Shown here piece by piece: positions 1 to 50,852 of a stretch of DNA of 50,852 bases (its first letter is position 1; the number at the start of each line of letters is the position of its first letter). The stretch is from positions 12,032 through 62,883 of the IMG/VR virus record IMGVR_UViG_3300030106_006257; one strand, written 5' to 3'. Made by a program: the position numbers and the translations under genes. This stretch comes from a virus. The notes beneath the pieces are model-generated. The model made no database searches, was not told where the DNA came from, and saw nothing but the letters and a program-made list of their open reading frames with translations.

Positions 1-115
1 CAGCCGCCTCTTGATAAGTTTCCAGTGAGTTCTCCAGTATGGAAAGTTCACTAAACTCTTGGGTTTCTGGTGTTGATGCACAGCCAGCAAGCAAAATAGA
101 TAAGAATACACGCAT
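1..115 (-). CDS. Small lipoprotein, C-terminus beyond the left edge
   Basis: The first 38 codons of a gene that runs off the window. The protein starts MRVFLSILLAGCASTPETQE: a short hydrophobic signal followed by a textbook lipobox L-A-G-C at residues 9-12, so it should be lipidated at Cys12 and exported. The mature part that is visible is polar and acidic. An in-frame stop directly upstream of the ATG and a GGAGG ribosome site about 8 bases before it fix the start. It is preceded by a copy of the putative late-promoter motif (134-143), so it may be a late lysis or virion-associated lipoprotein such as an outer-membrane spanin; that role is inference only, because the rest of the protein is missing. 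Confidence 0.6.
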   Translation of the reverse strand, partial: MRVFLSILLAGCASTPETQEFSELSILENSLETYQEAA

Positions 116-133
116 TTATCTGTCCTCCGATAT

Positions 134-143
134 AATAAGTAGT
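134..143 (-). promoter_or_regulatory. Putative late promoter motif (ACTACTTATT)
   Basis: On the minus strand ACTACTTATTATA lies directly after the stop of the upstream gene and about 20 bases before the lipoprotein ATG. It differs from the window consensus ACTAWTTAYT at one position, so it is a weaker member of the set. Confidence 0.4.
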
Positions 144-512
144 TTAAAATTCCTCTTGTCTTCCATCAGACCAAGTAATAATTGTTTTATTGTCTGGGTG
201 GGGGTTGACGTGAACTTTTTTAAAGTCAGTGAGGCTCTCAAAAATAGAGATCGAGCCTCTGGGCACCGGGGTAAGCCAATGCAATACGACTTGACCCGTA
301 GCATATTGGACACCCTCGATAACAACTCCCGTGCCAGAAACTCCACTTTCATCTGCCTGACGACAGACGGTGAAGGTTTCTATACCTCGGGGGGCGAGTT
401 TTGTGGGGGGTTTGGGCTTCAAGACTTCTGCGTCAGTAGAGGCCCTGTCCTCTTCCGGTTCGAATATCTCATCCTCGTCTTCCACTATTGGTTCTTGTTC
501 TTCTTGTTTCAT
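144..512 (-). CDS. Conserved phage protein of unknown function
   Basis: A 122-residue soluble protein. The first 40 residues are acidic and proline/lysine rich and look disordered; the remainder, from about residue 45, has the pattern F-T-V-C-R-x-x-D-x-S-G-V-S-G-T-G followed by a V-x-L-H-W and I-F-E-S-L stretch. I recognise this pattern from many phage small proteins without a known function. Start is an ATG with a GGAG ribosome site eight bases upstream. It sits in a short late-type cluster between a coiled-coil protein and a lipoprotein. No catalytic motif is visible. Confidence 0.6.
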   Translation of the reverse strand: MKQEEQEPIVEDEDEIFEPEEDRASTDAEVLKPKPPTKLAPRGIETFTVCRQADESGVSGTGVVIEGVQYATGQVVLHWLTPVPRGSISIFESLTDFKKVHVNPHPDNKTIITWSDGRQEEF

Positions 513-534
513 GACTATCTCCTGTGGGGCGGGG

Positions 535-765
535 CTACGCCTCTCCTACTGGTTTTAGTTTTTTAAGCCACTCATCTTGTATTTCGGCCTCCATTAACTC
601 AACAAGTTTGTCCCCCACGGAAACCTTGGAGGCTTTCTCCTCCTCTAAATAGCACCAGAGAGTTTCGTTCTCCTCTTTCAGAGCCAAAACCTCTGCCCTA
701 AGTGCTTCAATAGTTTCCACCAGAATATTGATATCATCATTTGTCATCTGTCTATTGTCGTCCAT
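535..765 (-). CDS. Small coiled-coil protein
   Basis: A 76-residue protein beginning MDDNRQMTNDD. Residues about 10-50 are heptad-like and strongly charged (for example ALRAEVLALKEENETL), indicating a coiled coil; there is no membrane segment. I chose the ATG at 765 rather than a longer reading because GGAGGAAAGGCG stands directly before it and a late-promoter-like motif (794-803) lies in the extended reading. Function unknown. It could be a scaffolding, chaperone-like or tail-associated small protein; nothing in the sequence decides this. Confidence 0.6.
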   Translation of the reverse strand: MDDNRQMTNDDINILVETIEALRAEVLALKEENETLWCYLEEEKASKVSVGDKLVELMEAEIQDEWLKKLKPVGEA

Positions 766-793
766 CGCCTTTCCTCCAACAATGTAACACTGT

Positions 794-803
794 AAGTAAT
801 TAG
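794..803 (-). promoter_or_regulatory. Putative late promoter motif (CTAATTACTT)
   Basis: Minus-strand GCTAATTACTT lies between the serine protease gene and the coiled-coil gene, about 30 bases before the latter's ATG and its GGAGG site. It matches positions 2-10 of the ACTAWTTAYT consensus found ahead of the structural genes. Confidence 0.5.
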
Positions 804-805
804 CG

Positions 806-1480
806 TCAACCACCCAATAAAGCATTATCCAAGACATTATAGTTTAGTTTTGCTACCGGCACAACCATAACAACATTTTGTATAATCGTCGGGTGCCCCA
901 GATAGTCAGTGCCAACGTCTATGGCTGAAACAACGCCAATTATCTTACCCCTCTTGTTGAAAACAGCGGAGCCTGACGCGCCGTTCCAAGCGTAAGAATC
1001 CAATATTAAGTCGCCTGATTCTGTGTAGCCAGCGACCTTGCCTGCCAACGTCATCATAGTTTTGTCGTTGGGGTAGCCAGAGTAATAGCACTCCTCCCCT
1101 ATATCTGGTCTCTTGCCAGACAAAACGTAGCTAGTTGGGTTCCAGTCGGACAAGTTTGGCACTGATAAGATTGCTAAATCAGACCTAGAGTCCAAATAAG
1201 AAATTTTAGCTATCACCATGTCTTCGCCCCTGGTCACAAACACGGTGTCAGCGTTTTCAACCACATGAGCAGCAGTTAAAATCACGGGAACCCCCTTGTA
1301 CAAAAAATAAAAACCGGTGCCCTTGTACCTCTTCTCGCCAACATAAGCCGATATTCTTATTGTAGACTCTCTACTGCTTTGTTCACTTCCACGAACATAA
1401 AATGGACTTGCGTCACCGCCAAGTTCTATGCTGGGCGTACACGCCGAGCAGACGAACATAAGCATAACCAATGCAATCAT
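806..1480 (-). CDS. Secreted trypsin-like serine protease, possible lipoprotein
   Basis: A 224-residue trypsin/DegP-type protease. The N-terminus is a short hydrophobic signal ending in C-S-A-C (Cys14), an imperfect lipobox, so the protein is probably exported and perhaps lipidated. The catalytic triad is complete: His72 in TAAHVVE, Asp101 in SRSDLAIL and Ser169 in NGASGSAVF. No PDZ domain follows, so it is a stand-alone protease core. The ATG has a run of seven G bases nine bases upstream. Its neighbours are small late-type genes. Plausible roles are cleaving host envelope proteins, lysis or superinfection effects; these are inference. An exported chymotrypsin-fold protease is not a usual T4-like core gene. 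Confidence 0.75.
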   Translation of the reverse strand: MIALVMLMFVCSACTPSIELGGDASPFYVRGSEQSSRESTIRISAYVGEKRYKGTGFYFLYKGVPVILTAAHVVENADTVFVTRGEDMVIAKISYLDSRSDLAILSVPNLSDWNPTSYVLSGKRPDIGEECYYSGYPNDKTMMTLAGKVAGYTESGDLILDSYAWNGASGSAVFNKRGKIIGVVSAIDVGTDYLGHPTIIQNVVMVVPVAKLNYNVLDNALLGG

Positions 1481-1528
1481 AATAAAACCCCCCCTAATAG
1501 TACATAGGGACTACAAGCGGGTTTATCG

Positions 1529-1984
1529 TCAATACCAGACGATTTTATCAAATTGTTTTACATTTGCGAAGAAATCTTCAATCAATTCCTTATCTTCTTC
1601 GCTATAATCTCCATTTTTAGCCAATATAATCTTGTCGTTTCCAAATTTATCGAGATAATCTTCCCGATAGGGAGCGTGGCCCACAGGAAAAAGATTCTTA
1701 TCTTTGCTAAAGTTTCCCGGCATTAGTATTATATCCCAGCCCATTCCATCCGCTGGGTTTATGAGCATCGGGTACTCGCCGTAATCAAACGGCAGCACAA
1801 ATGGCGTTTCCCCGCCAAACATTTTTGTAGAACCCTTGGGGCCATCTATGGATATCGCCTGGTTGGGGTCCAGCAAAATCGTATCAACCAGATCTTGTCT
1901 CGTTTGAACCACGGTGGTCTTAGTCGCGCCCTCGTCCATCCTTGGAGAGGCATAGTTTCTCCAGTTTTCAAATAGAAGTTTCAT
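1529..1984 (-). CDS. Inorganic pyrophosphatase-like protein with capsid-targeting-like N-terminus
   Basis: A 151-residue protein. Residues 1-15 (MKLLFENWRNYASPR) match a short N-terminal motif shared by three other proteins here. The body has PFDYGEYP, then NPADGMGWDIILMPG and GNDKIILAKNGDYSEED, which I read as a divergent inorganic pyrophosphatase: soluble pyrophosphatases have an acidic metal site of the type D-x-D-x-x-D, here D-G-M-G-W-D. The usual role would be hydrolysing the pyrophosphate released by nucleotide polymerisation. The start is the ATG overlapping the stop of the upstream gene (TAATG); a reading five codons longer lacks support. The family call is moderate because the acidic residues are not all in canonical spacing. 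Confidence 0.5.
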   Translation of the reverse strand: MKLLFENWRNYASPRMDEGATKTTVVQTRQDLVDTILLDPNQAISIDGPKGSTKMFGGETPFVLPFDYGEYPMLINPADGMGWDIILMPGNFSKDKNLFPVGHAPYREDYLDKFGNDKIILAKNGDYSEEDKELIEDFFANVKQFDKIVWY

Positions 1985-2175
1985 TATAGTTCTTCCCACA
2001 CTTCTTTTATGGCTTCTTCTTTCGTATAACCTTTTCCAACAAGCTCGACAACCTGCCGAGCGGCATTATTCCCTCAAGTGGGACGTAAGCCCTCTTTGTA
2101 AAAAATATCATACACCTCTTCGTAAAGATCACTCTCGTTTAAAAAGGACTGCCAGCTTTTCATTAAGTCTTTCAT
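1984..2175 (-). pseudogene. Small gene interrupted by an in-frame TGA
   Basis: From ATG 2175 the frame reads MKDLMKSWQSFLNESDLYEE and on to ...KEGLRPT, then TGA at 2074-2076 (codon 34). The same frame continues without a break for 29 more codons as GNNAARQVVELVGKGYTKEE and ends at TAA 1984-1986, which overlaps the next start. Both halves look like real protein: the first carries the capsid-targeting-like N-terminus shared with neighbours, the second is a charged helix of the kind 'V-E-x-V-x-x-G-x-T-x-x-E-A'. It could be a degenerate gene, a readthrough product or a sequencing error at one base. Other genes in the window end in TGA, so TGA is not generally a sense codon here. Confidence 0.55.
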
Positions 2176-2183
2176 AATAATAA

Positions 2184-3053
2184 TTAGGCTTCAATTTGCA
2201 AAGCAGCTATTCTTTTATGCCTTCGGGCACCCTTTTCTTTTCTCGATTTGCGCCTGCGCCTTCTATGTTTCTTTCTTGCCTCACCAGAAAAGAACTTTGT
2301 GATATCTCTGTCGCTCTCATTTTCAAATAGAGTTATCATACCTGTCAATACCCCCATTAACATGTACACATCAGCGATAGCAGAGTGCCACTGGTCGTTT
2401 TCTACGCCGAAAGCCTTTGCCAGATGCCCCAGCCTTATTGAAAGGTCTCTCTTGCCCGCCAAAGTGCCAGACAGATTTATGTAATACTGCTCCCCTGCCT
2501 CCGCGCCAGTTTTAATAAGGGGCTTCAGATATAGCTTAGCCACATTATATGTGTCCAGAACATCGTATCTATCCATTCTCATGCCATACTTGGCGGCCCT
2601 GACTGACACATATTTCATGTCGAACGAGGCGTTGTGAGCAATAAGAAGGGGGTCGTCATATTTGCTTGTAAACTCAAGAAAGCCGCTTATAAGCTCATCC
2701 TCATTTATGTATTGAAAGGTTCCCGGCGACTCACCGTAACGGGTCATGCTCATGATGTCTGCATAGGACATGCCCTTACCTTCAAATGGGTAACACATTC
2801 GTAGCCTAGTCATCGATAGCAGCCTTGACTTTTCCCTGTATGAGTCAATCACTATTGGGTGACGCGGATTACGCATATCAACAACTATTGCGCCTATCTC
2901 CGTTAGCTGATGCTTATGGGAGTTAAACCCCAAAGTCTCAGTGTCAAAGAAGATCCAAACCCTTTGCTTCTCTTCTTCTAAGGTTTTTATAAAAAGATTT
3001 GTTGTAGCCTTAACAGACAATTTCCCCCCTAAATTTCTCTTATCGATCTCCAC
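2184..3053 (-). CDS. DnaQ-type 3'-5' exonuclease (DEDD family) with basic tail
   Basis: A 289-residue exonuclease. All three DEDD motifs are present: ExoI FDTETLG (Asp37, Glu39), ExoII AHNASFD (Asp145) and ExoIII HSAIAD (His223, Asp228), which makes it the DEDDh class typical of DnaQ/epsilon and exonuclease X. The enzyme removes nucleotides from 3' ends of DNA or RNA with two metal ions. The last 35 residues are almost entirely Arg/Lys/His, a nucleic-acid-binding tail. Because the phage also has a DnaE-type polymerase, which lacks its own proofreading domain, this may be its proofreading partner (inference). The start is GTG at 3053, overlapping the upstream gene by 25 bases; no strong ribosome site distinguishes it from a TTG at 3020. 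Confidence 0.85.
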   Translation of the reverse strand: MEIDKRNLGGKLSVKATTNLFIKTLEEEKQRVWIFFDTETLGFNSHKHQLTEIGAIVVDMRNPRHPIVIDSYREKSRLLSMTRLRMCYPFEGKGMSYADIMSMTRYGESPGTFQYINEDELISGFLEFTSKYDDPLLIAHNASFDMKYVSVRAAKYGMRMDRYDVLDTYNVAKLYLKPLIKTGAEAGEQYYINLSGTLAGKRDLSIRLGHLAKAFGVENDQWHSAIADVYMLMGVLTGMITLFENESDRDITKFFSGEARKKHRRRRRKSRKEKGARRHKRIAALQIEA

Positions 3054-3397
3054 TTAATATATCTTACGCTCGCGCTGGGGACTCCCACCGCCTTCAAATT
3101 ACTGTTTATGTGCGGCACAAGCACATTTTTAATGTAGTCTATGGCGGGCTTGCCCAGAGTCATAAATTTTATTGATGTATCAATAACATAATACTGTTCA
3201 TAATTAACGGCATTCTCATTCTGACTTATAACGGTGACCCCCGGTATTGTTCTAATCTTATTTAACACATCGTTGATATCTACGCCACCAATTTTATTTA
3301 ATCTTAGCACCGCATCCACTTTAAAAACTTTATTTTCTAGTTGTTTCTCTTGGTCCTCGCCTATGTAAGCCTTGAACCCTTCCATTAAATTTTTCAT
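3029..3397 (-). CDS. Unknown protein with capsid-targeting-like N-terminus
   Basis: A 122-residue protein. It starts MKNLMEGFKAYIGED, the short amphipathic N-terminal motif shared with three other proteins here. From residue 20 on there are alternating strands and helices (KVFKVDAVLRLNKIGG, then NKIRTIPGVTVIS, then YYVIDTSIKFMTLGKP) that look like a small ferredoxin-like alpha/beta domain. I do not recognise a catalytic site. A late-promoter motif at 3414-3423 and an AAAAGGGAA ribosome site precede the ATG. If the N-terminus works like the T4 capsid-targeting sequence, the domain would be packaged into the head; this is inference. Confidence 0.6.
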   Translation of the reverse strand: MKNLMEGFKAYIGEDQEKQLENKVFKVDAVLRLNKIGGVDINDVLNKIRTIPGVTVISQNENAVNYEQYYVIDTSIKFMTLGKPAIDYIKNVLVPHINSNLKAVGVPSASVRYIKWRSIREI

Positions 3398-3413
3398 AAT
3401 GTTGTTCCCTTTT

Positions 3414-3423
3414 AAATAATTAG
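3414..3423 (-). promoter_or_regulatory. Putative late promoter motif (CTAATTATTT)
   Basis: Minus-strand TTCTAATTATTT lies in the short gap after the cupin gene and about 16 bases before the ATG at 3397, with AAAAGGGAA between them. It fits the ACTAWTTAYT consensus except for the first base. Confidence 0.5.
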
Positions 3424-3430
3424 AAGCAGT

Positions 3431-3868
3431 TTACTCTAGTTCCCTAATATATTTAGCCCAATCCTGAGACTTGTCTTGCAAGTCCCTGCCGTAGTCGTCA
3501 AGCAGGCGAATTACTCGGTCAGACCTTCTATTTCCGATCTCAATCATTTGTGTTTCTTCAAGTGCCTCAATTCTATATGGGCTCCCAGCCTGTATAATCA
3601 TACACTCGCCACGCTCCAAAACCACCCTTTGGAACGGGTGCTTCACTGGGTCGTGTAGGGTTTTGGAACGTCCGTGTATGATCTCCACCTTACCCTCCAA
3701 AAGAAAAAAGACCTCATCTTTGATCTGATGATATTTAAGGCTCGTCCTGTGCCCCTTCCTGATATTTAGGAGCTTGCCGTGTAAAATACTTAGGGCGGTC
3801 CAAACAACTTCAGAGCCCCACGGCTGTGACTCGGCCCGACTACCAGTTTTCCAAGCCATCTTATTCAT
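3431..3868 (-). CDS. Cupin-fold protein, sugar-phosphate isomerase-like
   Basis: A 145-residue single-domain cupin. Residues 15-20 (ESQPWG) resemble the K-P-W-G motif at the start of the type II mannose-6-phosphate isomerase cupin, and the first cupin box is visible as SLKYHQIKDEVFFLLEG with its metal-binding His and Glu. The second box (AGSPYRIEAL) lacks the usual His. Such domains isomerise sugar phosphates or act as sugar-sensing barrels; the substrate here cannot be read. It has its own sigma70-like promoter, so it is probably expressed early. Length is close to other stand-alone cupins. Confidence 0.65.
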   Translation of the reverse strand: MNKMAWKTGSRAESQPWGSEVVWTALSILHGKLLNIRKGHRTSLKYHQIKDEVFFLLEGKVEIIHGRSKTLHDPVKHPFQRVVLERGECMIIQAGSPYRIEALEETQMIEIGNRRSDRVIRLLDDYGRDLQDKSQDWAKYIRELE

Positions 3869-3892
3869 GTTATCTCCAAAAAATCTGTATAC

Positions 3893-3921
3893 ATACTATC
3901 ACGAACGATAAAAATATGCAA
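3893..3921 (-). promoter_or_regulatory. Sigma70-like promoter before the cupin gene
   Basis: Minus strand TTGCAT (3916-3921), 17-base spacer, TAGTAT (3893-3898), 25 bases upstream of the cupin start with a GGAG ribosome site between. It occupies the 74-base gap between the metallopeptidase and cupin genes. Confidence 0.55.
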
Positions 3922-3942
3922 GTAATAGTTTTATAGAAGCCC

Positions 3943-4350
3943 CTACCGACCATTGACCCCCCACTTTACATAATCATAAATTTGTTTCTTCGAATATCTT
4001 TCCCACTTCTTAATATTTATATCTATTCCAATTTCCTTGGCCAACTCAAAACCGTGTTCCCAAGCGTGTATTTCCTCAGCTATCACATCCACTCTTTTGG
4101 ATATTGTTTTAAACGACTTCTTTGAATCAAACGACTTGCCAACAATCCCCATTTTTAGCCTGTATACGTGATGCCCCGCTTCGTGCAACAAACAAAAAAG
4201 TTGTATCTCCTTAGAGTGCCTTGTGCTTATACCTATACACCCGGCGTCACAATAATACGCATCACACTCATCCTTACCAAACACAACATTTACGTTGTGT
4301 TTGTCAAGCAAGTACGCCTCTAGGTGGGCTAGGTCTTCTGTAAAGCTCAT
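3943..4350 (-). CDS. ImmA/IrrE-like zinc metallopeptidase-fold protein
   Basis: A 135-residue protein with the zincin motif HEAGHH around residues 74-79 and a downstream Glu in AEEIHAWEHG, the arrangement seen in the ImmA/IrrE family. Members cleave or bind specific regulators such as phage repressors; many phage copies are of unknown target. The gene overlaps the upstream gene by four bases (ATGA), so the two are co-translated. It is followed by the gap holding the cupin promoter. The active-site residues look intact, so activity is plausible; the target is unknown. Confidence 0.65.
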   Translation of the reverse strand: MSFTEDLAHLEAYLLDKHNVNVVFGKDECDAYYCDAGCIGISTRHSKEIQLFCLLHEAGHHVYRLKMGIVGKSFDSKKSFKTISKRVDVIAEEIHAWEHGFELAKEIGIDINIKKWERYSKKQIYDYVKWGVNGR

Positions 4351-4760
4351 GCTTTAGTATATAGTTTTTGTCCTCTCCCCCAGAAATTTTTGTTTCTTTT
4401 TTTAGTTGTTATCAGTGCCACGCTTATATAAGTATCTCCTTTTTTATCTTTTAGAAACTTATAACTATGTACACTTAATTTGTCACCAAACCTTGGCTTT
4501 CTCGCCCTTTTTCGCGGTGGCTTGTTTAATTCTTTCATACAGGCATCGACGATAGCTTGCTCGCTATGTCCCTCAGATAAATATTTATCTATATCGCCAA
4601 TAATGTGTGCAGCCACCACCCAAGTATTTTTTCCAAAGCCCGGTATACGAAAATTAGAGTTATGATATCTCCCGTACCTCTCCTTGGACTCCTCCTCACT
4701 GTAAGCTTCGCCCCACTCTAGAACCGGCCTAAGTGTACAAGCAAAAACTAACTCTTCCAT
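4347..4760 (-). CDS. Unknown protein, 137 aa
   Basis: I do not recognise this protein. It has an N-terminal part rich in aromatic residues (TLRPVLEWGEAYSEEESKER, FGKNTWVV), a central helix ending in a basic patch (NKPPRKRARKPRFG) and a beta-rich C-terminus. The basic patch could bind nucleic acid. It is co-translated with the ImmA-like gene downstream by an ATGA overlap and follows the upstream gene by two bases, so it belongs to the same operon. Confidence 0.5.
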   Translation of the reverse strand: MEELVFACTLRPVLEWGEAYSEEESKERYGRYHNSNFRIPGFGKNTWVVAAHIIGDIDKYLSEGHSEQAIVDACMKELNKPPRKRARKPRFGDKLSVHSYKFLKDKKGDTYISVALITTKKRNKNFWGRGQKLYTKA

Positions 4761-4762
4761 TA

Positions 4763-5092
4763 TTACCCCCTAAGTAATTTTTTCTGCGATTCGAAAAGTT
4801 TGGACTCCACTATATCGGCAGCGCCAACAACAACCATGTCCAAACCAACCTGCCCCCTATTTAAATATATTCTAGTGAAGCCTTGATCTTCTCTCAGCCC
4901 CTCTGGGTATATCTCTTCGGTGAGCATTTTATGCTTTAACCCGTCTTCGGGTCGAATGCAAACGACATGAGTGGGATTTACAAAGACCTCCCTTAGTCCG
5001 TACTTAGTCGGAACAGTGTTGCCCTTGCAGCTTTTGCAGCCCTTTTTCGTGCCTCTTGACTGAACGTAAAGTTCGGCAAATTTAATAACCAT
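4763..5092 (-). CDS. Conserved small phage protein, 109 aa
   Basis: A 109-residue protein starting MVIKFAELYVQSRGTKKGCK. I selected the ATG at 5092 because GGAGG lies six bases upstream inside the end of the preceding gene; the longer frame has no ribosome site. It contains one C-K-S-C pair but no second pair, so a zinc ribbon is not supported. A strand-rich region (VFVNPTHVVCIRPED, TRIYLNRGQ) suggests a small beta domain. Function unknown; it lies in the groEL-downstream operon. Confidence 0.5.
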   Translation of the reverse strand: MVIKFAELYVQSRGTKKGCKSCKGNTVPTKYGLREVFVNPTHVVCIRPEDGLKHKMLTEEIYPEGLREDQGFTRIYLNRGQVGLDMVVVGAADIVESKLFESQKKLLRG

Positions 5093-5330
5093 TTGGATCC
5101 TCCATTTTATAAATATTTTTAGATAATAAAAAGTACTTCTTGCCATCAATAAGAACGGCAGCGTCGTAAATAGCGCTTTCGCTCTTCAAATTCTCTATGT
5201 ACAAAGCTACTCTTGGTACCTCAGGCTTCCAGTGCCCAGATATAACGGTCTGGCCTGCCGCTTGATAGCCCTCCTCGACGAGATACAGGCTTGTCTTGGC
5301 GGGAATATGTATTAAGTCACCCGTCTTCAT
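5082..5330 (-). CDS. Conserved small phage protein, 82 aa
   Basis: An 82-residue protein with the pattern M-K-T-G-D-L-I-H-I-P-A near the start and V-L-I-D-G-K-K-Y-F-L near the end, resembling small SH3-like barrel proteins found in many T4-like phages. No catalytic motif. It overlaps both neighbours (14 bases upstream, 11 bases downstream), an indication of translational coupling in the groEL-downstream operon. Confidence 0.5.
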   Translation of the reverse strand: MKTGDLIHIPAKTSLYLVEEGYQAAGQTVISGHWKPEVPRVALYIENLKSESAIYDAAVLIDGKKYFLLSKNIYKMEDPNGY

Positions 5331-5664
5331 CTAAAGTTTCCTTGGGTATTTCATATGGATCTACTTGTTCCTGCTGCGGGAACTCCTGCGTCGCCTCGCC
5401 TGATTTAGCGCTAACATAGCCCAGCAGTATGCCCATGCTATCCTCCAGTAAATAATCCACACCAGCCAAAATATCCCTAACCTCTTTCATGTATTCCACA
5501 CTTGCAAGAACCGCGCCTTTGGTTAGTGAATTCGTTGCTTGATTTAGAAGCTCATTCGCCTGGGCCAAATCCGGCATATTCTTTGCTCCCACGAGGCGAG
5601 CCACTTCCTCTAGGACTTCTTCGAACTCTACTGAATATGTTATTTTAACTCGTTTTGGTGTCAT
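5317..5664 (-). CDS. Unknown protein, 115 aa, helical
   Basis: A 115-residue acidic, mostly helical protein (EFEEVLEEVARLVGAKNM, then two further helices) with a proline-rich disordered end. It begins one base after the groEL stop and may be translationally coupled to it. I do not recognise a family; a helical bundle adaptor is possible. Confidence 0.5.
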   Translation of the reverse strand: MTPKRVKITYSVEFEEVLEEVARLVGAKNMPDLAQANELLNQATNSLTKGAVLASVEYMKEVRDILAGVDYLLEDSMGILLGYVSAKSGEATQEFPQQEQVDPYEIPKETLDEDG

Positions 5665-7236
5665 TTATCCTCGCTCAACTTCTATAATAGCAAAGTTGGT
5701 CGTTAACAAAGTAGAAGCAGCAGACGCCGCATTTTGCAGCGCACATCTTGTTACCTTAACAGGGTCGATAACCCCAGCCTCAAACATGTTAACAATTTCA
5801 CCTCGCACAAAGTCATAACCGTTTTCGCTCTCTTCGTCAACTATCATGGACATAATTATATCCGGTGACTCCCCTGCATTCACAGCCATCTTTTTAAGGG
5901 GCTCAAAGATCGCAGACATAACAACGTCTACCCCGATTTGTTGTTCGGCGTTCTCAACGTTAATTTCCAAATCTTTAGATGCCCTTATGAGAGCCACCCC
6001 GCCTCCGGGAACCATGCCTTCCATCCTGGCGGATTTAACGGCCTCCAGCGCATCTTCAACCCTGTGTTTCTTCTCAATCATTTCGACTTCCGTTGCGGCC
6101 CCGACTTTAATAATCGCCACACCGCTGGCCAGTCTAGTAATCCTTTCCTGGATCAGTTCCGCCTCACGAATAGAGTCAGACTGCTCCAGAACAGCCTTGA
6201 GAGTTTCAATTCTATTTTCGATATCATCTAGATCACCCTTACCGCCAACGACAATTGTCTCGTTCTTCTTGATAAAAATCCTCTGGGCGAGTCCCAAGTG
6301 CTCAAGTTTGGTGTTCTTAAGTTTAATTGAGCTGTCAATATAAGTCGCGTTTGTAGCCGAGCAAAGATCCATTAGGATATTCTTCCTCTCTTCGCCATAT
6401 TTAGGGGCCTTAACAGCAACAACCTTCATTGTGCCCCGCATTGAATTCATAATCAAAGCCGCCAAAGCTTGCCCCTCAATTTCTGGCGAGATGACGACGA
6501 GGGGTCTAGCCTCTCTGGCGACCACTTCCAGTATCGGAAGTAAATCAGATAAGTTATCAACTTTCTCCTCCGTTACCAAAATAAGGGGATCATTGTATCT
6601 AACAGAGGCGGATCTCTCGTCAGTGATGAAGGCAGTGGCAGCGTAGCCAGAGTCGAATCTAAAACCCTCTACCAAATCAAGGGTCGTATCAATTGATTTT
6701 GCCTCCTCGACCGTCACAGAGCCATCCTTACCGGCACAACTAATAGCTTTAGCTACCAGCTTGCCTATATGCTTATCATTATTTGAAGATATGGTGGCAA
6801 TGTGAAGTATATCATCCTCGGTCCTGATCGGAGTAGCAATCTCGGCCAGCCGGTCAACAATCCCGGCGACGGCCTTATCTATGCCTCTCTTTAATTCTAT
6901 CGGAGAAACCCCAGATAAAACATATTTCTGGGCCTGCTCCAAGATGGCTCTAGCTAGAACGGTGGCAGTAGTGGTGCCGTCACCAGCCAAGGAGTTTGTT
7001 TCCTCGGAAGCCTGCTTAAGGATTTGTACTGCTGCATTCTCAAAGGGATCCTCAAGTTCGATAAACTTTGCCACCGTCACCCCGTCTTTAGTTATTATTG
7101 GATTTCCCTTTTTGGGAGCCAAAATAACGTTTCTTCCTCTAGGGCCTAACGTGGATGCAACGTTGTCAGTTAATTTTTTTACTCCACTTAAAATTTTCTC
7201 TGTTAAAGCCCTGCCGTCGCTGTATGTCTTGCTCAT
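5665..7236 (-). CDS. groL: GroEL-family chaperonin
   Basis: A full-length (523 residues) group I chaperonin. The ATP site is intact: TLGPRGRNV near the N-terminus, GDGTTTATVLA around residues 84-94, and the equatorial PGGGVALIRA near 410. The C-terminal Gly-Met repeat of bacterial GroEL is absent. Group I chaperonins form double-ring barrels that refold proteins with a GroES lid; a GroES-like protein is encoded at 19736-19999. Phage-encoded chaperonins are thought to fold capsid or other viral proteins. The gene overlaps its upstream neighbour by four bases and has AAACCTCC-type ribosome complement (GGAGG) before the ATG. Host acquisition followed by divergence is likely given many atypical residues. 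Confidence 0.95.
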   Translation of the reverse strand: MSKTYSDGRALTEKILSGVKKLTDNVASTLGPRGRNVILAPKKGNPIITKDGVTVAKFIELEDPFENAAVQILKQASEETNSLAGDGTTTATVLARAILEQAQKYVLSGVSPIELKRGIDKAVAGIVDRLAEIATPIRTEDDILHIATISSNNDKHIGKLVAKAISCAGKDGSVTVEEAKSIDTTLDLVEGFRFDSGYAATAFITDERSASVRYNDPLILVTEEKVDNLSDLLPILEVVAREARPLVVISPEIEGQALAALIMNSMRGTMKVVAVKAPKYGEERKNILMDLCSATNATYIDSSIKLKNTKLEHLGLAQRIFIKKNETIVVGGKGDLDDIENRIETLKAVLEQSDSIREAELIQERITRLASGVAIIKVGAATEVEMIEKKHRVEDALEAVKSARMEGMVPGGGVALIRASKDLEINVENAEQQIGVDVVMSAIFEPLKKMAVNAGESPDIIMSMIVDEESENGYDFVRGEIVNMFEAGVIDPVKVTRCALQNAASAASTLLTTNFAIIEVERG

Positions 7237-7802
7237 GAAACCTCCATTTCTTTGCTGTAATCTGGCAGGGTTAGGACGCCAACAGAAAAGCCCCTAAGTC
7301 CAGCACTCCCTTGCCAAGCCCCCTCATTCACCCTGTAGCCTTTTTTAATACTACTTTGTATAATAGTAACTTTTGTGCCGTCTTCGTCGCAAAAGGCCAA
7401 GTAGGTATGTCCATACGAGCCATTGACTACCACATCATCTTCCATAATGTCCTTGTCATTTAGCTCAAGTCCACCCCACCGCTGGACAACGTGCCATCTT
7501 CCCGGTGTAAGAGGGGGGGCCTCGTCTTCAACTTCGGCACAATAAGCTATCTGGCCGCCTAATTTGTTTTGAATTGCCTCTAGTGCGCTCCAGGGTTTAT
7601 CCGGCTCATAAACATTTGCCTGTTTCCACCAGTCGAGATCCTGACCGGCGTAGCGCGACACCGTGTCCTCGCAAACATCGTCAGCCACATCTAAACACCA
7701 CATCGCACAAAGCGTGCAACATGGCAAGTTCTCCTTTTTAGCAATGTCGTATAGTGGCCCGCCAGATTCCAAAGTCGACCAGCCCTTTTCTCCAATATTC
7801 AT
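7233..7802 (-). CDS. Unknown protein with Cys-rich N-terminus and Cys/His pattern
   Basis: A 189-residue protein. The N-terminal third has a cluster of cysteines (PCCTLCAMWCLDV), and a later segment reads SYGHTYLAFCDEDG followed by an acidic turn and a beta hairpin. A Cys near the start of a helix plus a His at the start of a strand is the arrangement of NlpC/P60, CHAP and papain-like hydrolases, so it may be a cell-wall or protein hydrolase, possibly the missing endolysin. I cannot prove the alignment by eye. It is coupled to groEL by an ATGA overlap, and has an AGGAG site. Confidence 0.4.
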   Translation of the reverse strand: MNIGEKGWSTLESGGPLYDIAKKENLPCCTLCAMWCLDVADDVCEDTVSRYAGQDLDWWKQANVYEPDKPWSALEAIQNKLGGQIAYCAEVEDEAPPLTPGRWHVVQRWGGLELNDKDIMEDDVVVNGSYGHTYLAFCDEDGTKVTIIQSSIKKGYRVNEGAWQGSAGLRGFSVGVLTLPDYSKEMEVS

Positions 7803-7814
7803 TTTAAATTACTC

Positions 7815-8426
7815 CTAAAAAACTTCATCTGCTATGCCTAGCTCAACCGCCTCATCAGCAGTCAAATAAACATTCACCTTTTTCTTTAAAAGCCTGTTTA
7901 AGTAGGTTTTCGACATATTAGTCTCTTCTACTAGTGCATCTAAATACTGTTCTTGTATCTTTTTAAACTCAGTTACTTCGTTCAGCATCTGATGCATCGG
8001 CCCAACATGCCCGCCAATCACAGAGTGTATCATGACCCTGCAATTTTTACCGATTCTACGCTTTCCTTTGGTCCCGGCTGCAAGCAACAGAACCCCAGCA
8101 GACATGACCTTTCCAACGGCTGTGACCTTTACATCACAGTCTTCTCTGACTAGCCTCATCACATCATATATTGCGAACATGTCATCTGCGTTTCCGCCTG
8201 GGGTTGAAAGAAACAACTCCATGGCGCAGCCCTCGTGTTCTTCATTTTCTTCATCAGGGCCATCGTCCAACACACTCTTTATTGTCTCTCTAAGTGTTGT
8301 CATGGCAAAGATCACTTCATTACTCGTCTCCTCGGTTATTTCACCGACTAAGCCAATCGTATTAAAAGAGCTTAGAACCACCGGTCTTGACGCCTTTTCA
8401 GCATCATCCTCTTGAGTATTTACCAC
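7815..8426 (-). CDS. clpP: ClpP-like serine protease
   Basis: A 203-residue ClpP-fold protein. The oxyanion strand STPGGNADDMFAIYD, nucleophile Ser109 in VMSAGVLLLAAG and His134 in MIHSVIGG are present, as is the C-terminal ADEAVELGIADE. The third triad position, Asp in R-D-R-F of bacterial ClpP, aligns with Asn185 in KKVNVYLTA. ClpP forms barrel peptidases fed by AAA+ unfoldases; no partner ATPase is in this window. In phages ClpP-like proteins can also be prohead proteases, but this gene sits with chaperonin rather than capsid genes. Start GTG with AGGAG upstream. Confidence 0.85.
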   Translation of the reverse strand: MVNTQEDDAEKASRPVVLSSFNTIGLVGEITEETSNEVIFAMTTLRETIKSVLDDGPDEENEEHEGCAMELFLSTPGGNADDMFAIYDVMRLVREDCDVKVTAVGKVMSAGVLLLAAGTKGKRRIGKNCRVMIHSVIGGHVGPMHQMLNEVTEFKKIQEQYLDALVEETNMSKTYLNRLLKKKVNVYLTADEAVELGIADEVF

Positions 8427-8712
8427 GCTTTCTCCTGTTATTTATTACTTTCTCTTTCCCACTGGTAACGCCGATCTCGGTTATTTGATATGGAAACGAC
8501 TGTGCCCAGTTTAGCCAGTCTTCTGGACTGTCAAACCTTTTCTCAAAGAGTAAAACATATTGATTTCTCTTAGAATCAAAGCCCTCACCAGAGTTGTCCC
8601 ATCCATTTATTTGTTTAAAAATTTTATTCCTCATTCGCTTGCCCGAGATATTAGATATCTGCAACCTATAACAAGGAACATTTTTACTTACTTTCCAAGC
8701 GTATGCTATCAC
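8404..8712 (-). CDS. Unknown protein, 102 aa
   Basis: A small protein with an aromatic, strand-rich centre (ISGKRMRNKIFKQINGWD, YVLLFEKRFDSPEDWLNWA) and a strongly basic end (NNRRKRGKYSRG). I place the start at GTG 8712, preceded by GGGGGAAGA, because the sigma70-like promoter just upstream would start RNA near 8724 and so exclude the longer TTG reading at 8730. Function unknown. It is the first gene of the clpP-groEL transcription unit. Confidence 0.5.
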   Translation of the reverse strand: MIAYAWKVSKNVPCYRLQISNISGKRMRNKIFKQINGWDNSGEGFDSKRNQYVLLFEKRFDSPEDWLNWAQSFPYQITEIGVTSGKEKVINNRRKRGKYSRG

Positions 8713-8730
8713 CTCTTCCCCCTTTGACAA

Positions 8731-8759
8731 AATATAACCCCCTTAGAACACGGTGTCAA
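8731..8759 (-). promoter_or_regulatory. Strong sigma70-like promoter for the clpP-groEL unit
   Basis: Minus strand TTGACA (8754-8759, perfect -35), 17-base spacer, TATATT (8731-8736). It follows directly after a terminator, giving a clean transcription-unit boundary, and predicts RNA starting near 8724, between the -10 box and the GTG chosen for the first gene. Confidence 0.75.
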
Positions 8760-8764
8760 GCCAC

Positions 8765-8812
8765 AAAAGCAAAAGCCGTGGATTCATTTTAAATAGGTGA
8801 ATCCACGGCTTT
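8765..8812 (-). terminator. Rho-independent terminator after the acidic protein gene
   Basis: Perfect 15-bp stem: AAAGCCGTGGATTCA (8772-8786) pairs with its complement at 8798-8812 around an 11-base loop, followed on the minus strand by a T-rich run (TTTTGCTTTTG). It lies 23 bases past the stop of the acidic protein gene. Confidence 0.8.
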
Positions 8813-8834
8813 AGTATATAAAATAAAGAAAAAT

Positions 8835-9479
8835 TTATTTATTTTCAATCAGTTTTTCCCTGAGGCGGCTCTTGACTCTCTTGTAAACTTCATTCATGAC
8901 TTCTTCTTCGTCAATAAAATCGATCTCGTCAAGGGGCTCTTCGTCGGCTTCCGGAGCCTCAGCGCCCATGTCACCCAGATCAGCCAAATCACCAGCCAAA
9001 TCCTCGTCTCCAGCAACATCGGCGTCCATCTCGGCACCCATATCGCCCATGTCGCCCATATCACCAAAATCAACCTCGACACCAGCCAAGTCCGCCAAGG
9101 TAGCTATTGCGCTAGCAAATTTCGTCTCTTTTTCAGAAGCACCGGCATCCGCGCCCGCATCATCACCGAGATCCATCTCAGGGGCAGCGTCCTCAGGACC
9201 AGCGTCTTCAGGTGCCTCGGGCATCTCGTCAGCCATCTCTGCGTCGTCGTGCTCGGCTTCAAGAATATCGTTTTCAGCATCGTGCATCATGCCGTGACCT
9301 TCTTCTATGTCCTCTTCGTCTTCTTGCATGCCATAGCCTTCTTCCATGCCTTGCTCATCCTCGTCCATATACCCAGCGTACTTCTCATTTAAAAAATTGC
9401 TAGTAAGAGGGCCACCAATGGAGGCCAGCTTCATCATCTGCCGAACCTGATTCTCGTTCAAGAGTGCCTTTTTGCTCAT
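8835..9479 (-). CDS. Very acidic virion-type protein (214 aa)
   Basis: Its N-terminus, KKALLNENQVRQMMKLASIG, and first 35 residues are ordinary, then about 130 residues are dominated by Asp, Glu, Ala, Gly and Met with short imperfect repeats such as GDMGDMGDMGAE; the last 30 residues are a charged helix. Two L-N-E sites in the first 35 residues fit the [LI]-x-E rule for T4-type prohead protease cleavage. I recognise this type of acidic protein from marine T4-like phages as a conserved protein, probably head-internal or core, without proven function. It has its own late-type promoter and terminator, so it forms a single-gene, probably abundant, transcript. Confidence 0.6.
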   Translation of the reverse strand: MSKKALLNENQVRQMMKLASIGGPLTSNFLNEKYAGYMDEDEQGMEEGYGMQEDEEDIEEGHGMMHDAENDILEAEHDDAEMADEMPEAPEDAGPEDAAPEMDLGDDAGADAGASEKETKFASAIATLADLAGVEVDFGDMGDMGDMGAEMDADVAGDEDLAGDLADLGDMGAEAPEADEEPLDEIDFIDEEEVMNEVYKRVKSRLREKLIENK

Positions 9480-9520
9480 GTCTAAATTTCTCCTAACAGT
9501 ATTAAAGCTGTTTTAACAAT

Positions 9521-9530
9521 AATAAATAGT
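9521..9530 (-). promoter_or_regulatory. Putative late promoter motif (ACTATTTATT)
   Basis: Exact consensus match in the 79-base gap upstream of the acidic protein gene, 42 bases before its ATG. A small hairpin (AACAG/CTGTT, 9495-9512) lies between motif and ribosome site. Confidence 0.65.
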
Positions 9531-9558
9531 AACTCGACCATGTAAAAGTATTTTTTAT

Positions 9559-9894
9559 TTACAAATCAGGTCGGTGTTTTTCGAGTATATCAAAGATGTT
9601 TTCAACGGTGTCATCGTCCAAGGCAAACTTTCTTTTCGTTTGTTCGCCTTTTTCCCTGGACTTTTGTGAGATACCCACTTTTGCTTTGCTCTGCTTCTTG
9701 TTTTCAAGTCTCCACTCGTTTAAGAATTCAACAACGCGCTCGTCACCCATTATGTAACCTGTGACAAGGGAGCGAAAAAAATCATTTTGCGATATGTCGT
9801 CGTTTTGTAGCCTTATCTTAAGGTCTGCGTGCCTCTTATCGGTATCGTAAAAAACAATCTTTTTTGTGTTGCCCCCGTATCTTGTCATGACCAT
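9559..9894 (-). CDS. Conserved T4-like marine phage protein, possible ribbon-helix-helix
   Basis: A 111-residue protein. The N-terminal half (KKIVFYDTDKRHADLKIRLQ, then NDFFRSLVTGYI) has the strand-helix-helix pattern of ribbon-helix-helix DNA-binding proteins; the C-terminal half is basic and then ends in VENIFDILEKHRPDL, a motif I recall as conserved in marine T4-like phages. Its role is unknown; a small transcription or replication accessory factor is possible. It overlaps the upstream enzyme gene by ten bases. Confidence 0.5.
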   Translation of the reverse strand: MVMTRYGGNTKKIVFYDTDKRHADLKIRLQNDDISQNDFFRSLVTGYIMGDERVVEFLNEWRLENKKQSKAKVGISQKSREKGEQTKRKFALDDDTVENIFDILEKHRPDL

Positions 9895-10910
9895 CTTCCA
9901 ACTATGTGCGTCGAGCTTTCTGCTTGTCCACTAACAGTTTGCTGCACAAATGCAGCCCTATTTTGTAGCTCCTGTATGCTCCTGGAGCCAGAATAAGACA
10001 GGCCGCTCCTGATGCCAACGTGTAACTCTCCAATAACATTTTTAACTTCTCCTTTGTAAGGCACAGTCGTCGTTACGCCCTCAATTGAAGAAACCTTGCC
10101 TCTCCAATCTCTTTGTGCCCCTTTACTTGCCATTCCCCTATACATTTTTCTTTTTCTACCGTGTTTATCTACAATTAAATCGCCTGGGGCTTCAGTGGTC
10201 CCCGATATGAGGCTGCCGACCATGACCATATCCGCACCCGCAGCTATAGCTTTCACTATGTCGCCACTATTTTTCATACCCCCGTCCGCAATTATAAGAG
10301 ATTTTCTATCAGTCTGTGACACATCTAGGACACTTTGTATGGTCGGGACTCCGTGTCCAGTTTGCAGACGAGTAGAACATATCGATCCCCCACCAATACC
10401 GCACCGAATTGAATCAGCGCCCCAATCAGACAAGTCGTTAAAAGCTTCCAGCGTGGCAATGTTGCCAGCCATAATGTGTACTTTGTCTAGTTTATCCTTT
10501 ATAGTCTTTATGGCCCTCTCCACCATAATGTGATGGCCGTGAGCAACGTCAATGCATATAACCTCAACTCCGTATGAAGCGAGTTGCGTTGCTCTGTCTA
10601 AGTAGTCTCCCGTCGCCCCAACAGCAGCACCAATGGGAGAATTATTACAGTTTCGTTCCATAGCCGCAACCGCTATCTCGCACTGCTCTTCTATCGAATT
10701 ATACCTATGAATAATCGGCAACATACCCATTTCCGCCAGCGTACAAGACATCTCTTTGCCGCAGATTGTATCCATCGGGGCTGCGACAATTGGCGATGAT
10801 AGCAACCGCGAATTGCCCAAATTGACAGATATATCCACTTCCTTTCTGCTTTCTATGTCACTGTACTGTGGCACGAGCAACAAATCATCACTACTTAGAG
10901 TTTTTTTCAC
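9885..10910 (-). CDS. IMP dehydrogenase / GMP reductase family enzyme
   Basis: A 341-residue TIM-barrel enzyme. It starts KTLSSDDLLLVPQYSDIESR and has the phosphate-binding DGGMKNSGDIVKAIAAGAD and the active-site loop GIGGGSICSTRLQTGHG with the catalytic Cys. The C-terminal flap TVPYKGEVKNVI is present. CBS domains, found in most IMP dehydrogenases, are absent. Length (E. coli GuaC is of similar size) and the R-x-x-T-G-x-G loop favour GMP reductase (GMP to IMP) while the family fold alone would allow IMP dehydrogenase (IMP to XMP). Either way it shifts the purine pool, in line with the dUTPase, ThyX and ribonucleotide reductase encoded nearby. Start is GTG overlapping the upstream gene. Confidence 0.85.
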   Translation of the reverse strand: MKKTLSSDDLLLVPQYSDIESRKEVDISVNLGNSRLLSSPIVAAPMDTICGKEMSCTLAEMGMLPIIHRYNSIEEQCEIAVAAMERNCNNSPIGAAVGATGDYLDRATQLASYGVEVICIDVAHGHHIMVERAIKTIKDKLDKVHIMAGNIATLEAFNDLSDWGADSIRCGIGGGSICSTRLQTGHGVPTIQSVLDVSQTDRKSLIIADGGMKNSGDIVKAIAAGADMVMVGSLISGTTEAPGDLIVDKHGRKRKMYRGMASKGAQRDWRGKVSSIEGVTTTVPYKGEVKNVIGELHVGIRSGLSYSGSRSIQELQNRAAFVQQTVSGQAESSTHIVGRWS

Positions 10911-11169
10911 TTAGAGCCTCCTGAACTTCCTCTATAAACTTCAAACTTTTTTCCCAACACTGTGGGCAATATAAATTAACACGGTTTTCCTTTTCGCGCA
11001 CAACCACGTTCCAAGACATAACCTGCTCTCTATCTTTTTTATCAAAATCTTTATAGCAAATCATGCAGTGATCTGGCATTTTTCCGAACAGGCTAATCTT
11101 TTCGTGCAACTCGGAGTTGCCCTGTTTTTTAGCCTGCTTAGCGGCGTCTCGTCGTTGTTTTCTGTTCAT
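10891..11169 (-). CDS. Small zinc-ribbon-like protein
   Basis: A 92-residue protein beginning MNRKQRRDAAKQAKKQG, a basic N-terminus, followed by two Cys pairs: C-M-I-C around residue 37 and C-P-Q-C around residue 70, consistent with a zinc ribbon. The basic start and zinc ribbon suggest nucleic-acid binding. The ATG at 11169 overlaps the upstream stop (ATGA) and has GGAGCAGGAAC before it; the longer frame is not needed. I recall similar small M-N-R-K-Q-R-R proteins in T4-like phages without known function. Confidence 0.6.
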   Translation of the reverse strand: MNRKQRRDAAKQAKKQGNSELHEKISLFGKMPDHCMICYKDFDKKDREQVMSWNVVVREKENRVNLYCPQCWEKSLKFIEEVQEALSEKNSK

Positions 11170-11489
11170 TGTTCCTGCTCCCCATATGGGGTAACATCCC
11201 AATCAGAAGCAGTCGTTGGGCAGACGCATAAGTTAACTGCCATTTTCATGAAAATAGGAGTCCCCTCGCCAACGTATGCGCTCACAACATTGAACTCCAT
11301 CCACTCAATTGCTTCGTCGTAGTCCCACTCATTGTCTCTCATAAAGATTTCTACACACTTGTCGTAATCATAAACCACCACGGGCAAACTTGGATGCTGG
11401 CCGCCGTAGCCTACTATGGCTTCGTCTAGACCGTCAGCCGTTAGTGCGCCTGGGTTTAGTTCGGATATGTGTTGTTTCAAATTGTTCAT
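11166..11489 (-). CDS. Conserved phage protein, 107 aa
   Basis: A 107-residue protein starting MNNLKQHISELNPGALTADG. Its core, VVVYDYDKCVEIFMRDN then EAIEWMEFNVVSAYVGEGTP and IFM, is a conserved pattern in many phage hypothetical proteins. The chosen ATG has GAGAGGAACAAA upstream; the longer frame starts in that leader. No catalytic residues recognised. It is coupled to the zinc-ribbon gene. Confidence 0.55.
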   Translation of the reverse strand: MNNLKQHISELNPGALTADGLDEAIVGYGGQHPSLPVVVYDYDKCVEIFMRDNEWDYDEAIEWMEFNVVSAYVGEGTPIFMKMAVNLCVCPTTASDWDVTPYGEQEQ

Positions 11490-11499
11490 TTTGTTCCTC

Positions 11500-11598
11500 T
11501 CATCTAAAGCAACTATGCACAAATAACACGAATATGACCACGACGCAACCTCTGGCTACCACAAACTTTACTAGGTCTACGACGACACCCGCAAGCAA
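11500..11598 (-). CDS. Possible 32-aa membrane peptide
   Basis: Between two better-supported genes a TTG-started frame encodes 32 residues that are very hydrophobic (LAGVVVDLVKFVVARG then CVVVIFVLFVHSCF), long enough for one membrane span. An AAGGTG lies just before the TTG but the spacing is only two bases. Size and hydrophobicity would suit a small inner-membrane or holin-like peptide, but the weak start leaves it uncertain; otherwise this 110-base interval holds only the leader of the next gene. Confidence 0.2.
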   Translation of the reverse strand: MLAGVVVDLVKFVVARGCVVVIFVLFVHSCFR

Positions 11599-11618
11599 CT
11601 CACCTTTTACTGATCGCC

Positions 11619-11855
11619 TCATTCCTCAGCTTCTTCGGAAATATATTTGGTACATCCCTCTAAAAACTGATTTAAGTTTTCCGTGTTGGTGCGGTGAATC
11701 AAGCTCTTAATTTTCCGACCGAGCGACTCCAACTCATCTACATCCAACTTCTCTGTCCAGACAACAAAGGATGAGAGGTATTCCAAAGTTATAGCGATCC
11801 TCTCTTCCTTTGTTCTGGTCCCGGTAATCCCGCGCTCCACCTTAGGCATGCTCAT
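11619..11855 (-). CDS. Unknown small protein, 78 aa
   Basis: A 78-residue protein starting MSMPKVERGITGTRTKEE, predicted to be a helical pair (ERIAITLEYLSSFVVWTEKL, ESLGRKIKSLIHR). The start ATG at 11855 lies in the end of thyX with AGGAGAACAAAG before it; the longer in-frame reading lies wholly within thyX and is rejected. Function unknown. Confidence 0.5.
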   Translation of the reverse strand: MSMPKVERGITGTRTKEERIAITLEYLSSFVVWTEKLDVDELESLGRKIKSLIHRTNTENLNQFLEGCTKYISEEAEE

Positions 11856-12543
11856 TCTTTGTTCTCCTATAAGCGCCCACGGCCACTGGCCATAAGTCTT
11901 CCGCGATATCCAAGCACGCCTCAGCAACCCTCTGGATCTCCCACTGGGCTCCCTCGTGTGTGCGCAGATCGATAAATTTTAAGAGATTATTTAAGTTAAC
12001 TGTGCCATAGTACTCGGTGTACATATTTTGTGGCAAGACACCGCGAGCCTGTTCTCGACAAACACCTGCCTCAAGGAGATTGTTGTATAACTCTAAAGAC
12101 TCCTGGTGGAAGCGTCTGAGCGTTCTTGACGCGGTTTGACATAACAAGTTGTGGGTGACCATAGGATCAATCAAATCTTCAGCATTACTTGCCTGTCTGT
12201 TGTTTTCATGCTGTGTGCGAAACTCTTGCGGCTCGTAGAACTGAATGTTTACGTCAGTGTATCTGCGAGATATTTCATTGTAAGCCCAAGTCCGATGACG
12301 ATGATGCTGACTCCTAACAAACAATGGAACCAAAAAGCGAAAAGTAACAACATTGTGTTCAAACGTCGAAGTGTGACGGTGTTTAACCAAGTAGTTAACC
12401 AGCTTTCTATCTTTTTCATTTAACGTCTCCTTGTGCTTGCCATAGCTAACGCGGGCACTATTAACGATAGTGAGATCAGTGCCCATGTGTTCCACGACAT
12501 CAACTCTGCCAATTCCGTCTCCATATAATTCTACACTCCTCAC
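11842..12543 (-). CDS. thyX: Flavin-dependent thymidylate synthase ThyX
   Basis: A 233-residue ThyX. The family signature R-H-R-x(7)-S is seen as RHRTWAYNEISRRY about residues 80-93, with upstream EHNVVTFRFLVP. ThyX methylates dUMP to dTMP using FAD and methylene-tetrahydrofolate, supplying thymidine for phage DNA. It lies directly downstream of the dUTPase gene, which makes its substrate dUMP, with a three-base gap, so the two form a pathway pair. GTG start; family length is normal. Confidence 0.95.
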   Translation of the reverse strand: MRSVELYGDGIGRVDVVEHMGTDLTIVNSARVSYGKHKETLNEKDRKLVNYLVKHRHTSTFEHNVVTFRFLVPLFVRSQHHRHRTWAYNEISRRYTDVNIQFYEPQEFRTQHENNRQASNAEDLIDPMVTHNLLCQTASRTLRRFHQESLELYNNLLEAGVCREQARGVLPQNMYTEYYGTVNLNNLLKFIDLRTHEGAQWEIQRVAEACLDIAEDLWPVAVGAYRRTKNEHA

Positions 12544-12546
12544 TAT

Positions 12547-13053
12547 TTAGTCCCCAGTTGACCCAAGAGCACCTTCTCCACGATCACTAATTGTGATCGG
12601 GTGCTCGCTATAAAGATTGTCTTCTGTGGCTTCCGCGAAACGAGCATGAACGACAGGAATGACCACTGCTTGTGCGATCTTATCACCGCTTTCAATATAT
12701 TGCGTTTCAAGTCCGATGTTGTGAAGGTTCACAAATACCTCCCCATCATATCCAGAGTCAACGACGCACGCGCCAACTACAAGTCTCTTCTTGGCAGCAT
12801 TTCCGCTACGGTTCATGACTTGAAGCATATAGCCGTGCGGTATACCAAACTTTAGACCAGTGCCTAAAACCACACTACAGCCTGGCTCGACCCTAATCGG
12901 CAAGAGTTTTGGCTTTCCGTTCTCGTCCTTGCCAAAAAGTAGATCTCGCTCGTCTTCCTCATAGTTAAATTTTAAGTCCAAGCCTGCGTCCGAGGGGTTA
13001 GCTCGGACGGGCTTGTGTTTGCAGTGTGGTAGTGCAAAATATTCTAGAATCAA
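12547..13053 (-). CDS. dut: dUTPase (trimeric type)
   Basis: A 168-residue dUTP diphosphatase. Family motifs are present: PSDAGLDL (motif 1), NRSGNAAKK (motif 2), VVDSGYDGE with the catalytic Asp (motif 3), GDKIAQAVVIPV (motif 4) and the phosphate-binding RGEGALGSTG (motif 5, usually RGxxGFGSTG). It hydrolyses dUTP to dUMP and pyrophosphate, keeping uracil out of DNA and feeding ThyX. An insert of about 20 residues after motif 1 (KFNYEEDERDLLFGKDENGK) is typical of T4-like phage versions. TTG start with GGAGG six bases upstream. Confidence 0.95.
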   Translation of the reverse strand: MILEYFALPHCKHKPVRANPSDAGLDLKFNYEEDERDLLFGKDENGKPKLLPIRVEPGCSVVLGTGLKFGIPHGYMLQVMNRSGNAAKKRLVVGACVVDSGYDGEVFVNLHNIGLETQYIESGDKIAQAVVIPVVHARFAEATEDNLYSEHPITISDRGEGALGSTGD

Positions 13054-13337
13054 CTGCCACCTCCGGCCAGCTTCTTCACGGACTCGTAGACACTAACGAA
13101 CTGGTCGATGTCCACTTCTGACTTCATCATTCTGTAGGCCCTAACTGCCATAGAGATCTCCTCTTTGGTGAGCCACTCCTGCTCCTTATACTCCTTTCGA
13201 AGCTCACGCTTCTGCTCTTTATAGGGCTCCATAGCCTCTTCAATTGTGTTAAGGCTTCTGATGTACTCAATCATCTTTTCCACCTTCTCATCCCGAACCT
13301 CTTCCACAATACTAATTTCATCAACTACACCAAACAT
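13050..13337 (-). CDS. Unknown charged helical protein, 95 aa
   Basis: A 95-residue, highly charged helical protein (VRDEKVEKMIEYIRSLNT, KEQKRELRKEYKEQEW). No family recognised. ATG with AGGAGG four bases upstream; it overlaps the dUTPase start by four bases and the upstream gene by one base, so it is in the same operon. Confidence 0.5.
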   Translation of the reverse strand: MFGVVDEISIVEEVRDEKVEKMIEYIRSLNTIEEAMEPYKEQKRELRKEYKEQEWLTKEEISMAVRAYRMMKSEVDIDQFVSVYESVKKLAGGGS

Positions 13338-13873
13338 TATACCTCCTGTTTATTTATAACTTCATATGGTTGGTCACCACGATACTGATCAAACCATGAA
13401 GGGACCTTGTCCTCAGGGTATCTGATACGTGGCTTACTCGCGTAAAACTTCCGATAAGATTCCACAATGTTCTCGGACTTGAACTCTTCTGGCATGGCCA
13501 TAGGTAACTCGGTCTCCTCGTGCTTGTCAAATAAATCTTTGTCGTATAGCTCTATACATCTCCACAAAACACTTTCACACTTATGCACCTTGTGCTCCCC
13601 AAAGCGGTCCTTGTACTCGGCAATCAACGACCTAGTGTGGTCGATGAGAGATAAGAAGTTAGCAGAACTCGCTCTTGCCCACTTTGTGCTTGGGTGATTA
13701 AGGTGGCAGCTTCTGTACGGCGATACTTGTTTACCATACAAAAAATTAAGGTTGGTACACAACATTTGACAAGACTCCAAGATCATCTTTACAACCCTAT
13801 AGTTGTCTTGCGACTGGGCCGACTTGATCCAGTCAATTTTTTTACCGCTTCCTTCGATACCAAAAATATTCAC
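13337..13873 (-). CDS. Conserved helical phage protein, 178 aa
   Basis: A protein of about 178 residues with the segment MILESCQMLCTNLNFLYGKQ, then HLNHPSTKWARASSANFLSL and AEYKDRFGEHKVHKCESVL. I recognise this as a conserved phage family (H-P-x-x-x-W-A-R and E-Y-x-x-R-F-G), probably an enzyme since the His, Trp and Arg residues are invariant in what I recall, but the reaction is unknown to me. I place the start at GTG 13873 because GGGAGG lies four bases upstream and the likely promoter just before it would not include the ATG at 13903. Confidence 0.55.
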   Translation of the reverse strand: MNIFGIEGSGKKIDWIKSAQSQDNYRVVKMILESCQMLCTNLNFLYGKQVSPYRSCHLNHPSTKWARASSANFLSLIDHTRSLIAEYKDRFGEHKVHKCESVLWRCIELYDKDLFDKHEETELPMAMPEEFKSENIVESYRKFYASKPRIRYPEDKVPSWFDQYRGDQPYEVINKQEV

Positions 13874-13893
13874 ATTGCCTCCCACTTGCACTG

Positions 13894-13921
13894 AGTATAA
13901 CATAGGTAATCAATCACGCAA
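13894..13921 (-). promoter_or_regulatory. Extended -10 sigma70-like promoter
   Basis: Minus strand TTGCGT (13916-13921), 16-base spacer and TATACT (13894-13899) with an extended -10 TG one base before it (13901-13902). It overlaps the end of the DnaE gene and would drive the dut-thyX operon; the predicted RNA start lies just upstream of the GGGAGG and GTG of the first gene. Confidence 0.5.
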
Positions 13922-16900
13922 GTAATTTCCACGTTTTGGCGAGTCGCCCATTTGTAGAAAATCCCCATTGCGAATCGTACTTAGGTCTAACTAAATAGGG
14001 CCGATTTACATAAATTTTATCTTTATCCGGGTCAATGCCCCAGCATCTTATAGTGACGGTGGAGGAGTTCGTATTATCTATAGCATCTATCTGGTAATAC
14101 GACTTGCCCGACTTAGTCTTCTTTAAAACCACGGCTCTTGGTATCAGCCAAGTCACCATCAAATCGGAGTCATAGTAAGATATGGGTGGGACCATCATTT
14201 CATCAAGCTTCTTCAGTAGCTCATCCGTCATAACCATGCTCACCGGGAATGTGCCGGTCAGGCTGGCTATATTGTGGACCCTTTCCTCGTTTGTGAACTC
14301 CCCCTCTTCGCTGTACGCTTCTATGTTTTGTAAAAACTTCTTCTTTGTCTTTGGGCGATCTACCACCGCAGCGCTCCAAAAGTGCTTAGCTCCAGTAAAT
14401 CTGTCATCCACAAGAGAACTCAAAGCTCCGCTTCTTGCCAAAACGTCAAGGGCCTTTTTATTAAGTTTACTGTAGACAATGTCCTCGTTGAATAAGAGGT
14501 CTTCAATTGTGTTAAAAGGCCTATTGTTTAGAATCTGCTCCACGGCTTTGTCCCCAAGGCCCTTGAGGGAAGTAAGAGGTTGGATGAACTTTTTGCCACA
14601 ACCCCCTATCTCCCAGACAGTTCCTGATTTATTGATGTCCACCTTATCCACGCTATAGCCCAAGCTTTTAGCAATGTTTATCGCCTTTTCTTTACGATCC
14701 TCTGGTTCCTTGTCCAAGAAGGCGGCAATCCAAGCGGCGGGGTGATAATTTAATAGCCACGCACATTGGAACGACAGTAGCGAGTAACAGACGGCATGAC
14801 TCTTGTTAAAGCCATACCCAGAAAAATACTCAAAGGTATCCCACAGTCGCAGCCCAGTAGACTTCTTCAGCCCCTTCTCGACGCACCCATCTATAAACTT
14901 CTCACGGAGAGTGTTCTTAACCTTGGCCGCTTTCCCTGTCCCTTTTTTAGTGAGCACTTTACGAAGCATATTTCCCTCGTCTAGAGATAAGTCCTTGCCA
15001 AGCGTATGAGCTAGCATGGCAATCTGTTCTTGAAAAATTAGAAATCCATAAGTTTCTCGCGTAACACTTTCGTGTGCCTCACTAACATACTTAACATGCT
15101 CGGGGTTTGTTTTTGCCGAGAAGTAATCTTTGTCGACCCCAGCCGAAAGCGGACCCGGTCTTTGAATAGAAGTAATAGCAGCTAAGTCAATTATACTAGT
15201 AGGCTTAATCTTTTGACAGAAGGCCTGCGCGTTGTCCTCGGTAAACTGAAATATACCTGCCCACTTCCCTTCGTGAAATATATTTTTATACACTTCTTGA
15301 TCATCAAGATCAATCTTATCCGGGTGCAAGTATTTCTGATAGAAGTCCTTTACCTGTTGGTAATCTGGTTCTTGTACGCCTTGCGATTTTAGAACGTGAT
15401 ATATCGCTCCCTGGATAGTCCTTAATGTGGCCAAGCCCAGTAGGTCATATTTAATGAAACCCATCGGCTCCAAGTGTCTAACATTTTGCCCCTCGGACCA
15501 CGGTGTCTGGGTTACGCCCCCGGAATTGATGAGGGGCATGTAGTTATCTAGGTTCTCCGCTATGACTACGCCACCCGCGTGCCGAGAGCACGACCTGACC
15601 TGTCCGCAGAGCGCCTCAACGTGAGTTTTTATATGAGGGTATTTCCCCAAAAACCTCTTCAACGAATCACTGTATTCCATGACCTCTTGAAATGAGGGGT
15701 TGTAAACGCCTGCTTTAATACCATGCTTCTTTTTGGCAAGCCCTGTGGCCTCGTCCATCATTTTACTGGTGACGGCGTTGACTTCTGTGAAGGGAATCCC
15801 GTAGAATTTGGAAATATCCTTGATCAAAGACCTAAGCTGGAGCGTATTCCAGTTAGAAATCGGGACAACACAGTTCTCGCCCCAGTCATCAATCAACTTC
15901 TGCTTAAGAGCCATAGGCTCTGCGACATCGTAATCAATGTCAGGGTAGTCGGTAGCATCAGAACGAAGAAACCTCTCAAACAGAAGGTCATACTTGATTG
16001 GGTCAATTTGCGTAATGCCCAATACATAGGCCACCAAGGAGCCAGCCGCTGAGCCTCTGCCCGTGCCGGTTAGCATCAAATCGTTTGCCACATCCGCTAT
16101 TGCATTCATTGTTAAAAAGTACTTGGAAAAGCCACGGTCCTTGATGACATACAACTCCTTCTTGAGCCGAGCAATATAAGCATCATTCTCTGCGAGGCCC
16201 TTTGTCCTCAGGCCCTCAATACACATCTTGGTAAGAGCGGCCATCGCGCTTACTCCGGGAGGGACCACAAAGTCTGGGAGGCGCACCTCCGTCGATGGCA
16301 TAAAATCCTCAATTAACTCGTGCGCTATATAATGTGTCTTTGTTATGGACTCTAAAATAACATCGTCGTCATATTGTTCGCCAGCGTCAGCAGAATACCG
16401 CAAATAGGACTCCCACATCTGGTCTCCGTTTTTCGGATAAAGCTCGTAGCCTATCTCTTCAACGCTGTCGGGCAATTCAGCCGCGTCCGGGGTCCCCTTG
16501 CCAAGCCAGCCTAGTCTCTTGTAAAGCTCCCGATCCTTCCAAGCGTAGGGGCCGGGGTAGTGACTGTCGGCGGTTGAAATCACCCCTATCCCATACTCTT
16601 CTCTCATTTTAAGAATATATTTGTTTAGACTATGCTGCTGTGGTACGTTGTTCCACTGCAACTCGCCGTACCACCGATCACCAAATATGGAGATCATCTT
16701 TTCTGTGGTGGAGCGCATTGCAGCCAAAATAGCTTCCTCTCCCATCTCCGCGTTCTCCCAATAGTCCCCAGCATATACTCCGCCAAGGCAAGCCGAAGAG
16801 GCAATTATGCCCTCCGAATGTTCGCTCAACAAATCATAGTCTATCCTCGGATAGCGGTAAAAGTTTGTGGGCTTGTAACTACGAGAGATGATTTTAAAAA

Positions 16901-17342
16901 GGTTACTTAATCCCTTCTGGTTCTGTGCCAGCAAGATCAGATGACGCCTCCTGTTGAGTATGTTACCTATAGCCTTTTTAGAAGCCCCCTCGTCCTCTAT
17001 CGTAGTTCCGCTTGTCTTGTCTTGCTTCTTTTTACGCTTGTTCTTTTGGTTCTTGGAATTTTCATACTCTGCGTGCCACTCCTCTAGCGACGGCAAGAAG
17101 TACGCCTCACAACCAAAGATAGGCTTAAACTCTCTTCCGCTTTCTTTCATCTTCTTTGCGTGCAACACCTGATGGGCAAGTCCGTTCATGTTGCCGTGGT
17201 CCGTCAAAGCCAGTGCGTCGCACCCATTACTATAGGCATAATCCATATGCTCCGGGGGGTAGCCAATGGCATCAAAGATAGACCCGGCAACGCTATGTGC
17301 ATGCAGGCCAACAAACGGAATTTTACTCTTCACCCTGTTCAT
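13914..17342 (-). CDS. dnaE: DNA polymerase III alpha subunit (DnaE type, family C)
   Basis: An 1142-residue replicative polymerase. Domains: PHP domain (His14, His16 in FVGLHAHS; TDHGNMNG 47-54; GCEAYF 77-82; TADSHYP 257-263), palm with GRGSAAGSLVAYVLG 428-442 and the catalytic PDIDYD 467-472, fingers with helix-hairpin-helix elements (LTSLKGLGDKAVEQIL), and a C-terminal OB domain. No internal 3'-5' exonuclease of the PolC type is present, so proofreading would be external; a DnaQ-type exonuclease is at 2184-3053. Length matches bacterial DnaE (about 1160). Most T4-like phages use a family B polymerase instead, so this is an unusual replisome. GTG/ATG start near 17342 preceded by a G-rich site. 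Confidence 0.95.
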   Translation of the reverse strand: MNRVKSKIPFVGLHAHSVAGSIFDAIGYPPEHMDYAYSNGCDALALTDHGNMNGLAHQVLHAKKMKESGREFKPIFGCEAYFLPSLEEWHAEYENSKNQKNKRKKKQDKTSGTTIEDEGASKKAIGNILNRRRHLILLAQNQKGLSNLFKIISRSYKPTNFYRYPRIDYDLLSEHSEGIIASSACLGGVYAGDYWENAEMGEEAILAAMRSTTEKMISIFGDRWYGELQWNNVPQQHSLNKYILKMREEYGIGVISTADSHYPGPYAWKDRELYKRLGWLGKGTPDAAELPDSVEEIGYELYPKNGDQMWESYLRYSADAGEQYDDDVILESITKTHYIAHELIEDFMPSTEVRLPDFVVPPGVSAMAALTKMCIEGLRTKGLAENDAYIARLKKELYVIKDRGFSKYFLTMNAIADVANDLMLTGTGRGSAAGSLVAYVLGITQIDPIKYDLLFERFLRSDATDYPDIDYDVAEPMALKQKLIDDWGENCVVPISNWNTLQLRSLIKDISKFYGIPFTEVNAVTSKMMDEATGLAKKKHGIKAGVYNPSFQEVMEYSDSLKRFLGKYPHIKTHVEALCGQVRSCSRHAGGVVIAENLDNYMPLINSGGVTQTPWSEGQNVRHLEPMGFIKYDLLGLATLRTIQGAIYHVLKSQGVQEPDYQQVKDFYQKYLHPDKIDLDDQEVYKNIFHEGKWAGIFQFTEDNAQAFCQKIKPTSIIDLAAITSIQRPGPLSAGVDKDYFSAKTNPEHVKYVSEAHESVTRETYGFLIFQEQIAMLAHTLGKDLSLDEGNMLRKVLTKKGTGKAAKVKNTLREKFIDGCVEKGLKKSTGLRLWDTFEYFSGYGFNKSHAVCYSLLSFQCAWLLNYHPAAWIAAFLDKEPEDRKEKAINIAKSLGYSVDKVDINKSGTVWEIGGCGKKFIQPLTSLKGLGDKAVEQILNNRPFNTIEDLLFNEDIVYSKLNKKALDVLARSGALSSLVDDRFTGAKHFWSAAVVDRPKTKKKFLQNIEAYSEEGEFTNEERVHNIASLTGTFPVSMVMTDELLKKLDEMMVPPISYYDSDLMVTWLIPRAVVLKKTKSGKSYYQIDAIDNTNSSTVTIRCWGIDPDKDKIYVNRPYLVRPKYDSQWGFSTNGRLAKTWKLLA

Positions 17343-17365
17343 AAACGTACCCCCCCTTTTTTTTG

Positions 17366-17560
17366 TTAACCGGTGAAAGTCCGCTCAACAGCTTCAAAAA
17401 ACTTATCTACCGTGCTTTGGTGTTCACGAGGAAAGTCAATTGACATAAGGTTGGCCCTCAATCTACCAAGTTTTCCCTCAAGAAGCGAGTTCCTACTAAC
17501 AAGCCTCTTAACCTCTTCCTCAAGATTACCAATCTTGATATCAACATCTTTCATCTTCAT
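17366..17560 (-). CDS. Small coiled-coil protein, 64 aa
   Basis: A 64-residue protein starting MKMKDVDIKIGNLEEEVKRL, with a continuous coiled-coil up to about residue 40 and a short amphipathic tail. I chose ATG 17560 because AGGAG lies seven bases upstream; the longer frame would overlap the preceding gene. Its position between a nucleotidyltransferase-like protein and the polymerase gene suggests an accessory role, which is a guess. Confidence 0.5.
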   Translation of the reverse strand: MKMKDVDIKIGNLEEEVKRLVSRNSLLEGKLGRLRANLMSIDFPREHQSTVDKFFEAVERTFTG

Positions 17561-17562
17561 TT

Positions 17563-18426
17563 TTAATCTCCTATTAATTTCCATTTTTTATTGGGCAGTA
17601 AGACGCCCATTGGTTTTTCAACTTTTTGTCCCGAGGACAAAAAATCACAATACCTCTCCCAACCATCTATCGAATAGTACCAAGGCAAATCGACGACATT
17701 GGATAACTCTAATTTAGCACGTCCGAAGACTTTGTCAAGGGTAAAGTTTGTAGCAGAATATCTCTCATCTTTAGGTAATTTTTTGTGTGGCAAGCGACCC
17801 GGCTCCGGATTTACGTAAAGTCCGGTCCCTTCTTGTCTTATAACCCTTCTGTACTCCAAGAAATCATCCTTGCCCATGGTAAAAGAAGTATAAAGACCGT
17901 CCTTAACGGTCTGACCCTGGTGGGAGAAGAAGAAATTTTTATCGCCAAGGATTTCCTTTCGGTGTCCCCTTACCAAGCGAGGATCGTAGACACCATACGG
18001 AAAACTTATATAATATTTTTTAGGAACAACCCACTTGCTTATACCAGAAGATATTTTAAAGCAAGTTAACGCGCCGTGCAAAACGCTCCAAGAAAGACAA
18101 TCTCTCCTGTTTCTATCTTTAGGGTGTACAGGGACATAAAAAATTGGCACCTTTCTCTTATACTGCGATGCCAATTTGCTATTCCTCTGGGCCCAAACCG
18201 GGTCGTCCGCCATCTCGCCTATGCGGTGCCTCACAAGGGGGCTCACATCATCGTTACAGACTATCCATATTGTATCACACCCCGCGTAGGCGCACTCTAT
18301 TACGGCCCTCTCCAGAGCCAGGTAGCCTGGTGACAGTGGCATTAGCGAGTCGTGCCAATCAAAGTTAAATTCTAAGTCTTGCCCTGCGACGGGGACGATC
18401 CCAGCTATATGAATGTTTGATGACAC
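17563..18426 (-). CDS. Nucleotidyltransferase/GT-A-like protein, tentative
   Basis: A 287-residue protein. The start (IHIAGIVPVAGQDLEFNF, then LMPLSPGYLALERAVIECAY and DTIWIVCND) has the strand-glycine loop-helix pattern of sugar nucleotidyltransferases (P-L-A-G, then x-x-P-L). After that come YISFPYGVYDPRLVRGH and a KLELSNVVDLPWYYSIDGWE region. The usual G-x-G-T-R-x-x-P-K loop is not intact, so activity is uncertain. I do not know the substrate. It overlaps the next upstream gene by 22 bases, and the two look like a functional pair. Confidence 0.4.
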   Translation of the reverse strand: MSSNIHIAGIVPVAGQDLEFNFDWHDSLMPLSPGYLALERAVIECAYAGCDTIWIVCNDDVSPLVRHRIGEMADDPVWAQRNSKLASQYKRKVPIFYVPVHPKDRNRRDCLSWSVLHGALTCFKISSGISKWVVPKKYYISFPYGVYDPRLVRGHRKEILGDKNFFFSHQGQTVKDGLYTSFTMGKDDFLEYRRVIRQEGTGLYVNPEPGRLPHKKLPKDERYSATNFTLDKVFGRAKLELSNVVDLPWYYSIDGWERYCDFLSSGQKVEKPMGVLLPNKKWKLIGD

Positions 18427-19223
18427 ACTATCTCCGATAGATTTATGGGGTGTTTAACATCTTTCATGTTTAGTAGCTCCCCCAAATCATCTTCAATGAA
18501 TATAAACCTTTCATCATGCTCATAAGTTCTTTTAGACAAGTTACGCACGATTCTCTTGGCCGGCTCTAGCTTTATGGCATAATATTTATATTTGCTTTTG
18601 TCCCTCGGATCTAAGCCATTTCTTTTACCCTTTATACCAGCCCCTTTCATCATCTCAAGCACTTTAAACTTCACCATGGTACTGGAGTGATCGAAGTCCA
18701 GCACCTCGTCATCTGTTAGGTATGAGATCGCTACAAGATCCCTATGGTTCTTATTGTCGCTTCGATCGGATGGATAAAATATAACTTCCGACACAAAATC
18801 ACTATCGTCGTATAAAAAATTGATATCGTGTCGTCCGCTGGACCTTACGTTTATCCAATCAACGACACGATTTTTATCTTTTGTCTCTGCGGTTAGTTTC
18901 GGGAGGCCATCTAGGCCAAAATCATCAAATATCACAAGATTGTCGAATTCAATCGTTACCACGCTCCTGTCCGTTTTTACTATGAGTCGGTGTTCCTCAA
19001 CCTTAAGTCTGTTCGCCATGTTTGGGTACAATAACAAACCGGACAGATTTAGTATAAACATCAAGGCTTCCCATGCCTGTCTTTGTGTAACCCCCGTTAG
19101 TGTGTCGCCTGGGAGATAATCGAAGCGGGACGGGGCATCGGGCCTTACAAAGAGAACCGGCATACCCATCTTATAACTATAGATAAGCGCATTTAAGCTG
19201 CCGCCTATTACAAGGCTTTGCAT
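18405..19223 (-). CDS. Unknown protein with Rossmann-like N-terminus
   Basis: About 272 residues starting MQSLVIGGSLNALIYSYKMG, then PVLFV: a strand-glycine loop-helix-strand unit like a dinucleotide-binding fold (VIGGSLNA for V-I-G-x-G-x-x-G), but the third Gly is Ala. The remainder (FDNLVIFDDFGLDGLP, VISYLTDDEVLDFD) is not recognised. The start is odd: GGAGG (complement at 19244-19248) is five bases from an ATA at 19238 and twenty bases from the ATG at 19223. I give the ATG, but an ATA start is possible. Pairs with the downstream transferase-like gene. Confidence 0.45.
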   Translation of the reverse strand: MQSLVIGGSLNALIYSYKMGMPVLFVRPDAPSRFDYLPGDTLTGVTQRQAWEALMFILNLSGLLLYPNMANRLKVEEHRLIVKTDRSVVTIEFDNLVIFDDFGLDGLPKLTAETKDKNRVVDWINVRSSGRHDINFLYDDSDFVSEVIFYPSDRSDNKNHRDLVAISYLTDDEVLDFDHSSTMVKFKVLEMMKGAGIKGKRNGLDPRDKSKYKYYAIKLEPAKRIVRNLSKRTYEHDERFIFIEDDLGELLNMKDVKHPINLSEIVCHQTFI

Positions 19224-19248
19224 TCTTAAAGTGTCTATGGCTTCCTCC

Positions 19249-19692
19249 TTAGTAAATAAAAATAATAGTAGCCAATACATTATTGACAACGTGCGCTAAA
19301 ATCGGCAGATATATATTCCCTGTGCGATACCTTAGCCAGCCAAAAAATAGAGACAATGGCAAAATAGAAACAATGTGCAAAATCTCCATGTGTGCCAAAC
19401 AAAACAAGCTTGTCGTAAGTAAATAGGCGACGTTTTTGCTAAATGCCTGGTCTAGGAAATTCCACAGCAGCCCCCGAAACAAATACTCCTCCGCCACCGG
19501 TGCCAATATGCATAAATAAGCAATCAAAAAATAATGAACCATGCCATAATTTTCCATGTTCAGTATTAGGGCCACGGCGCTTATAGACGAAGGTTCTAAA
19601 GAGGGGAAAAAATTAATTAATAAATTAAAAACAAGTGTACCGGCAAAACCGATTATACACCCCCCCACCAGTGATATTATGTAATCTTTCAC
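19249..19692 (-). CDS. CPBP-family intramembrane metalloprotease
   Basis: A 147-residue membrane protein with at least four hydrophobic spans. All three CPBP/Abi motifs are present: APVAEEYLFRG (E-E-x-x-x-R), FCLAH (F-x-x-x-H) and AHVVNN (H-x-x-x-N). The family includes CAAX prenyl proteases and bacteriocin-immunity proteins and cleaves or blocks membrane substrates. I start at GTG 19692, eight bases after a run of seven or eight G bases; the ATG at 19710 has no ribosome site. It sits between groES and two enzyme-like genes. This family is rare in phages, so a role in membrane takeover or superinfection immunity is possible but unproven. Confidence 0.75.
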   Translation of the reverse strand: MKDYIISLVGGCIIGFAGTLVFNLLINFFPSLEPSSISAVALILNMENYGMVHYFLIAYLCILAPVAEEYLFRGLLWNFLDQAFSKNVAYLLTTSLFCLAHMEILHIVSILPLSLFFGWLRYRTGNIYLPILAHVVNNVLATIIFIY

Positions 19693-19735
19693 AGCAACTA
19701 CCCCCCCCATTTACAGGTAAGTAGTTGCAAAATCC

Positions 19736-19999
19736 CTATTTAAGCAGTGCCATAATGTGGTTTCTCTCGATAAGGTAAAAAATGTTATTGGTAATCTTAA
19801 TCTCTCTAATAATGTGTGACGGTACAACAACAACATCTCCGCAGACATACTCATCTTCAGGGTCCATTTTGATAGTCGCTGCTTTATATTCATTTTCCGC
19901 CGGCTTAAAACCCTCGGGCAACAAAATCAGTTCGCCCTTGTCTTCTTCTTCGAATGGCAAATCAATATGAATCCATTTTGATTTCGGCTCTATCTTCAT
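19736..19999 (-). CDS. groS: GroES-like co-chaperonin
   Basis: An 87-residue protein with the small beta-barrel pattern of GroES and T4 gp31: SKWIHIDLPFEEEDKGELIL (start of the barrel and mobile loop), LPEGFKPAENEYKAATI, then CGDVVVVPSHI and FYLIERNHIMALL. Sequence identity to bacterial GroES is low, as is usual in phages. It should cap the phage GroEL (5665-7236) or the host one. It is not adjacent to groEL but 12.5 kb away, in a separate operon behind its own promoter. CGGAG precedes the ATG. Confidence 0.7.
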   Translation of the reverse strand: MKIEPKSKWIHIDLPFEEEDKGELILLPEGFKPAENEYKAATIKMDPEDEYVCGDVVVVPSHIIREIKITNNIFYLIERNHIMALLK

Positions 20000-20000
20000 T

Positions 20001-20216
20001 TTAAACTCCGTATTTGTTTATAAGATTCTTGTTAAGTTGAAACTCTTCGTCGGTAAGAAATGCAGTGGTTAACTCACCACAATTTTTACACCTAAAGCGC
20101 ACGGCAACGTGTCTTAATGTTGACTCAACATGGGCAGTAGGAACATAATAATGTTTTTTGCCGTTCGGGCAGGACCGATGCTGCTCGTACTTTGGCAGCA
20201 TATAATTAAACCTCAT
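20001..20216 (-). CDS. Small Cys-containing protein, 71 aa
   Basis: A 71-residue protein with C-P-N-G-K-K-H around residue 16 and FRCKNCGE around 42: together one C-x-x-C pair plus a Cys and His that could bind zinc. Function unknown. It is first in the operon behind a strong sigma70-like promoter and ends one base before the groES start, with a GAGGTG ribosome site before its ATG. Confidence 0.5.
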   Translation of the reverse strand: MRFNYMLPKYEQHRSCPNGKKHYYVPTAHVESTLRHVAVRFRCKNCGELTTAFLTDEEFQLNKNLINKYGV

Positions 20217-20236
20217 AATACACCTCGCTACATAAT

Positions 20237-20265
20237 ATATTAATCGGTTTAAACGAAACAGTCAA
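20237..20265 (-). promoter_or_regulatory. Strong sigma70-like promoter for the groES operon
   Basis: Minus strand TTGACT (20260-20265), 17-base spacer, TAATAT (20237-20242), in the gap between the ribonucleotide reductase stop and the first gene of the groES operon. Confidence 0.7.
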
Positions 20266-20271
20266 ATAGTT

Positions 20272-22128
20272 TTATCTGATCTCACAAGCCCCACCAGCAC
20301 AGGCTAACTCGCCCTTTAAATCTGTGTCGTCCTGCATTTCAACAACATGTTTCAAATCGACCTCCTCAAGAGATTTCAGCATGTCGTTGTATGTCTCTTC
20401 ATCGCAGTCATCAAACGGCGCTTGGATATATGTGTGCTCAGAGTGTGGTAAAACAGAGAGTCCATTATAAGTATCTCTATTCTCCCACATCCACTCACCA
20501 ACTTCCTCCCATTCCTCTTGTTTTATTGTAACAGTGGCACTCACGTTGTGAGTGTTTTGACCCCTACGATGCCCAGCTTTAACCCACTCCGCACTAACTT
20601 TTTTCACTCTTTCCAGTAAGTCCAAAGCACTCTCAGACCTCGTTATAGCCCCTCCTGGAGCCCTCTGGGGTGCGGAGATAACCGCAGTGTCGTGGGGGCG
20701 AAAATACTCGTCCTCGACCAACTCTGGGTGGAACTCTGCCAGATACTCGTATATGGGCTCGTTCTTGCCGACACGAATGCGACGTATGTAATGGTCACTA
20801 TGCCAAGCATGAATTCCAGAAGAGGTGCCCAGAGTCAAAGAAGTGGTCCCAGCAGGCTTAACACAGGTACAGCGGGCAGCAGAATTGATTCCAATAATTT
20901 CAGCAACACGAGCGTTTTCTTCTTTAACAACCTTGGCCGCCGATTTCATATCAAGTTCCAAAACTTTCCCAGAAGCTATCCCGGTCATAGAAACGCCTAT
21001 CAGAGAGTCTTTCTCTGTAGTTCTCTGCCAAACTGGACGTAAGTAGTGAAAGTCTGTGTATGACGCCTGGAGTGTGCCGATAAATGCTGCCGCCCTCACA
21101 CGAGCCTCGTACTCCTCCTGTGTATCTACATCAGAAACATTTACCTCGGTTAAGTTACAAAACTGGTACGGACGAAGGGCTATTTCACAACAAGGGTTTG
21201 TGCCCCAGTCCTTATCAAAAGTAAAATAAAATCCTGGCTCGCCGGCCCCGCTTGCCTGCACCCTGCTCCACAAATCAGAGAAAAATTCTTTCGTGACTAT
21301 GTGCCTCATAAGAACAACTGAATTGTTGGCCCGGCCTCGCTGAGGGTTGTTCTCCCACCACGAACCAGCCTTGGCAGCAATCATCTCATCGTCATCAGCA
21401 GAAAAAAGAGAAATTAAAGCAGCACGCCTAATACCACCGGCCAGCACCGCATCTGCTACATGACATACCATGTCGTGGACCTCAATGGGCCGCAGCTTAT
21501 CGCCATTCTCCTTGGATTCCAGGAGACCCTCTAGCTTAACCAAACACTCCTTCAGAGGCTGGGGCCCTGGTGCTTTGCCGCCCGACGTTACTAGACGCGC
21601 ACCCTTGGGCCTAATGTCGGAAAAGTCGAATCGCAATTTTGATGTTCCACGAAAATACGAAGTCACGAGAGCCTTCACCGCGTCGGCCCAACCTTCAATC
21701 GAGTCCGAAACCAAAAACCTATAAGTTCTCTTGCCACTTGGTTTTAAAATCTCTGGGAGCTGTTCGACGTGGTGTGACTGAACGGAGTAGCCGACTCCGG
21801 TGCCACCAAGCAAAAGAAACATGACCTCACCAAAAGCGCGAACATCATCTATGGGCATGTAAGCGCAATTAAAAATACGATTTGGGGCAACCTCGATTGG
21901 TTTTCCGCCAAACTGCATGGACCTCATGGATGGCAACACCTTTCTGTCATAAACATACTCATACGCTGCTTCGATCTCCTCTTTGAGTGCAGGGTATTTC
22001 TTTATATGCATCTGCTTATTACGAGTAGTAATTTCCTCGTATTTTTCTCTCCGGAAGCTCTTCGGTAAATACCTAGCGTACTTCATATAGACTGTTATAT
22101 CTGACAATATCTTTGATGCTTTGTTCAT
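20272..22128 (-). CDS. nrdJ: Adenosylcobalamin-dependent (class II) ribonucleotide reductase
   Basis: A 618-residue class II RNR of the monomeric RTPR type. Cys88 in IFNCAYMP and Cys324 in QFCNLTEV match the redox pair, and N311-P-C313-C-E315 matches the catalytic N-x-C-x-E with its thiyl radical Cys. The C-terminal shuttle pair is Cys610 and Cys615 (CAGGACEIR). It reduces ribonucleotides to deoxyribonucleotides with vitamin B12, needing no oxygen and no small subunit, and feeds the phage polymerases. It is shorter than the Lactobacillus enzyme (about 740), which lacks little in the core, so the missing part is likely the allosteric insertion (inference). It overlaps the helicase gene by four bases. 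Confidence 0.95.
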   Translation of the reverse strand: MNKASKILSDITVYMKYARYLPKSFRREKYEEITTRNKQMHIKKYPALKEEIEAAYEYVYDRKVLPSMRSMQFGGKPIEVAPNRIFNCAYMPIDDVRAFGEVMFLLLGGTGVGYSVQSHHVEQLPEILKPSGKRTYRFLVSDSIEGWADAVKALVTSYFRGTSKLRFDFSDIRPKGARLVTSGGKAPGPQPLKECLVKLEGLLESKENGDKLRPIEVHDMVCHVADAVLAGGIRRAALISLFSADDDEMIAAKAGSWWENNPQRGRANNSVVLMRHIVTKEFFSDLWSRVQASGAGEPGFYFTFDKDWGTNPCCEIALRPYQFCNLTEVNVSDVDTQEEYEARVRAAAFIGTLQASYTDFHYLRPVWQRTTEKDSLIGVSMTGIASGKVLELDMKSAAKVVKEENARVAEIIGINSAARCTCVKPAGTTSLTLGTSSGIHAWHSDHYIRRIRVGKNEPIYEYLAEFHPELVEDEYFRPHDTAVISAPQRAPGGAITRSESALDLLERVKKVSAEWVKAGHRRGQNTHNVSATVTIKQEEWEEVGEWMWENRDTYNGLSVLPHSEHTYIQAPFDDCDEETYNDMLKSLEEVDLKHVVEMQDDTDLKGELACAGGACEIR

Positions 22129-23477
22129 GTTTCTCTGCTCTCCTTAAATTTCTTCCATTTCTCTTTTAATAACTCGGACTGATTTTTTGTGTCTGTGGTA
22201 ACTTCGGCATTCGTATTTAATGGCAACACATTTATACTAACCTTGCTGGGGTCCATAAATATTGGATAAATAAGGCCATCGGGGCCATTACGGTTTTTCG
22301 CCACATAAACTCGCCCGGAGTTAGCGGCCTTATCTTCTACCGTCCTGGACACAGAAAATATAAAGTCAGCAACAAAACATTTAGAAAAAGCCTCCGAAAT
22401 TGACTCCATAGTAATAACTTCTGCGTTGAGACCGGACCTATTGGTCTGGGACGCTGTCCACAGTGGACAATCAAAGTCCTGTGCGATTGCCCGCATCTCT
22501 TCATAAATAGATTCCAACTCATTTCTTTTCTCTCTTTGATTGTGTATTGGACGTAAAAGATCACCATAATCAACAATGATCATGTCAGGTTCCACCCCCT
22601 TCGTCTTTAGCTTCTCCAGGTGGTTTCTAATTGTATTGGTGGTCGCAGATTTGGTCGAATATTCTTTCACAAAAAGAGTGCCATCAAGCTCTTTTACCGA
22701 TTCATAGATCAAGTCCTTAAAGGAGACCAGGCTGTCCAGAGGAACCTTGGTGAGGCAGCTATCATACCTATTAGCTATGATCGTATCGCCCAACTCCAGA
22801 GTGTAATGAATAACGGTTTTCCCATGCTTGAGAGCACTAGCGCCAAGATGCACGAGGACCATTGACTTTCCAGCGCCAGTTGGAGCGATGACGACGCCTA
22901 GCTCGCCCTTCCCAAGGCCACCCCGACATATACCATTAATCTCGCTCCAGCCCGTGGTAACAGGGTCTCTGTGTTTGAATTCGAACCTTTGTTCAAAGTC
23001 TTTTAAGTAATCGTACCCGTGGTCTGTGCTCAGGCCAAGACTAAGGGCATCATTAATAATTTTAGATATCTCGTCAAAAGAAGAGGCCTGCAACAAGTCG
23101 ACCGATTTAAGCATAGCCTCTTTTAATTTTTGCTTTTTGCAAAACTCCAAAGATGTTTCTTTTATGTATTCTGGGCCCTCCACCTCGCTGGTTTGCACCC
23201 TAGCATAGTAATCTTTTAATTGGGTCAGCAGGGCCTCGTTATCGCTGTCCATCGACCTTATGATTGTGGTCATGGTCTTATAGGTCGGGTGGACCTTGTA
23301 TTTGTTCCTGTAGCTTTGTATTTCGCCAACGAATAGACGTAAATAATTATACTCTAAAAAGTTTAAGTCTAGGACTTCAAACATTTGATCAGAAAAAGGC
23401 CTATCCTGCAACAGAAGCTGGCATAGGCCTTCCTGGAAGTTCCTCCCGAACTTTCCAAAATTAACATTGTTCTTCAT
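22125..23477 (-). CDS. Replicative DNA helicase, DnaB/T4 gp41 type
   Basis: A 450-residue helicase. The N-terminal 150 residues are helical; then the RecA-like motor has Walker A APTGAGKS (about residues 195-202), the H1a-type HYTLELGD, Walker B MIIVDYGD, and the Q-rich motif WTASQTNRSG. It forms a hexamer that unwinds DNA ahead of the polymerase. Unlike bacterial DnaB it lacks an obvious linker helix signature, and it is closest in layout to T4 gp41. It starts an operon with the class II RNR behind a sigma70-like promoter. Confidence 0.9.
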   Translation of the reverse strand: MKNNVNFGKFGRNFQEGLCQLLLQDRPFSDQMFEVLDLNFLEYNYLRLFVGEIQSYRNKYKVHPTYKTMTTIIRSMDSDNEALLTQLKDYYARVQTSEVEGPEYIKETSLEFCKKQKLKEAMLKSVDLLQASSFDEISKIINDALSLGLSTDHGYDYLKDFEQRFEFKHRDPVTTGWSEINGICRGGLGKGELGVVIAPTGAGKSMVLVHLGASALKHGKTVIHYTLELGDTIIANRYDSCLTKVPLDSLVSFKDLIYESVKELDGTLFVKEYSTKSATTNTIRNHLEKLKTKGVEPDMIIVDYGDLLRPIHNQREKRNELESIYEEMRAIAQDFDCPLWTASQTNRSGLNAEVITMESISEAFSKCFVADFIFSVSRTVEDKAANSGRVYVAKNRNGPDGLIYPIFMDPSKVSINVLPLNTNAEVTTDTKNQSELLKEKWKKFKESRET

Positions 23478-23495
23478 ACTTCTTCCCCCGCACTC

Positions 23496-23524
23496 TAAAT
23501 ATTATGCCCCGCTGCCTTTGTCAA
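23496..23524 (-). promoter_or_regulatory. Sigma70-like promoter for helicase-RNR
   Basis: Minus strand TTGACA (23519-23524, perfect -35, overlapping the nuclease stop), 17-base spacer, TATTTA (23496-23501), followed by GGGGGAAGAAGT before the helicase ATG. Confidence 0.6.
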
Positions 23525-24483
23525 TTATTTTTATGCTCAAAAATGATTTTTCTGAACGTTCTGTCGAGCGTACTGTGGTCCCAATCTCCAAAGCCGTCAT
23601 AGAACATCATTTTAATAAATTCCATTCTATTATAAATCATTTCACAATTATCCATAATGTAATTTATTTTACTACAGATCTTAGCAGACAAAGCAGGTGC
23701 GCTTAGTTGCATCATTCTATAATTTTTACTAATAACATCAGCTTTGTCAATGATGTTGTTGTGAACAATTAATTTATTTTCGACATCGACACAAAAATCA
23801 ACTAATTCATCTATTGTATAAGACTTCTCCTGTAGAAGAAATGGAAACCTTTTGGCCACGGTCTTTAACCCGGCACCACCGACCCCTTTAATGCCATCGC
23901 TTCGGTCGCCCGAGAGCGCCCTAGCCAAAACAAAATTATTCGGGTGTATGGCATACCGATCAAGTATATCGTTTTTATTTATTATCTCTTTCTGGGAAGG
24001 TCTGTATACGACCGTCTTATTGTCACAAAGCTGGTAGAAGTCCTTGTCGCTAGATACGATAATCTTTTGATAGTCCTTTAACCTGTGGCTTTGGGCTATA
24101 TAAGCGATGACATCATCCGCCTCCACCTGCTCGTAAGAAAACTGTCCCACCGGCATTAAGTTAAGATATTCAATCAACTGCGCCTGTTGCCAGAATTTAT
24201 TGTAGACCTCTTCGGATTCGGACAGGTTCCTTATTTCTCTGTTCAACCTTAGCGGCTTCCTGCCAGATTTATAGTTTTTGTCCATTGTCCGACGCTTCTT
24301 CGAACCGCCAGCACCATCCCAGACGAGAAATATCTTAGTTGGTCCTGTTTCACGACATATCTTTTGAAAGGTCTTTAAAAAACCTTTGAGGCCGCCAATT
24401 GGATTCCCGTTGATCGAAACGCTAGGGTCAACAATGTACGACCTCAAGTATAGATTCATGCAATCTACAATTAGGGCCCTCAT
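23521..24483 (-). CDS. 5'-3' exonuclease / RNase H (FEN-like, T4 rnh type)
   Basis: A 320-residue structure-specific nuclease. The N-terminal acidic site LIVDCMNLYLRS, then WDGAGGSKKRR, the EADDVIAYIA motif, SSDKDFYQL and the helix-turn-helix with GDRSDGIKGVGGAGLKT are all present. T4 RNase H, the closest well-studied relative, removes RNA primers and flaps on the lagging strand. The gene starts immediately after the recA stop, so the two are co-expressed. It supplies the 5' nuclease activity that the family A polymerase here lacks. Confidence 0.9.
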   Translation of the reverse strand: MRALIVDCMNLYLRSYIVDPSVSINGNPIGGLKGFLKTFQKICRETGPTKIFLVWDGAGGSKKRRTMDKNYKSGRKPLRLNREIRNLSESEEVYNKFWQQAQLIEYLNLMPVGQFSYEQVEADDVIAYIAQSHRLKDYQKIIVSSDKDFYQLCDNKTVVYRPSQKEIINKNDILDRYAIHPNNFVLARALSGDRSDGIKGVGGAGLKTVAKRFPFLLQEKSYTIDELVDFCVDVENKLIVHNNIIDKADVISKNYRMMQLSAPALSAKICSKINYIMDNCEMIYNRMEFIKMMFYDGFGDWDHSTLDRTFRKIIFEHKNN

Positions 24484-25608
24484 CTATTCGTCTTCAGAGC
24501 CCTGATTCACATCATAGAACGCCGTGGCATCTCCCTCTCGCGATGAGAACTTTTGTATAACCTCTTCGTCCATGACTTCTAAAATACGAGATTTAAATTT
24601 ATCGTCGCCTAAAAGTTCAAGCCATTTAGAAGATTGAAACTTCTGTTCTGTTCCATCTTTATATTTGAGTATATACCATGCGCCCTTTTGCTCGACATGT
24701 TCCGAGTTCTTAATCGCGCCCAGCCAACTCTGTTCGTCTTGAATGACAGCGTCTTCCGTGCCCCACATAATTTTAAAGGCACACTCTCTCCCTTCTGTAC
24801 CAAAGCGAGACTTTTTAATCCTAGCCTTAACCTCAGACCCGACCCTGTACCCTTTATCGTCCATCACATAAGATTTCTTGGCTCTTCGAGGATAGAGCCA
24901 AATACGTAAAGAATATGCGTATGGCAGAGCTTTGCCTCCAGGCGTAACGTGCGGGTTCAAAAGCAAGTCGGCTGTATTATTCGAAATATTTGTCTTAAGT
25001 TGGTTCAGAGCCAAAATTGTACTGTTCGCGTTGGCCACTGGTATAACGAGCTTCTTCATACCTTTAGACAGAATTCTTGCCTTGACGGCCATAGAAGACT
25101 GTGGGTTGAAATCGCCCTCGGTGTCGGAAACACAAGGAGTGTTCGCAACGCTATCCCAAATAAAGAAAACCCTCTCTTCGTGGCTGATAATTGTCTCAAT
25201 GGATTCTAAAACAAACTCAACCGATTCCGCCTGAACATAGATCAGGTCTTGCAGGGACACACCCGTCTTTTCCAAAAAGTCTGAGTCGATCGCACTCTCG
25301 GAGTCAAAGTATACTACTTTCAGTCCCTTTTTCTGTGCGTTCGCTGCTATCTGTGCCGCCATATAACTCTTGCCGGTAGACTCAAGCCCAGCTATTTCAA
25401 CAATTTTGCCGAGTGGAATCCCTGCGAGCTTCCCCTTGCAAATTATTCCATCCAACCACCTAGAGCCGGTTGAAACCCACTCTTTAACATCGGTTGGGTT
25501 ATCATCTTCCAATGAATAGGCCACTTCAGAACCCGATTTTTTATTTAGCATCTTTCTGATATCTTCGCTGGACAATCCTCCAACTCGTACTTTCTGTGAC
25601 CTAGCCAA
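24484..25608 (-). CDS. RecA/UvsX-type recombinase
   Basis: A 374-residue recombinase. Walker A is GLESTGKSYMAA, the Walker B-like strand VFFIWDSVAN is followed by the conserved helix, and L2 region NQLKTNISNN and TPGGKALPYAY are typical of RecA. It coats single-stranded DNA and drives strand exchange in recombination-dependent replication and repair. The start is TTG 25608 with AGGAGG four bases upstream; the ATG at 25638, which would add ten residues, lies inside a hairpin and lacks a ribosome site. C-terminus is long and acidic, as in RecA. Confidence 0.9.
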   Translation of the reverse strand: MARSQKVRVGGLSSEDIRKMLNKKSGSEVAYSLEDDNPTDVKEWVSTGSRWLDGIICKGKLAGIPLGKIVEIAGLESTGKSYMAAQIAANAQKKGLKVVYFDSESAIDSDFLEKTGVSLQDLIYVQAESVEFVLESIETIISHEERVFFIWDSVANTPCVSDTEGDFNPQSSMAVKARILSKGMKKLVIPVANANSTILALNQLKTNISNNTADLLLNPHVTPGGKALPYAYSLRIWLYPRRAKKSYVMDDKGYRVGSEVKARIKKSRFGTEGRECAFKIMWGTEDAVIQDEQSWLGAIKNSEHVEQKGAWYILKYKDGTEQKFQSSKWLELLGDDKFKSRILEVMDEEVIQKFSSREGDATAFYDVNQGSEDE

Positions 25609-25631
25609 TGTTCCTCCTATAAAATAAAATT

Positions 25632-25661
25632 GAGGCATCTGTAACCCATGCCTCCCTGCGG
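25632..25661 (-). ncRNA. Structured RNA element, copy A (upstream of recA)
   Basis: On the minus strand CCGCAGG is followed by a 7-bp hairpin, GAGGCAT-loop GGGTTACAG-ATGCCTC, then an A/T-rich stretch and the AGGAGG of recA. A second copy at 26285-26315 has the same flank and loop but two changed base pairs (A-T to G-C, T-A to C-G), both compensated. It could be an mRNA regulatory hairpin or an attenuator; a weak T-rich tract follows. Confidence 0.6.
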
Positions 25662-25670
25662 CTGGACACG

Positions 25671-25967
25671 CTACTCTTCATCTGAATAGTCGGAATCCAC
25701 AGAATTTTTAACAGCTTCGTTGACTTGGTTCACAATTGCTGCCTCGTTGGCCTTTTCAGCAAGGCTCTCAGTCTTTGAAACTTCCACGACAATTTCTTCC
25801 GTGGCCTGCTCCTTGGACTCTTCAACAAGTTCTGCAATTGCTTGCGCAACGTCCTCATCGCCCTCAGTGGAACCGTTGCCGCCAAGATAAAGGGCCCAGA
25901 GGCCCACGCTCACAACGGCTACTCCGATCACGAGAAAGGTGCTCTTATTGTTTTTAATAAAATCCAT
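25671..25967 (-). CDS. Small membrane-anchored acidic protein
   Basis: A 98-residue protein: short basic start (MDFIKNNKS), one transmembrane helix about residues 10-29 (TFLVIGVAVVSVGLWALYLG), then an acidic, helical, periplasmic-facing tail (VAQAIAELVEESKEQATEEI). N-in, C-out topology follows the positive-inside rule. It lies two bases after a lipoprotein gene. Such a pair, membrane-anchored plus lipoprotein, resembles a two-component spanin system, but spanins usually sit by an endolysin; here the neighbours are recA and the ssDNA-binding protein. Confidence 0.5.
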   Translation of the reverse strand: MDFIKNNKSTFLVIGVAVVSVGLWALYLGGNGSTEGDEDVAQAIAELVEESKEQATEEIVVEVSKTESLAEKANEAAIVNQVNEAVKNSVDSDYSDEE

Positions 25968-25969
25968 GA

Positions 25970-26260
25970 TTATCCTCCCGTTCCAGTGCCGGTGGTTGTC
26001 GTGCCAGTGGTTCCAGTAGTGGTCCCTGTGGTCGTACCAGTGGTGGTCGTACCAGTGGTGGTCCCAGTAGTGGTCCCAGTAGTGGTAGTCACACCGGTGG
26101 TCGTGCCAGTGGTAACAGCGGTAGTGGTGGACGAATAAACAGCCGAATCAGCCGTATCATCTTCCTTGTCGCCGCATCCCGACAGAAAAGCTACTCCCAT
26201 GCAGAGTGCAACTCCGAAAATTGTGCCATAAACATGGTCACGATTAATAAATTCAAACAT
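25970..26260 (-). CDS. Lipoprotein with Thr-Gly repeat tail
   Basis: A 96-residue protein. A signal with hydrophobic core (TIFGVALCMGVAFLSGC) ends in the lipobox L-S-G-C, so it should be lipidated at Cys29. After a short acidic linker, more than half of the mature protein consists of Thr and Gly in runs such as TTTGTTTGTT. The DNA tract is a low-complexity imperfect repeat. The tail may be glycosylated or form an extended linker through the periplasm (inference). It follows the ssDNA-binding protein gene and a structured RNA element, and is co-transcribed with the membrane protein downstream. Confidence 0.55.
   Translation of the reverse strand: MFEFINRDHVYGTIFGVALCMGVAFLSGCGDKEDDTADSAVYSSTTTAVTTGTTTGVTTTTGTTTGTTTGTTTTGTTTGTTTGTTGTTTTGTGTGG
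25981..26120. repeat. Low-complexity Thr/Gly-coding repeat tract
   Basis: About 140 bases built from imperfect copies of hexamers like ccagtg and gtggtc (Thr and Gly codons on the minus strand). Prone to slippage and copy-number change; it is coding, not a CRISPR array. Confidence 0.7.
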
Positions 26261-26284
26261 ACTTATCTCCTTTAATAAAATAAT

Positions 26285-26315
26285 GGGGCACCTGTAAACC
26301 CGTGCCCCCCTGCGG
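26285..26315 (-). ncRNA. Structured RNA element, copy B (upstream of lipoprotein gene)
   Basis: CCGCAGG then stem GGGGCAC, loop GGGTTTACAG, stem GTGCCCC on the minus strand, placed after the ssDNA-binding protein stop and before the lipoprotein's AGGAG. It has the same layout as copy A: stop codon, CCGCAGG, hairpin, A/T stretch, ribosome site, start. Confidence 0.6.
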
Positions 26316-26330
26316 TGGTATTCTGCTGTT

Positions 26331-27119
26331 CTACTGAGACATAAGCTCCGCGAACTTAGATTCTACATCATTAGAGGTAGTGCTGGTTGAGCTATTGCCG
26401 GAGGAAACGTCATCTCCGTACTTAACCATATCTTCCTTCTCACTTTCGTCCTTAAGGTAGTTATCCAGGATCTGCCCCACCTCTTCAGGCGTCTTGCGCT
26501 CAAAGACAGTATCGTAATCAGGGATATTATTAAGCCAAGTGTTAATCTTCTCCTCGTCATCCGATGCCGGGGATCCGATAGTCATCTGGCCTTGGTTGTC
26601 AGGCGAGAACGAGGGGACAGGCAGAATGTCTGTCATCGGGAACTGCGCCCCTGGGGGCTTACCGTAAGTAATCTTAAGGTCGAGGCCCTTGTGGACATCA
26701 GTAACATCACCATATTCCTTGCTCATGCAGATCTTAACAAGAGTTTCGTATGCCTTCTTGCCGTAACCCCACAAACGAACGCCTTTGTCTTCTTCGCCCC
26801 GAACAATGACGGGGGTAAAGAAGCGCTGTTTGGCCATGAGCTTCTTTGCCATTTTAATGCTGTCCTCCGTGCCCTCATCAAAGAGGCCACGCACAAAGTC
26901 AGCCAGAGGATCGTCTTCGTTAAAATTTCTTTTAGGCGAAAGGAATCCACCCTTAGTGATTCCATAGTGGAACCAGTACTGCTTGAATGGATCTCCATCC
27001 GCAGTGGGAATAAGCCTAATGACCTGTTCGCCGTCCTTTGGTTTCCAAAAGACGGAATCCGACCTCTTATTCATAACTCTATCATAACTCTTTCTAAGTT
27101 TATCAAAATCAATACCCAT
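26331..27119 (-). CDS. Single-stranded DNA-binding protein, T4 gp32 type
   Basis: A 262-residue protein. The N-terminus MGIDFDKLRKSYDRVMNKR is basic as in the cooperativity domain of gp32; the core has FWKPKDGEQVIRLIPTADGD and the conserved PFKQYWFHYGITKGGFLSPK; the end is acidic and Ser/Thr rich before SKFAELMSQ. It protects single-stranded DNA and recruits replication proteins. The Zn-binding cysteines of T4 gp32 are missing (one Cys seen). It is the first gene behind a sigma70-like promoter and precedes recA by three genes. Confidence 0.8.
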   Translation of the reverse strand: MGIDFDKLRKSYDRVMNKRSDSVFWKPKDGEQVIRLIPTADGDPFKQYWFHYGITKGGFLSPKRNFNEDDPLADFVRGLFDEGTEDSIKMAKKLMAKQRFFTPVIVRGEEDKGVRLWGYGKKAYETLVKICMSKEYGDVTDVHKGLDLKITYGKPPGAQFPMTDILPVPSFSPDNQGQMTIGSPASDDEEKINTWLNNIPDYDTVFERKTPEEVGQILDNYLKDESEKEDMVKYGDDVSSGNSSTSTTSNDVESKFAELMSQ

Positions 27120-27152
27120 TTTTTTCTCCTTTTTATTTAGGTTAATTACCCT

Positions 27153-27182
27153 ATAGTAAAAGCCTTATGGAAACACTCCCAA
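27153..27182 (-). promoter_or_regulatory. Sigma70-like promoter for the ssDNA-binding protein gene
   Basis: Minus strand TTGGGA (27177-27182), 18-base spacer, TACTAT (27153-27158), in the 91-base gap before the gene, followed by AAAGGAG and ATG. The -35 box is weak. Confidence 0.45.
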
Positions 27183-27210
27183 GCTTTTCTATCGACAATC
27201 TAACATGAAC

Positions 27211-27474
27211 TTAAACACTGTCAAACGAATTTATCAAATTTTTCTTGGCTGCTTCACACAAAGGCTCCCCAATAGCCGTTCCCCAATCAAAAATTCTAAA
27301 ATTATTTTTATCCAAATCCCAAACTAGCTCCTTGCTTTCTTTTAAAGCAGAGCTTTTCCCTGTATTTTTAATCTTGCCCGCCAAGAACTTTTTTGGCAGA
27401 TCCTCCACCCTCACAAACCGCATAGTTCTTATATCACCATTCGTTTTTACAAAAGTACCAGTATAAATCTTCAT
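27211..27474 (-). CDS. Conserved small SH3-like phage protein, 87 aa
   Basis: An 87-residue protein starting MKIYTGTFVKTNGDIRTMRF, then VRVEDLPKKFLAGKIKN and RIFDWGTAIG. I recall this pattern (G-x-F-x-K-x-x-G-x-x-R-T-M and D-L-P) from small proteins in marine T4-like phages. The ATG at 27474 comes two bases after the upstream stop with GGAG before it; the longer reading begins in the preceding gene. Function unknown. Confidence 0.6.
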   Translation of the reverse strand: MKIYTGTFVKTNGDIRTMRFVRVEDLPKKFLAGKIKNTGKSSALKESKELVWDLDKNNFRIFDWGTAIGEPLCEAAKKNLINSFDSV

Positions 27475-27475
27475 T

Positions 27476-28381
27476 TTAACTCCAATCTTGAATTTTGTTT
27501 GTATACCACACTGAGTAGACGTAGTCACTCTCGTAGTTTGTAGAGTAAACGCCAAATGACACGTTGACCTCTTCCTCGGAGGACTCCTCTTTCATCTGTG
27601 AAGAGATAACGTTTAATAGGTCCTGATCTTCGTTGAGCTTCTGGTGGTTGATGCAATAGAAATACCTCTTGTGTCTCGGGAAATCTAAATCAAACATCAT
27701 TTTATTCTCCGAACTTTCCATCTCGTATAAACCAATTGTGCCAATTCTGCAAGAGGCTGGGACTTCCAGCTTGTTCTCGTAGATCGAACCAATATTGTAA
27801 TATACATTTATCATGTGGACTGTCGATGCAATAAGCTGATTCATTTTTTCAAAAAAGTTCATGATAGAAACTTTGTCCAACACTTTTTGGGTCATAGCAT
27901 TATCTACAATCAGCATGCGCTCAAAAAGACCAGACCTAGTGTACTCTTGTAATATTCCAAAAACAGTCCGGCCTATCCTCTTCCTGTCTTCTGAGAGCAG
28001 GGATAGGTCCGGTCGTACAAATAAAATTGTCACCTTCTTATCTTGTATTTGCTCTAAAAGGGCCAGTGCCATGCCAGATATATTACCAGAACCAGCTATA
28101 ATGAAAAGCACCTCTTCGCGAAGATCCTTAAAATACTCCGTTAGGTCAGGAGTATTTTTTTCATAATCCTCGGGGTTACTTTGTTCCGGAACATTAAGCT
28201 GATTAATATTTTTCCCAGATTCATCACCATAGTCACTTATAAAATCAAAATCACTATTAACACCAACATCAACCTTATAAATATTAATATACTGTGGGTA
28301 CTGCGAGAAAACCTCAGCTATTCTGGACCCTGCTGTACCTAAGCCAATAACATCCATTAATTCTTGCTCCCCAGCAGCCAC
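27476..28381 (-). CDS. Degenerate FtsZ/tubulin-like protein
   Basis: A 301-residue protein with the N-terminal nucleotide-binding pattern of FtsZ: VIGLGTAGSRIAEVF (T1, residues 11-25), a later strand LFIIAGSGNISGMALALLEQ where FtsZ has AGMGGGTGTGAA (T4), and VDNAMTQKVLDK (the region of H7). The T4 loop has lost the G-G-G-T-G signature, and I see no T7 Asp loop, so GTP hydrolysis is unlikely. Residues 43-52 (SDFDFISDYG) match the N-terminus of the second tubulin-like protein (45476-46510). It may be a regulator or partner of that protein. It sits with replication genes, overlapping the cytidylyltransferase gene. Confidence 0.55.
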   Translation of the reverse strand: MAAGEQELMDVIGLGTAGSRIAEVFSQYPQYINIYKVDVGVNSDFDFISDYGDESGKNINQLNVPEQSNPEDYEKNTPDLTEYFKDLREEVLFIIAGSGNISGMALALLEQIQDKKVTILFVRPDLSLLSEDRKRIGRTVFGILQEYTRSGLFERMLIVDNAMTQKVLDKVSIMNFFEKMNQLIASTVHMINVYYNIGSIYENKLEVPASCRIGTIGLYEMESSENKMMFDLDFPRHKRYFYCINHQKLNEDQDLLNVISSQMKEESSEEEVNVSFGVYSTNYESDYVYSVWYTNKIQDWS

Positions 28382-28794
28382 GAAGATGACTGTACCTTCT
28401 CACCAAGGTTGTCTATTAACTCAATTTCTAGCTCTTCGCAAGTTTCTCGTTCCGGGATTGTCTCGTTCGTTTGATCGCCCCCATTCGCGAAAGCCAATGT
28501 GAACATTCTTGTCAGAGTGTGTGTCTGGTTTAAGGCGTGTACGTATCTCAACGTCTCTCTCACCGTTGTATCCTTGTCGACAGAAAGTAATGCCACATCC
28601 ACAATCCTAAGAGACTTTACGATCAGGAGCCTTTCTTGTTCGGGCATAAACTCCTTTGAACCTTTTAGTTTTCTCTGCAAATCCGAGTTTACAATTACAC
28701 AAAGCTTATCACCATGAGACTTTGCATTTTCAAAGTATTCTATATGCCCCTTGTGTAGGGGATTAAAATAACCAGACACGATTACCGTTTTCAT
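28357..28794 (-). CDS. Cytidylyltransferase-like nucleotidyltransferase
   Basis: A 145-residue protein with VSGYFNPLHKGHIEYF, where H-K-G-H is the catalytic H-x-G-H of the cytidylyltransferase family, and later LKGSKEFMPEQERLLIVKSL, the conserved E-R segment. The family transfers CMP, AMP or similar to a phosphate or sugar, for example glycerol-3-phosphate cytidylyltransferase, the RfaE C-domain, or NMN adenylyltransferase. Substrate unknown; possible roles are nucleotide-sugar, lipid or NAD metabolism. Overlaps its neighbours on both sides, so part of the polymerase operon. Confidence 0.75.
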   Translation of the reverse strand: MKTVIVSGYFNPLHKGHIEYFENAKSHGDKLCVIVNSDLQRKLKGSKEFMPEQERLLIVKSLRIVDVALLSVDKDTTVRETLRYVHALNQTHTLTRMFTLAFANGGDQTNETIPERETCEELEIELIDNLGEKVQSSSWLLGSKN

Positions 28795-29972
28795 TGTTCG
28801 TTCTCCATATTACCAAAATCACTGCCGATAGAGACATTAGTTAAGAACTTTGTGTCTCCGAATGTCGAGAACTGTCTTTTTAACTCTGGTAGCAAACTCA
28901 TATCCTCTTCTGCCATATCTATAACCACTGAATCGTGGACTGTAAAGGCGATGAATGATTTTTTGTCCTTTAGCATTTTGTGAAGCTTTATCATTTGTCT
29001 CAACACTATATCAGCAGCCGTGCTTTGTACCAAGTAAGAAGTAGCATGAAACTTATCAGACTCTATGCTCCTATCAAAAGGGTTCACCACCCTCGTGCCG
29101 TCCCAATATTTATTCAATATCTTATCCCTATTGTACGCCCCTTCAGAAAGACGGTCTTTAGAGTCAATGTTGTATAACCAAGAAAAAATTCTCTTTTTGG
29201 CTTCCTCTCGGCTAACCATCCCCTGATAGACATTCTGCACGTTCCATTGGTGTATGTCTTGGTCGGGCTGATCCGCTTCAGAAAGGTATAGCAAGACGCG
29301 CAACTCAAAGGCATTATAATCTAGCTCCACAAAACAACTGTTGGTGGGACGCACATACCTCCGCAGGTCTTTGTGCATATTAAGTATGGGGAACGTATCC
29401 GGATTTGTGGCCAAGCGCCCAGTCTTGGTGCCAAATATATTGTAATCACAGTATACTTTGCCCCTGCTGACTCTTTTAAGAAAGTTCTTTGCTTTAACGT
29501 CATAGGCGCTTCTTCGCAGGCTAACCATGTCCAAATTAAGTTTTTGGTACTTTATCTCTTTGACCACCAAATTCAAATCATGCAAAAAATCATAATTTTG
29601 CGGCCTATCCCACTCTTCAAAAACCCTTTTTGTGATTTCATTTTTCACAGCGTAAAAGTCCAACAGAAACTTTTCCGGGACAAGATCGTAAAAGCAGTTT
29701 TCGCTTAGATCAACCTTGGATAAAATGAAAGACCGCAAAAAAGCCTTTAGCCGCCCAGTGGCGCGAGTCCACTCTTCCTTCAGGTCTTCCGGGCAGACTT
29801 CATCTATCTGCTTTCCGCAGTACAGGTCCGCACATTCAATGTTTCGATCACCTAACGAGAGGGCATGCGACCACGTTCGTGTAAGTTCCTGCGGGAGTAA
29901 TTCATAGCTAAGGGTGCCATCGTAGTAATACCCGTGGCAATCTTTTTTATCGTCAAAGGCCTGGAAATACAA
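28791..29972 (-). CDS. DNA polymerase family A (PolA type), polymerase domain only
   Basis: A 393-residue family A polymerase. Motif A is FVELDYNAFELRVL (catalytic Asp218; bacterial Pol I has DYSQIELR), motif B is REEAKKRIFSWLYN (Arg255, Lys259, Phe263), and motif C is TVHDSVVID (His346, Asp347), where the usual H-D-E is H-D-S. No 5' nuclease or 3'-5' exonuclease domain precedes it, and the N-terminal 160 residues are not recognised. The two metal-binding Asp residues remain. It lies with recA, the ssDNA-binding protein and a FEN nuclease, so gap filling or repair is a likely role, while the DnaE polymerase would be the main replicase (inference). TTG start with GGGGGG upstream. Confidence 0.85.
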   Translation of the reverse strand: MYFQAFDDKKDCHGYYYDGTLSYELLPQELTRTWSHALSLGDRNIECADLYCGKQIDEVCPEDLKEEWTRATGRLKAFLRSFILSKVDLSENCFYDLVPEKFLLDFYAVKNEITKRVFEEWDRPQNYDFLHDLNLVVKEIKYQKLNLDMVSLRRSAYDVKAKNFLKRVSRGKVYCDYNIFGTKTGRLATNPDTFPILNMHKDLRRYVRPTNSCFVELDYNAFELRVLLYLSEADQPDQDIHQWNVQNVYQGMVSREEAKKRIFSWLYNIDSKDRLSEGAYNRDKILNKYWDGTRVVNPFDRSIESDKFHATSYLVQSTAADIVLRQMIKLHKMLKDKKSFIAFTVHDSVVIDMAEEDMSLLPELKRQFSTFGDTKFLTNVSIGSDFGNMENEQ

Positions 29973-29984
29973 GGTCCCCCCATG

Positions 29985-31280
29985 CTAATACTGTGTCTCT
30001 CGACTTAGCGGTATGGAGTTTAATAACACGTTGTCCAAATCTTGTCTAGAAACTTCTACTCCCTCTTCCGCTGCCGTCTTAACATACATATATGAATTAT
30101 ACCCACCGCTATCGTTAAGAAAGCCAACAAAACATCTTTCAATATATTCCAAAGCGCCGCTATAACTGCCCTTCTTCAAAAAGCCAGATGCGTTCAAAAA
30201 TAAATTGGACATAAAAGATTTACTGTACCGGTTGTGGCATTCAATATTTCTTAATTTAATATACCTATCCAGCCAATACTTCTGTCTTTCCAGGGTGGTC
30301 GGAGCATAGTCTTCAAATTTAGCGCCCGGCCTGGACTTGAAGGTTGTGATCTTGTTTCTGCCCTCGCCCGTGACCTCTTTTATGTTGGGCCTGGTCGACA
30401 CGAGCCTATTATAGAACCTAATACAGTATTTGATAAACAAATCGATATCTTCTGTGTGTGCAAGTTGATAATAATCATCGAAAACAAGGTATTTGTCAGT
30501 GCCGTAGTTTTTCATGTAGTCTTCCATTTCTGTTGACCCTATATTGGCCACTAACCTCCATGGCACGTTTCTATCGATCAGGAAACCATATTTCGTAGCA
30601 CAAAGCTCAAAAAAATTAAAGTTAGGGCTATCAATAAACTGCGATATCTTCTTTCCGTCGTTATCGTAGTCAATATCAGCTATCTCTATATGCAGCCCGC
30701 TAACTAAAGGCGAACAATATTTGCTGGCCAGGAACCCCGTGCGAGTAAACGGTATACCAGATAGGTTCTCTTCCAAATACTCCATAAGCATATCCACAAA
30801 ATCCTCAAAATTACTTATCCGGTTCTCTAGCCCCCTGACTAGGATGCGATTACGAATGAAGTCTTCCTGGAAGGGTCGAATGTGATTGTTATATAAAACG
30901 TTAAGATCCACCCAAGACTTTTTAACGCTCAAATCAGATAGATATAGATCTTCATCGCTAATTCTACCAAGATTCAAGTGCTTATCAAACTCTTTTTTCA
31001 TGTCGGCAAAAGCATCACAAACAAAATCAAGAGCCACAGGGGAGACGTTCTGATCTGGTATTAGCGATTTTAATTTATCACGCGGGGACACAATTGGCCT
31101 GTGGCTTCTATCTATCCTGCCATAATACAAATTCTCTATAAACCAAAAATCCCTCAGAAGCCCTGGGTAGCCCTCATCGGCAGAATCGCGGTAAGCCTTG
31201 CCAGCAAATTTAGACCTAGAATTAAATATTTCGCGAGCACCCGAGGAGTTACTTCCTTTAAAAAATCTTTCTCTAGCCAT
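29985..31280 (-). CDS. Virion-type protein, probably baseplate-associated, 431 aa
   Basis: A 431-residue soluble protein. I recognise pieces (VPWRLVANIGS, RRNIECHNRYSKSF) as belonging to conserved structural proteins near baseplate genes of marine T4-like phages, not a specific T4 gene. The composition, aromatic and strand rich, with no membrane segment or catalytic motif, fits a virion protein. It is downstream of the hub gene in the tail operon and precedes polA by twelve bases. Confidence 0.5.
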   Translation of the reverse strand: MARERFFKGSNSSGAREIFNSRSKFAGKAYRDSADEGYPGLLRDFWFIENLYYGRIDRSHRPIVSPRDKLKSLIPDQNVSPVALDFVCDAFADMKKEFDKHLNLGRISDEDLYLSDLSVKKSWVDLNVLYNNHIRPFQEDFIRNRILVRGLENRISNFEDFVDMLMEYLEENLSGIPFTRTGFLASKYCSPLVSGLHIEIADIDYDNDGKKISQFIDSPNFNFFELCATKYGFLIDRNVPWRLVANIGSTEMEDYMKNYGTDKYLVFDDYYQLAHTEDIDLFIKYCIRFYNRLVSTRPNIKEVTGEGRNKITTFKSRPGAKFEDYAPTTLERQKYWLDRYIKLRNIECHNRYSKSFMSNLFLNASGFLKKGSYSGALEYIERCFVGFLNDSGGYNSYMYVKTAAEEGVEVSRQDLDNVLLNSIPLSRETQY

Positions 31281-31296
31281 TTACGATACCTCCATT

Positions 31297-31319
31297 ATTA
31301 AGCGATTAAGAAGAGATCT
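31297..31319. repeat. 23-bp exact direct repeat, copy 1
   Basis: Identical over 23 bases to 32604-32626 (starts attaagcgattaag and ends agagatct). This copy covers the last codons and stop of the baseplate gene and is read in a different frame from copy 2. Confidence 0.9.
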
Positions 31320-33847
31320 ACTTCTATTGGTGGTTTTGGAGCCTCACCAGGCACTTGGTCGTCAGCCAAATTAAGTGTCTCTTCTCTCCACCCTTCGTGA
31401 CGACAGTTGATCGTAGTTTCAAACGTACCGTTTGTTATGGTAGAAGTAACACCCGTAATCAAATGGTAACCCCCAAATCCCATAACATTTGCATAGCTTT
31501 TCACCTCTCCCTCCTGAGTGCCCTGGAACGGGTCCCCTAGTTTATCGGACCCAAGGCCCATCGGGTTCAGATAGATTCTAGTGCCGGGAACAAACAGCCC
31601 ATTCCCTATTAAGTTTATATCTACGTTATAAACATCAGATAGTTGTGCCTCTGGGTTCTGGTCGGCCTGTGTGAACCTAATTTCCCGAAGTCCGGCCTGC
31701 TGCGTTTTAGAAAAGGTTGCATTTTTAACTATCCCGTCTTCTTGTCCAATGGTGAGCCAGTGTCTTCCTTCTTCATAGTCCTTTTTGTATCTCGCCAAGG
31801 AGTCGAGCTTGGGGTCTGTCTTTAGGTTAGGCGCGTTAGTTGGATAAACAACAACATAGTGGTAGGTCTCACTCAGGGGCAAACTGGGGTCCATATTCGC
31901 GAATAAACGATTAGAAGAGCCGTCTATGTCGCTTTTAATCCCCCCAAGATCGATTCTTCCACCCTTAGTGCGTGCGGCTTTAAGCGGGTCCTTCTTGTCT
32001 ACAGCAGGGGCTCGGACCTGAAAGGTATCGAAGGTCGTAGCGACTGTGCTATCCCCACAAGAAGGCCCCAGGGCCTCAAAAACCAGGTCATTTATAACAC
32101 CTCTTATAAATGAGAAGAGAGGATAGGACTCGTTCTGAGAGTTAACGATTTTGTCCCTCATAAAGGCAGAGAACAATTCAACCGCCACCGGGATATCTGC
32201 CACGTTGCCTTCATATATTTTATTGTCCGACGCATCCCTATAGTGAAAGGTTGGCAGGATAAGTCTGACGTTCCGTAAGTCATTATCAAGTTCACGAGCG
32301 GCGTCAAAGGCCGCCCTAAACAAGTCGCCCAAAAAGAAAAAGGGTATGTTTCTGGTGCCTGCTTCTAGGACATCTTCGTTCGGAACAAGGAGTTCGTCGT
32401 CTCCGACCACTTGTTTAAAGAATTCCTCCGATGTTGCATTTTTCACCGGCTTAAAACCGCTGGGGGGATATACCAGAATGGTTTCCTTAACCTCTTTCAG
32501 TTTGCCATCAACTACCTTATCTCTAGTCACTTCGGTTTCTACTGGTTGACCTAGCGTAACGCAATAAATTAGCGATTTTCTTTTGGACTGGTCTTTCGGG
32601 AACATTAAGCGATTAAGAAGAGATCTGTATGACTTCACTTTTGCCTGTCTAATAGTATCTGCTGTCTCTTTTTTTAATGCTTCGATTTTCTTGTCCCTTG
32701 CGGATTCGCCTTCCTCGCCCCCACCCTCAATGCCTTCGTAGATCTTGATCTTCTCTGCGGTGTCCTCCTTGAGTTGACGGACACCAGGGGAGGTCATAAC
32801 ATTCGCATTTGGCTCGTAGCCAGCCAGCTCAAAATAAGGCCTGAGCGTCATCGTCAGGCGTACCGACCCATCCTCTTTAATATCATATACGTGGTCAACG
32901 AGGCCTAAATCCATAATCTCAACCATGTCTTTCAAGGCCTGGTCTAAACCTTTGCGGTCATCCGCGATAACCGTGCCCCCTGGCGACGTTGCCCACCCAG
33001 CCGCTAATTTGGTTCTATAGAATTCTGGGTTATTGGCCTTTGGGTCGTCGCCGTCTTTGATTGTGATCGGCTGTCTCACGATAAGATCAATAATTCTATA
33101 TGTTCTTGTTACGCCCGCAGAATCTACGCCATGCCTCTCCTTGAGAAGCTCATTAAAGTTCTGTGCGTATATTATCAGCGTTGCCTCAAGGTCTTTTTTG
33201 GCAGTAAAAGGATTTTCGCCAATATACTTCCACGAGAACGATTCTATGCCAACGCCCACCCCGCGTTGGAGACTACTATCGAGCATTGATTGTAGATCTG
33301 TGGCGGGATCAATAAAGTTAGGAAACTTTATTTCTAACTCTGTGTCGGGATCAACGTATTTTTTATAAATTCTAATAAATGGCATCAATTGCGACAATTC
33401 ATGCGTCTTTGCACTAAGGAAAAATTTAGTATTATCTTTTAGCGTAAGCTTGCTCGCAATTGCCGATGGGTTGCCCCTAAGCATGTGTATATCATCTCCC
33501 AGGCGGGTCCCATCGGGTCTAAACTTAACAAAATAATTCATATTTCGCACAAGCCAGCACTGATCATAAGTGTCTTCCGGGCATTCCCCGTCCTCTTCTT
33601 CTTCATCGGGAGGTTTGGTGGCCATGATGGCTTCATACGCATCCTTGCCCTGTTCCGGGGTGAAGGTGCCAGTATAGCCGGGTGTGCCGTCTTCACCAGC
33701 CGGTGCATCAACGATCGTCAGTACATCGGACTCAGGATCATGGGAATATTTATAAGGCCCATCCGACCAAGTTACGGTAGGGTCAGTCGTCTCTGCCGGG
33801 GTCGGGGTTTCGTTTGGTGCTGTATCTTGGGCGGTTTCGTCAGCCAT
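31298..33847 (-). CDS. Baseplate hub-type protein (849 aa)
   Basis: An 849-residue protein. Residues 1-95 are Thr/Pro/Glu/Asp rich and look disordered; after that come a strand-rich core, coiled-coil-like charged segments around residue 370-400, and a C-terminal domain with GGYHLITGVTSTITNGTFET, which resembles the gp27/gpD late-control domain where an I-T-x-V-x-S-x-I-x-N-G-x-F motif is conserved. The gpD family forms the hub of contractile tails. It lies in the T4-like order near gp53- and gp48-like genes. The last codons are part of an exact 23-base repeat also found at 32604-32626, so the C-terminus may have been altered by recombination. Confidence 0.6.
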   Translation of the reverse strand: MADETAQDTAPNETPTPAETTDPTVTWSDGPYKYSHDPESDVLTIVDAPAGEDGTPGYTGTFTPEQGKDAYEAIMATKPPDEEEEDGECPEDTYDQCWLVRNMNYFVKFRPDGTRLGDDIHMLRGNPSAIASKLTLKDNTKFFLSAKTHELSQLMPFIRIYKKYVDPDTELEIKFPNFIDPATDLQSMLDSSLQRGVGVGIESFSWKYIGENPFTAKKDLEATLIIYAQNFNELLKERHGVDSAGVTRTYRIIDLIVRQPITIKDGDDPKANNPEFYRTKLAAGWATSPGGTVIADDRKGLDQALKDMVEIMDLGLVDHVYDIKEDGSVRLTMTLRPYFELAGYEPNANVMTSPGVRQLKEDTAEKIKIYEGIEGGGEEGESARDKKIEALKKETADTIRQAKVKSYRSLLNRLMFPKDQSKRKSLIYCVTLGQPVETEVTRDKVVDGKLKEVKETILVYPPSGFKPVKNATSEEFFKQVVGDDELLVPNEDVLEAGTRNIPFFFLGDLFRAAFDAARELDNDLRNVRLILPTFHYRDASDNKIYEGNVADIPVAVELFSAFMRDKIVNSQNESYPLFSFIRGVINDLVFEALGPSCGDSTVATTFDTFQVRAPAVDKKDPLKAARTKGGRIDLGGIKSDIDGSSNRLFANMDPSLPLSETYHYVVVYPTNAPNLKTDPKLDSLARYKKDYEEGRHWLTIGQEDGIVKNATFSKTQQAGLREIRFTQADQNPEAQLSDVYNVDINLIGNGLFVPGTRIYLNPMGLGSDKLGDPFQGTQEGEVKSYANVMGFGGYHLITGVTSTITNGTFETTINCRHEGWREETLNLADDQVPGEAPKPPIEVDLFLIA
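32604..32626. repeat. 23-bp exact direct repeat, copy 2
   Basis: Second copy of the 23-base repeat, inside the same gene, where it encodes part of YRSLLNRLMF; 1.3 kb from copy 1. Confidence 0.9.
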
Positions 33848-33850
33848 TAT

Positions 33851-34183
33851 TTAAACTCCGTAGTAGCTCAAAACCCTTTCGAGGGGCGTTGGCACATATA
33901 TTAAATCGCCAAAATTAACGTGCGCCTCAGTTGGTTTTTTGTTGAACCACGCTATAACCCACCAAAGGGCGGGGTCGCCATAAAAATATTGTGCCAACTT
34001 GTAATATCGGTCACCCTCTGACCATACATGGGGCACGGTTTCCAGTGATCCAATCTGCTCTTTTGTCAAACGCCTATACTTGGGCAAAGCATACTGGCGT
34101 ATGAAATTTTTCCCCCTGCCTTCGAGAACTTCCTCATAAATGGGGTCTTTATTTCTTATTATTTTGTTTCTTCTGTATCTCAT
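33851..34183 (-). CDS. Baseplate wedge protein, T4 gp53/LysM-like
   Basis: A 110-residue protein whose C-terminal half reads WSEGDRYYKLAQYFYGDPAL then WWVIAWFNK and GDLIYVPTPLE, the pattern of the LysM-like domain in T4 gp53 (Y-x-L-A-x-x-Y-Y-G-x-x-x-x-W-x-x-I and I-x-I-P). gp53 joins baseplate wedges and binds glycan-like ends of the tail. Its start overlaps the upstream stop by four bases. Position between the hub-type protein and the tube-associated baseplate protein fits a T4 baseplate order. Confidence 0.65.
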   Translation of the reverse strand: MRYRRNKIIRNKDPIYEEVLEGRGKNFIRQYALPKYRRLTKEQIGSLETVPHVWSEGDRYYKLAQYFYGDPALWWVIAWFNKKPTEAHVNFGDLIYVPTPLERVLSYYGV

Positions 34184-35052
34184 TCCTTCGACTCCATCGC
34201 GGCACTCTGACCGGCATCAGCAACCGCTTCTTGGGTGGAGCCTTTTCCGCCATCACCGCCAGGCGTTACAACTCCCGCAGCCGGAGACAAGGCTCGCGAC
34301 CAAGGAAAGTTATTTCCACCCATCCACTGTGGAGTGGAGGGGGCGGCCCTGGTGCGGTTGTCTTGAGCCGCTGCTTTGCCTTGCTCCGTCACTGTAGCAC
34401 CCTCAGCCTTAGCCTCTTCAAGCTTCTCCCAAGCGAACTGACCAGCCGCCTGCCACCCAAGTGGATGCTGGTGGAGAACGTTATAGTTTATACTCAAGTC
34501 TATCACCTTCGGATAAAGCCTCGTATCGGGATCCAAGAAGCCGGCATCGAGGTTGGGAGTCCAGGTAAGGTTCGTTATAACACCTAAAAGTCCAGTGCGT
34601 GCAGCGTCCGCGCCATAAGTCGCGTTACCATCGTAAATTAAATTTGAAAACCGAAGTTTAATAAGGGGGGCTTTAGATATGGTGGAGGCATTTCCTATAT
34701 CAGCATACTGAGGGTAAAGCATTCTTGCGAGCGTTGAGCATTTAGCCATGTTGTTTTCTGCACTGCCCTGATCCCCAAGGCTAAACGCCACAACTTCCCA
34801 GGCCAAAGTTATGCTACGCTGCGTACCTTGAAAGTTCTGTATTGGGTCATTCCGACCAAAAACAGTTACCGGAGTCCAGTTGGAGGTGTATGTTTCATTG
34901 TACGTCTTTAATATCGCCTTAAAGTGGACAGAAGTCATAGAGGGTACATGGTAGAACTCAAGCCTCTGGCCCTTGCTCTCCAATATGTTGCCGGCGTCAT
35001 AAGCACCGCCATTTGTTACTTTATCTAATAAGGTATCTGTTCCGTTTGCCAT
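34180..35052 (-). CDS. Baseplate tube-associated protein, gp48/gp54-like candidate
   Basis: A 290-residue protein with VFGRNDPIQNFQGTQRSITL, a long strand pair, and ARMLYPQYADIGNASTI, a pattern I associate with tube-initiator or baseplate-tube proteins of T4-like marine phages. The last 70 residues are Ala/Gly/Thr rich and disordered. It is between the tape-measure candidate and a gp53-like gene. Exact T4 equivalent is uncertain. Confidence 0.45.
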   Translation of the reverse strand: MANGTDTLLDKVTNGGAYDAGNILESKGQRLEFYHVPSMTSVHFKAILKTYNETYTSNWTPVTVFGRNDPIQNFQGTQRSITLAWEVVAFSLGDQGSAENNMAKCSTLARMLYPQYADIGNASTISKAPLIKLRFSNLIYDGNATYGADAARTGLLGVITNLTWTPNLDAGFLDPDTRLYPKVIDLSINYNVLHQHPLGWQAAGQFAWEKLEEAKAEGATVTEQGKAAAQDNRTRAAPSTPQWMGGNNFPWSRALSPAAGVVTPGGDGGKGSTQEAVADAGQSAAMESKE

Positions 35053-35058
35053 TTGTTA

Positions 35059-36726
35059 TTAACCCCCTAACCCAATCGCATTTCTCACGACTTTTGTTAT
35101 TTGACCATTCAGCAGATTAAAGAAATTTTGCCCATCTACTTTTAATTGAAGATTCTCTACGGTAATAGGAGTTCCAGCCGGTACGCCTGCCGCTGTTGTC
35201 ACTGCTGCTCCTGCGGCAGCGCCGGCAGCCGCTGGGGACGCTGCCATGACAGGTGTTTTTTCAATCTCTGCCTGGACCTCTCGTATCATTTCAAGGGCGG
35301 CTTTCAACTGGTCTTGGATCGAACCCCTAAATTCAACAGCATAACCGACCGCCTGATCGCCAAACTTTCGCACCCCTCCTGCTGCCTCGTCCCCTAGAAG
35401 TTTAAAGAACTCTTTGTTATCTTCCGCCATTGGTCCATACACCTGCTCTGACATCTCCAGAGCGAGGTTTTTCATCTCTTCTCGCACGGGAACGAGAAAC
35501 TCCGTGGCCGCGACCGCTGCTTGATCTTTTAAAATATTGATTTGATCAGCCGTGGTCCTACCAAACTTTGTTGCCGATTCTAACTCACTAAGGCTCGATG
35601 AGGCGTCCGTCGCGTTTTTGGCGAACTCCTCGCCGGACTCCGACATCAACTTATTAAAGTCAAGAACGGACATTCCCATCCTTTCGGCCAGGGTTGTCCT
35701 AAAATAATACGCCTGTGTCTCGCCCATGGCGGATATTCTTTCCTGGGTATAGCCGGCATCTTCAACCGCTTTTCTTATTTTTAACATACGCTCTGTGGGG
35801 TCTACTGTCATCATCATATCAACAGTATCAAGGTATGTACCACCTAAAAGCGCATTCAGTCCCTGCACCTTATCCGCAGCGCCCGTAAAAGTATCGAATT
35901 GGCCCACTGTGTTCAGCATGCCCTCCATCGACACGCCAGACCTCCTGGATTCGGCAGCCAACCGCCTAAAATTATGTACGCCTTTGTCTCCAAAAACAGC
36001 AAATTTGTCAGCGTTAGTGGTAAATTGTTGAGTTAGCTCATTCGCCTCCATGCCCATCTCAGCCGCCATAGCAACCATGTCCGGGAACACCTGTCGCGCA
36101 GCTTCGTCGGTCATCCCCATACCTCTGGTCATAATTTCAAAGCCCTGTGCTGTGCCATATTGACTTACACCAAACTTTTCTAGAACTATCATGGTGTCAA
36201 TTAGAGCATCTTGCTGTTCGCTGGACTTTCTCGTAAAATCAGTCGTGTTCCTCAGTACAGCCCCATACGCTCTGCTGGAGTCGTCTAGGGATGCGCCAAA
36301 CTCAAGATTTCTTCTGAAGCCTTCGACCAGCCCATCATTAAACTTACCCATCTGCCCGGTAAGCCTATTAAAACTAGCTTGTGTTTCCTCGGCCTGTATA
36401 CTTAATTCCAGAGATCTGTCTGCCACTGCGAGTAGCCGTTCGACAACCTCACCTGCTATACCATTGAATTCGTTAAGCACGCCAGAACTTCTAGCAAACT
36501 CTGTGAACGCAGCAGACGAATTTCCAAGACCAACAAATGCCTCGCCCAACTCAAGCACGGCTGCTGACATGTCTTTGACACCCCTGCTGGACTTTTCTAG
36601 GTCTGAACCTACCACGTCAGAAGCGGAGATTACACCAAACATGTCGGCAACTTTCGCGGCCTCCTCGGGGCCCAAGTTGTAATCTCTCATTAAAATATTT
36701 ATTGCTTCTTGTCTACTTTGAGCCAT
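35059..36726 (-). CDS. Tape-measure protein candidate (555 aa)
   Basis: A 555-residue, mostly alpha-helical protein with charged helices through residues 40-470 and an Ala/Gly-rich flexible segment at 495-520 (PAAAGAAAGAAVTTAAG) before a short strand-rich end. This is the character of tape-measure proteins, which span the tail tube and set its length. T4 gp29 is of similar size (about 590). Position directly after the small protein at 36737-37027 and before the baseplate tube gene fits. The assignment rests on composition and order, not a motif. Confidence 0.55.
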   Translation of the reverse strand: MAQSRQEAINILMRDYNLGPEEAAKVADMFGVISASDVVGSDLEKSSRGVKDMSAAVLELGEAFVGLGNSSAAFTEFARSSGVLNEFNGIAGEVVERLLAVADRSLELSIQAEETQASFNRLTGQMGKFNDGLVEGFRRNLEFGASLDDSSRAYGAVLRNTTDFTRKSSEQQDALIDTMIVLEKFGVSQYGTAQGFEIMTRGMGMTDEAARQVFPDMVAMAAEMGMEANELTQQFTTNADKFAVFGDKGVHNFRRLAAESRRSGVSMEGMLNTVGQFDTFTGAADKVQGLNALLGGTYLDTVDMMMTVDPTERMLKIRKAVEDAGYTQERISAMGETQAYYFRTTLAERMGMSVLDFNKLMSESGEEFAKNATDASSSLSELESATKFGRTTADQINILKDQAAVAATEFLVPVREEMKNLALEMSEQVYGPMAEDNKEFFKLLGDEAAGGVRKFGDQAVGYAVEFRGSIQDQLKAALEMIREVQAEIEKTPVMAASPAAAGAAAGAAVTTAAGVPAGTPITVENLQLKVDGQNFFNLLNGQITKVVRNAIGLGG

Positions 36727-36736
36727 TACTCAGACC

Positions 36737-37027
36737 TCACTCCAGGGGCCATTTGGCCTCAAGGACTCGCTCAAGATCATTAATCTTGGCTTTTAATTCG
36801 GCTTTTGCTTTGGTAGCCATAAGAGAATCTTCCCCCTGTTGCTCCATAGCCTCCAAATAGTTCTTTTCAGCCGCCATAACTGAAGCGAATTTGGCTATTT
36901 GGCTTTTTGTGCCTTTAATCTTAACTTTATCGAGAGCTACGCCCTCACCAATCATAGCTTCCACAAGAATGGAGCGTATACCGCTTTCAAACTGTGCGCC
37001 GTTGGGGTTATTTAAGTCGATATGCAT
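36737..37027 (-). CDS. Small helical protein before the tape measure, 96 aa
   Basis: A 96-residue helical protein (SILVEAMIGEGVALDKVKI, FASVMAAEKNYLEAM, KAKINDLERVLEAKW). It has its own late-type promoter and sits immediately upstream of the tape-measure candidate, the place of tail assembly chaperones in many phages. That role is inference; no frameshift signal linking it to a longer product was seen. Confidence 0.5.
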   Translation of the reverse strand: MHIDLNNPNGAQFESGIRSILVEAMIGEGVALDKVKIKGTKSQIAKFASVMAAEKNYLEAMEQQGEDSLMATKAKAELKAKINDLERVLEAKWPLE

Positions 37028-37041
37028 GAATACACTCCCTT

Positions 37042-37089
37042 AAGTTTGTATAATAATTAGTACACAGCCGCAAAATAGCATACAAACTT
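37042..37089. repeat. Inverted repeat flanking a late-type promoter
   Basis: Perfect 10-bp inverted repeat, AAGTTTGTAT at 37042-37051 and its complement at 37080-37089, around a 28-base centre that contains the late-promoter motif 37052-37061. It could be an operator or a hairpin in RNA reading through from upstream. Confidence 0.6.
37052..37061 (-). promoter_or_regulatory. Putative late promoter motif (ACTAATTATT)
   Basis: Exact consensus match, 25 bases before the small helical gene's ATG, inside a 10-bp inverted repeat. Confidence 0.65.
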
Positions 37090-37090
37090 T

Positions 37091-37333
37091 CTATTCGCGT
37101 TTTATGTGCTGCACGGCTGGAAACGACGCCTGCGAAGAGCTAGAGCTTTGTGCTTTCTTCTTGGCCTCAAGTTCCATTTCTTTCTCTTTTACAAGCCTAC
37201 CCATAAACCACCTCCTAATCTGCGTCGGGAGGGAATACGCCTCGTGAAAATTCCAATTGCCGTGGTACTTAAGCATAAAAAATTCTTCGTAAAGAACCTC
37301 AGAGTACTTAAAGTCTAGGCCAAAAAAAGTCAC
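37091..37333 (-). CDS. Baseplate hub assembly-type small protein
   Basis: An 80-residue protein starting (V/M)TFFGLDFKYSEVLYEEFF, then LKYHGNWNFHEAYSLPTQIR and a basic, Ser/Gln-rich end. It resembles a small conserved protein next to gp26-like hub genes in T4-like marine phages, where T4 has the hub assembly catalyst gp51. Start: GTG 37333 lies 12 bases after GGAGG in the end of the preceding gene; alternatives are the longer frame upstream and the ATG further in. No enzymatic motif. Confidence 0.45.
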   Translation of the reverse strand: MTFFGLDFKYSEVLYEEFFMLKYHGNWNFHEAYSLPTQIRRWFMGRLVKEKEMELEAKKKAQSSSSSQASFPAVQHIKRE

Positions 37334-38150
37334 TAGTGAGCGGCACCTCCATGGCCGCTCGGTGGTTACAGTTAGAGCAGACAAAATCTTGTGTCAGGTC
37401 AATATTTGGCACAATCTTCCCGTATAAAGCGCGGAGGAACCTAGAGTCTATCACCGGCATCTGATCAACAAATTTTTCAATATCACCCCTGAGAGTAGAG
37501 CCATTAATAGAGGCTATAATGATTTTTATCCTGTCCGTTAGTGGGGTTTCTGGGAGATTGTTGTCTCTTTTGCTTTCGCCCAGCCTGGCCAAGTATTTCT
37601 CGTCCTTGCCGTCCAAAAGTCGCACTTCGACCCTCACCTTCGACACTGGCAACTCAAACACAAAGGTGTTGTGGTCGGTTTGCTCGATATCAGCGCCCTC
37701 TAGGTCGTCCACAGATATATTCTTTGACTCGCTTAGATTAAACGAATACTCAGATGTAGTTTGGCATGAGGGGCACGTCACATTAGCAAGATATTGTTCG
37801 CCAAAACCCGTTATTCTTGCCGCAACCATAAGTGCATTCTTATCGCCAGTCAGCATGTCTGAGGGGTTTATGGTTTTATCGACAAGAAGACTCTGAAGCA
37901 TCCTCTCTATCGCTACACCTTTCTGCAAAAGGCTGATGGAAGACAGAATGTCTTCCTCCTTGGCAGTCATATATTTTATTTCAACACTCTCCACATTATG
38001 AAGAGGGTGGTCCTCCTCGTAGTATCTCCCCTTAGACGGCAGATCCACAAATGTGGTCGGCAAAGTAAAGTTAAAGGAATCCGTATCCTTTTTGGGGGGA
38101 GCTAAGTCAAGATTGGGCGTGGAAACTCTCGAACTATTATCTCTAGACAA
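37308..38150 (-). CDS. Baseplate hub subunit, T4 gp26-like, with Cys pairs
   Basis: A 280-residue protein with FTLPTTFVDLPSKGRYYEED, a long helical middle, and two C-x-x-C pairs: CPSCQT about residue 125 and CSNCNH about residue 263, likely one zinc site. The N-terminal L-P-S-K-G-x-x-Y motif and length fit the T4 gp26 baseplate family. It is preceded by its own strong sigma70-like promoter rather than a late-type one. TTG start with GAGGTG five bases upstream. Confidence 0.65.
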   Translation of the reverse strand: MSRDNSSRVSTPNLDLAPPKKDTDSFNFTLPTTFVDLPSKGRYYEEDHPLHNVESVEIKYMTAKEEDILSSISLLQKGVAIERMLQSLLVDKTINPSDMLTGDKNALMVAARITGFGEQYLANVTCPSCQTTSEYSFNLSESKNISVDDLEGADIEQTDHNTFVFELPVSKVRVEVRLLDGKDEKYLARLGESKRDNNLPETPLTDRIKIIIASINGSTLRGDIEKFVDQMPVIDSRFLRALYGKIVPNIDLTQDFVCSNCNHRAAMEVPLTSDFFWPRL

Positions 38151-38167
38151 ATATCACCTCAATGAAC

Positions 38168-38196
38168 ACTATAACAAGAAAAAACTAGACTGTCAA
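38168..38196 (-). promoter_or_regulatory. Strong sigma70-like promoter inside the tail module
   Basis: Minus strand TTGACA (38191-38196, perfect -35), 17-base spacer, TATAGT (38168-38173). It lies between the tail tube and baseplate hub genes. Confidence 0.7.
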
Positions 38197-38199
38197 GCA

Positions 38200-38793
38200 C
38201 TAAACGCTCTCTGACCAGTATTTTCTAGAAGGAGCACCTCTGCTCGTGGGGCCCTGCGCGGATTCTTGTCCGGGGCCGACCTCAATAGAGGCCCAATCAT
38301 AGGTAAAGGTAATGGTAACCTCGGTCATGTTATCGCCAGAATAATCAAGGTCGCCATACTTAACGTTCGTAATGAACGGGTTGTTAAGGGACCAAGTCTC
38401 GACTGCATTCCCTGCGGCGTCAATCTGCTCGATGACAACACCCTGAAGGGCGGCGACTGCGCTGACCTTGGAGATTGTCGTAGTATCGTTAACGTTGGCG
38501 GGCGGAGCATAGCCAGATTCATAGATAATTCTGGACAGGTTGATCGATGCGTCCGGGCTAACCGGGTCCACAAGAGTAATATCAACATTGTTCCACTTTG
38601 CCCTGCCTGGGTACTTAAATGTGTGATTTAGGAACTGATGTTCCGTAGTTGTGATCTCAATCGCTGGCTTTGTCGCCTTCTTGGCATACCAAGTCGCGCC
38701 ATCGGGCATAGAGCCAATGCGAACCAAAAATCTATATTGTCTTTTTGGCTCGCGATCCATCGCGGATGTCCAAAAACCTGCCGAACTTGCCAT
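38200..38793 (-). CDS. Tail tube protein, T4 gp19-like
   Basis: A 197-residue tail tube subunit. It has KRQYRFLVRIGSMPDGATWY near the start, ATKPAIEITTTEHQFLNHTF (the conserved sheath-facing strand), YPGRAKWNNVDITLVDP and a YGDLDYSGDN to ITFTYDWASIEV end, all typical of gp19-type tubes. Tubes stack as hexamers inside the sheath. Length is normal for gp19 (163) plus a C-terminal extension. It follows the sheath by one small gene, as in T4, and has its own late-type promoter 28 bases upstream. Confidence 0.85.
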   Translation of the reverse strand: MASSAGFWTSAMDREPKRQYRFLVRIGSMPDGATWYAKKATKPAIEITTTEHQFLNHTFKYPGRAKWNNVDITLVDPVSPDASINLSRIIYESGYAPPANVNDTTTISKVSAVAALQGVVIEQIDAAGNAVETWSLNNPFITNVKYGDLDYSGDNMTEVTITFTYDWASIEVGPGQESAQGPTSRGAPSRKYWSESV

Positions 38794-38820
38794 TGTTTAT
38801 GTCTCCCTTTCGTGCTCAAT

Positions 38821-38830
38821 AATAATTAGT
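38821..38830 (-). promoter_or_regulatory. Putative late promoter motif (ACTAATTATT)
   Basis: Exact consensus, 28 bases before the tail tube ATG, in a 59-base gap. A small AATAAATTTATT palindrome lies just upstream. Confidence 0.65.
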
Positions 38831-38852
38831 TGCTAAAATAAATTTATTCTTC

Positions 38853-39182
38853 TTAAATGTCCATGGTTGCATCATCGCTCATATCGCCAGAATCAGAATG
38901 ATATTTTTCAATTTCATCCACCACTGAACCTATAAACTCCAGAAGCTCCGTGTTTTTTTCAAGTTTACCCACAATATCTTCGTTGTACTCATACCGATTT
39001 TCTTCACTAAGGGTCATACCCTTTGCCTCGACCGCGTCAAGTATGGCTGAGGCCACAAACTGTGAAGTGGAGCCCATTCGAGCTTCCCTGGCGGCGTGAT
39101 ACGCAAACCCGGCCTCTTTGATGCGCCCCACCTCTTCTTTGATGATGCTCTTTATTCTTTCTCTCGTGAGTCTAAGTTTCAT
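38853..39182 (-). CDS. Conserved small protein between sheath and tube, 109 aa
   Basis: A 109-residue protein starting MKLRLTRERIKSIIKEEVGR. The start, a basic amphipathic helix of the form K-L-x-R-x-x-I-K-x-I-I-K-E-E, is common among small proteins of marine phages. The rest is acidic and helical. It begins just after the sheath stop and may be coupled. Function unknown; it does not match the T4 gene layout. Confidence 0.55.
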   Translation of the reverse strand: MKLRLTRERIKSIIKEEVGRIKEAGFAYHAAREARMGSTSQFVASAILDAVEAKGMTLSEENRYEYNEDIVGKLEKNTELLEFIGSVVDEIEKYHSDSGDMSDDATMDI

Positions 39183-39183
39183 A

Positions 39184-42100
39184 TCAGTCCTCGAAAGCCG
39201 CGCCAGTTCTTGTAATCACAAAGTCAATCGCGATAAATTCAATCGATCTCGCCGGCTTAAGGAATATTTTAGCGTACAGAATATTACGGTCAACCAGGTC
39301 AGGAGTTGTGGTCGTTTCATCGAGAACAACCTTGAACTCAGTGAGACCAAGCCTCGACTTAACAGAGCCAAGGAAGGGCTCAACTTGCGACTTGAACCTT
39401 TGCCACGTCGCTCTAACGTTCTGGTCGAACAGTATGCGAGAGGCGATGAACGAAATTCTCTTCTTGAGGAATATGAGAAGTCTACGAACATTAATTCTAT
39501 CGAGTGCCGATGGCGTAACTTGTAGCGTCTTCTGACCGAACACCACGATGCCTTCATTCGGGAAAGAGGCAATCGGGTTAATATTCGCGGCATACAGCGT
39601 ATCCCGGTTCTTCTTTGTCAGTCTCTGCGTTACACCAGTAACTGCGAGGCCTGCGTTGCCTTCAGAGAGCCCGCCCCTGGTGAAGCCGGCGGGTGCAAAC
39701 CAAAGCTCAGACTTAGCCTGCGAGGAAGCAAATGTGCCGAGCGCAACAACAGAGGGAGGAACCCAAAGCATCGCACCGTTTATCGAATCTCTGACCTGGA
39801 CCCACGGGTAATAGGTACAGGCATAGCTTGAATTAATGTTTCTATTTTTCAAATTTTTCGCTGCCGTGTCTACGTTGCCGACTCTGTTCGCAAAAGACTC
39901 GGTGCTTTCAGTTTTTGGTGTATAGACATCTTGAATATCTACAACTGCCATAGAATCGCCGCGTGACTCAGCGGTGGAAATCATGAATTCGGTCAGCTTT
40001 TGATTGGTGATGCCGGGAGCGGCAATCATATTACAATCAACGACTTCTGGATCTGCGACCGCTTTAATCGCCCTTCTAACCGAATAATACGCGTAATTAC
40101 TAGCCTCTGTCGAAGCGGCAGTTATAACATGGTTGCCAAAAGGCTCTTTCTCGGTAATGTCCAGACCGTCAAACCCGCCATAAAATGGACTAGTGAAGCT
40201 GTTGTACCCAAGTTCAAGAATTGCCGAGGAGGAGCCGTGGACCTGTGACATCGCCACGCCCCGTACACGCGAACCAGAAGACCAGTATGCTTCAGCACCC
40301 GAAGAGCCGGTGGTAATGTCGTCGAGAGAGAACACCCACTGAAACTCCAGACCGGAGGCCGCGTCCCAGGTGTTGGTAGCACTCGGAAAACCAATATTTA
40401 AGTCATCGGGCTCCGGTGTTGCTCTAAGATAATCCGGATAATCTTCGTCATAACTAGTACCCGTGGAAGTTCTAGTGGTTATGAGTCCGAAGTAAGTATC
40501 TCTCGGATCACTAACATCTGCCTGCGAGGCGGACTTCCGCAGCCTAGTTGCCGGGAAAGCAAACGATGCGGTATACGCCGGTTGGGTCGTGAGGCTGTGC
40601 TCGTTTGCTACTCTTCCAAGGTCCGTTGCTAAAAATTGCTGATTAGCTACTGAACCAGCGCTATAACGACCATGCGCTTTGCTGGTTAAAGCACTATTAA
40701 CGGCGGCAGCGCCAGTAACCCATGTGTTGACGTTGTCGCCCGGCAGGGCTGTGGGGGCGAATGAGGGAGTATAATTCTGAGGTTTAGCAGCACCACTTAG
40801 GGCGATGAAGCCCTTGAATCTTGGCGGTCCAAACACGCCAAACGGAAGATAACTCGGGTCCGTGGAGGCAGCGTCCACATCGGAATGCATCTCAATACGG
40901 ACAAACCTAGACTGGTTATCATATTGTCCGTATTCCCTCAAGAGACCGGTATCGTCATCGTAGGTCATATACTTATCACCCACCTTCCGAGCAACATAGT
41001 TGACAGATGAAGGATTTAAGGAACAGTTAGTAAATTTCTCAACAATACTCTTAGAACCGTCCGTGTCGGATGCCCTTCTAAGCTCCACCGAGAAGGAGCC
41101 ATAGGGGTCACTCTGGTTGGTCGACAGCTTAATATCAGTGATAGAGATTTTTAAGTTGTTTTGAACCCATTCGCCGTGGTCCAGGCCATGAAACTTGAAC
41201 AGTCTCTGCATGCTCTCGCATTTGTAGGACGCATGGTTTGTCGTTAGGTCCTGTGAGAAGAACCAGCCAGTTTGGCCGTTTACATAGCCGGCCCTCATGT
41301 CCGATTTATTACGAGTACCAGATAAAATAGGCGCTATAAAAGCGTATGTGTCGCCTGCTGAGGAGCCACTTGCAGCAACGGTGTGGTCAACGTTGCCGTA
41401 ATCGTCTCTGCTCGCATCAAGCCAGCTTACATAAGTCTCGCCAAGGAAGTAGTATGCAGAGCCAGTTGGCGTCAGGCCGGTAGTGTCGGTGACGCTTGTG
41501 TTTGTAAGGACCGGGTTGGTATTAAACACTTTCCTGATATATTTATCGGAATTTCTATCAAAGTTGAAATTAGTAGTGTGGACAGCGGCATCATCCGGCG
41601 CGGTTCCCCCATCTTTAATAATCATTTTGAATTCCATGCTGGGCCCAACAGACTTAACTAAGCCGCAAGTGCCTGTTACCGGATGAGTGATTGGAGTTGA
41701 CCCCGAAGTGACAGAGTTACCCGAGAGCACAATTGCTGCTCCTTGTGCATGGTTAAGGTAGAATATTGCAGCCAAACTCCCGGTGTTGTCTGAATTTTCA
41801 AAAGCGTGTTTGGCACTGGTTTGCAGGTCCGTGCCGGCCCCACCTCCAGACGGGATTAAGAAGAGTCCATATGCGCCGCCGTTCGAAGATGTGGTTTCGG
41901 CGTGGTTCAGTTCGGTGTCCCAGCCAGCCTGCCCAGCAGAGGTAGCATTTTTGTGGTCAGCACCCAAAAGTCTAACAACTGTGGCGGGACCAACACCAGC
42001 CCTCAGCCAAGCAAAGGCAGCATAAGCAGCGTATGTGGGGCCCATCTTGTTCCCCTCACGCCAAACATCACCACCTCTGCCGCCGGCGACAGGGTTACCA

Positions 42101-42279
42101 AAAGTCTCAACAAATTCAGAGCGCGAGCTAACCTTTACGGGCCTTAAACCAGGCCCCTTTGCCAAACGACCAATAATGGCCGGCCCACTATTAATCGGCT
42201 CTGCCGGAAGTTGTGAGTTGTCGATCTCCTGAATCGAGATGCCTGGGGAAACGAAATTGAATCTGCTGCTAATTGCCAT
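39184..42279 (-). CDS. Tail sheath protein, T4 gp18-like, very long
   Basis: A 1031-residue contractile sheath subunit. The N-terminus FVSPGISIQEIDNSQLPAEP and SGPAIIGRLAKGPGLRPVKV, and the C-terminal NILYAKIFLKPARSIEFIAI, are the conserved ends of gp18; a late domain around 840-1020 (INPIASFPNEGIVVFGQKTL, NVRRLLIFLKKRISF) is also typical. T4 gp18 is 659 residues, so about 370 residues are inserted between the conserved ends. This middle part would decorate the sheath surface. It is downstream of the gp15-like protein and has its own late-type promoter. Confidence 0.95.
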   Translation of the reverse strand: MAISSRFNFVSPGISIQEIDNSQLPAEPINSGPAIIGRLAKGPGLRPVKVSSRSEFVETFGNPVAGGRGGDVWREGNKMGPTYAAYAAFAWLRAGVGPATVVRLLGADHKNATSAGQAGWDTELNHAETTSSNGGAYGLFLIPSGGGAGTDLQTSAKHAFENSDNTGSLAAIFYLNHAQGAAIVLSGNSVTSGSTPITHPVTGTCGLVKSVGPSMEFKMIIKDGGTAPDDAAVHTTNFNFDRNSDKYIRKVFNTNPVLTNTSVTDTTGLTPTGSAYYFLGETYVSWLDASRDDYGNVDHTVAASGSSAGDTYAFIAPILSGTRNKSDMRAGYVNGQTGWFFSQDLTTNHASYKCESMQRLFKFHGLDHGEWVQNNLKISITDIKLSTNQSDPYGSFSVELRRASDTDGSKSIVEKFTNCSLNPSSVNYVARKVGDKYMTYDDDTGLLREYGQYDNQSRFVRIEMHSDVDAASTDPSYLPFGVFGPPRFKGFIALSGAAKPQNYTPSFAPTALPGDNVNTWVTGAAAVNSALTSKAHGRYSAGSVANQQFLATDLGRVANEHSLTTQPAYTASFAFPATRLRKSASQADVSDPRDTYFGLITTRTSTGTSYDEDYPDYLRATPEPDDLNIGFPSATNTWDAASGLEFQWVFSLDDITTGSSGAEAYWSSGSRVRGVAMSQVHGSSSAILELGYNSFTSPFYGGFDGLDITEKEPFGNHVITAASTEASNYAYYSVRRAIKAVADPEVVDCNMIAAPGITNQKLTEFMISTAESRGDSMAVVDIQDVYTPKTESTESFANRVGNVDTAAKNLKNRNINSSYACTYYPWVQVRDSINGAMLWVPPSVVALGTFASSQAKSELWFAPAGFTRGGLSEGNAGLAVTGVTQRLTKKNRDTLYAANINPIASFPNEGIVVFGQKTLQVTPSALDRINVRRLLIFLKKRISFIASRILFDQNVRATWQRFKSQVEPFLGSVKSRLGLTEFKVVLDETTTTPDLVDRNILYAKIFLKPARSIEFIAIDFVITRTGAAFED

Positions 42280-42318
42280 TAGTATGATCTCCGAAAAAAC
42301 ATATAGATAGTATACACA

Positions 42319-42328
42319 AATAAATAGT
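42319..42328 (-). promoter_or_regulatory. Putative late promoter motif (ACTATTTATT)
   Basis: Exact consensus in the 72-base gap upstream of the sheath gene, 40 bases before its ATG with GGAG between. Confidence 0.65.
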
Positions 42329-42351
42329 ACAGAAAAGGCTCAAAGGACGAA

Positions 42352-43269
42352 TTACTCTCTATAAAATCCCTTGCGTATATACTTGTTTGTTATAAATTCA
42401 TTTATGTCGCCCATGATAACTTTTTCTCTAGGAATCTTAATCTCTACGGCATTTTCCCTCACCGTAATTTTGGGCCTTTCTGCATTTGTGTCTTGGCCGA
42501 TCAGATAGCCAATAATTTTAACATTAACGGTTGTGGCATAAATCCTTTCGTCTTCAGCGAGATTTTTCACATTATATTTCTGGGCAAAGTCGTTTTGGAT
42601 GAAGCCCTCAAACTTGTGGCCCTCCTCCGTTATGAAGAAATTATTTATTTGCCCAGTTTTAGTTATAAATGGTGTAAATATTTCGTTTGCCTGCTGTTGA
42701 TATTCAGCTTGGATATATACCTCGTAATTTGCCACAACATAAGTTGGCATCGGCATGGTCACTGTTTCATAGACTATTTTTTTATTATTATATGGAAAAG
42801 TATGCTGCCCAACACCAACTGACTGGGCGCTCATGCCGCCCTTAAGCCTAAACGAGTCGGCATTTGCAAAGTTTGCTGTTTTATCTTGTTTAATTCGCCT
42901 AGCTACTGTTATGGCTCCACCCTTCTCGTCATTATACTCGGGAATATGCGCCCACGCAACGCCCTTCATTTGTGGATCTTTAACCAGGGAGGTTCTTTCA
43001 ACAGTCATTAGAGGAAGCCTTAAAACACCAGCGTCGTCCCGAAGTTCCTTATTGTTTTTTATCTGGAAGGCTCTTTCGGCGGAAACCCATAAAACAGGCA
43101 CCTTATCCCAACCTTTGTTAGTCGTCGTATGAACGTTCAGTGTGTCGTCAACCCAGTTAAAAAACGCCTTATCTATCGTTTCTATAGTGGAAGGCATGAT
43201 GGAGATTTCACCCAATACACCGTCTGCGTTGTTTATCTCGGTATACCCTCTATCATAATCACCTGGCAT
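42352..43269 (-). CDS. Tail completion / sheath stabiliser, T4 gp15-like
   Basis: A 305-residue protein. The segment MPMPTYVVANYEVYIQAEYQ, then ANEIFTPFITKTG and FEGFIQNDF, matches the strand pattern of gp15-like proteins, which cap the tail and join it to the neck. Its place between the neck (gp13/14-like) and sheath genes is the T4 order. It overlaps the upstream gene by 11 bases. Length is similar to gp15 (272). Confidence 0.6.
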   Translation of the reverse strand: MPGDYDRGYTEINNADGVLGEISIMPSTIETIDKAFFNWVDDTLNVHTTTNKGWDKVPVLWVSAERAFQIKNNKELRDDAGVLRLPLMTVERTSLVKDPQMKGVAWAHIPEYNDEKGGAITVARRIKQDKTANFANADSFRLKGGMSAQSVGVGQHTFPYNNKKIVYETVTMPMPTYVVANYEVYIQAEYQQQANEIFTPFITKTGQINNFFITEEGHKFEGFIQNDFAQKYNVKNLAEDERIYATTVNVKIIGYLIGQDTNAERPKITVRENAVEIKIPREKVIMGDINEFITNKYIRKGFYRE

Positions 43270-43747
43270 CGAACAGGCCCTCCCGCGCTCTTATACACTT
43301 AGCCGAAATCTCTAGTTTGTGGTTTACTTGGCCGAATAGCCTTTTGGGTTCTGAGAGGGTGACAATCTCGTAATATAAGTCGCCGTAATAAATAAAATCT
43401 CCCTCTCTCACGAACAAGTCTTGGTCTTCAGTTAGTCTTCTTTTGTGGAAGTGTACATTAACCGACGACTCCTTATCCAGTCCTATGGAGTCATTATATT
43501 TTGTCTTATACCCTTCCCACTCTATGAGAGCCTGCACCCTTATCGGAGGAAGAAACGTTTTGGTTATAGCTTCCCCGTATAGGTCGTGAAAATTAGTCCT
43601 AGAAATATCAATGGGATAGTATACGATTGTTTGCCCGATCACTCTCTCGATAAGCTCGTCGTTGACTTGCTTTACAAGGTCCCTCTCCTTCTTGCCCGTA
43701 AACAAAGGAGGCGGCGGCGCTTCTGGCTGTGACCATTCATTTCCCAT
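43259..43747 (-). CDS. Neck protein, T4 gp14-like candidate
   Basis: A 162-residue protein with SRTNFHDLYGEAITKTFLPP, IRVQALIEWEG and GDFIYYGDLYYEIVTLSEP: a small strand-rich protein with the Y-G-E pattern of head-completion/neck proteins in T4-like phages. T4 gp14 is larger (256). Order (gp13-like, this, gp15-like) supports gp14, but length and identity are weak. GGGGTG precedes the ATG. Confidence 0.5.
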   Translation of the reverse strand: MGNEWSQPEAPPPPLFTGKKERDLVKQVNDELIERVIGQTIVYYPIDISRTNFHDLYGEAITKTFLPPIRVQALIEWEGYKTKYNDSIGLDKESSVNVHFHKRRLTEDQDLFVREGDFIYYGDLYYEIVTLSEPKRLFGQVNHKLEISAKCIRAREGLFDAR

Positions 43748-43753
43748 AATTTA

Positions 43754-45097
43754 TCACCCCACAAATACAGGAAGAGGAATATCTTTCTGTAAATCTTTTA
43801 TAGAACCAAGCATTTCCGCATCTGTTTTTAGAGCGGCGGCGTATGTAAGCTGGTCCAATATATCTACTAGCTCGTCTTTGAGGGCCTTCTTTTCCGTGGT
43901 AGCCTCGGAGATCAATGCAGTACCATTAAGCGTAACCGATTCTCCTGGGATCGGGATGGTGCCGAACTTACTTCTTATTTGGCCAAGCGTCTCCTTCGAT
44001 AAAGCCAAAGCATATTTTCTTATCCACTGTTTACCTATCGAGTTTATACTGCTATATGGTATATTCTCAAAAGGTATAGTGTTCAAGTTGTTGACACCAT
44101 CAATTCCCGTTTTTCTTATGCCAGAGTCCTCTTCGTCCCACGAATCCCTCTCAACAGTAAACTCAACCCACATATTTTTGATCAATTCTCCCTCAGGGGT
44201 GGGGTATAGCTTCAGGTTATTATTGTGGATCTCGTAGGAGTAGTGAGATATTCTAGTATATATGTGATCTTCATAAGCCATAGCCTGTAACTTATTCTGC
44301 CAGGCCGGTATAACTTCAAAAGTCGAATCATCCGAAAACTGCCCATACGTGGACATGTTACCCACAACGTTCAAGCCGCCATAATAACCAAAAAATCTCC
44401 ACATGGCCTGCGGCGTCTTATAGTAGACCCTTCTGATCTTGACTTTGTTGCCATCAACCTTTCCGGAATACGGAACCGGATCATCGTTCGCTGCGTCTTC
44501 GTTATCGACCGCAGATGAAGAAATAATATTTTGCAAGTCGTACATTTGTTGTTTGGCCACAACATCGAAAGACGCAGAATAGGTTGTTTGTGTTCCGCCA
44601 AACCCGGCTTCCTCGGAAACACCTTCGGCCACTCTTGTAGCATACGTAAATTTAAATCTTGGATATTTTAAAGCTATATTCTTGCCGTATAAGGAGTCCC
44701 CAGAGCCCGATATCGTCCCATCGTGGTCAAAAGCACCGGTGGCCTGCCCAAGAACCTTTGTAAGCGTGTTTTTAGACTGGTGCAGATTGATTATATAGGA
44801 GTATTCCATGACGGCGCTTTCGTATGCCGAATATACGCTAGCAACACTTAATTCTATGTCTAAAACGTCTCCACCGAGCGCCTTATGAGTATAGGCGACC
44901 TGATCAGCAGCCCCCGACACAAAGTTTCTATCGAAGAAATTGCTGGTTGCGCCAAAATCGTCTGTCGTTTTTACATATAGCCCAATCGGGTAGTTACTGG
45001 AGTTGCCCGCACCATCATTGGTGGTTGTAATACTGCCCGTAGAAGGCAATATTGACTTGCTGGTTTGACTAGTTGGTAAAAGATTGGGTTTTGCCAT
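43754..45097 (-). CDS. Neck protein, T4 gp13-like
   Basis: A 447-residue protein with LGGDVLDIELSVASVYSAYE and AVMEYSY (the conserved helix of gp13-like connectors), a strand-rich middle (NLKLYPTP, NMWVEFTV) and a C-terminal KYALALSKETLGQIRSKFGT, then PIPGESVTLNG and EKKALKDEL, which is the conserved gp13 end. It closes the head vertex and binds the tail. Longer than T4 gp13 (309) by an insertion in the middle. Behind a late-type promoter and an AAGGA site. Confidence 0.65.
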   Translation of the reverse strand: MAKPNLLPTSQTSKSILPSTGSITTTNDGAGNSSNYPIGLYVKTTDDFGATSNFFDRNFVSGAADQVAYTHKALGGDVLDIELSVASVYSAYESAVMEYSYIINLHQSKNTLTKVLGQATGAFDHDGTISGSGDSLYGKNIALKYPRFKFTYATRVAEGVSEEAGFGGTQTTYSASFDVVAKQQMYDLQNIISSSAVDNEDAANDDPVPYSGKVDGNKVKIRRVYYKTPQAMWRFFGYYGGLNVVGNMSTYGQFSDDSTFEVIPAWQNKLQAMAYEDHIYTRISHYSYEIHNNNLKLYPTPEGELIKNMWVEFTVERDSWDEEDSGIRKTGIDGVNNLNTIPFENIPYSSINSIGKQWIRKYALALSKETLGQIRSKFGTIPIPGESVTLNGTALISEATTEKKALKDELVDILDQLTYAAALKTDAEMLGSIKDLQKDIPLPVFVG

Positions 45098-45120
45098 TTA
45101 TCCAAGTTCCTTCATATCAT

Positions 45121-45130
45121 AGTAATTAGT
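45121..45130 (-). promoter_or_regulatory. Putative late promoter motif (ACTAATTACT)
   Basis: Exact consensus 24 bases before the gp13-like ATG with AAGGAACTT between. Confidence 0.65.
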
Positions 45131-45165
45131 TACGGATAAGCAAAACCCCCGAGATTAGACGTATA

Positions 45166-45438
45166 TTACTTCTTGGCTGCTGGCTTGCGGCCTTTCTTGG
45201 CAGATGCCTTTGCCTTTGTCGTCTTTTTGCTCGAAAGCTTTGCTTTTGGCTTCGCCTTGGCCTTTGGCTTATCTTTTTTAAGCACGGGTTTTGGCTGCTC
45301 TGTTTTCTCTTCAACTTTTTGTTCAACAACTGCGGCTTGCTCCTGGACTTGCTCTTCATCCGCAGATGATTTAAGAAATCTTATTTTTTTTAAAAAAGCA
45401 AATTTTGGATTGTTTAAAATTCTTCTCTTCTTGCCCAT
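45166..45438 (-). CDS. Histone H1-like basic protein
   Basis: A 90-residue basic protein. After a short basic start (MGKKRRILNNPKFAFLKKI) and an acidic/Gln linker, the last 40 residues are almost all Lys, Ala and Pro (KPKAKAKPKAKLSSKKTTKA), as in histone H1 tails and bacterial Lys-Ala-rich proteins. It would bind DNA without sequence preference, perhaps to condense DNA during packaging or cover virion DNA. It has its own late-type promoter and lies between the FtsZ-like and neck genes, supporting a late role. Confidence 0.65.
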   Translation of the reverse strand: MGKKRRILNNPKFAFLKKIRFLKSSADEEQVQEQAAVVEQKVEEKTEQPKPVLKKDKPKAKAKPKAKLSSKKTTKAKASAKKGRKPAAKK

Positions 45439-45456
45439 TTTTCCTCCAATGGATAC

Positions 45457-45466
45457 AGTAAATAGT
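45457..45466 (-). promoter_or_regulatory. Putative late promoter motif (ACTATTTACT)
   Basis: Exact consensus, 19 bases before the ATG of the H1-like gene, with TTGGAGGAAAA between. Confidence 0.65.
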
Positions 45467-45475
45467 TTCTAAATA

Positions 45476-46510
45476 TCAATCTAACCCATTCATCGTTAAT
45501 ATGGCAACAAGACCTGGGAGATTCTCCTTCACATATACGCCAGCAAACAGGGTTTCTGTTCTTCCACCGACATATGAAATTGCAGCGTCTAAATGCTTGC
45601 TAATTTCTGGATCGCTGGCCATCTCTGAAGTAACAACCAACAGCATCGAACCCGTGGCGGGCTTGCCTTTCGGCAGCGGACATGGCGAACGATTTAAACA
45701 ATTCTGGAATATCGACGCTCCCAGGTTTGGGTCTTTTGGGTCTCGAATAATCGTAGAGCCAATAAATGTTCTCTTCTTGGTCCGAAGGCAACGTTCCAAG
45801 TCTTTAGAGTCGAACGACTGAATGGACGACTGCTCTGAGGATAGTTTAAGCACCTGTGCTAGGAGCTTGGCAAACGCAGTGTTGGCAAATGGGAACATTC
45901 CGAGCATTCCGACTTTGCCGCGCAAGAGCTTTACCTGCCTCTCATTGTCTAGAATAATATGAGTATGATCAGAAACATCTTCCAAAAGAGAAGCTGCGTT
46001 CTTACTAATAGTTGTATTTAGTGCCTCTTGAGCGGAGGGCTGGGAGATGACATAAACAACATTGCCCTCTGCGCTTACGGATTTTAGATAGCGCTCAAAC
46101 ACGCCGTGCAAAGATGCTGCGGCGCTGCCCGTACCGCCTCCGCCACCGGCAAAAACAAACAACCAATCAACATTCCCGAGCTTGGTTCTAAGAGCGTCCT
46201 CTACGACAGCCCCGTTATCAGCAAAAATATTCTTACCAAGGTTCACGTCTTTGCCGATTCCGTCTGCGTCGGGGATTAGAACAACGTGCTTGTCGTCCAC
46301 GCCCTCTGGGATGTCTTTGGCAGTTGTGTTGACGAGAAGGGTCTTGTTGAACCCGATATCAAGGAAGGCCTTGGCCATCTTGCCCCCACCTCCGCCAATA
46401 CCGACAACAGCACAGTTTAGCGAGGACACAACCTCGTTATCGGCTAATTGCTCCTCACCCTTTATTTCTTCATTGTCGCCATAATGGTCTATAAAATCAA
46501 AATCACTCAT
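45476..46510 (-). CDS. FtsZ/tubulin-like GTPase with intact catalytic loops
   Basis: A 344-residue tubulin-superfamily protein. T1 is GIGGGGGKM (residues 37-45), T3-type GIGKDVNLGKN, T4 signature GGGGGTGS (122-129), and the T7 synergy loop has SFDSKD with Asp234 and Asp237 where FtsZ has N-x-D-x-x-D, so GTP binding and polymer-linked hydrolysis look possible. The N-terminus MSDFDFIDHYG is shared with the degenerate homologue at 27476-28381. No membrane tether or FtsZ C-terminal peptide is visible. Phage tubulins (PhuZ, TubZ types) position DNA or capsids in the cell; this gene sits between capsid and neck genes behind a late promoter, consistent with that role. Confidence 0.8.
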   Translation of the reverse strand: MSDFDFIDHYGDNEEIKGEEQLADNEVVSSLNCAVVGIGGGGGKMAKAFLDIGFNKTLLVNTTAKDIPEGVDDKHVVLIPDADGIGKDVNLGKNIFADNGAVVEDALRTKLGNVDWLFVFAGGGGGTGSAAASLHGVFERYLKSVSAEGNVVYVISQPSAQEALNTTISKNAASLLEDVSDHTHIILDNERQVKLLRGKVGMLGMFPFANTAFAKLLAQVLKLSSEQSSIQSFDSKDLERCLRTKKRTFIGSTIIRDPKDPNLGASIFQNCLNRSPCPLPKGKPATGSMLLVVTSEMASDPEISKHLDAAISYVGGRTETLFAGVYVKENLPGLVAILTMNGLD

Positions 46511-46540
46511 AATTGTTTTCCTTTATCCCCCGGTGTTCAC

Positions 46541-46550
46541 AATAATTAGT
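46541..46550 (-). promoter_or_regulatory. Putative late promoter motif (ACTAATTATT)
   Basis: Exact consensus 31 bases before the ATG of the FtsZ-like gene, between a terminator and the AAAGGAAA ribosome site. Confidence 0.7.
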
Positions 46551-46615
46551 TCAAATTTTTAAAAACGAAAATCTCAAAAATTGCCGGCGGTATTTTTTCG
46601 CAGATTGGGGTTTTT

Positions 46616-46650
46616 AAAAAAGAAACCCCCAACCGGTTGGAAGGGGGTTT
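46616..46650 (-). terminator. Rho-independent terminator after the putative decoration protein
   Basis: On the minus strand AAACCCCC pairs with GGGGGTTT (8-bp stem, 12-base loop) and is followed by C and six T bases. It ends the transcript of 46689-47267 and precedes the FtsZ-like promoter. Confidence 0.8.
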
Positions 46651-46688
46651 TGAAAATAATATAATAAATACTTATTAATATTAAATTA

Positions 46689-47267
46689 CTAAATACCAGT
46701 TGCCGAAGTCGAGGATGCGTCTGGAGCCGGAGTCCCAGTGGTAACGAGCCCGTGTCCCTCTACAAACACTGTATTTGCACCATAGTATGTAAATGTGTAG
46801 GTCGAACCGGCTGCGCCGCCTCCAGAAGTAGCATCATTTGCATCGATAGCGATAACCTTAGCGTTATTTGTGATTGCAAAGCTAATGTTTTCATCTCCTG
46901 CTCCTGCATCGAGGGCACCTATAGTAAGGTATCCTGTTAAAACAGTTGTCCCACCTGACTGCACAAAGCCAAGCTTTCTAGCTGTGTTGCTTGCGCCTGC
47001 GGCATAAATGATTTTAATAACCATACCTGCATTAGCAGCCGTAGCCTGAGGCAGTGTGACATCTCCATCTATTGTTCCTGTATAAATAACAGTCAAATCT
47101 CCTGTCGTGGCTGTTAAGTCGTGCGCAGTGGTGGCGGAACGAACCGTAACATTTGTATTGCTCTTAACGTTCTTAAACGCCGAACCCGATCCACCAAAAT
47201 CAATCTCTCTCTTCAAATTTTCTAATAATGCCTCCATTCTCGCGAGGCCTAATCTTTTACTTCCCAT
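46689..47267 (-). CDS. Putative virion decoration or surface protein, 192 aa
   Basis: A 192-residue protein starting MGSKRLGLARMEALLENLKR, a helical N-terminus, followed by a strand-rich domain with many Ala, Gly, Thr and Val (DLTVIYTGTIDGDVTLPQ, TTVLTGYLTIGALDAG). I recognise the M-G-S-K-R-L-G-L-A-R-M-E start from T4-like marine phages, where it belongs to an uncharacterised virion protein. It forms a single-gene unit: late promoter, a leader with three hairpins, and its own terminator. This suggests a very abundant protein such as a head decoration or fibre protein. Confidence 0.55.
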   Translation of the reverse strand: MGSKRLGLARMEALLENLKREIDFGGSGSAFKNVKSNTNVTVRSATTAHDLTATTGDLTVIYTGTIDGDVTLPQATAANAGMVIKIIYAAGASNTARKLGFVQSGGTTVLTGYLTIGALDAGAGDENISFAITNNAKVIAIDANDATSGGGAAGSTYTFTYYGANTVFVEGHGLVTTGTPAPDASSTSATGI

Positions 47268-47298
47268 GTTAAAAACCCTCCATTTATAATCGTGTCAC

Positions 47299-47364
47299 CG
47301 CAAAATTGCGACTGTGAGTATATCTACTCACATAATAACTTAGGATGAACCTTGATGGTTCATC
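47299..47364 (-). promoter_or_regulatory. Structured 5' leader with three hairpins
   Basis: After the late-promoter motif the leader has three stems in series: GATGAACC/GGTTCATC (47344-47364), TGTGAGTA/TACTCACA (47313-47332) and CGCAA/TTGCG (47299-47310), then GGAGGG and ATG. The first stem begins about where RNA should start. Confidence 0.6.
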
Positions 47365-47374
47365 AGTAAATAGT
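47365..47374 (-). promoter_or_regulatory. Putative late promoter motif (ACTATTTACT)
   Basis: Exact consensus, 98 bases upstream of the ATG of 46689-47267, immediately before the hairpin-rich leader. Confidence 0.65.
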
Positions 47375-47431
47375 TTATGGCAAAACCTTAAGCAAATATA
47401 TTATAATAAAAAGCCCGGCGCACAAGATGTG

Positions 47432-47974
47432 CTATCTACTGTAGGTGCCGCGAGGGGGGCCGCCTGGGAGGGCCTGCGGTTTTGTCTTGCGAACAAAACT
47501 GTACCCGGAGGTCTCGTCGCCACTCACCATCGCCTTAAACACATTAAGCGCCTCTTCGTCACCCTGTAGGTCCATCATGGCACGGGCAATCCCCGAAGAC
47601 TCATCACCAGCGCCGCTTCTTCTAGCGTTCAAATATGCTCGCTGCACCCTCTGTTGCGGGCTAGCAGTCTGCTGTCTGGGGATATCAGGCCCCGTGGTTT
47701 CAGGGAAAGCTGCGTCCATTTCGGCCTGCTCCTTGCTGGCACGAGCGGCCCTTCTAGCTGCTACCTGGGCGGCCTGCTGATCTCTTGCCGTCGTAGCAGC
47801 AGCAGCGGCGGCGGTATGTTGTGCTTGGCTTCTATTCGGTCGAGCCGTGGCCTGGGGGATATCTATGTCCTCGTCGTCGTCGAACGTGATCGACCCGTCT
47901 CCCTCTGCCTCGTTTGTAAACTTTCTAAAACTCTCAAAAATTAGCTTGGTATCTTTAAAACTTGAAAAACTCAT
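47432..47974 (-). CDS. Unknown head-region protein with capsid-targeting-like N-terminus
   Basis: A 180-residue protein starting MSFSSFKDTKLIFESFRKFT and then NEAEGD. The L-I-F-E-S-F-R-K-F segment resembles the N-terminus shared with proteins in the left part of the window. The rest is rich in Ala, Arg, Gln and Asp, with a long helix (RDQQAAQVAARRAARASKEQ), and looks like a core or scaffold-like protein. Start ATG 47974 with AGGGG upstream; the longer frame includes the promoter. It follows the capsid gene behind a terminator and late promoter. Confidence 0.55.
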   Translation of the reverse strand: MSFSSFKDTKLIFESFRKFTNEAEGDGSITFDDDEDIDIPQATARPNRSQAQHTAAAAAATTARDQQAAQVAARRAARASKEQAEMDAAFPETTGPDIPRQQTASPQQRVQRAYLNARRSGAGDESSGIARAMMDLQGDEEALNVFKAMVSGDETSGYSFVRKTKPQALPGGPPRGTYSR

Positions 47975-47992
47975 AACAAATAGCCCCTTTTC

Positions 47993-48002
47993 TATAATTA
48001 GT
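47993..48002 (-). promoter_or_regulatory. Putative late promoter motif (ACTAATTATA)
   Basis: Nine of ten consensus positions, 19 bases before the ATG of the unknown head-region gene, just after the terminator of the capsid gene. Confidence 0.6.
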
Positions 48003-48029
48003 ACTCCCAAATTGAAAACGCCGATGAAT

Positions 48030-48060
48030 AAAAAAGCCCGCTCTCCGAAGAGAGCGGGCT
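48030..48060 (-). terminator. Rho-independent terminator after the major capsid gene
   Basis: On the minus strand AGCCCGCTCTC, loop TTCG, GAGAGCGGGCT then TTTTT: an 11-bp stem closed by a C(UUCG)G tetraloop, one of the most stable RNA hairpins. It lies 27 bases past the capsid stop. Confidence 0.9.
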
Positions 48061-48086
48061 GAATGACCAGCTAACAAGCTTAATTA

Positions 48087-50021
48087 TTAAGCAGTAGCGC
48101 CAGCCTCACCAAGCAGACCGCGAACGATCACAAGGCCATACATGTCCGGACGAACCATTTTCTTGGCGTACCGGGTCATGACACCCTTGCGGGGCACGAA
48201 GTCCTCGACACCGAAGATGGTGGGAGTCGTCTGGAGCGGCACATACGGAGCGTACACATAGCCGGACTCAAGGAAGCTGCCTCCACGGCGGCCAACCAGA
48301 ATGACGTTTCTCGGGAAGTAGGGATCAACGTAAACGTCGAACTTCTTCGAGAGAGCGCCAGTGTTGACAGCACCAATGGTGCCCTTATCCTTATCAGCAG
48401 TCACGTTGGCACGGAAGCCAGCAGTGAACTCAAGGATATTGGCAACTTCGGGGCCACAGACCACGAAGTTAGCGCCACCACGCAGAGTCTTGCGATGGAT
48501 CTGCGCCGACACGTCATTAATGGTCTCGACCAGAGTCTCATACCATTCGCTAACCGTACCGGTGAAGTCAGGAGCAGCCGAAGATGCGCCAATTTCAGCA
48601 CCAGTTGTGCGGTCCACGAAGAGACCTGGGGAGCGCGACCAGTAGAGCGTTCCAGCAGTAGCACCAGAGATAAGATCAGCAAGGATCTCACGATCGATCT
48701 CAAGAGCAATCTGCTCGGAGAGAATCGAGGTAAGCTCAACCTCAGCATCCAGGTTGTGGTATGCGTTGAGGTCCTGACCAAGCTCGGGGGACCACTTAGC
48801 CTTCAGCTTCTTGGTGCGAGCGGTGACAGCCACCGAATCCACCTTGATGTCGATCTCGGGGATGGTAGCCTCGGCTTCAAGAGCCCAGTCTGCCCGACCG
48901 CGAATCGACCCCATAGCACCCTCGGTCGCCATGTCATCAGAGACAGGGAACACGAATTTGGGAGCCGCTGCGGACGCCGTGAGCGATTGGGAAACACCAA
49001 CAGAAGCGTTAGCAACCGTCTCAGAAGTGCCGCCCTTGAAGACAAACAAAATGGCCTCTTTGGGATCGCCAGCCTTCCAAACACCATTGTTGGCTGCGGA
49101 GCCTGACCACTGAGTCAGACGACGAAGCTGTAAGACTTCCGTGTCATCGCCAGAGTTGGCCAAACGACCAAACTCAGCCTTGGTCTTGTCAAATGAGTCA
49201 ACACCAGAGAAGATGATTGAAGCCAGGTTATCACTCGTGGCAGAACCAGAATAGAACTGCTCCAAGGTAGTAGCATCCGTTTTGCAGATGTAGAATGCAC
49301 TACCCTGCTGTCCGGCACTAGCCGAAATGAACGCCGGGTCATGACGCAGAATCGTATGAATTGCTTCATTCACGACAGTGCCTCTTGCATACGAAGTAGA
49401 GGAGCCACCGTCTCCGCCCACCTCTGGTGCAACCTTCACAACACCACCAAAGTTGCCAGAAGCAACCGCAGTAATACCAGTTCCGTTCACCATAGCCGCG
49501 TCAGAATTAGCAAAGCTAGTGGAGCCAGTGGCGGAAGCATAACCGTTGCTCAGGCTGTAGAAGCCCTTCTCAAGGTTACGACCGTCAAGGCTAACACCGC
49601 CAGTAAGCTGCGAGGCAACAACCCCACCACCATAAAGCGACTCATCCGCCGCCGCGTGCAGGCGAGGCATCGAAGATCCATCCGCACTGTACACAAAATC
49701 TAAGAAGAAAATGAGTCCAGCAGGAAGGCTCATTGGCTGAACGCTAACGAGATCATTAGCAATTAAGCCGGCAAACACGCGACGAACGATGGGGAATGCT
49801 ACGGAAGCAAATCCTTCAACGTCACCTGCCTGCATTGTCGAAGCTTCACGCAGAAGCTCCTTGGCCTGGTTTTCCAGCAAGCGGGCCATGCTTGCTTTTT
49901 GTCTTTCATCGCTGAGTCCTTCCAGAAGTCCAGTTTTCTCCCACTTTCCAAGCAGAGCGGAACCTTCCTTCGAAAGATCGCGATTGACAATACCTTCTGT
50001 AAGTTTATCTAAAACAGACAT
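48087..50021 (-). CDS. Major capsid protein, T4 gp23-like
   Basis: A 644-residue capsid protein. The N-terminal EGLSDERQKASMARLLENQA and AKELLREAST is the delta/propeptide-like helix seen in gp23 homologues, followed by VAFPIVRRVFAGLIANDLVS, the conserved start of the HK97-fold domain, and later PEIDIKVDSVAVTARTKKLK, KWSPELGQDLNAYHNLDAEV and NDVSAQIHRKTLRGGANFVV. The C-terminus GLVIVRGLLGE is conserved. T4 gp23 is 521 residues, so there is an insertion around 130-330, probably surface exposed. Its AGGAGG-type ribosome site and terminator suit very high expression. No late-type motif lies directly upstream, so transcription likely starts further upstream, outside the window. Confidence 0.95.
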   Translation of the reverse strand: MSVLDKLTEGIVNRDLSKEGSALLGKWEKTGLLEGLSDERQKASMARLLENQAKELLREASTMQAGDVEGFASVAFPIVRRVFAGLIANDLVSVQPMSLPAGLIFFLDFVYSADGSSMPRLHAAADESLYGGGVVASQLTGGVSLDGRNLEKGFYSLSNGYASATGSTSFANSDAAMVNGTGITAVASGNFGGVVKVAPEVGGDGGSSTSYARGTVVNEAIHTILRHDPAFISASAGQQGSAFYICKTDATTLEQFYSGSATSDNLASIIFSGVDSFDKTKAEFGRLANSGDDTEVLQLRRLTQWSGSAANNGVWKAGDPKEAILFVFKGGTSETVANASVGVSQSLTASAAAPKFVFPVSDDMATEGAMGSIRGRADWALEAEATIPEIDIKVDSVAVTARTKKLKAKWSPELGQDLNAYHNLDAEVELTSILSEQIALEIDREILADLISGATAGTLYWSRSPGLFVDRTTGAEIGASSAAPDFTGTVSEWYETLVETINDVSAQIHRKTLRGGANFVVCGPEVANILEFTAGFRANVTADKDKGTIGAVNTGALSKKFDVYVDPYFPRNVILVGRRGGSFLESGYVYAPYVPLQTTPTIFGVEDFVPRKGVMTRYAKKMVRPDMYGLVIVRGLLGEAGATA

Positions 50022-50047
50022 ATTATTGATCCTCCTTTTAGGTTAGT

Positions 50048-50852
50048 CTATCTATCCATAATACCAGCAAGAACCTTCATCCTGTCATAGCCAGGACTTG
50101 GGGCTTTTTTCTTGCCTCTTGACGGTAAAGACATCGCAGGCTTACTCACAGCTTCGCTAAGTGATTGTGGCTTACTCTTCTGAGTAGAACCCACTGCGCT
50201 CTGAAGTGTTTCATAAATAACCTTCGTTTCTTCGACCGTCTTTGTATTTGAAATAGCCTCGACAATTTTATTTTTTTGCCGCTCATTCAGGGAGGTGCTA
50301 TTCAAAACATCATTAGTGTACAAAAGCTTCGCATTCGAAAGATTAACTTCCTCCAGCTTGTCCTTTGCAACCAAAACTAGTTGTTTAAGCTTGCTATTAT
50401 TTTCAGCAATCTTATCGTATGCGCCTTTAAGGGCCTCATACTTCTCTTTAAAATCATCATCTTGGGTTTGAGCCATCATAAGCTCATCATTGTGTTCGGC
50501 AACTTGCTCGGGAACACCAGCCCAACCACTATTAACAGGAGAGACATCAACCTTGAGAAATTCTTTAACAACCTCTTCCAGGTTATCCTCGGTGATTTCG
50601 ATCTCCTCTTCTTGAACTGCGGGACTGCCATCGGGATTCTTATGTCTTCTGCCCGGCTTTGCCCTGTCGGCTTGAGGCGTAAGGGCCTCATCCACTTCAT
50701 CCACTTCGTCTTCATCTTCTTCGTGAAGGCGATCTGCGTGCATACGACCACGACCTTGGTCGCGGTCTTCGTTGCCAGCGCGTGCCGCTGCGCCGCCCTC
50801 ATCAAGCTCAACTCCTCTGCCTTTAAGGATGTCTGCTTGCGTGACCTCGCCA
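50048..50852 (-). CDS. Prohead core/scaffold protein, N-terminus beyond the right edge
   Basis: The C-terminal part (at least 267 residues) of a protein whose frame remains open to the right edge. A first Met at 50743 is not necessarily the start, because the codons before it (GEVTQADILKGRGVELDEGG) also look like protein. The visible part is acidic, then a long helix with heptad character (LKGAYDKIAENNSKLKQLV, KDKLEEVNLSNAKLLYTND, NERQKNKIVEAISNTKTVEE), then a basic end (RGKKKAPSPGYDRMKVLAG). This composition and its place directly upstream of the capsid gene match T4 gp22, the main prohead core protein. No protease motif is visible in this part. Confidence 0.7.
   Translation of the reverse strand, partial: GEVTQADILKGRGVELDEGGAAARAGNEDRDQGRGRMHADRLHEEDEDEVDEVDEALTPQADRAKPGRRHKNPDGSPAVQEEEIEITEDNLEEVVKEFLKVDVSPVNSGWAGVPEQVAEHNDELMMAQTQDDDFKEKYEALKGAYDKIAENNSKLKQLVLVAKDKLEEVNLSNAKLLYTNDVLNSTSLNERQKNKIVEAISNTKTVEETKVIYETLQSAVGSTQKSKPQSLSEAVSKPAMSLPSRGKKKAPSPGYDRMKVLAGIMDR

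Follow-up and report, generated by a model that had tools for sequence, protein, structure and literature searches.

The operon encoding the single-stranded-DNA-binding protein (SSB) and recombinase of an uncultivated phage (IMG/VR record IMGVR_UViG_3300030106_006257) contains two copies of an H-type pseudoknot of ~34 nt, a conserved cis-acting RNA element that recurs behind SSB or SSB-like genes in two unrelated phage lineages. The element is anchored to the stop codon of the gene in front, and a role in forming or protecting mRNA 3′ ends is tentatively favored.

Two copies of an H-type pseudoknot in the SSB–recA operon

In the window (the whole 50,852-nt stretch of DNA analyzed), genes encoding the SSB, two ORFs of 96 and 98 aa, a RecA/UvsX-like protein, a 5′-3′ exonuclease, and a DnaB-like helicase lie on the minus strand. 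The original prediction described two intergenic segments of the same layout within this operon, and both are present on the minus strand (Table 1). A covariance model built from 49 copies, with the window and its nearest relatives left out, recovered both segments at E ~1e-12 (57.3 and 54.7 bits; E 2.1e-13 and 9.5e-13), and the next-best match in the window reached 11.5 bits (E 0.2). Recovery of both copies by this independent model rules out a chance repeat. No other good copy was present in the window or the rest of the whole 62.9-kb record. The mechanically called recA ORF begins at 25638, within the recA-side stem; the real start is likely the TTG at 25608 behind GGAGGA, as placed by eye.

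Table 1. Positions of the two pseudoknot copies and the adjacent genes in the window
Feature	Position	Strand	Remarks
gp32-like single-stranded-DNA-binding protein gene, 262 aa	26331–27119	−	PF08804, E 1.6e-11; phrog_1192, E 1e-15
SSB-side copy, whole	26281–26318	−	between SSB stop and lipoprotein gene
SSB-side copy, CCGCAGG GGGGCAC GGGTTTACAG GTGCCCC	26285–26315	−
SSB-side S1 5′ arm, ACC	26314–26316	−	SSB stop codon 14 nt upstream
SSB-side L1, GCAGG	26309–26313	−
SSB-side S2 5′ arm, GGGGCAC	26302–26308	−
SSB-side loop, GGGTTTACAG	26292–26301	−	S1 3′ arm, 26298–26300
SSB-side S2 3′ arm, GTGCCCC	26285–26291	−
Small lipoprotein-like ORF, 96 aa	25970–26260	−	between both copies; lipoprotein reading by eye; no Pfam or PHROG match
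98-aa ORF	25671–25967	−	directly before recA-side copy; stop 8 nt from S1; no Pfam or PHROG family match
recA-side copy, whole	25628–25664	−	between 98-aa ORF and recA
recA-side copy, CCGCAGG GAGGCAT GGGTTACAG ATGCCTC	25632–25661	−
recA-side S1 5′ arm, GCC	25660–25662	−	pairs with loop GGU; first pair covaries in relatives (A-U, C-G, G-C, U-A)
recA-side L1, GCAGG	25655–25659	−	C, G, G invariant in 197 contexts
recA-side S2 5′ arm, GAGGCAT	25648–25654	−
recA-side loop, GGGTTACAG	25639–25647	−	S1 3′ arm, 25644–25646; L3 loop, 25639–25643
recA-side S2 3′ arm, ATGCCTC	25632–25638	−	A and then a run of A/U without G follow
recA/uvsX-like gene	24484–25608	−	PF00154, E 8.3e-38; phrog_97, E 8.8e-54

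When each copy was folded alone its energy was unremarkable (z of −0.13 and −1.26), so that the evidence for structure is comparative rather than energetic. The two double stem changes on which the original prediction based its claim of selection on an RNA structure (A-U to G-C and U-A to C-G) are both present in the window copies, and that claim is now strongly supported by hundreds of covarying copies found in related phages. The predicted 7-bp hairpin required revision: its helix is real (S2, RRGGCNY) but belongs to an H-type pseudoknot, and the CCGCAGG box, correctly described as part of the shared layout, also provides the 5′ strand of a second helix formed with the loop, a role that had been overlooked. 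In this second helix (S1, XCC:GGY, 3–5 bp), the three leading bases of XCCGCAGG are matched by GGY in the loop.

Scanning of IMG/VR with the pattern CCGCAGG...GGGTT(N)ACAG yielded at least 120 stretches, and a single pattern is common to those whose stem is good. Tabulated against each other, box and loop show that the first base of the box tracks the fourth base of the loop (ACC-GGGU, CCC-GGGG, GCC-GGGC, and TCC-GGGA). A second scan with S1 left free returned helices of differing sequence (CCCA/UGGG, CAGC/GCUG, CCGC/GCGG, and GGGC/GCCC). S1 pairing played no part in choosing copies for the tabulated sets of either scan. Across the distinct copies collected from IMG/VR (at least about 300), S1 covaries through A-U, C-G, G-C, and U-A. 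In 54 diverse copies, 99.3% of the pair cells of S1 and S2 were standard, and the covariation score was 0.42 as compared to 0.19 for shuffled and at most 0.16 for slid alignments. In copies of a 16-nt-loop class, S1 is 5 bp long and all five pairs are changed on both sides (covariation of 0.43 versus 0.15). Pairs of G and U in S2 are one-directional (86 G-T versus 2 T-G, and A-C never), as expected for an RNA of the coding strand. Box position 4 and loop position 1 were G with G in 166 copies, A with A in 27, and A with G in 4, base counts that suggest a homopurine pair (G.G or A.A), probably stacked between the helices and closing S1.

The conserved core of the element reads GCAGG - RRGGCNY - G...A(C/U)AG. 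Little or no variation is seen in C-A-G-G of L1, which is (G/A)CAGG across copies, in the middle pairs of S2 (G-C, G-Y, and C-G), or at the end of L3, A(C/U)AG. The sequence of S1 and the length of the loop are unconstrained, and L3 tolerates whole inserted hairpins, with loops of up to 58 nt. On a Flavobacteriales MAG contig (L242, 444–1130), three successive elements surround the genes for a cold-shock protein and a 73-aa product; one of them has an inserted hairpin in its 58-nt loop.

Association with SSB and SSB-like genes in two unrelated phage lineages

Among 96 loci found by DNA pattern alone, without any protein seed, 93 encode a gp32-like SSB and/or RecA. Where both genes occur in order, 151 copies lie between them and two outside, with none on the opposite strand, and each SSB–RecA interval holds zero to four copies. 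Likewise, all 87 model matches in 79 recA-seeded loci have the orientation of recA. No more than four copies were present in any whole record (up to 193 kb). The genes between SSB and RecA vary and include an FKBP-type isomerase, a 161-aa family (f161), small lipoproteins, and membrane proteins. Four loci (L101, L043, L062, and L102) are exceptions to the usual placement, and in two others (L245 and L246) copies lie behind a MoxR-like ATPase gene. In the nearest 183-kb relative of the window phage (L244, 2258–2500), the copy lies just before a PIN-PhoH gene and not behind an SSB gene. With a promoter-like sequence and a small open frame overlapping at this site, the element could be either a leader or a 3′ UTR.

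The 16-nt-loop class was found in phages lacking the gp32/RecA module, in the gene order helicase - nuclease - Sak4 - 180/195-aa gene - element - uracil-glycosylase-like/polymerase, the uracil-glycosylase label being a putative one from sequence reading. Forty-six of 92 copies with an upstream gene follow a member of one of two mutually related 180/195-aa families (hhalign probability of 81%). The predicted structure of the 180/195-aa protein has a beta-beta-beta-alpha-beta-beta order, as in an OB fold. A PDB fold search with this protein gave no significant match, and a search of a viral structure library returned DUF669 proteins and annotated SSBs. The upstream gene of this lineage is thus predicted to be DUF669-like with an SSB fold, and the modeled structure suggests that it serves as the SSB. 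In five loci of this kind (L370, L371, L374, L375, and L376), a tRNA-like sequence was recognized by eye directly 3′ of the element behind the SSB-like gene; that of L371 appears by eye to have an Asn anticodon.

Exact-pattern searching of GTDB species genomes gave 17 matches, with convincing elements in two contigs (L227 and L242); both are MAG contigs that may be of phage origin, and a bacterial origin of the element was rejected on this basis. Searches of isolate phages by blastn, with a consensus of each class as query, returned chance-level matches only. In cultivated relatives (Flavobacterium phage immuto and Microcystis phage Mel-JY01), SSB and recA are 2–9 nt apart with nothing between them; without spacer or element in these phages, the pseudoknot is best regarded as an addition to the module and dispensable for it.

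Stop-codon anchoring and a possible 3′-end role

In the class with 9–11-nt loops, the distance from the upstream stop codon to S1 has a median of 8 nt (IQR 7–11), and S1 still lies mostly within 14 nt of that stop where the next start is more than 60 nt away or was not found (63 copies). This short distance even with a far next start, together with the tRNA-like sequence that follows some copies, indicates that the element keeps a constant relation to the preceding gene, with the upstream stop codon as its anchor. Copies of the 16-nt class lie farther from the stop and at a looser spacing (median of 40 nt). The end of the main-class pseudoknot is followed by an A/T-rich spacer, with a median of 26 nt to the next start; the second lineage lacks such a layout. 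In L016, L039, L074, L084, and L096, a possible mini-hairpin, TCCnnnnGGAGAT, comes after the stem and would cover the Shine-Dalgarno site.

Sister phages without the element carry GC-rich hairpins, often terminator-like, at the same place behind the SSB gene. A simple terminator test was passed by 18 of 36 element-free post-SSB regions against 0.4 expected, a few of the 36 being misfiled carriers of the element, and by 39 of 82 element-bearing regions against 1.0 expected. In about a quarter of copies, runs of more than two T residues are absent from the first 10 nt of the tail. The element and terminator-like hairpins therefore exchange positions behind the SSB gene. In both loop classes the element is followed by A (about 80%) and then by a pyrimidine stretch almost without G, which in the 16-nt class is often of a CUCU type. 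Behind the SSB stop of L128 and L132, a strong terminator-like hairpin precedes TTGACA-N17-TATAAT, a promoter-like arrangement with which recA seems to have its own promoter. In two element-free relatives, ACCGATGGCAGA...CTGCC(A/G)CATTTTT lies behind the SSB stop (L145, 5939–6025; L197, 1213–1300) and may be a diverged pseudoknot, with AACC/GGUU in L145.

Stop-codon anchoring and the terminator-like hairpins at the same place in sister phages point to an intercistronic punctuation mark acting in 3′-end formation or attenuation, rather than primarily a leader element. This reading survives best but falls somewhat short of probable. These phages place the pseudoknot directly behind the stop codon of the SSB gene and of the small genes after it, such that it would fold once transcription has passed the SSB stop. 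It might then cause partial termination or pausing of transcription at the pyrimidine tail, and/or, once the A/U spacer has been cleaved, shield the 3′ end of the upstream RNA. The outcome would be abundant, stable SSB mRNA uncoupled from a lower level of recA mRNA. Such a role is reasonable given the case of T4 gene 32, whose mRNA, the most stable of T4, undergoes RNase E cleavage next to the stop codon (PMC3014915). Counting against it are the copy before the PhoH gene in L244 and the element-free module of the cultivated relatives. Of the three roles originally suggested, an attenuator or processing signal is thus the best supported, and a binding site for a translational repressor has become less likely.

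A plain intrinsic terminator does not account for all copies, given the tails without a T run and those of the CUCU type. The element resembles intrinsic terminators and 3′-end hairpins in having a GC-rich helix directly behind a stop codon and a T-rich tail, but differs in its second helix, invariant loop bases, A before the tail, and often mixed-pyrimidine tail. Moreover, the invariant CAGG and ANAG resemble a binding core and are required by neither a terminator nor a roadblock. Since two unrelated SSB families share the same core, we consider that the element is recognized through a ligand or host factor, or is read as a structure in its own right, and disfavor the SSB as binder. It is possible, though unlikely, that the 34-nt pseudoknot is a binding or roadblock core new to phages, which would sense a ligand or host factor or resist nuclease or polymerase, and which unrelated phages would have linked independently to SSB genes to set the SSB:recombinase ratio during replication.

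A translational operator of the T4 gene 32 type, in which the SSB or another protein would nucleate on the pseudoknot, spread over the A/U spacer, and cover the next ribosome site (lipoprotein or recA), appears unlikely. The gene 32 operator of T4 and RB69 consists of a pseudoknot of about 28 nt followed by an A/U-rich stretch and the ribosome site (PMC535899), a layout shared by the main-class element, which also resides in the operon of a gp32-type SSB. The short distance to the next start fits this arrangement, as does a possible mini-hairpin sequestering the Shine-Dalgarno site in one subgroup (TCCTTATGGAGAT). However, the T4 operator lies in the SSB leader, whereas in the loci examined the phage element is found behind the SSB gene and never upstream of it, and a plain T4-like leader operator was rejected for this reason. 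Several copies are followed by an apparent tRNA gene instead of a ribosome site, or by a gap of more than 60 nt, and the same core occurs in phages with an SSB of a different family.

The invariant core (L1 CAGG, the middle of S2, and the end of L3), free S1, and insertion-tolerant L3 have the usual look of an aptamer, and two unrelated lineages keep the same core, as would be expected of a tiny riboswitch-like element in which binding of a ligand or host factor sets downstream readthrough or translation. This is nevertheless rather unlikely, as the neighboring genes are set by DNA replication and position rather than by one metabolic pathway, no Rfam riboswitch resembles the element, and alternative expression-platform pairing is not enriched. 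Antiterminator pairing between a C-rich stretch behind the stop and the S2 5′ arm, suggested by some copies, was rejected: it was found in 12 of 246 cases as compared to 9.6 of 246 with permuted partners.

Placement of copies in one orientation behind the stops of a variable gene set (FKBP, f161, lipoproteins, and others) would also suit a structured single-stranded DNA site for recombination, cassette exchange, or replication, akin to integron attC or to a DNA reading of STAXI, with one copy per gene inserted between SSB and RecA. The one-way G-U pairs of S2, which fit a coding-strand RNA, and a tail and stop-codon distance that obey transcript logic make this quite improbable. A recoding signal, in which a pseudoknot ~8 nt past the stop (a spacer similar to those of known readthrough and frameshift pseudoknots) would stimulate readthrough or frameshifting of SSB, is very improbable and was rejected, because no conserved reading frame continues beyond the stop (frames 0, +1, and −1 fuse downstream in 27, 20, and 18 of 179, with no frame preference and median extensions of 21, 20, and 19 codons), the spacer varies freely, and the next gene has its own ribosome site.

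Relation to known RNA elements and significance

No Rfam (15) family, RNA leaders and riboswitches included, matched the window at the gathering threshold, and only chance-level matches were seen at E up to 10. The SAM-II and preQ1 riboswitches are compact H-type pseudoknots of similar topology and small size; the phage element differs in lacking both an Rfam sequence match and linkage to metabolic genes. The sequence string of the element was not found in the literature searched. The nearest kind described there is STAXI (RF01728), tandem pseudoknots near SSB genes of Enterobacteriales, often with UUCG loops and proposed to act as RNA (PMC2864571). Both are repeated pseudoknots near SSB and other DNA-handling genes. 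In contrast to the tandem units of STAXI, the phage elements are single units separated by genes (close pairs are rare; L087 and L212), have the core GCAGG/ANAG, and occur in uncultivated phages rather than in Enterobacteriales. The RF01728 covariance model gave no match at E ≤ 10 in four records (G000, G002, G004, and G007). A new H-type pseudoknot mRNA element with at least about 300 distinct copies is well supported; Rfam 15 does not contain it, and no cultivated phage was found to carry it.

The tie of this element to SSB genes of two unrelated families would offer a concrete case of mRNA structure setting the amounts of replication proteins. Together with the T4 gene 32 operator and STAXI, it forms part of an unexplained pattern of pseudoknots near SSB genes.
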